Of a stretch of DNA of 38,524 nt, positions 1-38,524 are shown piece by piece. A program made the position numbers and the translations under genes. Numbering within the stretch: the first letter of the stretch is position 1; each line of letters opens with the position of its first letter. Origin of the DNA: Candidatus Kapaibacterium sp. (GTDB taxonomy: Bacteria > Bacteroidota > Ignavibacteria > Kapaibacteriales > NICIL-2); contig JANWWF010000015.1 in NCBI GenBank assembly GCA_025055755.1, positions 1 through 38,524 on the forward strand. The letters are read 5' to 3'. Under the pieces are notes generated by a model. It made no database searches. It was not told where the DNA came from and worked only from the letters and a program-made list of their open reading frames with translations.

Positions 1-565
1 TACCCGTAGCCAGCCGGAGGGCAGGGACTGTTTTCCGCATGTCCGCATTGATGCGCCATCGCTCTTGCCGTCCGTTCGACCACACACTTTCGTACCACTG
101 AAAGCGTGCAAATGCTGCGCCAACACCAGCACTGACAAATGTCCGAAATTGCTCTCGCCAGGGTTCCCATTCAACGGTAAAGAGCACTGGCATCATCGTC
201 AAACGCAGGTCTTCTTCCAGTACGCGTTGTGGGGCATTCTGTGGAGTTCCTCGCTCGAGACTCTGCGCAAAGTACACATCGCTGCTGGCACCAAGACGAA
301 GCCCGCCGACGTCCACGAACACGACTGCTCCTGCGGTAAGCGGCACGTTGAAATCATTGCTCCGCAGACCTGTTGCCTGGCGGTAGCCCTCGAATAGCTG
401 GCTACTTCCGATACCCATCGCAATACCACCGCTTACGCCGAGCACAATCGGATAGCTTGGGCGTTGACCGTAAGCGCTACAGACAAGTACCACGCTACAA
501 AATACGCTTGCCCAGCAGCGACGCCACAATTTCGGCAGCAAACTGTGCAGTTGTGTTGCGCACAT
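1..565 (-). CDS. Outer-membrane beta-barrel-like protein (partial, C-terminus beyond window)
   Basis: A minus-strand frame stays open from position 565 to the window edge, about 188 residues, with no stop. Its N-terminus is a signal peptide: a basic stretch (KLWRRCW), a hydrophobic core (VFCSVVLVCSA) and a cleavage-like AYG-Q. After it come Gly-rich alternating segments (VLGVSGGIAMGIGSS, VFVDVGGLRLGASSDVYF, FVSAGVGAAFARFQWY) typical of short outer-membrane barrels. The start is uncertain. ATG at 565 lies inside arginase (71-base overlap), TTG at 541 would also keep the full signal peptide, and GTG at 493 would cut it away. The gene follows arginase on the same strand and is probably co-transcribed with it. 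No specific family was recognised; the barrel assignment rests on the signal peptide and strand pattern. Confidence 0.6.
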   Translation of the reverse strand, partial: MCATQLHSLLPKLWRRCWASVFCSVVLVCSAYGQRPSYPIVLGVSGGIAMGIGSSQLFEGYRQATGLRSNDFNVPLTAGAVVFVDVGGLRLGASSDVYFAQSLERGTPQNAPQRVLEEDLRLTMMPVLFTVEWEPWREQFRTFVSAGVGAAFARFQWYESVWSNGRQERWRINADMRKTVPALRLATG

Positions 566-1409
566 CTAAAATCGGATTGACTTCTGCAACGTCGAGTGAG
601 CCGACCATTTGCGAATCTGCAAGAATTTCCATCGCAAGGTGTGCCTCGCGGAAGGTCAAGCCACCAGAAACAGGAGTGCCCACGCCCGGCGCAAGCGACG
701 GATCAACGCTGTCCAGATCGAAGCTGACATGGACATGGTCAACTGTGCGACGGAATCGCTCGAGCACTTCTTCGATAATGGTGTGGATGCCACGTTTATC
801 AATTTCGGGCATAGCATAGACCATCATTGGCAGCCGTGCAATAAGCTCTCGTTCACCGGGGTCTACCGAGCGGATACCGATCAGGGCAACATGTTCCGGT
901 GCAACTTTAGGAGAAAAGCCGCCAACATTTGTCAAGCGATAATTGCCCATTCCCATTGCCACTGCCAAGGGCATTCCGTGAATGTTGCCCGACGGAGTTG
1001 TTTCCGGCGTATTCATATCGGCGTGAGCGTCTATCCACAGAAGTCCCAGTCGCTTGCCCTGCTGGCGGCAGTGCATACTGACGCCAGCCACTGAGCCTAT
1101 GCCCAACGAGTGATCGCCACCGAGCACAATGGGGAACGCACCATCGGCGAGCGCGTTGGCGACGCGAGCTGCCAGGAGCCGCGAAGCACGCACAATTTCA
1201 GGCAAATACTTGAGCTTTGGGTTCGCAATACGTTGGACTTCCTGCCCACGCACGGGAATGTCGCCGTCATCGCTGACGCGATGTCCTAATGCTTCGAGCA
1301 TGGAGGCTATCCCTGCGATGCGCAGCGCGCTCGGTCCCATATCCACACCTCGGCGCCCTGCCCCTAAGTCGCATGGGAAACCAATCAAACGCACGTGTTT
1401 GTTTTCCAT
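495..1409 (-). CDS. rocF: Arginase
   Basis: Arginase hydrolyses L-arginine to L-ornithine and urea in the cytoplasm using a binuclear Mn centre. The 304-residue protein has the full ureohydrolase signature: GGDHS with His100, DAHAD with Asp127, His129 and Asp131, and SFDLDSVDPS with Asp231 and Asp233. The N-terminal stretch with GAGRRGVDMGPSA is characteristic of true arginases rather than agmatinase or formimidoylglutamase. Length is normal for the family (about 300). The start is ATG at 1409 without an obvious Shine-Dalgarno sequence. It is divergent from pdxH across a 90-base gap, and an outer-membrane protein gene overlaps its 3' end. A class III aminotransferase of the acetylornithine/ornithine type lies 0.7 kb away, which fits ornithine metabolism, although it is on a separate transcript. 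Confidence 0.93.
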   Translation of the reverse strand: MENKHVRLIGFPCDLGAGRRGVDMGPSALRIAGIASMLEALGHRVSDDGDIPVRGQEVQRIANPKLKYLPEIVRASRLLAARVANALADGAFPIVLGGDHSLGIGSVAGVSMHCRQQGKRLGLLWIDAHADMNTPETTPSGNIHGMPLAVAMGMGNYRLTNVGGFSPKVAPEHVALIGIRSVDPGERELIARLPMMVYAMPEIDKRGIHTIIEEVLERFRRTVDHVHVSFDLDSVDPSLAPGVGTPVSGGLTFREAHLAMEILADSQMVGSLDVAEVNPILDVRNTTAQFAAEIVASLLGKRIL

Positions 1410-1468
1410 AGGCTGCTTGTCGCAATACCTTTTGCAAAATACAAGTCATCGTTCCACCAACGACGATG

Positions 1469-1476
1469 TAGTTTTG
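1469..1476 (+). promoter_or_regulatory. Bacteroidota-type -7 element upstream of pdxH
   Basis: TAGTTTTG matches the Bacteroidota -7 consensus TAnnTTTG in all fixed positions. It lies 24 bases before the pdxH ATG, which would give a leader of roughly 18 bases. No clear -33 TTG was found at the usual distance. A short inverted repeat (TCGTT/AACGA, five-base loop) lies just upstream at about 1449-1463. Confidence 0.45.
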
Positions 1477-1499
1477 TGTGATTTTTCGAGAGCGGACCT

Positions 1500-2150
1500 A
1501 TGCTCAGCACCAAGCAATTAGCAGCTATTCGACGGGAATACCGGCTGGCGCTGCTTGACGAGCACACCATCGCTGCTAATCCATTTGACCAACTTGAACG
1601 GTGGCTTACCGAAGCAATCAATGCAGGGCTTCCCGAACCGACCGCAATGGTCTTGGCAACAGTGACCCCAGAGGGTTCACCTGCTGCGCGTGTTGTTCTC
1701 CTGAAAGGGATCGAGGACGGAAAGCTTCATTTTTACACCAACATCGAAAGTCCGAAAGGTCAGCAGATTGCAGCGCATCCTCGCGTTGCGCTGGTGTTCT
1801 ACTGGGCTGAGCTGGAGCGGCAGGTTCGCATCGAAGGAATTGCAACCCTGCTCGACCGTGATACGGTGGCAGCATACTTTGCGACTCGTCCCCGTCCTGC
1901 CCAAATTGGTGCGTGGGCATCACGCCAGAGCAGTCCGCTGCCCTCGCGCCAAGTCTTGGAAGAAGCCGTTGCGCGCTATACTGAGCAGTTTGCTACCACT
2001 GAGCACATCCCACCGCCGCCATGGTGGGGCGGTTATGCCGTCGAGCCAGTAATGTTTGAGTTTTGGCAGGGACGCGAAAGCCGCCTCCACGACCGCTTCC
2101 GGTATGACCGTACTACCGATGGGTGGGTGCGGCAGCGGCTATCACCGTAG
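1500..2150 (+). CDS. pdxH: Pyridoxamine/pyridoxine 5'-phosphate oxidase
   Basis: This FMN enzyme oxidises pyridoxine or pyridoxamine 5'-phosphate to pyridoxal 5'-phosphate (PLP), the last step of vitamin B6 synthesis and salvage. The 216-residue length is typical. Family motifs run in order: the FMN-binding segments ARVVLLKG and FYTNIESPKGQQI, then ERQVRIEG, RPAQIGAWASRQS, and the C-terminal signature with PPPWWGGY, FWQGRESRLHDR and the final Arg-Leu-Ser-Pro. The start at 1500 follows a Bacteroidota-like promoter element. Its last 38 bases overlap the end of the convergent argD gene, whose product needs PLP. The family assignment is secure. Confidence 0.96.
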   Translation: MLSTKQLAAIRREYRLALLDEHTIAANPFDQLERWLTEAINAGLPEPTAMVLATVTPEGSPAARVVLLKGIEDGKLHFYTNIESPKGQQIAAHPRVALVFYWAELERQVRIEGIATLLDRDTVAAYFATRPRPAQIGAWASRQSSPLPSRQVLEEAVARYTEQFATTEHIPPPPWWGGYAVEPVMFEFWQGRESRLHDRFRYDRTTDGWVRQRLSP

Positions 2151-3333
2151 CACGCTCTGCTATTGCCTGGTACAGTCGAGCATAGGCAATTTCCCATTCC
2201 TCTTCCTGCAGTATTAGCGGCGGGAGCAAACGCAGCACAGTGGTTGCAGTCGCGTTTGTAATGACTCCTCGCTCAAGCAGTGCATCGCGCACGTGTGAGG
2301 CGTCTTCGTGCAGTTCCAGTCCGAGCATCATTCCCCGTCCACGCACGGACGCAATAAGCTGAGGGAACTCTGCTGCGCACTCTTCTAAGTCAGCCCGCAT
2401 GCGAGCGCCGAGCCGTTGGACATGCTCAAGAAGTCCGCGATCAAGTTCCTCAAGTACCACGCTTCCTGCTGCGCAGGCAAGGGGATTGCCCCCGTAGGTG
2501 GTACCATGCTGCCCCCGTTCCCACACGCCGACCAGGTGCGCATCGACCAAGACTGCGCCAAGCGGCAAGCCTCCGCCGATTGCCTTTGCTATCGTGACAA
2601 TATCTGGCCGAATGCCATAGCGCTCGAATGCGAAGAAATCTCCTGTTCTACCGCAGCCACTTTGCACTTCGTCGGCTATCAGGAGGAAGCCGTACTGCTG
2701 CCGAAGCGTCTCGATGCACTCGACAAATTCTGCTGTTGCCTCGACAATGCCTCCTTCCCCTTGCAGAAACTCCAGCCCTACTGCACAGGTGTTTTCGTCA
2801 ACAGCTGCCTCAAGTGCTGCTGGATCATTGTACGGCACAATACGAACGTTGGGGAGAAACGGTCCCATGCCGTCTTTGTACAGGGGCTTATCCATCGTTG
2901 AAAGAGCCCCATAGGTGCGGCCATGGAATCCGCCGCGAAAAGTGATGATGTCTCCCTTCTTACCGTGCAACGTTCCCCACCGCCGCGCGAGCTTGAGCGC
3001 TGCTTCCCATGATTCTGCTCCCGAGTTGGAATACAGCACCGCTGCATAGCCGGTGCGCTGGCATAACATCTCGGCAAGTTGTATTTGTGGCTCTTGGTAG
3101 TAGAGGTTCGATACGTGCATGTAGCGCTGCATTTGATGCCATACGGCGTCGAGGATCCGCGGGTGGCTGTGTCCAAGGGCATTGACGCCAATTCCAGCGA
3201 TAAGGTCCAAATAGCGCCTGCCGCTGGTATCGGTGATCCAGCAGCCCTCGGCATACGCAATAGCAATTGGCAGTCGGCGGTAGATGGGATAGAGCACGCG
3301 CTGCTCGCGGGCAATAAGCTCGCTTAGTGTCAT
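2113..3333 (-). CDS. argD: Acetylornithine/ornithine-type aminotransferase (class III, PLP)
   Basis: A class III PLP aminotransferase of 406 residues, most like ArgD, which interconverts N-acetylornithine and N-acetylglutamate semialdehyde in arginine synthesis. Motifs: YLDLIAGIGVNALGHSHP near the N-terminus, NSGAES around residue 103, FHGRTYGALS, LIADEVQSGCGRTG with the PLP-ring Asp221, and TIAKAIGGGLPLGA with the Schiff-base Lys250. The usual NSGAEANE appears as NSGAESWE. Ornithine or succinyl-diaminopimelate transaminase activity is possible, since arginase lies nearby and these families overlap in sequence. It is convergent with pdxH (38-base overlap) and divergent from fbp. A 19-base near-palindrome directly abuts the ATG. 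Confidence 0.88.
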   Translation of the reverse strand: MTLSELIAREQRVLYPIYRRLPIAIAYAEGCWITDTSGRRYLDLIAGIGVNALGHSHPRILDAVWHQMQRYMHVSNLYYQEPQIQLAEMLCQRTGYAAVLYSNSGAESWEAALKLARRWGTLHGKKGDIITFRGGFHGRTYGALSTMDKPLYKDGMGPFLPNVRIVPYNDPAALEAAVDENTCAVGLEFLQGEGGIVEATAEFVECIETLRQQYGFLLIADEVQSGCGRTGDFFAFERYGIRPDIVTIAKAIGGGLPLGAVLVDAHLVGVWERGQHGTTYGGNPLACAAGSVVLEELDRGLLEHVQRLGARMRADLEECAAEFPQLIASVRGRGMMLGLELHEDASHVRDALLERGVITNATATTVLRLLPPLILQEEEWEIAYARLYQAIAERATVIAAAAPTHR

Positions 3334-3352
3334 ACATTTGCTCGAGAAATGT
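3334..3352. promoter_or_regulatory. Near-palindrome abutting the argD start (possible operator)
   Basis: Arms ACATTT and AAATGT are perfectly complementary and separated by seven bases (GCTCGAG). The element touches the argD initiation codon on the minus strand, where a bound repressor or an RNA hairpin could affect expression. It does not match the ArgR box I know, so any regulator is unassigned. Confidence 0.25.
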
Positions 3353-3424
3353 GGTCATGCGAAACTACGGTGGCAACACAGCCAACAGGGCATCTGCTAC
3401 AGCACGGTGAAGGCAACATTATCC

Positions 3425-3432
3425 TATCTTTG
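3425..3432 (+). promoter_or_regulatory. Bacteroidota-type -7 element upstream of fbp
   Basis: TATCTTTG matches TAnnTTTG in all fixed positions. A transcript starting about 3438 would leave room for either the GTG at 3453 or the ATG at 3486 as translation start. No convincing -33 element was found. Confidence 0.4.
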
Positions 3433-3485
3433 CGCCCCGCACCTGAAGCAGTGTGCACCGGGATACTAACGACGCTCCAGATGGC

Positions 3486-4517
3486 ATGCAACCGAAGCTT
3501 ATCACCATTGAGCGGCACATCGCCGAGCAACAGCGACAATTTCCCCAGGCAACGGGCGAGTTCTCCCGTATCCTCCGTGATCTGACGCTTGCGCTGCGCA
3601 TCATTGCTCGCGACGTGCGGCGTGCGGGACTGATGGACCTGCTTGGCTCCACACGAGTGGTGAACATCCACGGCGAGGAAGTCCGCAAGCTCGATGAACT
3701 GGCGCACGATGTCATCTTCCGCGCAATGGACCATGGGGGTCACCTGTGCGTGATGGCATCGGAAGAGGCGGAAGGTCTTATCCACATTCCCTCGAATTAT
3801 CGTCGGGGCAAGTACGTGATGGTGTTCGATCCGCTCGATGGTTCCTCGAACATTGATGCTAACATCACCATCGGAACGATCTTTTCGATCTACCGCCGAC
3901 TCGATGAATCACTCGATACCCCAGGCACCATCGAGGACATCTTGCAACCAGGCTACAAGCAAGTCTGTGCCGGCTACGCAGTCTATGGCAGTAGCACGCA
4001 GCTGGTGTACACAACCGGCATGGGCGTCGATGTGTTCACGTTCGATCCGACGATTGGGGAGTTTTTGCTCTCGCATCCGCAGGTGCGCATTCCACCACGT
4101 GGCTCGATCTACAGCATCAACGAGGGAAGCTACTACCTTTGGGATGAACGTCTGCAGCAGTACATCGAATACCTCAAGACGCCGTCCGCAGATAGGCGGC
4201 GTCCGTACTCGCTCCGCTACGTTGGCACAGCAGTAGCGGATGTGCATCGGACGCTCTTTTATGGAGGCATTTTCATGTATCCGGGCAATAAGAAAGCGCC
4301 CGAAGGCAAACTGCGCCTTATCTACGAGGTCAATCCGCTGGCAAAGATCATCACCGAAGCAGGGGGGCGCGCTTCGACTGGTTGCTGCGACGTTCTTCAC
4401 ATTCAGCCAACAGACATTCATCAGCGCACACCAGTGTTCATGGGAAGTAGCGAGGACGTTACCGAGCTGGAGCAGTTCCTCCGCGGCGAGCATCCGTTTC
4501 AACTAAGCAATGCATAA
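3486..4517 (+). CDS. fbp: Fructose-1,6-bisphosphatase class I
   Basis: Hydrolyses fructose 1,6-bisphosphate to fructose 6-phosphate, a key gluconeogenic step. From ATG 3486 the protein has 343 residues, normal for class I enzymes. Diagnostic motifs are MASEE, the metal-binding FDPLDGSSNID followed by GTIFSIYR, the substrate-binding RYVGTAVADVHRTLFYGGIF, and RLIYEVNPLAKIITEAGG near the C-terminus. An in-frame GTG at 3453 would add eleven residues. I prefer the ATG because homologous sequence begins with its QPKLITIE segment. The stop codon overlaps the start of the next gene by eight bases, so the flippase-like gene is probably translated from the same mRNA although unrelated in function. Confidence 0.96.
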   Translation: MQPKLITIERHIAEQQRQFPQATGEFSRILRDLTLALRIIARDVRRAGLMDLLGSTRVVNIHGEEVRKLDELAHDVIFRAMDHGGHLCVMASEEAEGLIHIPSNYRRGKYVMVFDPLDGSSNIDANITIGTIFSIYRRLDESLDTPGTIEDILQPGYKQVCAGYAVYGSSTQLVYTTGMGVDVFTFDPTIGEFLLSHPQVRIPPRGSIYSINEGSYYLWDERLQQYIEYLKTPSADRRRPYSLRYVGTAVADVHRTLFYGGIFMYPGNKKAPEGKLRLIYEVNPLAKIITEAGGRASTGCCDVLHIQPTDIHQRTPVFMGSSEDVTELEQFLRGEHPFQLSNA

Positions 4518-5928
4518 TCCATTTCGACAGCTTGCCCGAGATTCTGCGATCTACGGGCTGAGCACTGTCATCCAGCGACTGCTGACCTTCCTTCTTACGC
4601 CGCTCTACACTAACATTCTTGCGCCCAGCGAACTGGGGGATGTTGCGCAGCTGTACTCCCTGATGGCACTGGTGACAGTGCTTACAACACTTGGCTTTGA
4701 GCCAGCGTTCATGCGGTATTGGGCAGAGCGGGACGACCGCACGCGCGTTTTTACGCATGCCTTCGCTGCCACAACAGTCGTAGCAGCTGCCATAGTAGTG
4801 CTTGGCGCAGGCGGAGCAGGGATTATCAGCCGTGGAATAGCGCTTTCCTCTCCGCGAGCAGAGCTCCTTGTGTGCATGGCATGTGCTATCGTTGCTTTTG
4901 ATGCCGTTGCAGCAATTCCCTTTGCCCTGCTTCGGATGGAGCGCCGCGCGCTGCTCTTTGCTCTGGTGCGTGTGACTGTTGTTGCCGTCAATGTTGCACT
5001 CAATGTTGTGTTCGTTGCATACTGGCGATGGGGAGTCGAGGGTGTACTGATGGCAGGAGTTGCTGCATCGTTGCTGTCGGTTGTGTTGCTACTGCCGATA
5101 TGCGTGCGCTATTTCGAATGGCGATATGATGGACATCTCCTTGGCGCCCTCCTGCGGTTTGGATTGCCTACTGTTCCTGCGGCTTTTGCTGCGATGGTTG
5201 TGCAGGTTGCCGATCGCCCAATTCTCGGCTGGATCGCTGGTCCCGATGCAGTGGGCATCTACAATGCGAACTATCGTCTGGCAATTCCCATGATGCTAGC
5301 GGTATCGGTGTACGAGACAGCGTGGCGCCCGCTCTACTTGCAGCATGCATCGCAACACCATGGGCATACACTCTTGGCGCGCGCTCTGCGGTACTACTTG
5401 GCGGCAGCAGTCGTGCTTTATGCCGTCGTAGCTGCATTCATTGGGGATGTTGTCGCTATCCCTATCGGGAAAGGACACCTTATCGGTGCACAGTATTGGA
5501 GCGGGCTTGGAATTGTGCCAGTGGTGATGGCAGGATACCTTGTGCTTGGAATTACAACAACAGTTGCAGCTGGCATACACATTACCAAGCGTACAGAGTA
5601 TTTGCCTCTAACGCAGGGGGCTGCTGCAGGAGCAAATGTTGTGCTCAATTTTGTGCTCATCCCATTGCTGGGCTACATGGGTGCTGCATGGGCAACTGTT
5701 GGTGCCTATGTGGTCGGAGCAATGGCAACGGTGGTCATTTGTCAGCGAATCTATCCGGTGCGGTATGGATGGGGAGAGGTATTGGTTGCGCTGGCAACGT
5801 GTGGAGTTGTTGCATGGACGCTCCACCTTCTGCCGCAGCAAGGGGCAATCGGTGTGAAAAGTCTGTGCGTCGGAGGAGCAGGAATCGTCGCAGGGTGGCT
5901 GTACCTGAAGGCTCACCGGTCGGAGTAA
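4510..5928 (+). CDS. Polysaccharide/lipid flippase-like membrane protein (MOP superfamily)
   Basis: A 472-residue polytopic membrane protein with roughly 12-14 hydrophobic segments along its whole length. The N-terminus resembles O-antigen/polysaccharide flippases: a short basic start, SAIYGLSTVIQRLLTFLLTPLYTNIL, then PSELGDVAQLYSLMALV. Later segments such as GLPTVPAAFAAMVVQVADRPILGWIAGPDAVGIYNANYRLA and a helix ending ANVVLNFVLIPLLGYMGAAWATV match the repeat pattern of the family (Wzx/RfbX type, MOP superfamily). Such proteins move lipid-linked glycans across the inner membrane; the substrate cannot be told from sequence. No glycosyltransferases are nearby. It overlaps fbp by eight bases and ends about 250 bases before the envelope operon. 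Confidence 0.85.
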   Translation: MHNPFRQLARDSAIYGLSTVIQRLLTFLLTPLYTNILAPSELGDVAQLYSLMALVTVLTTLGFEPAFMRYWAERDDRTRVFTHAFAATTVVAAAIVVLGAGGAGIISRGIALSSPRAELLVCMACAIVAFDAVAAIPFALLRMERRALLFALVRVTVVAVNVALNVVFVAYWRWGVEGVLMAGVAASLLSVVLLLPICVRYFEWRYDGHLLGALLRFGLPTVPAAFAAMVVQVADRPILGWIAGPDAVGIYNANYRLAIPMMLAVSVYETAWRPLYLQHASQHHGHTLLARALRYYLAAAVVLYAVVAAFIGDVVAIPIGKGHLIGAQYWSGLGIVPVVMAGYLVLGITTTVAAGIHITKRTEYLPLTQGAAAGANVVLNFVLIPLLGYMGAAWATVGAYVVGAMATVVICQRIYPVRYGWGEVLVALATCGVVAWTLHLLPQQGAIGVKSLCVGGAGIVAGWLYLKAHRSE

Positions 5929-6177
5929 ATCCCACCGCATAGTCTATTGCCTTAGCCAGTGCGCGAAGTTCTATGCGTAGAGGGAGCGTTGCTCCCTGCG
6001 CTTTGCTCCTTTGCAAGTAGGTGCTGCCGAAGATTGGAGCACAAGCATTAGCGCTTTCGCAGAAGAAAATCCCTTCCACCGAAGAGAACCTTCTCTTTCA
6101 ATACCAGAGTGCTGCTCTGGAAGTCTTATAGCTCCTGGTATTGCTGCAGCAATTGTTGAACCATTGGAGGTATGCGT
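5929..6177 (+). promoter_or_regulatory. Largest intergenic gap: two hairpins and a 14-base palindrome before the envelope operon
   Basis: No coding frame is convincing here. Three structured elements are visible. AGGGAGC/GCTCCCT (5981-5997, three-base loop) is a stable hairpin without a T-run and may end flippase transcription. CCAGAG/CTCTGG (6104-6120, five-base loop) is a second hairpin. ATTGCTGCAGCAAT (6140-6153) is a perfect palindrome 24 bases before the preferred start of the next gene and could be an operator. A GGAGG Shine-Dalgarno sequence sits at 6166-6170. No TAnnTTTG element was found. Confidence 0.35.
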
Positions 6178-6759
6178 ATGCGATGGTTGATACTGATTGT
6201 CGCGGTCCCGTTGGTTGCTCGAGCGCAATGGTTTGTCGGGGCTGGACCGCTGCACTATCGTCCCGAAAGTGCAGACTACCGCGCTGTGAATCGCCCAGCT
6301 TGGGGCGGGACGGTTCTATTGATGTCGCGTCAGTACTGCCATTGGTGGTACGGTGCGCGGTTGGAGTATTCGCCTCTTTCGCTTTCGCCCTCGCGTCCGA
6401 CCGATCGGCATGGCTATACGGACGCTGCTTTTGTTGCAGGGGAGCTGCGCTGGTTTCCCTGGATGCCGACCAGCGTTCCTCTCTATGGCAGCATAGCACT
6501 TGGGCTTAGCACGATAGCGACCTCACCATCACGCGATCTTCCCAGCCGGCGAGCAGGAGGCAGTATGGGATTCGGCTACAGTGTTGGCATTGGGGGTGTG
6601 CTCTTCTACGATTCTCCCTGCTGCGGATGGTGGCTGGATGTGGCACTCCGCTATCACGCTCCAAATGCTATCGCTCGCAGTAAGTACCGCCCTGTGCTGA
6701 GTTCTGTAGAAGCTCTTGTGACGTTCAACTATGGTTTGGGAGGCAGTAATGAAAAGTAA
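6178..6759 (+). CDS. Small outer-membrane beta-barrel-like protein
   Basis: A 193-residue protein with a clear signal peptide (MRWLILIVAVPLVARAQ, cleavage after ARA) and strand-like segments rich in Gly, Tyr and Trp, ending in ALVTFNYGLGG. This suggests a small eight-stranded-type outer-membrane barrel. The Shine-Dalgarno GGAGG at 6166-6170 is only one base from an upstream ATG (6172) but seven from the ATG at 6178, so 6178 is chosen. A Cys-Cys pair (SPCCGWW) lies in the C-terminal third. It overlaps the next gene by 11 bases and is the first gene of a three-gene envelope operon. No named family was recognised. Confidence 0.65.
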   Translation: MRWLILIVAVPLVARAQWFVGAGPLHYRPESADYRAVNRPAWGGTVLLMSRQYCHWWYGARLEYSPLSLSPSRPTDRHGYTDAAFVAGELRWFPWMPTSVPLYGSIALGLSTIATSPSRDLPSRRAGGSMGFGYSVGIGGVLFYDSPCCGWWLDVALRYHAPNAIARSKYRPVLSSVEALVTFNYGLGGSNEK

Positions 6760-8020
6760 GTGGCATCTTGCAATCATCCTTGCCGTAGTAGGATGGGGCT
6801 GCGGTTCTTCGCAATCTCTTGTCCGATACGACGATGCACTTGATATTCGTCCCGAGCGGCAGTTTTTCTACGAAACAGCACCGTGCGTGTGCGATGAAAC
6901 TGGTTCGACACGGCGTGATGGGCGGACGTTGCGGGGAACTGTCGTGGAAATGGTTATCCGTGCGCGCCGTGATAGCGCAGGGACGGTACGGAATGACACA
7001 CACTTTGTGTTCCTCTCACGCTGTGCCCCTGAGCGGCGAGAGTGTCTGGAACTCATCCCACTGGCGGATGTCGTGCTCCCTGCACAACAGCAAGGCATGG
7101 TACGCAATGAGTATGACAACAAAAACCGCGTCCGTTCATACAACACAGTCACGGGTATTCCCCAGATACGGGATGTGCCTGTGCGCACTGTCGGCTGTGA
7201 TTGTGATCCGCTTGATCTACAGCTTGGGTTACGGCTACCATCGTGGCGATTGCAATGTCCCGAGCGCAACTGCTCGTGGTACTTTGTCGAGCTGCGAGCT
7301 ATTCCGGCTCTATTCTCCTACACTGACTGGGTGGACCGATCCATTTCGGAAGAGCGGCGATCCTTTGCGGCTGAGATTGCGGCAGGGATTCGCATTGGAC
7401 TTACCGCGAATATGCGCCGCCGTGAGGGCGCAAAGCCCTGCGACGAAGAACCTGCCATCGACGAGGACTACCAGCTTGCTCTTCGCACCGATTACTGCTA
7501 TCGGTGGGGAATTGGACTTGCCTTCACCACTGGCACGCGAGCATACAACATGTTCAGCGCTACGCCTCCCGAAGACTTCAATCGCCCGGTTTTAGCACTT
7601 CATGTGCGCTACAACTTCGACCGTACTGTTGCGTGTATGCGCCCGTTTGTCTATGGACAGATCGGAACTGCACTCGATCGGCTAACGATGAACCTTTGGC
7701 GCTTTTCCCTCCGTCTCGACGACGAGCAAGAGCGCCGCATTGCAGAGCTGGACTCGCTCATTGCCGATTGTGGTATTCGCCTGCCAGGCTTGAATCTGGT
7801 AGTGCCCTCCTACTCACTCCGCATGAATGCATCGGCACCTCCACTCACCTTTGGTATCGGGGCGGGAGTGGAGATTCCTCTCAACGCATGGATGGATCTG
7901 GGCATTGACCTTGGCTACCGCTCGCTCGGCATTGGCGATGAACTCCTCTACGACGGGAGAAGCATCCCGCAAGGACGGCGAATAGGTCTATGGCGTTTGC
8001 GTGTTGGTCTCACCTTCTGA
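6749..8020 (+). CDS. Cys-rich putative lipoprotein with C-terminal barrel-like region
   Basis: A 423-residue protein starting at ATG 6749, five bases after a GGGAGG Shine-Dalgarno sequence; a longer start at 6731 lacks one. The N-terminus is a lipoprotein-like signal (WHLAIILAVVGWGC) with a slightly unusual lipobox, so acylation is likely but not certain. Thirteen cysteines are present, many paired: CVC, C-x6-C, CDC and C-x4-C in the first half. That is unusual for an envelope protein of this size. The second half alternates in a barrel-like way (FGIGAGVEIP, MDLGIDLGYRSLGIG) and ends in WRLRVGLTF, a typical terminal strand with final Phe. It is coupled to the upstream small barrel and followed 14 bases later by the PD40 lipoprotein. 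Function unknown. Confidence 0.6.
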   Translation: MKSKWHLAIILAVVGWGCGSSQSLVRYDDALDIRPERQFFYETAPCVCDETGSTRRDGRTLRGTVVEMVIRARRDSAGTVRNDTHFVFLSRCAPERRECLELIPLADVVLPAQQQGMVRNEYDNKNRVRSYNTVTGIPQIRDVPVRTVGCDCDPLDLQLGLRLPSWRLQCPERNCSWYFVELRAIPALFSYTDWVDRSISEERRSFAAEIAAGIRIGLTANMRRREGAKPCDEEPAIDEDYQLALRTDYCYRWGIGLAFTTGTRAYNMFSATPPEDFNRPVLALHVRYNFDRTVACMRPFVYGQIGTALDRLTMNLWRFSLRLDDEQERRIAELDSLIADCGIRLPGLNLVVPSYSLRMNASAPPLTFGIGAGVEIPLNAWMDLGIDLGYRSLGIGDELLYDGRSIPQGRRIGLWRLRVGLTF

Positions 8021-8034
8021 CGGAGGATGCAACG

Positions 8035-10905
8035 ATGAAACAGTGGCATGTTATCTCAGTCCTGTGGCTCCTTGGAATACTCGGAGGCTGTGCGACACCT
8101 CCACCACCGCCCCCGCCAACACAGCTTCCGTCCTACAATCTTGGTGCTGTCAATACTCCGGGGGATGATATTGCGCCATACGTCCATCCCGGCGATGGCT
8201 TGCTCTACTTCACCACCGATGGTATTCGCGATAGTGCCCGACACATCGCTGCTGCAGATGCTCCTGCATGCTTGGTACGGGATCAAGACTTTGCGGTAGC
8301 CCGCTCGTTGGGAGGGCTGCGCTATGATACTGCACGCCTGCGTGGCTCGGCGTTAGCACAGGTGCTCTCGGTGCTTGCCAACAACGAAGGCAACATTGCT
8401 TTTCGCACGATGACCGATGGCTTCTTTGCGTCGGGACATCCCTTCGAGGAAACCTATGCACGTCGTGTCAATGTGCTCGTTGGTGGTCTGGTGGGCGGAA
8501 CTGATTTGTTCCGTTTCTGGATCGAAAAAGATGGAAAGGTGACGGTCCAGAATCTCCAACCACTGAACAGCTTCTATTGGGATGCGCATCCTGCTGTTGC
8601 ACTGCGGAATGATACCACGTTGCTGGTGTTTTCCTCTGACCGTCCTGCAAAAAAGGACCCCACCGATCGAACGCGCGGTCTGAGTGCTCCATTCCGCAAC
8701 CAACGCTCTTTTGATGGGAAGGACACAGTGCTGGGAAATGCAGACCTGTATGCTGCATTCATGATGCCGACCGGGCAGTGGTCACGCGTTGTCAATCTCA
8801 ACGATGTGCTGGGGGTGCCAATTAACTCGCGGGGCAATGAGTATTCGCCATTTCTGTTTTGCCTTGAGCGCGAGCCGGTGCTTCTGTTTGCCAGCGATCG
8901 GCGTGCAGGCGCATCGCCCACCGATACAACACTCGATTCGACGCTCAATCTCTGGATGGCACACCTGTCGGTGGATTACGGGCGGCAACAGATCACGGTG
9001 CGGAGTCTGGAGCAATTGCCCATGGGCACAGATACCATCAACTCTCGAGCATACCACGAGATGTTCCCTTTCATTCCGCATCCGCACCTAACACCGACAG
9101 GGGCAGCAGTTCTTCTTTTTGCCAGCGACCGCGATGACACAGTGCGGCATTGGGCAAATGTGCGGCTGGAGCAACGGAAGGTGGGGAATCTCACCATCCG
9201 CAATCGGGGAGGCTTTGACCTGTACGCCATCCCCATCGAGACAAACTGCCGACCGCCCCGGGTGTTCTACACGGTGAGCATTGTAGATCGCCAGGACCCC
9301 ACTCGGCCTATTCCTCAACCGGTGATAGTGCTGGAAGCTGACGATGGCACTCTCTATGAGCGTCGCGCTTCCACGGCACGCTTCGAGCTTACCTGCGGGA
9401 AACGCTATCGCACCCGCGGCGGAAGCTTGTATGACTCGGTTGTGTGTGATCCCACCGCTGATCGCGTCTTGAGTCACTATGCCCAACGTCGCATCGTGGA
9501 GATGGCACCGCGCAGTATCAAGCGCGTGATTGAACGGCAAGTTGCCGTGGTGCGGACTCATGACACTCTGCGACGAACAATGCTGATTCCTGCCCATCTC
9601 CAGCAGGAAGAGACATTCGATACCAGCGCATTTGAAACATTGGCACGGCTGTCGTTCGCAGTGGCTAAGGATGCACAGTTTGTGGGCATTCGGCGCCGAT
9701 CGCGAGAGCTCATGGATGCACTATTTGCCCGCCCACGTATTGAGCCAGACACGATCATGCGTACAGTCCGGGAGACGATAACCCTGGACATCCCCCAATA
9801 CGACACCCTGCTGATCCCCTTACGCCAGGAACTGGTCCTGTCGGAGCTCAGCAAACGTGGCATGTTCCCCACCTGCGATCCAACCGATCCCAATCAGCAG
9901 GACGTAGAGCTGTACGACACGATCTACATCGAGCCGCAGTACTACGTCTTTCCGCCCTGCGAGCGCGTGTACGTCCGCGACACACAGTTTGTGCGCAATG
10001 TGCCGTACTTCCAGACGACCTTCTGGGAGGTCAATACGAGCCGAGGGCTGGCAGAGCATCTGGTGCGCTTCCGCACCGCCGCTTATCGCGATGCAGGATT
10101 TATCGAGCTGCATCGCTCCAACCAATACTGGGGACCGGAAGCAGTGCTTGATTCCCAGCTTCGAGCACGACGAGAACACCTCCTTGCAGAACGAATCGAA
10201 CAGTATCGGCATTATGCCCGCTATGTGGACCGCAACTATGCTACGATTGTGCGAAGTGTGTGCGACACACTGCTTCCAGGCTTTGCAGATATGCTTGCCC
10301 GTTTGCAGGGAGATACCACCGCCTATGCCAGTGAAAAGCTCATCATTAGCGTCGTTGCATACAGTGATGCCCGCCCAATTCGACGTGGTCTGTACTTAGG
10401 GGCACCAATTGAATACTTCCCCGCGCGATTTGACACAGGAACGTTCCGATTGGAGTTCCCGCAGCAGCAAGCAATCGTGGTGCGCACAGGAGCATCACTG
10501 GTTGGTACCGACAATGATACTCTCTCGAAACTCCGTGCCTACTACGGCTACACTGAATTGCTTGCTCGGCTACGCAATTGTCCTTTGTTTGTAGAGTTCG
10601 AGCGCCGTGGACAAGTGCTTCTTCCGACCGATGTTCGCACACGGGAGGAGTTTGAATCGCGTTTGCAGCGAAGTCGCATTGTGTTCGTCGTCGAGGGACG
10701 CTATGCCGATACGACCGTTTTAGCGCAAACACCGGCATATGCAGCACTACGGCTGTTGCAGATTGCCGATCCAGAAACGATTGCCCAACAACACTCGAAC
10801 GATTACTTCAAGTATGACAATGTGCGCCGGGTTGATGTCACTATCCATCGTGCCAGTTATAGCGGTGGTATGCTCCGGCGTCCGCTCTGCGGCTGTAGTC
10901 GGTAA
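8035..10905 (+). CDS. Lipoprotein with PD40 propeller, CRD-like domain and divergent OmpA-like domain
   Basis: From ATG 8035 (after GGAGG at about 8021) the protein has 956 residues. It begins with a lipoprotein signal whose lipobox LGGC gives Cys19, followed by a Pro-rich linker. Four PD40/WD40-like blades are visible by their YFTTDG, VFSSDR and LLFASDR motifs near residues 57, 197, 282 and 362. Residues about 410-490 (VFYTVSIVDR, IPQPVIVLEADDGTLYE) look like a carboxypeptidase-regulatory-like domain. Residues about 490-760 are unassigned. The C-terminus is a divergent OmpA-like peptidoglycan-binding domain: ISVVAYSD, LSKLRAYYGY and DNVRRVDVTI correspond to the family's GHTD, LSxxRA and NRRVEV motifs. 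The order lipoprotein-PD40-CRD-OmpA resembles PorE of the type IX secretion system, without the TPRs; that link is an inference. Likely location: outer-membrane inner leaflet, contacting peptidoglycan. Confidence 0.75.
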   Translation: MKQWHVISVLWLLGILGGCATPPPPPPPTQLPSYNLGAVNTPGDDIAPYVHPGDGLLYFTTDGIRDSARHIAAADAPACLVRDQDFAVARSLGGLRYDTARLRGSALAQVLSVLANNEGNIAFRTMTDGFFASGHPFEETYARRVNVLVGGLVGGTDLFRFWIEKDGKVTVQNLQPLNSFYWDAHPAVALRNDTTLLVFSSDRPAKKDPTDRTRGLSAPFRNQRSFDGKDTVLGNADLYAAFMMPTGQWSRVVNLNDVLGVPINSRGNEYSPFLFCLEREPVLLFASDRRAGASPTDTTLDSTLNLWMAHLSVDYGRQQITVRSLEQLPMGTDTINSRAYHEMFPFIPHPHLTPTGAAVLLFASDRDDTVRHWANVRLEQRKVGNLTIRNRGGFDLYAIPIETNCRPPRVFYTVSIVDRQDPTRPIPQPVIVLEADDGTLYERRASTARFELTCGKRYRTRGGSLYDSVVCDPTADRVLSHYAQRRIVEMAPRSIKRVIERQVAVVRTHDTLRRTMLIPAHLQQEETFDTSAFETLARLSFAVAKDAQFVGIRRRSRELMDALFARPRIEPDTIMRTVRETITLDIPQYDTLLIPLRQELVLSELSKRGMFPTCDPTDPNQQDVELYDTIYIEPQYYVFPPCERVYVRDTQFVRNVPYFQTTFWEVNTSRGLAEHLVRFRTAAYRDAGFIELHRSNQYWGPEAVLDSQLRARREHLLAERIEQYRHYARYVDRNYATIVRSVCDTLLPGFADMLARLQGDTTAYASEKLIISVVAYSDARPIRRGLYLGAPIEYFPARFDTGTFRLEFPQQQAIVVRTGASLVGTDNDTLSKLRAYYGYTELLARLRNCPLFVEFERRGQVLLPTDVRTREEFESRLQRSRIVFVVEGRYADTTVLAQTPAYAALRLLQIADPETIAQQHSNDYFKYDNVRRVDVTIHRASYSGGMLRRPLCGCSR

Positions 10906-10964
10906 CGCCGGTGGGCACCGAAAAAGCACCATCAACCCCTCAAGCTACCCTTGTATGCCCATCG

Positions 10965-10992
10965 CTGCCTGGCTTTGCCAGGCAGTTTTGTT
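10965..10992 (+). terminator. Intrinsic terminator of the envelope operon
   Basis: A perfect 9-bp stem, CTGCCTGGC/GCCAGGCAG, with a TTT loop (10965-10985) is followed directly by TTTTGTT. It lies 60 bases after the PD40 gene stop and should end that operon. It also argues against any start of the next gene upstream of about 10990. Confidence 0.85.
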
Positions 10993-11031
10993 ATCTTGCC
11001 TGGAGGAGAAGCAGTCGTTGTCCCTTTGCGC

Positions 11032-12666
11032 ATGCAAATGCACTCTTTTGTAGCTCGGTTAGTGCAGCCCGGAAGAGCGAACAAGACGACCGTAGAGCAG
11101 GAGTGGCAGTTGAGCGTTGCCACGTCGGCACAGCTTGCGCAGGTGCGGCGCTGGCTCGAGCGCTATGCGCAAGAGGGTGGCATCACAATAGCCAAGCGCG
11201 AGCGATATGTGCTGACCGATGACTACCTGGACACTTCGGACTGGCGATTTTACCGTGCCGGTGTTGCATTGCGCCATCGGCGCGTCGGCGAGCAGCGCAG
11301 TGAAGTGACGCTCAAAGCATTGAACTCGACTACTCCTGCATTCAAAACCCGCTGGGAGGCAAGCGAACACTTCTCGCAAAGATTGACCCATACGGCGCTC
11401 CGCGCATTCTTCCGTTCCTCGCGGAAGACAATTGCCCGCCTTGTCCGCGATGTTGCCGGCGCGATGCCAATCGAGCGCAAGTTTCGCGTTGTAAACCACC
11501 GTGATGAATTTCAGCTCCGGCTTGGTCTCTCACGCATTACTGTGGCGCTTGATCGATTCAAAGTCACTGCGGCTGCGGGCAGCTCGAGCCCGCACTATCG
11601 TATCGAGATCGAGCTTGACAGCGACAGCGATGAAGCAGGATTAGCTGCAGTGGAAGAGTTTGTTGCCAAGCTCCAGAGTGTGTTCAGAGCAGTGGCGAGC
11701 TGCCAGTCAAAGTTTGCCATGGGTCTACAGATGTGCGAAGCTGCGCCTGCGACGGTAGTGCAAAACTTTGGAGAGCCTGCAACGGTTGCAGCAGCAGGGG
11801 CTAATCCTCTTGCAATGACACTTGCGTATGCGGTGCTGCGGGAACAGTGGGCAGCGTTCCGTGCCAACGAGGCTGGTGCCCGGTTGGGAGCAGATCCTGA
11901 GTATGTACACCGGATGCGAGTAGCAACGCGGCGGATGCGAACAGCTCTGCGTGTCTTTCGCCAGCTTTTCCCTCCTCAGGCGCAGCAGATTCGGAGTGAG
12001 TTGCAGTGGATTGCAAGAGTGCTTGGTGCCGTCCGGGATATAGACGTCCAGCAAGAGCGTCTTTGGCAGTGGCAGACGGAAGGAGTGCCGCTCGATGTTG
12101 CAGCAGTGCACTCGCATCTTCGTCGCCAGTGGCAGCGAGCACATCGCAAGCTCATTGACGCATTCAACAGTCGTCGCTATGCTAAAATGGTCGAGCAGGT
12201 GGAAGAATTCCTTCGTAAACCAGTGGAGGCATCACCGCTGGCACTATTGCCAGCACGGCAAGTACTTCCCAGTCTTATCCTGCGCCTATATGCAGCGGTG
12301 CGAGAATGTGGCGATACCCTCACGGCAGCATCTCCCCCGACTGCATACCACCTGCTCCGCATACGCATCAAGCGGTTACGCTACGTGCTCGAGTTTTCGC
12401 GGCATGTCTATCCTGCTGTTGCCGAGCGATTTGTTCCCCGGCTGGTGGAGGTGCAAGATGTGCTGGGATCTTACCAAGATGCCCATGTGGCAATCGAATG
12501 GCTCTCGTCGCAGCAGAAGGCAAATGGTGTGCATGCCAGGGGAGCAGGATACATTGAGCGGTGGCGTGCTACGATGGACAATGCACGGGCGCAACTGCCA
12601 CGCCTGTACCGGCGAATCAAAGGAGCAGCATGGATGCGCGTGGTAGAAATTCTTGACCAAGAGTAG
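11032..12666 (+). CDS. CYTH-CHAD domain protein
   Basis: A 544-residue fusion of an N-terminal CYTH domain (about residues 18-215) and a C-terminal CHAD domain (about 265-540). CYTH features: VEQEWQL in place of the usual ExExK start, YLDTSDWRFYRAGVALRHRR, and the later acidic strand IEIELD. CHAD features: VHRMRVATRRMRTALRVFR, DIDVQ, and LLRIRIKRLRYVLEFSR, the conserved His/Arg/Lys helices that bind polyphosphate. CYTH proteins act on triphosphates (triphosphatases), and CYTH-CHAD fusions are often linked to polyphosphate; the substrate here is unknown. The third acidic-motif position is Trp rather than Lys, which may alter activity. The start is placed at ATG 11032 because the frame upstream runs through an intrinsic terminator. 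GGAGGAG at 11002-11008 is too far away for this ATG, so the start is not certain. Confidence 0.85.
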   Translation: MQMHSFVARLVQPGRANKTTVEQEWQLSVATSAQLAQVRRWLERYAQEGGITIAKRERYVLTDDYLDTSDWRFYRAGVALRHRRVGEQRSEVTLKALNSTTPAFKTRWEASEHFSQRLTHTALRAFFRSSRKTIARLVRDVAGAMPIERKFRVVNHRDEFQLRLGLSRITVALDRFKVTAAAGSSSPHYRIEIELDSDSDEAGLAAVEEFVAKLQSVFRAVASCQSKFAMGLQMCEAAPATVVQNFGEPATVAAAGANPLAMTLAYAVLREQWAAFRANEAGARLGADPEYVHRMRVATRRMRTALRVFRQLFPPQAQQIRSELQWIARVLGAVRDIDVQQERLWQWQTEGVPLDVAAVHSHLRRQWQRAHRKLIDAFNSRRYAKMVEQVEEFLRKPVEASPLALLPARQVLPSLILRLYAAVRECGDTLTAASPPTAYHLLRIRIKRLRYVLEFSRHVYPAVAERFVPRLVEVQDVLGSYQDAHVAIEWLSSQQKANGVHARGAGYIERWRATMDNARAQLPRLYRRIKGAAWMRVVEILDQE

Positions 12667-12685
12667 CCAGCGCTCTTGCATACAC

Positions 12686-12701
12686 GGGGTCCCTGTACCC
12701 C
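12686..12701. terminator. Short hairpin between convergent CYTH-CHAD and purK genes
   Basis: GGGGT and ACCCC form a 5-bp GC-rich stem with a six-base loop in the 35-base gap between two convergent genes. There is no T-run on either strand, so termination activity is uncertain. Confidence 0.3.
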
Positions 12702-13865
12702 TTACCAGATGAAGCCTTCTGTTGCCGCGCGCGCACGGGAAAATGCTTCTTCGAGGGTTGCTCCGACGGCAGTAATATGTCCCATTTTTCGACCAACGCG
12801 GCAGTCTTTTTTGCCGTAGAGGTGAATCCATGCATGGCCGTGGCGGAGCGCATCAATGGGGCTGTCGGGAATCCCGCTGCCGTTGCGCTCGCCCAATAAG
12901 TTGATCATGGCTGCTGCAGGCACAATCATATCGGGTGCCCCCAAGGGAAGATTGCAGACAGCACGTACGCAGTTTTCAAATTGCGAGGTCTGACAAGCTT
13001 CGATGGTGTAGTGGCCACTGTTGTGCGGTCGTGGCGCGATCTCGTTGAAGAGCACCTTTCCTTCCTCGGTCAAAAACATTTCGATGCCGAAGACTCCAAC
13101 GCCATTGACTGCTTCGACGGCGCGTCGAGCCAGGGTGCGGGCAGATTCAGCAATCGAAGGTTCTACTGGAGCAGGTGCCAACACAACGCGGCAAATGTGG
13201 TTTTCTTGGATGGTCTGAACGCATGGATACACGACACACTCTCCGCGTTGATTGCGAGCCACGATGGTAGCAAGTTCCATGCGGAAACGAATGAATTGCT
13301 CCACCATAAGCTCGCGTGGATGCTCACCACTGGTGAATCGCTGCCATACCCCAGCAATTTCATGCTCCGAGCGCACCAGGGCATTGCCATAGCCATCGTA
13401 GCCAAACGTGCGAGTCTTGACAACCACTGGGTAGCCATGTTCTGCCGCAAACGTTGCAATATCGGCAGGTGATGCCACCGCTGCAAATGCTGGTGTATCG
13501 ATGCCGGCAGCCGCCATTGTTTGCTTTTGCACGTACTTGTCCCGCACTTTCGCGACTGTCTGTGGAGAGGGAAACACCAGCCGCCGCTCGGCAATATGTT
13601 CGAGGAGTTCAGGGGCAATAAACTCGTTTTCGAGCGTAATGATGTCGCTTACGCGAATGAAGCGGTCGAGTTCATCAGCATTTGTCCATCCGCCGGGGAA
13701 GTCGAGCTTTGTCATTACACCAGCGGGAGATTCTTCCCCGTGCTCAATAATTGCCACACGGAAACCAAGGCGGTAGGCAGCCATTGCGGTCATTTTCGCA
13801 AGCTGCCCACCGCCGAGGATTCCAATTGTCAGAACACGTGTAGGGTCGTAGGGCGAGGGAAGCAT
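12702..13865 (-). CDS. purK: N5-carboxyaminoimidazole ribonucleotide synthase
   Basis: ATP-dependent carboxylation of 5-aminoimidazole ribonucleotide to N5-CAIR in purine synthesis. The 387-residue ATP-grasp protein begins with the diagnostic IGILGGGQLAKM. It contains KTRTFGYDGYGNALV (ATP-binding loop), VEQFIRFRMELATIVARN, the metal-binding GVFGIEMFLTEEGKVLFNEIAPRPHNSGHYTIEAC, and QFENCVRAVCNLPLG. The C-terminal HLYGKKDCRVGRKMGHIT is also typical. The partner purE is not in the window. Its ATG overlaps the stop of the upstream barrel gene as TAATG, so the two are probably translationally coupled although unrelated in function. Confidence 0.96.
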   Translation of the reverse strand: MLPSPYDPTRVLTIGILGGGQLAKMTAMAAYRLGFRVAIIEHGEESPAGVMTKLDFPGGWTNADELDRFIRVSDIITLENEFIAPELLEHIAERRLVFPSPQTVAKVRDKYVQKQTMAAAGIDTPAFAAVASPADIATFAAEHGYPVVVKTRTFGYDGYGNALVRSEHEIAGVWQRFTSGEHPRELMVEQFIRFRMELATIVARNQRGECVVYPCVQTIQENHICRVVLAPAPVEPSIAESARTLARRAVEAVNGVGVFGIEMFLTEEGKVLFNEIAPRPHNSGHYTIEACQTSQFENCVRAVCNLPLGAPDMIVPAAAMINLLGERNGSGIPDSPIDALRHGHAWIHLYGKKDCRVGRKMGHITAVGATLEEAFSRARAATEGFIW

Positions 13866-14410
13866 TAGCGGAAGTAGTAAATGATCCCAAGCTGAGGTGT
13901 GGGGAATACCTGCACACCAGGCTCACCGATAAAGAATGTCAGCGGTGCTTCAATTGCAATAGCCGCTGCTCGCGAAATGAACCATTCGTAGCCAACTCCT
14001 ATCCCAAACCGCGTGGGGTAGGAAAGTGCATTGCCAGTGGGATCTTTGTCGTCGGCATAGTAACCAAGCCCCGCAAGGCCGTAGAAGCGGGAGTCAAGCG
14101 AGTTATCGAATTGGTACTGCCCTTCAGCACCGACGGAATACCAGGCGCGATTTCTGCCAGCAGTGATATAACCGGCATTAAGCTCCAATGCGAAACGTTG
14201 GGGCGAGGTATAGCGGAATGAAAAGCCAACACCCGACACAAACCCAAGCTGGAAGCCTACGCCGTAGTAAGGAGCTACGTCCAAGTTCACTGGTGGCCGC
14301 TGGACTGTTGTGTCCGCTGGCACGAGGGCCCGCTGAGGAATTTGAGCATAGACATTGGCGTCCATCCCCAGACCGAGAGCCACAAGCAGGAGCAATTTTG
14401 TGTTCCGCAT
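13865..14410 (-). CDS. Small outer-membrane beta-barrel-like protein upstream of purK
   Basis: From ATG 14410 the protein has 181 residues with a signal peptide (MRNTKLLLLVALGLGMDANVYAQ). The mature part alternates like a small barrel: PYYGVGFQLGFVSGVGFSF, FYGLAGLGYYAD, RFGIGVGYEWF, ending in LGIIYYFR, an aromatic-rich terminal strand. A longer frame to 14443 only adds residues before the signal and overlaps mutY. Stop and purK start overlap (TAATG). It is divergent from mutY with only 22 bases between the two ATGs, and a TAnnTTTG element on this strand lies inside the mutY 5' coding region. Function unknown. Confidence 0.7.
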   Translation of the reverse strand: MRNTKLLLLVALGLGMDANVYAQIPQRALVPADTTVQRPPVNLDVAPYYGVGFQLGFVSGVGFSFRYTSPQRFALELNAGYITAGRNRAWYSVGAEGQYQFDNSLDSRFYGLAGLGYYADDKDPTGNALSYPTRFGIGVGYEWFISRAAAIAIEAPLTFFIGEPGVQVFPTPQLGIIYYFR

Positions 14411-14432
14411 TGAACTTGACCAAGTGTTACAC

Positions 14433-15371
14433 ATGCACAGCAAAGATACTATCCACCTGCCCTGGATGCGGCAGCGCTTACGCCGATGGTTTGCAGCCCA
14501 CCGGCGTGATCTTCCCTGGCGCCGAGTACCCCGGCAGCCTTATCACGTGCTCGTTGCAGAGATTATGCTGCAACAGACGCAGGTGTGGCGCGTTGAGCCT
14601 GCATTTGAGCGATTCATCGAGCGATTCCCGACAATTGCAGCCCTTGCAGCGGCACCGCGGGCTGAGGTGCTCCGTGCGTGGCAGGGTCTTGGCTATAATC
14701 GCCGTGCTGTTTTTCTCCACGAATGTGCGACTGTGGTGTGCCAGCAGTACAATGGCGTTATCCCGCCAGACTACGCGCAACTGCGCTCTCTGCCCGGTGT
14801 TGGAGACTACACAGCCCGTGCTATTCTCGCTTTCGCCTACGAACAGGATGTAGCCGTCGTGGATGTCAACGTTCATCGCGTGCTAAGTCGGTTCTTCGAG
14901 CTCCAAGCGACGGAGGCAGACCTTCTACCGCTTCCTACTGTGCACCGTTTGGCAGCGGAGCTCTTGCCGCGCGGCGGGGCACGATGGTGGAACGAAGCGC
15001 TGATGGACCTTGGCTCGCTTGTTTGTGTACGCCGTTCCCCTCGGTGTGCGGCGTGCCCGCTTGCGCGGTGCTGTGCGTCGGCAAATAGTATGCAACCTGC
15101 CCCACGCCGGCAACGGCAGGAACCGACCTACCGTGGGCTTCCTCGGCGCTTGTGGAGAGGAAAGCTTGTGGAATTGTTGCGCCAGCGCCCTGTGTGGACG
15201 CTCCAGGAAATTGCGTGCGCGCTCTTTGGCACGCCGACGTCTGCCGATTTAGAATGGCTCGAAGCTCTTGCCCTCGGCCTCCACCGCGATGGCTTAGTGT
15301 CGTTCCGGCAGGATGGACGAGTTGGACTGCCCTCTCCGGAGGAAGAAGCGGCGAAGACAAGCGCTCTTTAG
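14433..15371 (+). CDS. mutY: A/G-specific adenine glycosylase, MutY-type
   Basis: Removes adenine mispaired with 8-oxoguanine in base-excision repair. From ATG 14433 the protein has 312 residues. The HhH-GPD core includes EIMLQQTQV with the catalytic Glu, the helix-hairpin-helix LPGVGDYTARAI, and VVDVNVHRVLSRFF with the catalytic Asp. The [4Fe-4S] ligand pattern C-x6-C-x2-C-x5-C is present near residues 196-212. The last 100 residues do not show the usual NUDIX-like MutY domain. They read like a winged helix (LWRGKLVELLRQRPVWTLQEIACALFG, GLVSFRQDGRVGLP), a layout I associate with actinobacterial MutY. An alternative ATG at 14466 would still retain the whole core. It overlaps the convergent methyltransferase by four bases. 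Confidence 0.9.
   Translation: MHSKDTIHLPWMRQRLRRWFAAHRRDLPWRRVPRQPYHVLVAEIMLQQTQVWRVEPAFERFIERFPTIAALAAAPRAEVLRAWQGLGYNRRAVFLHECATVVCQQYNGVIPPDYAQLRSLPGVGDYTARAILAFAYEQDVAVVDVNVHRVLSRFFELQATEADLLPLPTVHRLAAELLPRGGARWWNEALMDLGSLVCVRRSPRCAACPLARCCASANSMQPAPRRQRQEPTYRGLPRRLWRGKLVELLRQRPVWTLQEIACALFGTPTSADLEWLEALALGLHRDGLVSFRQDGRVGLPSPEEEAAKTSAL
14441..14448 (-). promoter_or_regulatory. Bacteroidota-type -7 element for the barrel/purK operon
   Basis: On the minus strand the sequence reads TATCTTTG, identical to the element before fbp, 31-38 bases before the barrel ATG at 14410. It lies within the first codons of mutY if that gene starts at 14433. No clear -33 motif was found. Confidence 0.4.
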
Positions 15372-16234
15372 CGCTTGTCCCACCATGCTACGATGTGAGC
15401 AGGCTTGCGGATGAGTTGGTTCGCGAACCAGTCTATTGCTCGCCACAACGAATGAGGGAGAATGCCCAGAATGCGGTAGGTTCGTAGCACTAACAGTGCC
15501 TTGTTGCCGAAAATGGTGTAGCCCATGGGAGCATGTGGTAGGTAGTGCCGCAGGCGCTGCTCATCGAAGCTATTTAGGTGAGCGTGAATTGGCGTGGGCT
15601 GATTGCAGTGGATACACAGCACATGTCGAATGCGCTCTTTGTAGGGGGTTGAGATCACAATACGCCCGCCAGGCTTAACAACACGCCACATGTCCTCGAG
15701 AGCCCGCTCCGGTTCCGGCAGATGCTCGAGGACTTCCGAGGCAATAACACAGTCGAACGTTTCCTTTGCAAAAGGGAGATGCTCTGAGCTGGCAACAACG
15801 GCTACGTGAAGCGGATGGGGAGTCTCTTCCAATGCGCGGCGAGTGTTGACAAGACTCAGGTCCAACGAGCACACCGCAATGCCGTGGGGAACCAGGGTCC
15901 GTGCCAGCCATCCATTGCCACAGCCGACATCGAGCACAAGGTGGGCAGAACGGGGAATCTGCCGCAGGATAACTTCCCGCAGACGGCGTTCATCGTGTGC
16001 CGTTGCGGGATCGCGTTCTTCCCAGTAGTCGAATAGCTCTGCATCCCGGCGGTAATGTTCAGCGAAATGCCGTTCGATGGGATTAAGCTGTGCTGCTAAG
16101 AGTACGGGAATATCGCCCTCGAGCTTGATTGGAGTGCCGGAAGGAGTGCTCAACGTGCCATTATGCCAAAAGAGAGGCTCTCCCGTATCCGGATGCTGAA
16201 GTCGGTGCCGAAGAGGATGGTCCTGCCACCGCAT
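15368..16234 (-). CDS. SAM-dependent class I methyltransferase with Trm112-like N-terminus
   Basis: A 288-residue protein. The start ATG at 16234 shares a base with the stop of the upstream gene (TAATG); a longer frame to 16267 would lose this coupling. Residues about 1-45 (LQHPDTGEPLFWHNGTLSTPSG) resemble the short Trm112-like segment seen before Methyltransf_11 domains. The SAM-binding motif I is VLDVGCGNGWLA near residue 105, followed by CSLDLSLVNTRRA, DCVIASEVLEHLPEPERAL and VVKPGGRIVISTP. Substrate is unknown. Being last in an operon with fabF and a Wzi-like barrel suggests an envelope or lipid substrate, but that is inference. Confidence 0.85.
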   Translation of the reverse strand: MRWQDHPLRHRLQHPDTGEPLFWHNGTLSTPSGTPIKLEGDIPVLLAAQLNPIERHFAEHYRRDAELFDYWEERDPATAHDERRLREVILRQIPRSAHLVLDVGCGNGWLARTLVPHGIAVCSLDLSLVNTRRALEETPHPLHVAVVASSEHLPFAKETFDCVIASEVLEHLPEPERALEDMWRVVKPGGRIVISTPYKERIRHVLCIHCNQPTPIHAHLNSFDEQRLRHYLPHAPMGYTIFGNKALLVLRTYRILGILPHSLWRAIDWFANQLIRKPAHIVAWWDKR

Positions 16235-17892
16235 TAGTATCCGAGCCGAAGTTGAATCCACCACCACCAGCGGTCAACCGGTGCATTCCCACCGGTACGA
16301 CGTGTGTAGGTTGCCCGCACGTCGAGAAAGACATTCGTCCATGGCTCAAGAGAGCACCACAGCTCGATGCGGCGGGTATGGCTGACGTTCCCTCGCAAGA
16401 AGCGATTGCCGACAGCAAATGGTTCCGGCAGTACATCCCCATCGCCGCGAAGTGCATCACCGCCAACATTTCCCACGGGCACACGGATTGTTGTGCCCGG
16501 GAGGAGGACGGTTACAATCTGCCCTGTGCTATCGAGCCAGTTTTCACCCCAGCGGAGATAGTCCGCGCGCGCTGCAATGCGCAAGCGCGGCGCCAGCCAT
16601 AGGGTTGCGGCGATGGTCCAGCGATCGCTGTTGGGTTGTTGCAGGCTCCCGAGTACTTCTCCCTGCGAGGTCCAGGAGTTGACCATCGTTCGATGAGCAT
16701 ACACGAACGGATTGATGCGCACGTATTCGCCGATAAGCAGCAGAGGCGCCGTACCAATGCGGACGAGCTGTGCCAGCCCTCCCTGCCAGGCGTATTTGTT
16801 GTTGTTGCCGCGCACGCTGGTATCGCCGAGCGTTGAAAATCCAATGTCATCGGCAAGGAGCGCTCCATAGACGAGCGTGCCTTTCAGCGGTCGCCATGCA
16901 GCGTCGAACATGAGCAGCGAGTTATCGTTGGCATTGCGCTCAGAGCTGAGCATACCGGATGACACGTAGAATCCAAGAGGATTGAGGTATCCCAGGTCCA
17001 ACCCTCGTCCGGAATAGACGATAGCATCGGAGACGGCAAGCGAAAGGTCTTCTGTTAGGTCAACTTGCAGGCGATGCGCTGCAAGGAATTTCGAGGGAAC
17101 ACTGGCACCGGCAGTATCAGTGCCAATCGCAGCAGCGTGGAGGTAGCTAAAGCGGAAAACACCGTAGTGCACATCTGCCAGCACGTGATCGAGCAATGGC
17201 TGCCCAACGGAAAGGAGCAGCCCTCCGCCCAGCGGAGAATATCCCCATCCGATGACATCTCGCCCGAGCCGCAAGCGCCCGAAGGCTCCTTGGTACTGGA
17301 TTGCACCGATGGCGCGGTCGTAGAAGGTGCGTTGGTCAATAAACAGCCGAGGGGCGCGTGCCATGTCGGGGTCAGTGAGGGCAATCCGTTCGGGGACACC
17401 ACGGAACACAGCACCGTTTGCAAGGTCGAGGATAAAGCTCCAGTGGCCAGCTTGCCCAAGCGCTCGCACGCTGAGTCGTCCGGCGGCAAGGGCATCAGCA
17501 CTGTGTTCGTGGAGCATGCCGCCACGGCTATAGGCAGCAGCATCGAGCCGAAACGCAAGGACGCTATCCCGCATGGCCCCCAAAGCAAAGCGTCCTCTGT
17601 GCCATTGTGCAAGCTGGAACGCCATCGGAGTAGAGTCACCGACAGGGGCGTAGTACACCGCCACGTAGCGCTGGAATGTGTCGAGCGTTGTAGGTCTTGT
17701 CAGAAGGTCATCCAGCCGCGGGGGAAGCACACTCATTGTGCCAATCGGGCGTTCCTGGAGCATCACTTGGAGCATAAGCAAGTCACCGCTTGTAGGTTCT
17801 CCGCTCATGTCGGCATTCTGTGCCAAAGTCCGGACAAAAGCGATGCACACTGCTCCCACAAGTCTGGCTGCCCAGCGTACTTTACTCGGCAT
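16234..17892 (-). CDS. Wzi-like outer-membrane barrel protein
   Basis: From ATG 17892 the protein has 552 residues and a signal peptide (VRWAARLVGAVCIAFVRTLAQ). A longer frame to 17979 would run deep into fabF, whereas this ATG overlaps fabF by 11 bases. The mature part is strand-rich with Gly/aromatic alternation and ends in WWWWIQLRLGY, a terminal barrel strand. Segments RLRLGRDVIGWGYSPLGGGLLLS and LGYLNPLGFYVSSG recall the capsule-assembly Wzi family (large outer-membrane barrel, PLG/NPL motifs). The Wzi label is tentative and no capsule genes are close. It is followed by a coupled methyltransferase gene. Confidence 0.6.
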   Translation of the reverse strand: MPSKVRWAARLVGAVCIAFVRTLAQNADMSGEPTSGDLLMLQVMLQERPIGTMSVLPPRLDDLLTRPTTLDTFQRYVAVYYAPVGDSTPMAFQLAQWHRGRFALGAMRDSVLAFRLDAAAYSRGGMLHEHSADALAAGRLSVRALGQAGHWSFILDLANGAVFRGVPERIALTDPDMARAPRLFIDQRTFYDRAIGAIQYQGAFGRLRLGRDVIGWGYSPLGGGLLLSVGQPLLDHVLADVHYGVFRFSYLHAAAIGTDTAGASVPSKFLAAHRLQVDLTEDLSLAVSDAIVYSGRGLDLGYLNPLGFYVSSGMLSSERNANDNSLLMFDAAWRPLKGTLVYGALLADDIGFSTLGDTSVRGNNNKYAWQGGLAQLVRIGTAPLLLIGEYVRINPFVYAHRTMVNSWTSQGEVLGSLQQPNSDRWTIAATLWLAPRLRIAARADYLRWGENWLDSTGQIVTVLLPGTTIRVPVGNVGGDALRGDGDVLPEPFAVGNRFLRGNVSHTRRIELWCSLEPWTNVFLDVRATYTRRTGGNAPVDRWWWWIQLRLGY

Positions 17893-19165
17893 AGCGACGG
17901 AAGGCAATGATGGCATTGTGGCCACCAAAACCGAACGTATTGCTAAGCGCAACCTCGATGCGCCGGGGACGAGCAACATTTTCGGTTAGGTCGAGTCGCG
18001 GGTCTATCTCTGGGTCACGCTCGACGATATTGATTGTCGGCGGTACTGTCTGGTGAACGATCGCTAACACTGTCGCAATTGCTTCGATAGCCCCTGCTGC
18101 GCCGAGTAAATGGCCGGTCATGGATTTGGTTGCGCTAAGGCTAATGTTAGCGACATGGTCTCCGAAAAAGTCCACTATTGCTTTCGCTTCGGCAGGGTCG
18201 CCAACAGGCGTCGAGGTTGCGTGAAGATTGATGTGGTCAACAGCTGTTGGAGGGAGATTTGCCTCGCGGAGACATTCTGCCAATGCAAGCTTGATGCCGA
18301 TACCATCGGGATGCCCAGCGGTGATGTGATAGGCATCTGCCGTTGCACCAGCCCCGACAATTTCCGCATAGATGCGTGCGCCACGCCTTCGGGCATGCTC
18401 GAGCTCTTCGAGAAGCAGTGCCCCTGCTCCTTCGCCGAGGACAAATCCATCACGCTCCCGATCGAAAGGGCGCGAGGCAGTTTCCGGAGAATCATTCCGT
18501 TCGGAGAGGGCTTTCATGGCACTAAATCCCCCAATGGCTGATGGGGTCACCGAGGCCTCGGAGCCGCCCGCAATGATTGCGTCCGCTTTCCCAAGGCGGA
18601 TGTAGTTGAATGCTTCGATAATGCTATGCGAGGACGATGCACATGCCGAAACTGCACAGAAGTTTGGTCCTCGGAAGCCATAGCGAATAGAGATGAGCCC
18701 TGCGGCCATATCGCTAATCATCTTCGGGATGAACAAGGGGCTGAACCGAGGTGTCCCATCGCCGCGGTAGTATCCGCCAATTTGTTCTTCGAGCGTCACC
18801 AGTCCTCCGATGCCAGAAGACCAAATCACTCCGATACGGTCACGGTTGACACGCTCGAGATCGAGCTGGGCATCTGCAATGCATTCTTGCGCTGCTGCCA
18901 AAGCATACTGGCAGAATGGATCGGTCCGCGTTACTTCTCTCCGGTCCATCACCGTCAGTGGATCGAAGCCTTTGACCTCGCAGGCAAAGCGAGTGCGGAA
19001 TTTTGTCGCATCAAAACGGGTGATAGGACCAGCACCACTGCGACCTGTCCGTAGAGCTTCCCAGTACGCTGGAACAGAATTCCCAATTGGCGTCAGTGCG
19101 CCAAGACCAGTGATGACTACACGTCGCACAGGATTTGCTTGAGTTGTTGTCCAACAAGCGTGCAA
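17882..19165 (-). CDS. fabF: 3-oxoacyl-[ACP] synthase II
   Basis: Condenses malonyl-ACP with acyl-ACP in fatty-acid elongation. The 427-residue length is normal. The catalytic triad is complete: Cys175 in SACASSSHS, His315 in INLHATSTPVGDPAE and His352 in SATKSMTGHLLGAAGA, with Lys347. SNTFGFGGHN near the C-terminus is also diagnostic. The first family-like residues are RRVVITGLGALTPIG at about 14. The frame opens with TTG at 19165, without a Shine-Dalgarno sequence; a GTG about 13 codons later is an alternative. No other fatty-acid genes flank it. It lies between an anchored unknown protein and the Wzi-like barrel, in one minus-strand run, and might serve envelope lipid synthesis. Confidence 0.95.
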   Translation of the reverse strand: MHACWTTTQANPVRRVVITGLGALTPIGNSVPAYWEALRTGRSGAGPITRFDATKFRTRFACEVKGFDPLTVMDRREVTRTDPFCQYALAAAQECIADAQLDLERVNRDRIGVIWSSGIGGLVTLEEQIGGYYRGDGTPRFSPLFIPKMISDMAAGLISIRYGFRGPNFCAVSACASSSHSIIEAFNYIRLGKADAIIAGGSEASVTPSAIGGFSAMKALSERNDSPETASRPFDRERDGFVLGEGAGALLLEELEHARRRGARIYAEIVGAGATADAYHITAGHPDGIGIKLALAECLREANLPPTAVDHINLHATSTPVGDPAEAKAIVDFFGDHVANISLSATKSMTGHLLGAAGAIEAIATVLAIVHQTVPPTINIVERDPEIDPRLDLTENVARPRRIEVALSNTFGFGGHNAIIAFRRYAE

Positions 19166-19183
19166 GAATACAAAACGAAGCGA

Positions 19184-19738
19184 CTATCGAGAGCGAACGG
19201 TAAACAGCAGCAGCAGAGTAGTTGCTACCGAGGCAACGATGATAACCGGTTCAAGAATGTCGTCCCACAAGGAGCGGGGTGGAGGAGGAACAGGGCTGGT
19301 AGTCAAATCAGAACGGGGAAGCTCAGCAGCAGCAACATCACTGCGAGCGAGCACGTCCTGATGGACAAACCGTATCCGCTGCGTCGTGTCCAGTGCCATA
19401 GTGCGCAATTCCACCGTCACCGTGCGTTGGAGCGAATCCCGCGAGGACGGATGTAGTCCATACCGCACAGCGCAATCAGCAATGGCAAGAGTGCAGGGTG
19501 CTATTGGGCGTACTGGAATGCCGTGTGCCAGCAGCTTTTCGACGATAAGCCAGTGTGCAGCCGAGGTGGGAGGGACTACTACGACCGAATCGCAGGAGAA
19601 CATTGCCACGAAGGCAGCAACGGAGCGTTGGGCTAAAGAATCAAGCAAGAAAAAATTTGTCTGCACCTGAGCAGCCAGTGGCACACTTGCCAGTGTGCCT
19701 ATCCACCATGAACAGCATCGCAACAGCGCGGATTTCAC
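19184..19738 (-). CDS. Exported protein with C-terminal membrane anchor, unknown function
   Basis: A 184-residue protein with an N-terminal signal peptide (LLRCCSWWIGTLASVPLAAQ) and a C-terminal hydrophobic helix (PVIIVASVATTLLLLF) followed by VRSR, so the body is probably periplasmic and anchored at its C-terminus. A Pro-rich linker (PVPPPP) precedes the anchor. The central region (SCDSVVVVPPTSAAHWLIVEKLLAHGIPV) has an alternating alpha/beta character, but no family was recognised. It begins 11 bases after the DUF3108 stop and ends 18 bases before fabF, so it belongs to the same operon. Confidence 0.65.
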   Translation of the reverse strand: MKSALLRCCSWWIGTLASVPLAAQVQTNFFLLDSLAQRSVAAFVAMFSCDSVVVVPPTSAAHWLIVEKLLAHGIPVRPIAPCTLAIADCAVRYGLHPSSRDSLQRTVTVELRTMALDTTQRIRFVHQDVLARSDVAAAELPRSDLTTSPVPPPPRSLWDDILEPVIIVASVATTLLLLFTVRSR

Positions 19739-19749
19739 CAGGGTATTCC

Positions 19750-20544
19750 CTATCGTTCGCTTGGTTGTGCAATGCGGGCAGATAATGGGCCGCGTAATCC
19801 ACTGTAACCGGTTAATTCCGCGTCAATCGTTCCGATGGGAATTTTTGTGCTGACCTTAACGGGGATTTTGCGCTCGTCGTCGGTGAGCCAAATGAGAATG
19901 CGACCTTCGCTTTTGAATAACCCGCCTTCGCGAATAAGTGGCTCGATCACGATGCAGCGAAACGTTCCTGCTTGTACTTCCACCGTTTGTCGTCCCAGAA
20001 TGCGGACGCCCAGGTCATACGTCTGGCGGTCGAAAAAATTCTGCAGTTGGATGACGCTGCCTTTTGGCATAGAGCCCAGATCAAGAGTGCGCACGTAATA
20101 GAATGCAGACACAATGTCGTGGACGTAGGGAGGGACGTCGAATGTGCCTTCTGTTGTAATGGCTTTCCGATTCCGCTGATCAAACCGTGCCTGGAAATCG
20201 CGGCGGAAGTTTCCCTCGCGGATATTCTGCTCGAACTCCCAGGGGAAAATGCCTGCCACGTCCAGCACAGTGCGGTAGCGATCCCGCACGCGGTAGAGCC
20301 AGTCGAGGGACTCCAGGGAGCGGACCTCAAAGCGGATATCGTAACAGGGACGCCCCTCGCGATAGACTGGCTCTGCCCCGATCTGGAAGTACGCCCGACC
20401 AGCTGTGATGAACTTGTAGCCGACGCGAAATTCCAGCCGCTCTCCAAAACCAAACGCTTCGTTGGGTACGTAGCGGAATTCTTCTGCACTGCTGACCGCC
20501 AGCGTACCGGCAACAACGACAAATACTGCGCGAAGGTGAAGCAT
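19750..20544 (-). CDS. DUF3108 family exported protein
   Basis: From ATG 20544, preceded by an AGGTG Shine-Dalgarno-like sequence, the protein has 264 residues with signal peptide MLHLRAVFVVVAGTLAVSSA. The mature sequence matches DUF3108: FGERLEFRVGYKFITAGRAYFQI, then CYDIRFEVRSLESLDWLYRVRDRYRTVLD, YVHDIVSAFYYVRTLDL, and ILIWLTDDERKIPVKVSTKIPIGTIDAELTGY. Members are exported proteins of unknown role, common in FCB and Proteobacteria. A GTG seven codons upstream (20565) is a weaker alternative start. It lies 39 bases after the AEC transporter gene and directly before the anchored unknown protein. Confidence 0.85.
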   Translation of the reverse strand: MLHLRAVFVVVAGTLAVSSAEEFRYVPNEAFGFGERLEFRVGYKFITAGRAYFQIGAEPVYREGRPCYDIRFEVRSLESLDWLYRVRDRYRTVLDVAGIFPWEFEQNIREGNFRRDFQARFDQRNRKAITTEGTFDVPPYVHDIVSAFYYVRTLDLGSMPKGSVIQLQNFFDRQTYDLGVRILGRQTVEVQAGTFRCIVIEPLIREGGLFKSEGRILIWLTDDERKIPVKVSTKIPIGTIDAELTGYSGLRGPLSARIAQPSER

Positions 20545-20583
20545 AGATGCACCTGGGTTGTACACAGCACAAAGACGCAGTGT

Positions 20584-21495
20584 TTATGCCAGCATTGAAC
20601 CGACCAGCCACCACAGGGGCAGCGTTACCACGCTGGTAATTGTAGTGACCGCAATTGCAGCTGCGACGCGCTCGCTTTCGAGATGGTATCGCTCAGCGAC
20701 AACCAGTGTGAGCATCATTGTGGGCATTGCTGCCTCCAAGATAGCCGCCCGCAGCGCAATACCACCGAGTCCTACCGCAAGACTAACCACTGTTGCGATT
20801 GCAGGCGCCACCAGCAGCTTGAGAGTAGCAACTGGCACCAGCATGCGCCACTGGCGAAGATACTCCCAGCGCAAGGATAAGCCAAGAGCAAACATCATCA
20901 GGGGAATCACTGCGGCAGCAATAATCTCCAGGATGCGGTCGAACATTGCCGGGAGGGCAATGCCCAGCGCTTGCATGCTTAGCCCTGCAATTGCTGCCCA
21001 CAGCGGAGGGATAGCTAGCCAATGCAAGCGAGAAATCCGCACATCTTTTGGGGGACCGGCTATCACATGGATCAGCCCAACTCCAAGTGTCCACAAAAGG
21101 GGAGTAGAAGCGGCAAAGTCAAAAAGAACGGCGACGTACGTTGCCTCTGGCGCAATCGTTGCGCGAAGGAGAGGGATGCCCAAGTAGGTCACGTTTCCCC
21201 ATGCACTGGTGAGAACAAAAGCTGCTGCTGCAGGGGGAGCCAGTGAAGTAGTTCGGCACAGTAACCAGCCAGTAAGTGCTGTTCCAATAATGGAGCTTGC
21301 AGCTACAAGAGGTATTTGCCATAGCACGCTCCCCAGCGGAGCGTGGAGCATGGAGCGAAATGTCAGCACCGGAAGGAAGAACATAAAAACTGCGGTTGCA
21401 ATCACCTGGCGGAGTTGCTCTGCCGCAGGGAAAAGGCGAATGGCACGCCACAGTATTCCCGCCCCCACAAAGCCAACCACTCCGAAACTATCCAT
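20584..21495 (-). CDS. AEC family transporter (auxin-efflux-carrier-like permease)
   Basis: A 303-residue inner-membrane protein with about ten hydrophobic segments arranged in two sets of five, as in the AEC family. The first helix (FGVVGFVGAGILWRAIRLF), then FMFFLPVLTFRSML, SAWGNVTYLGIPLLRA and a C-terminal EAAMPTMMLTLVVAERYHLE reproduce the family's conserved P and N-x3-G-P-like positions. Such carriers export or import small organic anions; the substrate is not predictable. The upstream frame up to a stop contains no ATG or GTG, so ATG 21495 is the likely start. It is followed 39 bases later by the DUF3108 gene. Confidence 0.85.
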   Translation of the reverse strand: MDSFGVVGFVGAGILWRAIRLFPAAEQLRQVIATAVFMFFLPVLTFRSMLHAPLGSVLWQIPLVAASSIIGTALTGWLLCRTTSLAPPAAAAFVLTSAWGNVTYLGIPLLRATIAPEATYVAVLFDFAASTPLLWTLGVGLIHVIAGPPKDVRISRLHWLAIPPLWAAIAGLSMQALGIALPAMFDRILEIIAAAVIPLMMFALGLSLRWEYLRQWRMLVPVATLKLLVAPAIATVVSLAVGLGGIALRAAILEAAMPTMMLTLVVAERYHLESERVAAAIAVTTITSVVTLPLWWLVGSMLA

Positions 21496-21564
21496 GGAGG
21501 CATTGTCGGGGGGAGATACTGGGGGGATGCTCGGAACGACGTCCCAATGCCTCAGGCAACGGCA

Positions 21565-21807
21565 TTAGGCGAACATGTCGGAATTTTCTTCTTCGTCGTC
21601 CTCGTTGAAGAAGTCGGCCGGACCTTCGTACTCTGGCCAGATGTCCTCGATACCTTCGTAGAGAACATCGCTATCCTCCAGCTCCATGAGGTTGTCGAGG
21701 ACTTGCTGGGGAGCGCCTGTGCGATTGGCGTAGTCGAGCAACTCTTCCTTGGTTGCCGGCCACGGTGCATCCTCTAAGTACCGTGCAAGTTCAGGAGTCC
21801 AGAACAT
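21565..21807 (-). CDS. DUF2795 family small acidic protein
   Basis: An 80-residue acidic protein. LEDAPWPATKEELLDYANRTGAP followed by QQVLDNLMELED matches the DUF2795 pattern (aromatic-Pro, TKEEL, then a helix with Leu-x2-Leu). The C-terminus is a run of Asp and Glu. The start is supported by a perfect Shine-Dalgarno sequence, AAGGAGGT, three bases before the ATG, one of the strongest in the window, which suggests high translation. Function of the family is unknown. It lies between thiamine pyrophosphokinase (101 bases upstream) and the AEC transporter (69 bases downstream). Confidence 0.8.
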   Translation of the reverse strand: MFWTPELARYLEDAPWPATKEELLDYANRTGAPQQVLDNLMELEDSDVLYEGIEDIWPEYEGPADFFNEDDEEENSDMFA

Positions 21808-21908
21808 CGTACCTCCTTATTGACGGTGAAACCATCCCGGATAGAGTAGTGTCGTGGTTATACAGTCTATGCACGGTGCGAAAACGACAGGGCCGCATTC
21901 GTATTGTA

Positions 21909-22556
21909 CTACTCTGGCTTCCCGTCTGCCCGACGAAGCGAGAAAGCATCGAAAAAGACCAGGACACTTCCCTCGTGGATATGAATCTCGATGCGGTCAC
22001 CATAAGCTTGATTGCGAGCACCTTCTCGCTTGCCCAGCTCGAGTATTTCATCAGAAAGCTCCCAGACTAATCCTCGAGTTGTCAGGCGAGCTCGTGGCTG
22101 GGGGATGAGAGAAATAATTTCTCCTGGAGTAGTGCGCAGCACAAGCGAGGAATTAACAGCACGGCCTATCCTCCCTGCATCAAACACCTCGAGAGGAAGC
22201 TGCTGGCTGTAGCGTAAAAAAATGCTCCAGTTGTTCAGCGTATGCTCCAGCTCCCCGCCATTCATCCCAACAACAATAAACTCGCCGACACCATGCTCAA
22301 TACCAAAGCGGAGAGCCTTCTCGAAGTCCGTCGAGTCTTGGTCCGACAGATGCACGATGTGAGAACCTCGGAATGCTGCTGCGGCATTTGGAATGGAATG
22401 CAGCGAGTCAAGATCACCGATGATGACGTGCGGCACAATGCCCCGCTCGAGCAATTGCCATGCGGAGCCATCAGCCGCAATTACCGTATCATAACGAAGG
22501 CGCTGCAGCTCACCAGAAGCTGGCAGCACTCCACTCAGACTTACAAGTGCACGCAT
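21909..22556 (-). CDS. Thiamine pyrophosphokinase
   Basis: Transfers pyrophosphate from ATP to thiamine, giving the cofactor thiamine diphosphate. The 215-residue length is typical. Diagnostic motifs: AADGSAWQLLERGIVPHVIIGDLDSL near residue 28, DQDSTDFEKALRFG around residue 73, then GMNGGELEHTLNN, the family's GxxGGRxDHxxxN with changes (the expected RxDH reads ELEH). A C-terminal beta sandwich with TRGLVWELSDEILELGKREGARNQ matches the thiamine-binding domain. This is the first gene of the long minus-strand run and is divergent from rpmH. The symbol is left empty because bacterial names differ (thiN, tpk). Confidence 0.9.
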   Translation of the reverse strand: MRALVSLSGVLPASGELQRLRYDTVIAADGSAWQLLERGIVPHVIIGDLDSLHSIPNAAAAFRGSHIVHLSDQDSTDFEKALRFGIEHGVGEFIVVGMNGGELEHTLNNWSIFLRYSQQLPLEVFDAGRIGRAVNSSLVLRTTPGEIISLIPQPRARLTTRGLVWELSDEILELGKREGARNQAYGDRIEIHIHEGSVLVFFDAFSLRRADGKPE

Positions 22557-22648
22557 AGGGGAATGTTTTATCTCTGCTTCAACAACTAACGCGTTCGCGA
22601 AAAAAGCTCAGCAATGTTCTGTTTTCACCACCCGCGGCGCTATTGCGG

Positions 22649-22656
22649 TATTTTTG
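22649..22656 (+). promoter_or_regulatory. Bacteroidota-type -7 element upstream of rpmH
   Basis: TATTTTTG is a full TAnnTTTG match, 40 bases before the rpmH ATG. The 12-mer TATTTTTGCAGT beginning here is identical to the one before tRNA-Asn at 29654, which supports a real core promoter. A GGAG Shine-Dalgarno sequence at 22686-22689 serves rpmH. Confidence 0.6.
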
Positions 22657-22695
22657 CAGTCTGTTGCTTGAGTCGAATTTTCCGCGGAGTGTCTT

Positions 22696-22848
22696 ATGAA
22701 ACGGACCTATCAACCGAGCCGACGCCGCCGACGTGCTACTCACGGCTTCCGCGCGCGAATGGCAACAAAAAATGGGCGGAAGGTTCTTGCTGCACGCCGG
22801 GCTAAAGGACGTTATAAACTCACCGTTAGTGACGAACGCCACTGGTGA
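22696..22848 (+). CDS. rpmH: 50S ribosomal protein L34
   Basis: A 50-residue, strongly basic protein with the L34 signature MKRTYQPS followed by an Arg-rich stretch, [21 protein letters not shown] and a final RHW. L34 is part of the large ribosomal subunit. Its ATG follows GGAG at a spacing of six bases. The stop overlaps the rnpA GTG start (GTGA). The rpmH-rnpA pair is often close to the replication origin and dnaA, but neither dnaA nor a DnaA-box cluster is seen here. Confidence 0.97.
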
Positions 22849-23249
22849 GCCATCGGCGCCTGGTTCCTATGCGTCGCCGCACGGAGCGAGAGGAATTATT
22901 CCGCACAGGTATGCGATGCCGTATCCCTGATTGCCCTGTGCAGACCACAGTGCTGCCAAAAGTCTCGTCCTCACTGGAAACCGAAGCGTTGGCATACACG
23001 CTCGTTGTACCGCGGAGCGTCTGCCGCACTGCTGTCGGACGCAACCGTGTACGACGCCTATTGCGGGAAAGTCTCCGAGCTATCCTTTCTTCGCAGCCAG
23101 CACTGGTGGCTCCCTATCGTGCTCTTGCTCTCCGCTGGAGCGGACCTTCTACAACAGACTGCAAACGTTTGCGCCTCCGTGATGTATTGCCCCATGTTGT
23201 TGCCGTTTTAACTGCTGCATCGACTCGGCTGGTGCCCCATGGATGCTGA
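22845..23249 (+). CDS. rnpA: Ribonuclease P protein component
   Basis: Protein subunit that helps the RNase P RNA mature tRNA 5' ends. The 134-residue basic protein has the family core [28 protein letters not shown], in which [10 protein letters not shown] is the RNR motif binding the RNA. The N-terminus ([15 protein letters not shown]) matches the family's first helix. The start is GTG 22845, overlapping the L34 stop by four bases; ATG 22869 is an alternative. The 3' end overlaps a small unknown gene by 11 bases. The C-terminal 30 residues are less conserved. Confidence 0.92.
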
Positions 23250-23505
23250 CATTTTCGTGTACTCTCCAGAAAATCTGTTCCGTCAAATCGAGACAGCCCC
23301 GTTCGAGTTGGGATACTACACGGTGCGCTTTTATGTGGACCAGCATGGACGTCTTGCGCGAAAGCCGACCGATCGCATTGCGACGTTCTACTACTCTCCC
23401 TCGGGGGGCACGCTGCGCGATGAGAACCTCAACATCGTGCTCTACAGCGCTCGGCTGGACCGCTACAAAGGCTACGGGCGGCTTTCTGATGCCACCGATG
23501 AGTAA
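23239..23505 (+). CDS. Unknown 88-residue protein after rnpA
   Basis: ATG 23239 overlaps the rnpA stop by 11 bases, so the gene is probably translationally coupled. The protein is soluble and mixed acidic/basic, with strand-like segments: LGYYTVRFYVDQHGRLARKP, TDRIATFYYSPSGGTL, and ENLNIVLYSARLDRYKGYGRL. It does not resemble YidD or the first part of YidC, the usual neighbours of rnpA, and has no transmembrane helix. No family was recognised. Its last 34 bases overlap the end of the convergent flavoprotein gene. The coupling and codon-like composition support a real gene. Confidence 0.6.
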   Translation: MDADIFVYSPENLFRQIETAPFELGYYTVRFYVDQHGRLARKPTDRIATFYYSPSGGTLRDENLNIVLYSARLDRYKGYGRLSDATDE

Positions 23506-25868
23506 GTATCGCCCGGATTCCCATTGAGCGGGGTCTCGGTGTCATCCCACCAAAGTTCAAAAGGGCGGTAAGTACGTCCTGCCTCATCTAACTCAAAAGT
23601 GCCAGGATATTCGCGCTCATACGTGATGTTCGGCTGGGTTCCCGCGGCGATGATAACGCTCCGTGCCGGTATCTCGATCATTTCCCCCGTGGGACGGTAA
23701 CGTTCTCCATCCCACATGATGCGCTCAAATACCACTGCCCGGATGTGGCGATAGGGATCGAGCACAAATCGTCGGGGCTCGACACACTCTATCAGTTCGA
23801 TGCCTTCTTCTAACGCTTTGGCAATTTCCTCGTGGTTGAGTCGATAGGCAGGAGCATCTTGCCAGCGTTTGCGGTATGCGAGGCGTACCCCACCCCATAA
23901 GCGGAGTAAAGGAAGAAAATTCGGCGTTTCGCCTTGCTCGGTTGCCCGCTGGCGCTCCCGTGCGATTGCTTCTCCGTGGGCGAAAAATTCTTCAGCGATA
24001 CGGCGTTCTTCTTCATCGAACTGGCTCCAGAACTGCTCTGCACCCCCCTCAGCAATAAGCTGACGGGCGCGAGTGTAGAACCGTTCGACCTGGACCGGAT
24101 AGTACGCCAATGCTTCGGTTGCTGTATCAATGCCCGTCAGCCCTCCTCCGATCACAACCACGGGCATGCGGAGCTGAAGATTAGCGAAAGTGTCACGTTG
24201 CGCTGCGCCTGTTAGCTGAAGAGACATCAGAAAATCTGACGCCATACGCATCCCTCGAGCAAGATTGTTCTCGACGCTGATGATCGTGGGGCGTCCTGCA
24301 CCAGTGCAGAGGGCGACATGGTCGAAGCCGTGTTCCCATGCATCCTCGAGCGTCATAGTGCCGCCAAAGCGGATACCGTCGAGCAGCAGAAAGGTTCGCC
24401 GTCGCTGGAGGATAAGCTGCAAAAGGGTGAGAAAGTTTTTATCCCAGCGTACCGTGATACCATACTCACTGACACCGCCAAAGCCCCGAGGAATGCGCTC
24501 ATCGAGTGATTCGACTATCTCCGCCCAGGAAAAGATGGGCTGTGGAGGAGTCGAGCGGTCGCCGATCCATGAGGTTGGAAGCGGCTCTATTTTCAGTCCG
24601 TCAATGCCCACAACGCCGAAGCCCTCGTTGAGCAGGTACAGCGACAGCGTATATCCTGCCGGTCCCATCCCGACAACAAGCACTTTGCGTCCGTTGTACG
24701 GAAGAGCGTAGGGACGGTCAAGCCGCAAGGGATTCCACCGCGTGAGGAGGTCGTACATCTCTACTCCCCACGGCAGAGCGAGCACGTCGGTCAGCACAGA
24801 GGTTTCAATCTGCGGAATGTTGACCGGTTCTTGCTTTTGGAAGATGCATCCTTTCATGCAGTCGTTGCAGATCCGGTGCCCTGTTCCTGCGCAGAAGGGA
24901 TTGTTGATGGTCACCATCGCCAGGGCAGCAAGGGAGTGTCCCCGAGCTTTGAGGGCATGCATTTCGCTGATGTGTTCATCGAGAGGGCAACCGGTTAGGG
25001 GCACTCCCAGTGGATTGCGTTTATAAGAGCCATCAGGGTTACGAAAGCCCTTCGAGCACGAATCTTTTTGCCGCTCGTGACAAATCATGCAGTAATCAAT
25101 GTGCCCCATGATCTCGCGCAGAGGAGCTCGGGGGTCAGTCAAAGCAAAGCCATCGCGCCGGCGATGGTGCAGACCTCGCCATATCTCAACTCCGTATCCA
25201 TTGAGCGGGATATGCTCTGCCTCGACAAGGTGAGCAAAATCTACTTTGCGTGGTGTCCATGTCAGCTGCCATCCAGCGAAAGATTCCGGGGCAACACTAC
25301 GCCGCACGAGCAGGTACTCTTCGAGCATTGGTAGGAGCGCTGCAGCTTGCTCGGCTGGTATTGGTGCTTGGGACGATCCCTGCTGAGCATGCTGGAGGGC
25401 ACTAATCACTTCCGCCAGTGCTCCTTCTTCGTCGCTGTCCCAGGGGAGGTGGGGAAAGAGAGTCTGGAGTGCGACGTATTGCTGCTGCAAGTATTCCCAC
25501 CGCTCTGGCGAGGTATCAAGCTGCTTGTGGCGAAGTGCTGCACGCTTGAGAAAGTCGCTCCGCATGGCTGCGACACGGCGTTCGTGCTCGATGCGTGCCG
25601 CAAGTGCTTGCCGCTCAGTTTGTATGCCGAAAAGCTCGACCAAGAACTCTTCGACTGCCTCAGCGGCTCGCATAAGGGTTGTGCTTTGGGCAACAGCATC
25701 CATGTCCCCTCGATTGTCCCGAAGAGCCACAAATTGTTGCCATCCGTCGGGGTCAAACGATGCAAAAAAAGCTTCCCATAGCTGATAGAGTTGCCGCAAG
25801 CCACCGGGAGTGTGAAGCTCGTCGTAGGAGAAACTAAAGCCCAGTTGCAGTTCGCGTTGAGTTGTCAT
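23472..25868 (-). CDS. Large Cys-rich FAD/NAD(P) oxidoreductase, GltD-related
   Basis: A 798-residue protein. The first ~250 residues are helical and unassigned. Residues about 255-345 carry a Cys-rich region (DYCMICHERQKDSC, GCPLDEH, NPFCAGTGHRICNDCMKGC), likely ligands of one or two [4Fe-4S] clusters as in the GltD/DPYD-type N-terminal domain. An FAD-binding Rossmann fold follows (KVLVVGMGPAGY, near residue 395). A second, NAD(P)-binding fold contains VVIGGGLTGIDTATEA near 572. SVIIAAGTQPN near the C-terminus is the second FAD motif of this superfamily. These features place it with glutamate-synthase beta-subunit-like oxidoreductases; the electron acceptor and substrate are unknown. No gltB is present. 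It is divergent from the PntA2/DUF1844/NADK trio. ATG 25868 is the only good start and lacks a Shine-Dalgarno sequence. Confidence 0.8.
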   Translation of the reverse strand: MTTQRELQLGFSFSYDELHTPGGLRQLYQLWEAFFASFDPDGWQQFVALRDNRGDMDAVAQSTTLMRAAEAVEEFLVELFGIQTERQALAARIEHERRVAAMRSDFLKRAALRHKQLDTSPERWEYLQQQYVALQTLFPHLPWDSDEEGALAEVISALQHAQQGSSQAPIPAEQAAALLPMLEEYLLVRRSVAPESFAGWQLTWTPRKVDFAHLVEAEHIPLNGYGVEIWRGLHHRRRDGFALTDPRAPLREIMGHIDYCMICHERQKDSCSKGFRNPDGSYKRNPLGVPLTGCPLDEHISEMHALKARGHSLAALAMVTINNPFCAGTGHRICNDCMKGCIFQKQEPVNIPQIETSVLTDVLALPWGVEMYDLLTRWNPLRLDRPYALPYNGRKVLVVGMGPAGYTLSLYLLNEGFGVVGIDGLKIEPLPTSWIGDRSTPPQPIFSWAEIVESLDERIPRGFGGVSEYGITVRWDKNFLTLLQLILQRRRTFLLLDGIRFGGTMTLEDAWEHGFDHVALCTGAGRPTIISVENNLARGMRMASDFLMSLQLTGAAQRDTFANLQLRMPVVVIGGGLTGIDTATEALAYYPVQVERFYTRARQLIAEGGAEQFWSQFDEEERRIAEEFFAHGEAIARERQRATEQGETPNFLPLLRLWGGVRLAYRKRWQDAPAYRLNHEEIAKALEEGIELIECVEPRRFVLDPYRHIRAVVFERIMWDGERYRPTGEMIEIPARSVIIAAGTQPNITYEREYPGTFELDEAGRTYRPFELWWDDTETPLNGNPGDTYSSVASESRP

Positions 25869-26080
25869 GTGTAAGAGTCGAGATCTTCAGATGCCTAAAA
25901 AACGTATAACTGTGCCCGATCGTTTCCGTCCTAAGACCGATGGAGCATAGAGTAGAATTTGCACGTCCAGCTATCGGGTGGGGAAGGAGGCCCAATCGAA
26001 CAATGCCCTCTTGCCAAGAGGAGTGTTGTCCTTAGCGATTCGTAGTTTCGCTTTCGACAAACAGTTGTTGGTGCACTTCG
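25869..26080. promoter_or_regulatory. Divergent control region between the flavoprotein and PntA2-like genes
   Basis: This 212-base gap contains no gene. A minus-strand TACGTTTT at 25906-25899 (7 of 8 positions of a -7 element with the fixed G replaced) lies 31-38 bases before the flavoprotein ATG. A plus-strand TAGTTTCG at 26043-26050 (one mismatch) lies 31-38 bases before the PntA2-like ATG. The hairpin CCTCTT/AAGAGG with a GCC loop spans 26007-26021. Each element alone is weak. Confidence 0.3.
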
Positions 26081-26398
26081 ATGGAGTCGCTCATAACATT
26101 TCTCGGCACGCATATCGAGATGGTGTACGTGCTGATTCTCTCTATCCTGGTTGGGGTGGAGGTTATCTCGAAAGTGCCAACGGTACTCCACACGCCGCTG
26201 ATGTCAGGTGCGAATGCAATTCACGGGGTTGTTCTCATTGGTGCAATTGTGGTGATGGGGTCTGTTTCGCCAGATAACACGCTGGCGATGATACTCGGCT
26301 TTATTGCCGTTGTGCTGGGAACGCTCAATGTTGTCGGTGGGTTTGTTGTGACCGATCGCATGCTGGAGATGTTTCGCTCCTCTGACAAGCGCTCATGA
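26081..26398 (+). CDS. NAD(P) transhydrogenase alpha-2-like membrane subunit (PntA2)
   Basis: A 105-residue membrane protein with three to four hydrophobic helices. It matches the membrane segment of the proton-pumping transhydrogenase alpha subunit, a separate PntA2 gene in many bacteria: VGVEVISKVPTVLHTPLMSGANAIHG, then GFIAVVLGTLNVVGGFVVTDRMLEMF. That enzyme moves hydride between NADH and NADP+ using the proton gradient and needs PntA1 (NAD-binding) and PntB. Neither is present in the window, so the partners must be elsewhere or missing. The stop overlaps the next start as ATGA. No Shine-Dalgarno sequence precedes the ATG. The family assignment is strong; function without partners is uncertain. 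Confidence 0.9.
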   Translation: MESLITFLGTHIEMVYVLILSILVGVEVISKVPTVLHTPLMSGANAIHGVVLIGAIVVMGSVSPDNTLAMILGFIAVVLGTLNVVGGFVVTDRMLEMFRSSDKRS

Positions 26399-26688
26399 GC
26401 AGACGCTACACTTTTAGCGACTTAGTTGGTGTGTTTATCAATCAGGCATTGATTGCGTTGGGGGCAGTACCTGATCCAATTACCAAGCAATCTCGCCAGG
26501 ATTTAGACGCAGCGCAAGCGGCAATCGAATTTCTCGAGATAATCGAAGAGCGAACGCGCGCAGCACGCAGCGAGGAGGAAGAGCAGCTCCTTTTGCAGGC
26601 ACTGACGACACTTCGCCTGCAGTATGTGCAGGCGTTCCAGACCGCTAATCCTGCATCTTCGGCCCCATCGCAGGAACAGCACGCATGA
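26395..26688 (+). CDS. DUF1844 family protein
   Basis: A 97-residue soluble, helical protein. FSDLVGVFINQALIALGAVPDP, then DLDAAQAAIEFLEIIEERTRAARSEEEEQLLLQALTTLRLQYVQAF, follows the DUF1844 pattern of two helices (ALxxLG; Ax2xIxxLxxxxxKT; LxxLRxxYV). The function of the family is unknown. It overlaps both neighbours by four bases (ATGA), so PntA2-like, DUF1844 and NAD kinase are translationally coupled. A role linked to NADP supply is possible but unsupported beyond context. Confidence 0.8.
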   Translation: MSRRYTFSDLVGVFINQALIALGAVPDPITKQSRQDLDAAQAAIEFLEIIEERTRAARSEEEEQLLLQALTTLRLQYVQAFQTANPASSAPSQEQHA

Positions 26689-27572
26689 ACCGAATTGGGC
26701 TTTACGTGAATTTGGGCAAGACTGACGCCTTACGCCGCGTTGTAGAAGCAGTCGAGATTCTCTTGCGCCGTGGTGCGCAAGTATGCGTCGAGCCAGAAGT
26801 CAAAGCACGGATGGTTCCTGCGGTTGCGGTCCATGTAGAAGCGCTCCCACTGGAAGAATTTTCCCGCTTTGCGGACGTGGTCATGTGCTTCGGGGGCGAT
26901 GGGACCATGCTCGCATGTGCTCGGCGCTTGGCCGATAGCGATCTTCCCTTGCTTGGAGTCAACCTGGGGAAGCTGGGTTTCTTGGCAGAATTCCCTGCCG
27001 ATCAATTGGAGACGACCATTGACGACGTCCTCAACGGACGCTACCGCATTGTGGACCGCGCCATGATCGAGACGACAATCGAAGTGGACGATGAACCTAC
27101 GGTCCTCTACGCTCTCAATGAATTTGCGCTGGAAAAGCGCGAGTCTTCTCGCATGATCACAATCCACGCGTGGGTTGATGAGCACTACATTGCGCGCTAT
27201 CGCGCTGATGGGCTACTAGTGACAACACCAACGGGGTCCACTGCCTATGCACTTTCGTGTGGGGGTCCAATTATTGCACCATCAGCAGCTGTGCTTTCAA
27301 TTGTGCCGATTTGTCCCCACATGCTGACACTACGCCCGCTGGTTGTTAGCGATGCAGCAGAAATTACGCTTATGCTCGATGCAGAAAGCCATGCGGCTTC
27401 GCTGGTTGCCGATGGACAGACGGTTGCTCCTTTCGAGCCAGGCATGCGCTGCACCATTCGCCGCTCCTCGTGTACAGCACGCCTTATCAAGCGTACCGAC
27501 ACGACGTACTTCGACGTGCTGCGGCAGAAGCTGCTCTGGAGTGCCGATGCAACAATTCCACGTGTGCGATAG
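26685..27572 (+). CDS. nadK: NAD kinase
   Basis: Phosphorylates NAD to NADP with ATP or polyphosphate. The 295-residue protein shows the family's signature motifs: CFGGDGTMLACARRLA near residue 67, VNLGKLGFLAEF, LNEFALEKRESSRM, the donor-binding LLVTTPTGSTAYALSCGGPII, and PICPHMLTLRPLV. The ATG overlaps the DUF1844 stop (ATGA). The transcript ends four bases before the convergent M16 peptidase stop. Co-expression with a transhydrogenase-like subunit, which moves reducing power onto NADP, is functionally coherent. Confidence 0.95.
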   Translation: MNRIGLYVNLGKTDALRRVVEAVEILLRRGAQVCVEPEVKARMVPAVAVHVEALPLEEFSRFADVVMCFGGDGTMLACARRLADSDLPLLGVNLGKLGFLAEFPADQLETTIDDVLNGRYRIVDRAMIETTIEVDDEPTVLYALNEFALEKRESSRMITIHAWVDEHYIARYRADGLLVTTPTGSTAYALSCGGPIIAPSAAVLSIVPICPHMLTLRPLVVSDAAEITLMLDAESHAASLVADGQTVAPFEPGMRCTIRRSSCTARLIKRTDTTYFDVLRQKLLWSADATIPRVR

Positions 27573-27576
27573 GGCG

Positions 27577-28848
27577 TTAGCCTGTGCACAGCACGCGGGA
27601 CCATGCCTCCGGAGTGCTCAGCTGTGCTGCGACGGTGTGAAGCTGCTCAATTGTGGTGCGCTCTATAGCTGCGACAATAGCATCGAGTGGTTCGAGGGAA
27701 CGTTCTTCCAGCAGCATCCGAGCAATTGCATGCATTCGTGCAGAAAGGCTTTCGGTGCTCATTACCAGTGAGGCTCGCACCTGCTCCCGTGCGCGACGGA
27801 ATTCTGCAGTCGTAGGGGGGATCGTCTGGAGGCGTTCGATTTCTTCGACAATGGCAGCAACCGTAGTGTCCAGTTTGTCTGGACGAGTTCCTGCGTAGAG
27901 CACAAGCTCGCCGCAATCGGAAAAGAGCTGAAGGCTTGAGTACACGGTGTAGGCAAGCCCGCGGCGCTCGCGCAGCCGGCGGTAGAGCCGAGAGCTGACG
28001 CTGTCGCCCAAGAGAACATTCAACATTGCAAGAGCGTGGCGATCGGGACTCTGTGCACCGCTGGTTCGAATGCCGAAGGCACAGTGTACTTGTTGAAATG
28101 ACCGCTGGATGACCTTCTGCTGGGGTGGCAACAGTGGAGGAGATGGCGACACAGCGTGATTGTCAATGCCCTGGGGTATCTGCCATCGCGCAATGATACG
28201 CTCGATACTTTCAACCACGCTGCTGTGCTCGAACGGTCCGCTGACGACAATTGCCGACGAGACACCAGTGTACCACGCGCGGTGAAACGATTCGATGTCC
28301 TCCAGCGTGATACGCTCAACCGTCTCTACGGTGCCGGTAATGGGGTGTGAGAGGGGGTGTGTCCCAAAAAGGAGTGTATCGAGCACATCGCAGACCACTT
28401 CCTCGGGATCGTCGTCGTACGAGCGAATTTCTTCGACGATAATGCGGCGCTCTGTTTGAACATCTCGCTTGGTTAGGCGTGGCGCGTAGACTAATTCGAC
28501 AAGCATATCTGCCAGAGGCTCAAAATGCTCTGCCAATCCGCGGACGTAATACCAGGTCAGCTCTTTCGAGGTGGATGCGTTCATGTATGCCCCGAGAGAT
28601 TCGACGCGGTGTGCGCGTTCCATGCCACTGTAGCGCTGGGAGCGGCGGAAAAGGACATGCTCAACCATGTGCGCAATGCCGGGAATAGTGTCATTGCGAC
28701 TTCCGCACGTAATCCAAATCCCCAAGGCAAAAGACCGCGCATGGGGAACAGTGTCAGTGACGATGCGCATACCATTAGGGAGCACCGTACACTCTGGAGC
28801 ATGAGACACGCTGGGAGTGCGGAATAAGGGAGTAGTGCGCTTGCGCAT
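27577..28848 (-). CDS. M16 family zinc metallopeptidase
   Basis: A 423-residue insulinase/mitochondrial-processing-peptidase-like protease. The inverted zinc motif HMVEH (His60, Glu63, His64) and the third ligand region ERRIIVEEI around residue 140 are intact, so it is predicted active. GAYMNASTSKELTWYYVRGL matches the family's substrate-binding segment. Two M16-type halves are present (N-terminal catalytic to about residue 210, C-terminal inactive). There is no signal peptide, so it is cytoplasmic or perhaps peripheral. It is convergent with nadK (four-base gap) and divergent from the PrsW-type protease gene. Substrate unknown. Confidence 0.9.
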   Translation of the reverse strand: MRKRTTPLFRTPSVSHAPECTVLPNGMRIVTDTVPHARSFALGIWITCGSRNDTIPGIAHMVEHVLFRRSQRYSGMERAHRVESLGAYMNASTSKELTWYYVRGLAEHFEPLADMLVELVYAPRLTKRDVQTERRIIVEEIRSYDDDPEEVVCDVLDTLLFGTHPLSHPITGTVETVERITLEDIESFHRAWYTGVSSAIVVSGPFEHSSVVESIERIIARWQIPQGIDNHAVSPSPPLLPPQQKVIQRSFQQVHCAFGIRTSGAQSPDRHALAMLNVLLGDSVSSRLYRRLRERRGLAYTVYSSLQLFSDCGELVLYAGTRPDKLDTTVAAIVEEIERLQTIPPTTAEFRRAREQVRASLVMSTESLSARMHAIARMLLEERSLEPLDAIVAAIERTTIEQLHTVAAQLSTPEAWSRVLCTG

Positions 28849-28870
28849 AGGGACGAACGTGTAAGAAGTA

Positions 28871-28884
28871 AAAAGCTACCTTTT
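28871..28884. promoter_or_regulatory. Overlapping divergent -7-like elements (M16 peptidase / PrsW)
   Basis: TACCTTTT (plus, 28877-28884) and TAGCTTTT (minus, 28878-28871) each match TAnnTTTG at seven of eight positions. They share the central TA. Start sites about 28864 (minus) and 28891 (plus) would give leaders of about 16 and 38 bases. The pair is suggestive only. Confidence 0.3.
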
Positions 28885-28928
28885 TCAAATTTGCAGAAGT
28901 GCTTTGCTTATTCTGACGAGAATGCAGT

Positions 28929-29621
28929 ATGGAATGGTGGCTTGTTCTGCTGGCAATAGCGCCAGGAGTGACAATTGCAGGGGTGATATGGTGGTTGGAC
29001 CACTACAACCGAGAGCCGCACGATTTGCTTATCGGCTGTTTTCTGTGGGGAGCAGTTGCGACTGTTCCTGTCGGTTTACTCCAGCTGCTACTGTCTTCGC
29101 TTGTACCCTCTGGAGAAAACGATCTGCTTGGTGTTGCAATTCATGCATTCGTGGTTATCGCCCTTTTGGAGGAATTTGCCAAGTACGTCATCGTCCGCAC
29201 GTACGTATTCGGCAGACCGGATTTCGACGAGCCCTACGACGGGATTACCTACACGGTGATGGTGGCAATGGGATTCGCAACGCTGGAAAACGTTGTGTAT
29301 GTGTTCAGCAGCGACAATGACATGCAAGTAGCCGTTGCGCTGCTGCGGATGATAACTGCTGTTCCTGCTCACGGGACCGACGCTGTAGTGATGGGGTACT
29401 TTTTGGGATTAGCGAAGTTTACCTCGCATCGTTGGCGCTACCAAGTAGTAGGGGTAGGGGCAGCAGTGCTCCTCCATGGCCTTTACGATGGATTCTTGTT
29501 CTACGGCGAGCCAACGTTGATGGTGGGAGGAGCTGCGGGGGTTCTTGCACTTTCGGTGTGGTTAAGCGTTCGAGCTATTCGCTTGCATCGGCTACTTTCG
29601 CCGTTTCGCTCACAGGACTGA
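28929..29621 (+). CDS. PrsW family intramembrane metalloprotease
   Basis: A 230-residue membrane protein with about seven hydrophobic segments. It contains the PrsW motifs in order: EEFAKYVIVR in a helix, EPYDGITYTVMVAMGFATLENVVYVF, the AHGTDAVVMGYFLG segment, and LLHGLYDGFLF near the C-terminus. The Glu-Glu and two His-containing helices form the proposed zinc site. PrsW proteases cleave membrane-anchored anti-sigma factors in Bacillus; the target here is unknown and no anti-sigma gene lies nearby. ATG 28929 lacks a clear Shine-Dalgarno sequence. It is divergent from the M16 peptidase and 50 bases upstream of tRNA-Asn. Confidence 0.88.
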   Translation: MEWWLVLLAIAPGVTIAGVIWWLDHYNREPHDLLIGCFLWGAVATVPVGLLQLLLSSLVPSGENDLLGVAIHAFVVIALLEEFAKYVIVRTYVFGRPDFDEPYDGITYTVMVAMGFATLENVVYVFSSDNDMQVAVALLRMITAVPAHGTDAVVMGYFLGLAKFTSHRWRYQVVGVGAAVLLHGLYDGFLFYGEPTLMVGGAAGVLALSVWLSVRAIRLHRLLSPFRSQD

Positions 29622-29653
29622 GAGGCACTATGGAGCAATTGGTTGCGATGCAG

Positions 29654-29661
29654 TATTTTTG
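29654..29661 (+). promoter_or_regulatory. Bacteroidota-type -7 element upstream of tRNA-Asn
   Basis: TATTTTTG, part of the 12-mer TATTTTTGCAGT also found before rpmH, begins 17 bases before the mature tRNA 5' end. Two TTG triplets lie close upstream but not at the usual -33 spacing. Confidence 0.55.
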
Positions 29662-29670
29662 CAGTGCAAT

Positions 29671-29744
29671 TCCGGCGTAGCTCAGCTGGTTAGAGCATCT
29701 GACTGTTAATCAGAGGGTCGCAGGTTCAAGTCCTGCCGCCGGAG
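29671..29744 (+). tRNA. tRNA-Asn (anticodon GTT)
   Basis: A complete 74-base cloverleaf. Acceptor stem TCCGGCG/CGCCGGA with discriminator G at 29744, D-arm GCTC...GAGC, anticodon stem TCTGA/TCAGA with loop CTGTTAA (anticodon GTT), variable region AGGGTCG, and T-arm GCAGG/CCTGC with loop TTCAAGT. CCA is not encoded (GCTT follows), so it must be added. The last 35 bases are shared, in antisense, with the 3' end of the DUF2325 gene. Confidence 0.97.
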
Positions 29745-31398
29745 CTTCGATTCCCAGTTGTGTTCCTGCTTGAGCGATAATCTGCGCGGCGATTTGATTG
29801 GGGTTGTATCCTCCAGGAAGGCGAACGAAGGGCTTACGGTACTGTTTGCACAGGGTTGCAATTTCCGTATAGCTATGGCTTGCCCATCGCACCGCAAGCA
29901 TCACCAGCGCAACTGTTTCTCGTTTGATGTACGGTAAGAATACGTCCAGCGACTCGTGAGGACGAGTGGAAATCCAGATAAGCTCGCGCAGTCCAAGGGC
30001 GCGTTCAATTGCTTGGCGGGTATGCGGACGTTCATCTCCTCCAATGAGGACTGCTACTTTCCCCTGCAAAACGGTACGAACCAGCTGGAGCTCTTCGGAG
30101 GGAGTGATCTCCACTTCCCGCGGCGTACTTAGCTCCTGGCGAGCAAGGTAGCGGTCAATTTCGCGGAGCACAAGACGCATTGCGGGAGAGAGGTATTCGT
30201 CATCGGTGGGAATTTCTTCCACTACTGGTAGAAGGATAGTGCGCAGCTCTACGTTGCTTGGCGGCACACCAAGCCCGATGATAGCATCAATTTCTTGGCG
30301 AATGCGGCGCCAGTGATGCTCTGGGTCCACACTTTCCCGGAGAATGTGCCCCACGTGGTACCGTAGCGTCCGAAGATGCTTTTTGGCTTCCAGCGAGACT
30401 GCTACAGAGGTCTCAGTAGTAGAAGGTGGGGGGATCTCTTGGCGCAGGCGGTCAAGTTCTTCACGCACGTGGGCGATTTGCGTGAAATCTGCCGGATCGC
30501 GGAGCTCCATGTGCCGCGGAATAAACCGCTGGTACGTTCGGGTGTACCATTTCAGCCAGGAAAACACCATGTCTTGATCGGGATCCGGATAGCGCCGCAC
30601 ATCCAATCCTGCTTCCTGCAGGACATTATGCAGCGCCGATTGGATAGTTGCGCTAAGTTCCAAAAGCTGCTCCGCCCACTGGTAGCGGCGACGTGTTTTG
30701 GGAATCATGGGGAGCAGTTCAGCAACATCGCAAAGAGCTTCGTAGCAATCAGCAACGTAGTCGAGCAAACCAGGAGAGCCTTGGTAGTCGAGCATCCACA
30801 GATAACACTCCGGCAGTGCTTTTGCCCGCTGAATCGCCATACGATAATAGCGCGTTTCGGCATCGGAGGGGATTGACCCTCGCAATCGTTCAGCACACCA
30901 TCGGCTGACTTCCGCCTTCAGCTGTGTTCTGGTCGTGAGCAGGTCAATATCAAGCGGCGGCTCCTCGGTAGGTGCTACATCCTGTTCGGTGGCTGGGACA
31001 ATCTGCAGAGAGAAACGCACTTTTTTGCGTGTCGTCTCAGTTTGGTAGGGCTGGTGCGGATCGTCGGCCATCTTTTTGCTCCGGAAATGCGCAATTAGTC
31101 GCTGAAGATCGGCAGGAGTCAGTGTTTGCTCGCTATCTTCTGTATCTTCTTGCTCGGATGACTTCTCATGGGAAACCGAAACATCTTTTCGTAGGGAAGA
31201 GAACTTTGCGTGCTGGGAAGAAAACCTTGCGCTCTCACTCTGCGGAGAATCTTCGCTGGAAAAACGATTGGTTTCTTCATCGTCGGTGCGCAGTATTTCT
31301 GCGCCAAGCGCAACGAGAAGCTCAAGAAAATTTTTGGCGCCAGGATTTGTTTGAATTTCCCGCCGAAGAGAATCAATAAGGCGCTGGATGTGATCCAT
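29710..31398 (-). CDS. Unknown cytosolic protein with C-terminal DUF2325-like domain
   Basis: From ATG 31398 the protein has 562 residues; the frame extends to a TTG at 31428. Residues about 30-130 are acidic and Ser-rich, probably disordered. Residues about 150-440 are helical with no family recognised. Residues about 445-543 (KVAVLIGGDERPHTRQAIERALG, then ALVMLAVRWASHSYTEIATLCKQYRKPFVRLPG) match DUF2325: a Rossmann-like strand with GGDER, a later SH motif, and a KPF strand. There is no signal peptide. The final twelve codons and stop run through the antisense of tRNA-Asn, giving the tell-tale peptide AGLEPATL, so the natural C-terminus may be a read-in to the tRNA. Upstream is an inverted repeat, TGGCA/TGCCA. 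Confidence 0.7.
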   Translation of the reverse strand: MDHIQRLIDSLRREIQTNPGAKNFLELLVALGAEILRTDDEETNRFSSEDSPQSESARFSSQHAKFSSLRKDVSVSHEKSSEQEDTEDSEQTLTPADLQRLIAHFRSKKMADDPHQPYQTETTRKKVRFSLQIVPATEQDVAPTEEPPLDIDLLTTRTQLKAEVSRWCAERLRGSIPSDAETRYYRMAIQRAKALPECYLWMLDYQGSPGLLDYVADCYEALCDVAELLPMIPKTRRRYQWAEQLLELSATIQSALHNVLQEAGLDVRRYPDPDQDMVFSWLKWYTRTYQRFIPRHMELRDPADFTQIAHVREELDRLRQEIPPPSTTETSVAVSLEAKKHLRTLRYHVGHILRESVDPEHHWRRIRQEIDAIIGLGVPPSNVELRTILLPVVEEIPTDDEYLSPAMRLVLREIDRYLARQELSTPREVEITPSEELQLVRTVLQGKVAVLIGGDERPHTRQAIERALGLRELIWISTRPHESLDVFLPYIKRETVALVMLAVRWASHSYTEIATLCKQYRKPFVRLPGGYNPNQIAAQIIAQAGTQLGIEAPAAGLEPATL

Positions 31399-31441
31399 GC
31401 TGCGTTGGGATTGTGAAGCAGAATTCAAGACGAAAATATGC

Positions 31442-31458
31442 TGGCAGAATTTGTGCCA
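31442..31458 (-). promoter_or_regulatory. Inverted repeat with sigma-54-like spacing upstream of the DUF2325 gene
   Basis: TGGCA (31442-31446) and TGCCA (31454-31458) are complementary with a seven-base spacer. Read on the minus strand the element is TGGCACaaattcTGC, with GG and GC ten bases apart as in sigma-54 promoters, but the -12 box has only TGC. A minus-strand TATTTTCG (31441-31434), one mismatch from a -7 element, follows. Either could serve the DUF2325 gene; neither is proven. Confidence 0.25.
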
Positions 31459-31570
31459 CTTTCAGCAATGAGGGGATAAGAATGTTCTTTGTTGGATTTC
31501 AAAAAAAATCTGAATCGGCAAACGGGGCAGTGTAATTTCGCTGCAGAAATTGTAACGGCGTGTTTATTCT

Positions 31571-31921
31571 ATGCGTTTGGTGGTTGGACTGCTCTGTCTT
31601 GGGCTTCTTTTTTCCTGTGCTGAGCGTTCGGAGCAGCCTGTTGCTCCGCAGAATCGCTCCCCGGTGATTGATAGTGTAGTTCTCCAGGGGATAGCAATTG
31701 TCGGGGTGCCGGTGGAGATACATTGCTATGCCCACGATCCCGATGGGGATTCATTAGCATACTTCTGGCGCGTTGCCGATGGTAACATTGTCGGCAGCGG
31801 TAGCCGAGTACAATTTCTTCCTGCACCATGCTGCAATGGCATGACAACAACGCTTCAAGTTACCGTGCGCGACCAGCACGGTGCAACCGATAGCCGCCAA
31901 ATTCCCATTCCTGTGTGGTGA
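31571..31921 (+). CDS. Small lipoprotein with one PKD/Ig-like domain
   Basis: A 116-residue protein with a lipoprotein signal (RLVVGLLCLGLLFSC, lipobox LFSC at Cys16). The mature part is a single beta-sandwich of the PKD/cadherin type: PVIDSVVLQGIAIVGVPVEIHCYAHDPDGDSLAYFWRV, then a strand ending TLQVTVRDQHGATDS. DPDGD and the terminal D-x-x-G-A-T are hallmarks of this fold, which often mediates protein or sugar binding at the surface. A Cys-Cys pair (PAPCCNG) occurs in one loop. Its stop overlaps the next gene, so the pair is one operon. Partner unknown. Confidence 0.75.
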   Translation: MRLVVGLLCLGLLFSCAERSEQPVAPQNRSPVIDSVVLQGIAIVGVPVEIHCYAHDPDGDSLAYFWRVADGNIVGSGSRVQFLPAPCCNGMTTTLQVTVRDQHGATDSRQIPIPVW

Positions 31922-32865
31922 GAAGGCTGGGTGGTGCTATTCTCCTGTGCGCTGCTTTTATGCAGCAGCCCTCTGCGGCTCAAAGCTGCTGCGGAGGAAC
32001 AGGTGCATTTGTTGGGGGAATCGAGCGTGGAAATTTGCAAGTAGGGACGTTCATCGCTGGGGTAGTGTACAGCTATACGGCAATGGAACGGACATTGGCG
32101 GGGAGCCGCCCAGTTCCCAATCCAAATGGCAGCATTGCAGCAACTCACGCGATCAATCTTGAAGTCGAGCTTGCCCCTTCCGATCGCTGGAGCATCCTGG
32201 TTGTTTTGCCATTTACCGATAAATTCCGCACCGTCAGTGTCAGCACGGGCACTACGACGCTTTCCCAACGCTACCACGCAGCAGGAATAAGCGACGTCTT
32301 TGGGCTGGCCAAGTACACCATATTGCCCTCCTCTCCTCTGGTGCCATGGAACGTTGCCATTGGGGCAGGGGTGAAAGCTCCTACGGGGAGTTATCGAGTA
32401 AGTGCCAACGGCGTCGAATTACCTCTCGACGTGCAACCTGGCACCAGTTCTTGGGATGGCATTGCATGGGCACTGGTATCCTACCGAGTCCCGTCTCCCG
32501 GGATGCAAGCTACCCTGTCCACGCTGCTGCGCCAGCCAGGGGAAAATATCAACGGCCGGCAAATGGGAACCGACCTTCAAGCTCTCCTGACGGTGACAGT
32601 TACTGAGTGGGACACTCCTTTTATCCCAGTGTTGCTCAGTCGCTGCCGGTGGACTGCTTCGGATCGGCAGAACGACCGCATTATTGCAGCCACGGGTACT
32701 TTTCGCCTTGAACTATTGCCCTCGGTTGCCGTGATGCTTGGACAAGAGTGGGTTGGACGCCTTGGGCTGCAACTGCCGGTCTATGAGCGCACCAACGGTG
32801 TGCAGCTGGTTCCCAGCTGGGGAGTTTTTGCTGAGCTCCGTGCCAGTATGCGCGTGTGGGAGTGA
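31918..32865 (+). CDS. Exported beta-barrel-like protein, transporter/porin type
   Basis: From GTG 31918 (GTGA overlap with the preceding stop; GTG 31915 is equally possible) the protein has about 315 residues. A signal peptide ends in PSAAQ and the mature N-terminus is SCCGGTGAF. Long amphipathic strands follow: VGTFIAGVVYSYTAM, LEVELAPSDRWSILVVLPF, KYTILPSSPLVPWNVAIGAGVKAPTG, with a final strand LRASMRVWE. This pattern is like outer-membrane 'transporter' barrels (phenol-degradation MetA-like). The end lies inside a 13-bp hairpin. Probably functions with the upstream PKD-like lipoprotein, judged only from coupling. Confidence 0.65.
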   Translation: MRRLGGAILLCAAFMQQPSAAQSCCGGTGAFVGGIERGNLQVGTFIAGVVYSYTAMERTLAGSRPVPNPNGSIAATHAINLEVELAPSDRWSILVVLPFTDKFRTVSVSTGTTTLSQRYHAAGISDVFGLAKYTILPSSPLVPWNVAIGAGVKAPTGSYRVSANGVELPLDVQPGTSSWDGIAWALVSYRVPSPGMQATLSTLLRQPGENINGRQMGTDLQALLTVTVTEWDTPFIPVLLSRCRWTASDRQNDRIIAATGTFRLELLPSVAVMLGQEWVGRLGLQLPVYERTNGVQLVPSWGVFAELRASMRVWE

Positions 32866-32884
32866 GAAACGCTCACTCCCACAC
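32854..32884. terminator. 13-bp hairpin between convergent barrel gene and aconitase
   Basis: GTGTGGGAGTGAG and CTCACTCCCACAC are perfect complements with a five-base loop. The stem contains the last codons and stop of the barrel gene. There is no T-run on either side, so it may act as a bidirectional terminator or as an mRNA 3'-end stabiliser. Confidence 0.55.
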
Positions 32885-32892
32885 CATGACAT

Positions 32893-32920
32893 CCTCTGTC
32901 AATAATGCACCTCTGTCAAT
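32893..32920. repeat. Short direct repeat CCTCTGTCAAT
   Basis: CCTCTGTCAAT occurs at 32893-32903 and 32910-32920, a 17-base period, between the hairpin and the aconitase stop codon. The second copy touches the stop. Significance unknown; could be a local duplication. Confidence 0.6.
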
Positions 32921-35178
32921 TACGCCGTGGCAGCTTCCTGCAGTCGGCGTGCCATCAGATTCAATGCACTGCCTGCCCAGAACCACTCGATTTGTTGCGC
33001 ATTCATCGAGTGCCGGACAGTGATGGCAAGTTCTCTTCCGTCAGGTTTGCGCACGAGCATTTGCATCGGCTCTCCAGGACGGAGCTGGTCAAGGTCAAGC
33101 GTGAACCGATCGTCTTCCTCGATAAGGTCGTAGTCGGCGGGGTTTTCAAACACCAATGGCAACATGCCCTGCTTTTTGAGATTTGTCTCATGGATGCGAG
33201 CAAAGGACTTTGCCACGATTACCTTGCCCCCTAAGTAGCGAGGCTCCATTGCTGCATGCTCTCGCGATGAACCTTCGCCGTAGTTTTCCTCGCCGACAAC
33301 TATCCACGATACTCCGCGGGCTTTGTAGTCTCGAGCAACGCGAGGCACTTCGTCGTATTCCCCCGTGAAGACATTCTTGGCAGTATTGAGTGTCCCCGTA
33401 AAGGCATTGGTTGCCCCTGTGAACATGTTGTTGGAAATGTTGTCCAAATGTCCGCGATAGCGGAGCCATGGACCAGCCGGTGAAATGTGATCGGTTGTGC
33501 ACTTGCCCTTGACCTTCAGGAGTAGGACCATATCCCGGAACTCCTCTTTTCGAGGAGGCGCAAAAGGTTCCAATCGTTGCAGGCGCTGAGAATCGGGTTT
33601 GATGATTACTTCAATCGTTGAACCGTCTTCCGCTGGGGGTACATATCCTTCTGGATCGGGCACAAATCCACGGGCGGGAAGTTCCTCACCACGCGGAGGA
33701 TTGAGCACTGCGCCGTTGATGGGTTGCTTAGTGAAATCAATCCGCAAGTCCCCCGCTAATGCAAAACCAAGGACAGTTTCGGGCGAGGCAACGAAAGCAT
33801 GCGTATCAGGGTTACCATCGTTACGCCCGCTGAAGTTGCGATTGAACGATGTGATGATGGAGTTTTTGTCACCTTTCTTGACGTCGTGCCGTTTCCACTG
33901 CCCAATGCACGGACCACAGGCGTTTGCAAGAACTTTTGCTCCGATTGCTTCCAGTTTTTCCAGAATGCCATCCCGTTCCATCGTGGCGCGGATTTGCTCA
34001 GAGCCGGGGGTTATGGTCAGCTCACACTTTGCCTTCAGACCATGCTTTGCAGCATACTCCGCGATTTCCGCCACCCGGCTCATGTCTTCGTATGACGAGT
34101 TCGTGCAGGAGCCAATAAGCGCTACTCGTAGGTCTGCGGGCCAGCCATTTTTCTCAACTTCCTTGACAAACTCGCTTATTGGCATTGCTCTATCAGGCGT
34201 AAAGGGACCATTGACGTGTGGCTCCAACGTCGAAAGGTCTATCTCGATGATGCGATCGAAGTAGCGCTCGGGATTGCGTTCGACGTCGTCATCGTGGCGG
34301 AGATGTTCTGCCAGTGGCTTGGCTAAATCTGCAACATCTGCTCTTCCCGTAGCGCGAAGGTAGCGATCCATGCTCTCGTCGTAGGGGAAGATCGAGGTAG
34401 TTGCGCCCACTTCTGCTCCCATGTTGCAAATTGTTGCCTTCCCGGTTGTGCTAATTGATGCGCAGCCATCCCCGAAGTATTCGATGATTGCCCCTGTTCC
34501 GCCTTTGACCGTGAGGATACCCGCGAGTTTCAGGATAACATCCTTTGGCGCGGTCCAGCCACTCATCTTTCCCGTCAGGCGAACACCAATGTGCTTTGGC
34601 ATAAGGAGCTCCCACGGCATTCCAGCCATGACATCTACTGCATCGGCACCACCCACGCCGATAGCGACCATCCCTAAGCCGCCAGCATTCGGAGTGTGCG
34701 AGTCCGTGCCGATCATCATCCCGCCGGGGAATGCATAGTTTTCAAGCACAACCTGGTGGATAATTCCTGCACCGGGTTTCCAAAATCCGATACCATACTT
34801 TTTAGAAACGGAGGCAAGAAACTGGAATACTTCGTCGTTTTCGACAAGAGCTGTTTGCAAATCTTCGCGGGCACCCCGTTCTGCACGAATGAGGTGATCG
34901 CAGTGGACCGTTGTGGGAACAGCAACTTTCGGAATACCTGCGCTCATAAACTGCAACAACGCCATCTGCGCCGTTGCGTCTTGCATCGCAACACGATCGG
35001 GGTAAAACTCCACGTAGTCAACACCCCGGCGAGGCGGTGAGGAAGGAAGCTCTGTCATGTGAGCGTAGAGAATTTTCTCTGCCAGTGTCATCGGGCGACC
35101 GAGTATTTGGCGGGCAGCTGCAATTCGCTCCGGTAGGCGTTCATAGGTTCGACGAATCATCTCAATATCGAATGCCAT
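32920..35178 (-). CDS. acn: Aconitate hydratase, mitochondrial-like type
   Basis: Isomerises citrate to isocitrate in the TCA cycle. From ATG 35178, preceded by AAGGAG at good spacing, the protein has 752 residues. The frame to 35226 would add 16 residues without a Shine-Dalgarno sequence. The three [4Fe-4S] ligands sit in [10 protein letters not shown] (about Cys357) and ACGPCIGQW (about Cys420 and Cys423), close to the numbering of mitochondrial aconitase. Other motifs: [24 protein letters not shown], and [13 protein letters not shown]. This mitochondrial-like form is common in Bacteroidota. A hairpin GTCTTG/CAAGAC (35214-35231) lies in its upstream region. It is convergent with the barrel gene. 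Confidence 0.96.
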
Positions 35179-35213
35179 GGGGCTCTCCTTTTGTGGAAGT
35201 AGTTGAACACGTT

Positions 35214-35231
35214 GTCTTGAAGGCACAAGAC
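35214..35231 (-). promoter_or_regulatory. Hairpin upstream of aconitase
   Basis: GTCTTG and CAAGAC form a 6-bp stem with a six-base loop, 36-53 bases before the aconitase ATG. A minus-strand TATATTTC, one mismatch from a -7 element, lies just upstream, so the hairpin would be in the leader RNA. Role unknown. Confidence 0.25.
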
Positions 35232-35324
35232 GGAAATATAAATGCCAAATTGCTCTCGCAGCGGACAGCCTGTAGGTGCGAGCGCATCGTGAGCTTCTGC
35301 TTCATCCCGCTTCTGGAGCTCTTC

Positions 35325-36467
35325 TTAGGTTTTTTCATTGGTTCGGAGGATGAGAGCTGCTATCAGAGCAAAAAGTGCTCCGCTAAGAAAGACTCCACGA
35401 ATGCCTGCACCTCGATAGACTACCCCAAACACAAGTGGTCCGAGGGTTTGCCCGAGAAGTGCTGCAGTGCGATTGAGCGAAAGGACAGTTGCTAAGCGAT
35501 GGGGAGGGGCAAGGGCTGCGACCAGCGCCTGCACAACGGGTTGATTGAATGCTTGCGCTATGCCAAACAAAACGGTAGGCACAAGAAGTAACGCGTAGGT
35601 CGGCATAATCAGGAAAAGCACCATAGCGGCAGCATAAAGCAGACACGCAATACGCAAAAGAACTATCAGCCGAACCCGCTCGGACAGGCGTCCGACAAAC
35701 AGTGCAGCAATCGTTGTTGCGACCGACATAGCTCCTACCATGAAGCCGATTTGCTGGTATAGCACAGGTGAAGTAGGCTCTATCGAGCGAATCCGCTCCT
35801 GGACGTAGTTGAGGAATGGTCCAAATAACAGTCCGTAGGTGATGACGCTAACCACTAAGAGCACGATAAGAGGGCGTTGCACTGTTCCCAGAGTGCTTTC
35901 GCTTCGCGTTTGGCTGTGCGGCATGGACGGGACAGCTCCTGCTACAGCGATAGCGACGATCAAGCCAACTGCAGGAAGAGCAAAAGGTAATCGCCACTCG
36001 ATAGCAGCAAGAAACCCACTGATGACTGGAAGAACTGCAGTGCCGATTGAAAGGACGCTGTGGTTATAGCCCAACAGTCGCACACGCTCAGTGCCACTGA
36101 AAAAGTCGCTAATCAACGTGACATTGAGTGCTCCCAGTGCGGCTGCTCCGATGCCTTGGAGAAGGCGAACAAAAACAAGGTGCTCAAAGTGGCTTGCCCA
36201 TAGGGCAGCAATACCGCCAATTCCAAAGACCGCAAGGGAGCCAATGAGGACAGTACGCCGCCCAAGGCGATCTGCTCCGTAGCCAAGCAACGGGGTCAGC
36301 ACAAGTCCAGGGAGAGTGAACACCGATAGCAGTACGCCAGCAACATCTGGTGTTACGCCGAATTGCCGCTGTACTGCTGCCAGCGCCGGGGGCATTGTGG
36401 AAGTGCCGACTCCCACCATAAGAGTTAGCGCAAAAATTGTAGCTATCAAAAGCAGGTGGCGAGACAT
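35325..36467 (-). CDS. Major facilitator superfamily transporter
   Basis: From ATG 36467 the protein has 380 residues with twelve hydrophobic segments, typical of drug:H+ antiporter-type MFS proteins (DHA1). Motif A reads GYGADRLGRRTVLIGS after the second helix. RLLQGIGAAALGALNVTLISD is the fourth-helix motif, with the Arg characteristic of proton-coupled carriers. A longer frame to 36518 only adds a hydrophilic stretch that overlaps the divergent gene. Substrate not predictable. It lies 37 bases from the divergent aminotransferase start, and its stop is about 150 bases upstream of aconitase on the same strand. Confidence 0.9.
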   Translation of the reverse strand: MSRHLLLIATIFALTLMVGVGTSTMPPALAAVQRQFGVTPDVAGVLLSVFTLPGLVLTPLLGYGADRLGRRTVLIGSLAVFGIGGIAALWASHFEHLVFVRLLQGIGAAALGALNVTLISDFFSGTERVRLLGYNHSVLSIGTAVLPVISGFLAAIEWRLPFALPAVGLIVAIAVAGAVPSMPHSQTRSESTLGTVQRPLIVLLVVSVITYGLLFGPFLNYVQERIRSIEPTSPVLYQQIGFMVGAMSVATTIAALFVGRLSERVRLIVLLRIACLLYAAAMVLFLIMPTYALLLVPTVLFGIAQAFNQPVVQALVAALAPPHRLATVLSLNRTAALLGQTLGPLVFGVVYRGAGIRGVFLSGALFALIAALILRTNEKT

Positions 36468-36504
36468 TGGGCGATTTTCGCATAGGTTGAACTTTTTTCG
36501 ACAG

Positions 36505-37587
36505 GTGGTGCATAGCAAACGCTTGTTTACGCCAGGTCCAGTTTCTGTGCATCCTGTAGTATTACGTGCTGCAGCGGAACCGCCCCTGGACCATCACCAT
36601 CGTGCGTTTGCCCATCTTCTCGGGCGCGTGGAAGAGCGTCTTCAACGACTTTTTCGCACACAATCTCCTGTTGCAATCCTAACATGCTCTGCCACTGGAG
36701 CACATGAAGCAGTTGCGCGCATGCTTCACGCCGACGGAGGCGAGGCGATCGTCTGCACCCTTGGCCGGTTTAGCCATCGCTGGGCAACACTGCTGGAACG
36801 TGGAGGAGTTACTGTCCATCGAGTCGAATCACCGTGGGGCGAAAATATCGCGCTCGATCAGCTTGCAATGGCACTCGGTGCCTATCCTCGTGCTCGAAGC
36901 TTGTGGATTGTGCACAGTGAAACATCTACCGGAGTGCTTACCCCTCTTGCGGATATTGCTCAGCTGGCACGGCAAATCGCACCGGACATCATCCTCTGTG
37001 TAGATGCAGTCAGTTCACTTGGTATCCACCCGCTCTGGATGGATGAGTGGGGAGTAGATATCGTCATAGCTTCTTCCCAGAAGGGAGTGGGAGGACTGCC
37101 AGGCTTAGCGTTGGTTGCCGCAAATGACCGTGCCCGCCGTATGATGAGCAACTCCCCGGCAACGCTGTATTTCGATCTGCATGCAGCGTTCGATGCTCTT
37201 CGGCGAGGGACTACGCCGTTTACTCCAGCAGTGACGTTAATTCGCGCTCTCGATGCAGCACTGGAGCTTATCGAGCAAGAAGGACTGGAGCGCCGATGGG
37301 AGCGCTACCGGCGTGATGCACAGTACCTTCGCCGGCGGTTATGTCGGGCCGGGTATCGCTTGTTTGGCGAGGGCAGCTCCTATGCTGTGACTGTCGGTTA
37401 TCTTCCCACAGAGCTTCCCAATCTTGTGGAAATACTCGATGATCGCTATGGATTCATTATCGCTCGGGGGCAGGAGCAGTATGCCAACGTGCTGTTTCGA
37501 ATAGGACACTGCGGATGGTACCGGCGCAGCGATTTACGCCAGTTGGCCGATGCACTGGAGGAGGTGATAAGGGGTAACATGGCGTAA
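36505..37587 (+). CDS. Class V PLP aminotransferase (serine-pyruvate/alanine-glyoxylate type)
   Basis: From GTG 36505 the protein has 360 residues. The N-terminal KRLFTPGPVSVHPVVL, CSATGAHEAVARML, HSETSTGVLTPL, CVDAVSSLGIHPLWMDEWGVDIVIASSQKGVGGLPGLAL (Schiff-base Lys193) and VTVGYLPTELPN are typical of the class V group with alanine-glyoxylate and serine-glyoxylate aminotransferases and hydrogenase-subunit-like proteins. The amino donor is unknown. The frame continues far upstream, but no family-like sequence appears before KRLFTPGP, so a GTG (36505 or 36508) or TTG 36487 is the start. It directly precedes the flagellar genes, though with a separate promoter-like element between. Confidence 0.85.
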   Translation: MVHSKRLFTPGPVSVHPVVLRAAAEPPLDHHHRAFAHLLGRVEERLQRLFRTQSPVAILTCSATGAHEAVARMLHADGGEAIVCTLGRFSHRWATLLERGGVTVHRVESPWGENIALDQLAMALGAYPRARSLWIVHSETSTGVLTPLADIAQLARQIAPDIILCVDAVSSLGIHPLWMDEWGVDIVIASSQKGVGGLPGLALVAANDRARRMMSNSPATLYFDLHAAFDALRRGTTPFTPAVTLIRALDAALELIEQEGLERRWERYRRDAQYLRRRLCRAGYRLFGEGSSYAVTVGYLPTELPNLVEILDDRYGFIIARGQEQYANVLFRIGHCGWYRRSDLRQLADALEEVIRGNMA

Positions 37588-37604
37588 TTATTGCAGGGGG
37601 AACT

Positions 37605-37631
37605 TAGGTTCTGCCGTCTTGCTGCCGATAT
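37605..37631 (+). promoter_or_regulatory. Sigma-28 (FliA)-like flagellar promoter upstream of fliJ
   Basis: GCCGATAT at 37624-37631 matches the sigma-28 -10 consensus GCCGATAA at seven of eight positions. Exactly 11 bases upstream lies TAGGTTCT, matching TAAAGTTT at four of eight. Spacing is the canonical 11. A start near 37638 would give a 38-base leader to fliJ. Confidence 0.5.
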
Positions 37632-37675
37632 TGACCACCAGCAGGCGGCAATAGTTGGGCATTCGCGAGAAAGAT

Positions 37676-38119
37676 ATGGCACGTTTCCGTTTTCGATTGC
37701 AGACACTTTTACACTACCGTGAACATTTAGTCGAGCAAGCCCAACAGGCGCTTGCCCAGTTGTGTGCGCGTGAGCAGGCACTTTTAGCAGAGATAAACCA
37801 CTGCAAGCAAAAGCTGGAGTACTTCGATGTGCAAGGTACTGCCTGGACAGCACATGAGCTGCAGGTGCACGATGCATATCGCCAACGGCTCACCGAAGAA
37901 CTTACCATGCTCCAATCGAAGCTGGCAGTATTACAGTTGGAGCGTGAACAAATGCAGTATCAGCTCCTTGAGCGGATGAGCGAACGTGATGCGCTCGAGA
38001 AAATGCGACAGCGACATCTTGAAGAACACCAGCGTCTCCTGCAACGAGCTGAACAACATCTACTCGATGACATAGCCGGACGTCGCAGTCACCACTTAGG
38101 CACTATTTCCAAGCAATGA
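37676..38119 (+). CDS. fliJ: Flagellar export chaperone-like protein FliJ
   Basis: A 147-residue, highly helical and charged protein. The start MARFRFRLQTLLHYREHLVEQAQQALAQL matches the FliJ N-terminus (F-x-F-x-LQxLLxxRE-x-Q). Long heptad-rich coiled coil follows to residue 130, ending RRSHH. FliJ works with the FliI ATPase at the flagellar type III export gate. ATG 37676 is chosen because upstream frame residues lack family similarity. fliI is not upstream; an aminotransferase is, so the flagellar cluster starts here with this gene. A plausible sigma-28 promoter precedes it. Confidence 0.85.
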   Translation: MARFRFRLQTLLHYREHLVEQAQQALAQLCAREQALLAEINHCKQKLEYFDVQGTAWTAHELQVHDAYRQRLTEELTMLQSKLAVLQLEREQMQYQLLERMSERDALEKMRQRHLEEHQRLLQRAEQHLLDDIAGRRSHHLGTISKQ

Positions 38120-38171
38120 AGCGTTCACGCATGATTCTTAGGTTCCACTATGCAGAGCGCTGCCACTGCCA

Positions 38172-38524
38172 ATGACCGCAAAGCAACTATTAGCGCTCGT
38201 TGTTACCACGACAATAACTTTCGTAGCCCTCCTCCTTGGTGGAGGGTATGTGTATCAGACTGCACCAGAGCTATTGGGCATTTCGCGTCAGCGCGGGACA
38301 GATTCGCTTCCAGTATCGGTGAGAGTGTGGGAAGTAGAACTCGATCGGCTTGAGCGTGACAAACGTGAGCTTGAGCAGCAATGCACGCTATTCCGCGATT
38401 CGATTGGGAAGTTGCATACAGAGCTTTCTGCCCTCCGCGCACGCTTGGCAGACGTCCAACAGCAGCTGGTGATAGCACAGCAACAGATCAGTCACCAGCA
38501 GCAGCGTGCTCAGCGTGACTCGCT
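38172..38524 (+). CDS. MotE-like flagellar membrane coiled-coil protein (partial, runs off window)
   Basis: ATG 38172 opens a frame that stays open to the window end (117 residues seen). It begins with one transmembrane helix (LLALVVTTITFVALLLGGGYVY), then a short periplasm-side linker, then a coiled coil (VELDRLERDKRELEQQCTLFRDSIGKL and onwards). That layout and the position after fliJ match MotE-type proteins, which usually end in an MgtE_N-like domain beyond this window. The gene could also be another small flagellar coiled-coil protein. No Shine-Dalgarno sequence is visible; the gap to fliJ is 52 bases. Confidence 0.6.
   Translation, partial: MTAKQLLALVVTTTITFVALLLGGGYVYQTAPELLGISRQRGTDSLPVSVRVWEVELDRLERDKRELEQQCTLFRDSIGKLHTELSALRARLADVQQQLVIAQQQISHQQQRAQRDS

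Follow-up and report, generated by a model that had tools for sequence, protein, structure and literature searches.

The window, the whole stretch of 38,524 nucleotides of Candidatus Kapaibacterium sp. that was analysed, carries three genes (P1, P2 and P3) that form a real, conserved and order-specific envelope unit centred on P3, which belongs to the PorE-like superfamily as a derived member. On present evidence this module is not a new secretion system. The three-gene envelope operon proposed in the preliminary description was confirmed as three open reading frames on the same strand, overlapping or nearly touching (Table 1). The ATG of P2 at 6749 lies 11 nt inside P1, and a gap of 14 nt separates the end of P2 at 8020 from the ATG of P3 at 8035, while P1 most plausibly starts at the ATG at 6178. 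The last gene encodes the expected 956-residue lipoprotein (8035–10905, lipobox LGGC at Cys19). The same gene order, complete as P1-P2-(X)-P3 where X is a further gene described below, was found in 34 of 42 independently named loci. Six of the other eight loci were cut by contig ends; the remaining two are L142 of genome G009, which has its P1-P2-X genes on a different contig (L151), and the bridging homologue L145. The assignment of the host to an uncultured FCB lineage was borne out by the record titles of the related loci, which name Candidatus Kapaibacterium, Kapabacteria, Ignavibacteria and Chlorobiota MAGs.

Table 1. Features of the P1-P2-P3 module, in positions of the window.
Feature	Position	Strand	Description and basis
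Shine-Dalgarno-like TGGAGG	6164..6169	+	5' of the P1 ATG; read in the sequence, putative
P1	6178..6759	+	signal peptide and predicted small outer-membrane β-barrel, 193 aa; conserved family A3
P2	6749..8020	+	423-aa lipoprotein: N-terminal β-domain, conserved cysteines, predicted C-terminal barrel; family A2
P2 predicted outer-membrane β-barrel	7274..8017	+	about residues 176–423, eight long strands; strand blocks mostly pLDDT >80
P3	8035..10905	+	956-aa lipoprotein, PorE-like propeller-CRD-hairpin-OmpA-like
P3 lipobox Cys19 (ILGGC)	8089..8091	+	sequence and alignment
P3 five-bladed PD40-type propeller	8116..9258	+	residues 28–408; model, structure and profile matches
P3 CRD-like β-sandwich	9259..9444	+	about residues 409–470; model, profile alignment
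P3 long β-hairpin	9463..9819	+	residues 477–595; strands 477–518 and 558–595 in model
P3 divergent OmpA_C-like domain	9904..10878	+	residues 624–948; topology, homology chain, signature
P3 D778	10366..10368	+	position of PorE Asp576 (peptidoglycan contact); invariant in 32/32 homologues
P3 N827	10513..10515	+	position of PorE Asn584; invariant in 32/32 homologues
P3 R834	10534..10536	+	position of PorE Arg591, N-to-R spacing 7 in both; invariant in 32/32 homologues
Terminator-like hairpin 3' of P3	10964..10986	+	10-pair stem, T-rich tail

No conserved neighbour beyond P1, P2, X and P3 was found among the related loci. A downstream CYTH-CHAD gene was rejected as a member of the unit, as it is not conserved as a neighbour and the terminator-like site lies between, the total of such sites across the region being no higher than in shuffles. 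Upstream of the trio the window contains an FBPase-flippase pair (3453–5928), and the same arrangement is seen in genome G002 (L039, L198). A second copy of this pair occurs in G002 without the trio, and the pair is also present in G004 and G005, where the trio is absent.

The distribution of the module was examined in 61 genomes of the order, including that of the window. A strong match to P3 was obtained in 26 of these, and one further genome (L152) has P1-P2 at a contig end. The trio was missing from the other 34, among them the closed and fully complete G004. Across the phylum, strong matches to P2 were found in 17 of 395 genomes, all within this order, with marginal matches in two more, of which one lies in the order and the other in the class. 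By these sequence searches the module does not extend beyond one order, and its spread there is patchy even within the genus of the window: G002 has the trio, and G004 and G005, both closed, are without it. In a P1+P2+P3 tree the copies of family f9, a group picked after the tree was seen, could not be held together (p-AU 1.7e-64), and f9g22 nests in f2. This suggests that the module has been transferred between families, with hidden paralogy as a possible alternative. A complete and very similar P1-P2-X-P3 set to that of L113 (Ignavibacteriae) was also seen in L112 (JAGXRP010000006.1), from a MAG labelled Desulfobulbaceae, which is probably a misbinned contig.

In most relatives gene X, encoding a lipoprotein of about 280 residues with a conserved VREATIT start, lies between P2 and P3 (for example L045:7974-8930 and L043:8339-9214; motif VREATITxF...GDVYYYRA). 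X was present in 21 of the 61 genomes, every one of them P3-bearing, and its sole location was between P2 and P3. It was not found anywhere in the genome of the window, and it is absent from the genus of the window and from family f4. In the P1+P2+P3 tree this absence amounts to one change, on the fully supported branch joining f1 and f4. No convincing Pfam or PDB relative of X was obtained, and the family profiles of P1, P2, P3 and X, searched by sequence against the PDB, revealed no solved relative.

Both P1 and P2 are predicted to contain small barrels. The prediction of a small barrel for P1 draws on its orthologues, 8 of 20 of which matched OMP_b-brl PF13505 (best 3.6e-6); the P1 of the window gave no match to this family. 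The proposed Cys-rich lipoprotein/barrel corresponds to P2, in which the lipid cysteine (C18) is invariant among the 22 orthologues aligned. The AlphaFold model of P2 has a mean pLDDT of 75 and shows an N-terminal β-domain followed by a confident C-terminal barrel, for which Foldseek gave matches to OmpA (6.7e-6), NspA (1.4e-5) and OmpW (2.1e-4). P2 is thus predicted to be a lipidated, eight-stranded barrel protein. Comparison of the P1 and P2 profiles gave no detectable homology between them. Neither protein of the window matched the PorP/SprF models of NCBIfam or Pfam (PorP_SprF), and their orthologues gave no match to Pfam PorP_SprF.

The model of P3 has a mean pLDDT of 78.5 and a pTM of 0.50; its predicted domain order is well supported and its domain packing is not. 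The preliminary description had read four PD40-like blades in the N-terminal half; the PD40 type was upheld, but the model shows one five-bladed propeller. A single Pfam PD40 match was found in the P3 of the window, at 18.7 bits below the cut-off of 20.9, whereas 14 of 23 orthologues matched (best 7.6e-9). A structure search with the whole model, in which the propeller filled the match list, gave the five-bladed propellers of GH43, GH62 and GH159 with VIA Z values of 17–20. In a profile-profile alignment spanning 338 columns, the propeller and CRD of P3 matched PorE-like proteins of the order with an E value of 7.8e-44, which is decisive sequence evidence for their homology. This alignment, together with a PF13620 match of 6e-4 in the distant homologue L145, also supports the CRD-like domain that had been called from motifs. 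The long hairpin at residues 477–595 had been missed, and is shortened or absent in f5 orthologues (an alignment gap in L047, L048, L050 and L052). The lipobox cysteine is present in most orthologues, with several (L044, L046, L053, L054) lacking it. No Pfam TPR match was found in P3, and the model has no helical repeats between the lipobox and the propeller. The PorE-like domain order without TPRs that had been proposed is therefore retained as propeller-CRD-OmpA-like, with the hairpin as an additional element and an OmpA-like part whose support is indirect. At one locus (L042:4987-7765 of G026), and also at L111, two overlapping frames take the place of a single P3 frame, reflecting an assembly frameshift or a broken gene. 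The P3 of genus g24 (L059, L060, L061) has an extra C-terminal stretch that appears SPOR-like by eye and is possibly a second peptidoglycan-binding unit.

The C-terminal region of P3, residues 624–948, was modelled with a β-α-β-α-β-β topology, which is the OmpA_C-like order with insertions. Direct searches gave no match: Pfam hmmscan found no OmpA domain in any of 23 orthologues, an OmpA profile built from PorE-like proteins did not detect P3 by hmmsearch at maximum sensitivity, hhalign of the whole C-terminus against OmpA was not significant, and a PDB sequence search with this region of the window P3 alone returned no solved relative. With the insertions removed, a profile of the core scored 21.5 against 15.4 or less in ten shuffles, which is suggestive only. 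A search of the phylum with the domain led to paralogues mostly of about 600–680 residues, which aligned to the C-terminal domain of P3 at 2e-35 and in turn to OmpA_C in full register, this weak last link of the chain having a P value of 3.7e-4 and a probability of 36%. One of them is encoded in the genome of the window, outside the trio (L068:5267-7315, contig C125); it is a 683-residue protein that has a PD40 propeller and ends in the same divergent OmpA-like domain (GWTD...GGNYLLSQLRA).

The peptidoglycan contacts of PorE are Asp576, Asn584 and Arg591 (PMC7192894), and P3 has an invariant residue at each of these positions, with an insertion of about 40 residues between D778 and N827. The pair R931-R932, at the position of the OmpA NRRV motif, is likewise invariant. 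The pattern D/N..LS..RA/G/RR, designed with knowledge of OmpA and hence not blind, was found in 98 of 3506 open frames, and as far as these were inspected all were P3-type or PorE-like OmpA proteins. A 24,401-residue open frame holding a P3-type domain in G007 (L200, C58) was rejected as an artefact of N bases. Residues 624–948 are assigned as a putative OmpA-like domain: topology, intermediate paralogues and invariant residues at the PorE contact positions lend indirect support to the divergent OmpA-like domain of the preliminary description, but not one of the 23 orthologues matched an OmpA HMM directly.

The characterised proteins closest to P3 include PorE (PG1058), which belongs to the type IX secretion system (T9SS) of Porphyromonas gingivalis and has an N-terminal TPR domain and a five-bladed PD40 propeller (PMC5053529). 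Both are lipoproteins with a five-bladed PD40 propeller followed by a CRD, and the C-terminal OmpA-like domain of PorE, with its three peptidoglycan-contact positions, has a putative counterpart in P3. P3 differs from PorE in lacking the TPRs, in its extra hairpin, and in an OmpA-like domain that carries a long insertion and lies beyond HMM detection. Its match to the PorE model (NF052230) was 1.5e-4, 20.2 bits against a cut-off of 600. The operon partners of P3 are small barrels, one of them lipidated, instead of PorP, and the trio is optional in T9SS-bearing genomes. The intermediate paralogues (C125/L068 in the genome of the window; L145, L178 and L184) share the C-terminal domain and propeller of P3, but are without the hairpin and, where their context was seen, without P1, P2 or X as neighbours.

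When co-occurrence with type IX genes was checked, SprA was found in all 61 genomes of the order, with and without the trio alike, and PorV was found in the genome of the window (285 bits). The trio appears unneeded for type IX secretion because it is absent from 34 of these SprA-bearing genomes. Closer relatives of PorE were present in all 61 genomes, scoring up to 277 bits compared to 20 bits for the P3 of the window, and no T9SS gene was a conserved neighbour of the trio. Together these results lend no support to the suggestion that the trio is a new type IX secretion module or has a core role in type IX secretion; an accessory link to the T9SS is possible. The refuting pattern named in the preliminary description, a trio widespread in genomes without type IX genes, could not arise, SprA being order-wide and the trio unseen outside the order. 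The GldL model (TIGR03513) gave no match over its cut-off in the 61 genomes and likewise none in the control genomes, and a search for GldM (PF12080) gave nothing usable, the control genomes again being without a match. These searches do not show the type IX motor to be absent, and in this order it may have diverged.

We give about an even chance to the interpretation that the trio is an accessory outer-membrane-to-peptidoglycan complex which tethers small barrels, order-specific and PorE-PorP-like but separate. P3 would be lipid-anchored in the outer membrane and face the periplasm, where its OmpA-like domain would grip the diaminopimelate of peptidoglycan via D778, N827 and R834. The long hairpin would serve as a spacer, and the propeller and CRD would provide a docking platform for P1, P2 and, where present, X. 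The precedent is PorE, which binds PorP, a barrel, and is believed to connect this barrel with peptidoglycan (PMC9143113). The trio shares with the PorE-PorP(-type B CTD) complex the concept that a propeller lipoprotein attached to peptidoglycan holds a barrel in the outer membrane; it differs in that the barrels of P1 and P2 are smaller and outside the PorP/SprF families, and the module has no type B cargo gene. A joint tethering task is suggested because P1, P2 and P3 stay linked without any other conserved neighbour and X occurs only in module-bearing genomes. P3 may be the peptidoglycan tether because the PorE contact residues have invariant counterparts in it, and may hold the barrels because P2 combines an invariant lipid cysteine with a predicted barrel fold and P1 orthologues match OMP_b-brl. 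Against this tether reading stand the weak last link of the OmpA homology chain, the lack of significance in the direct OmpA comparisons, the insertion between D778 and N827, and the orthologues named above that lack the lipobox cysteine.

An accessory T9SS role, in which the barrels are cargo-specific shuttles or surface anchors (like PorP/SprF for type B cargo) and P3 is their dedicated PorE, would draw on the order-wide SprA, the PorV in the genome of the window, the PorE-PorP-cargo precedent and the PorE-like nature of P3. It is judged unlikely, since the 34 SprA-bearing genomes without the trio, the lack of a conserved cargo or T9SS neighbour, the failure of P1 and P2 to match PorP/SprF models and the abundance of other PorE-like proteins in the order all count against it. 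P3 might instead be a general outer-membrane integrity factor without specific barrel partners, P1 and P2 being just co-expressed. The best NCBIfam match, found for 10 of 23 P3 orthologues, is indeed CHU_0125 (NF053607) of Cytophaga hutchinsonii, whose deletion increases vesicle release and leakage (PMC5891637) and which shares the PD40 propeller and OmpA-like end; but the match (4.5e-9) reached 35.4 bits against a cut-off of 620, was local to propeller residues 231–292 and left the C-terminal domain different, and the strict association of P3 with P1, P2 and X across distant families argues for a joint task, so that this strikes us as rather unlikely. A surface glycan or polymer module, with a sugar-binding propeller and with P1 and P2 exporting or displaying the polymer, has a slim chance: the Z values of up to 19.6 to five-bladed glycosidases and the polysaccharide flippase (4510–5928) upstream of the trio in the window and in G002 would fit it, but PorE is also five-bladed (PMC5053529), so the fold says little, and the flippase is no neighbour in other families. 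It is quite improbable that P1, lipidated P2, X and P3 with its hairpin stalk are an undescribed, horizontally mobile Kapabacteria outer-membrane machine for dedicated export, assembly or surface display, unrelated to type IX.

Bacteroidota have numerous copies of PorE-like PD40-CRD-OmpA proteins, with 2–13 per species in some (PMC5053529). The module links one very divergent branch of these proteins to fixed partners, two barrels and a lipoprotein, and its distribution sets it apart from the type IX core. The OmpA-like end of P3 seems to have drifted past current HMMs yet keeps three putative binding positions. The module thus offers a concrete set of proteins for testing how PorE-like lipoproteins pair with barrels.
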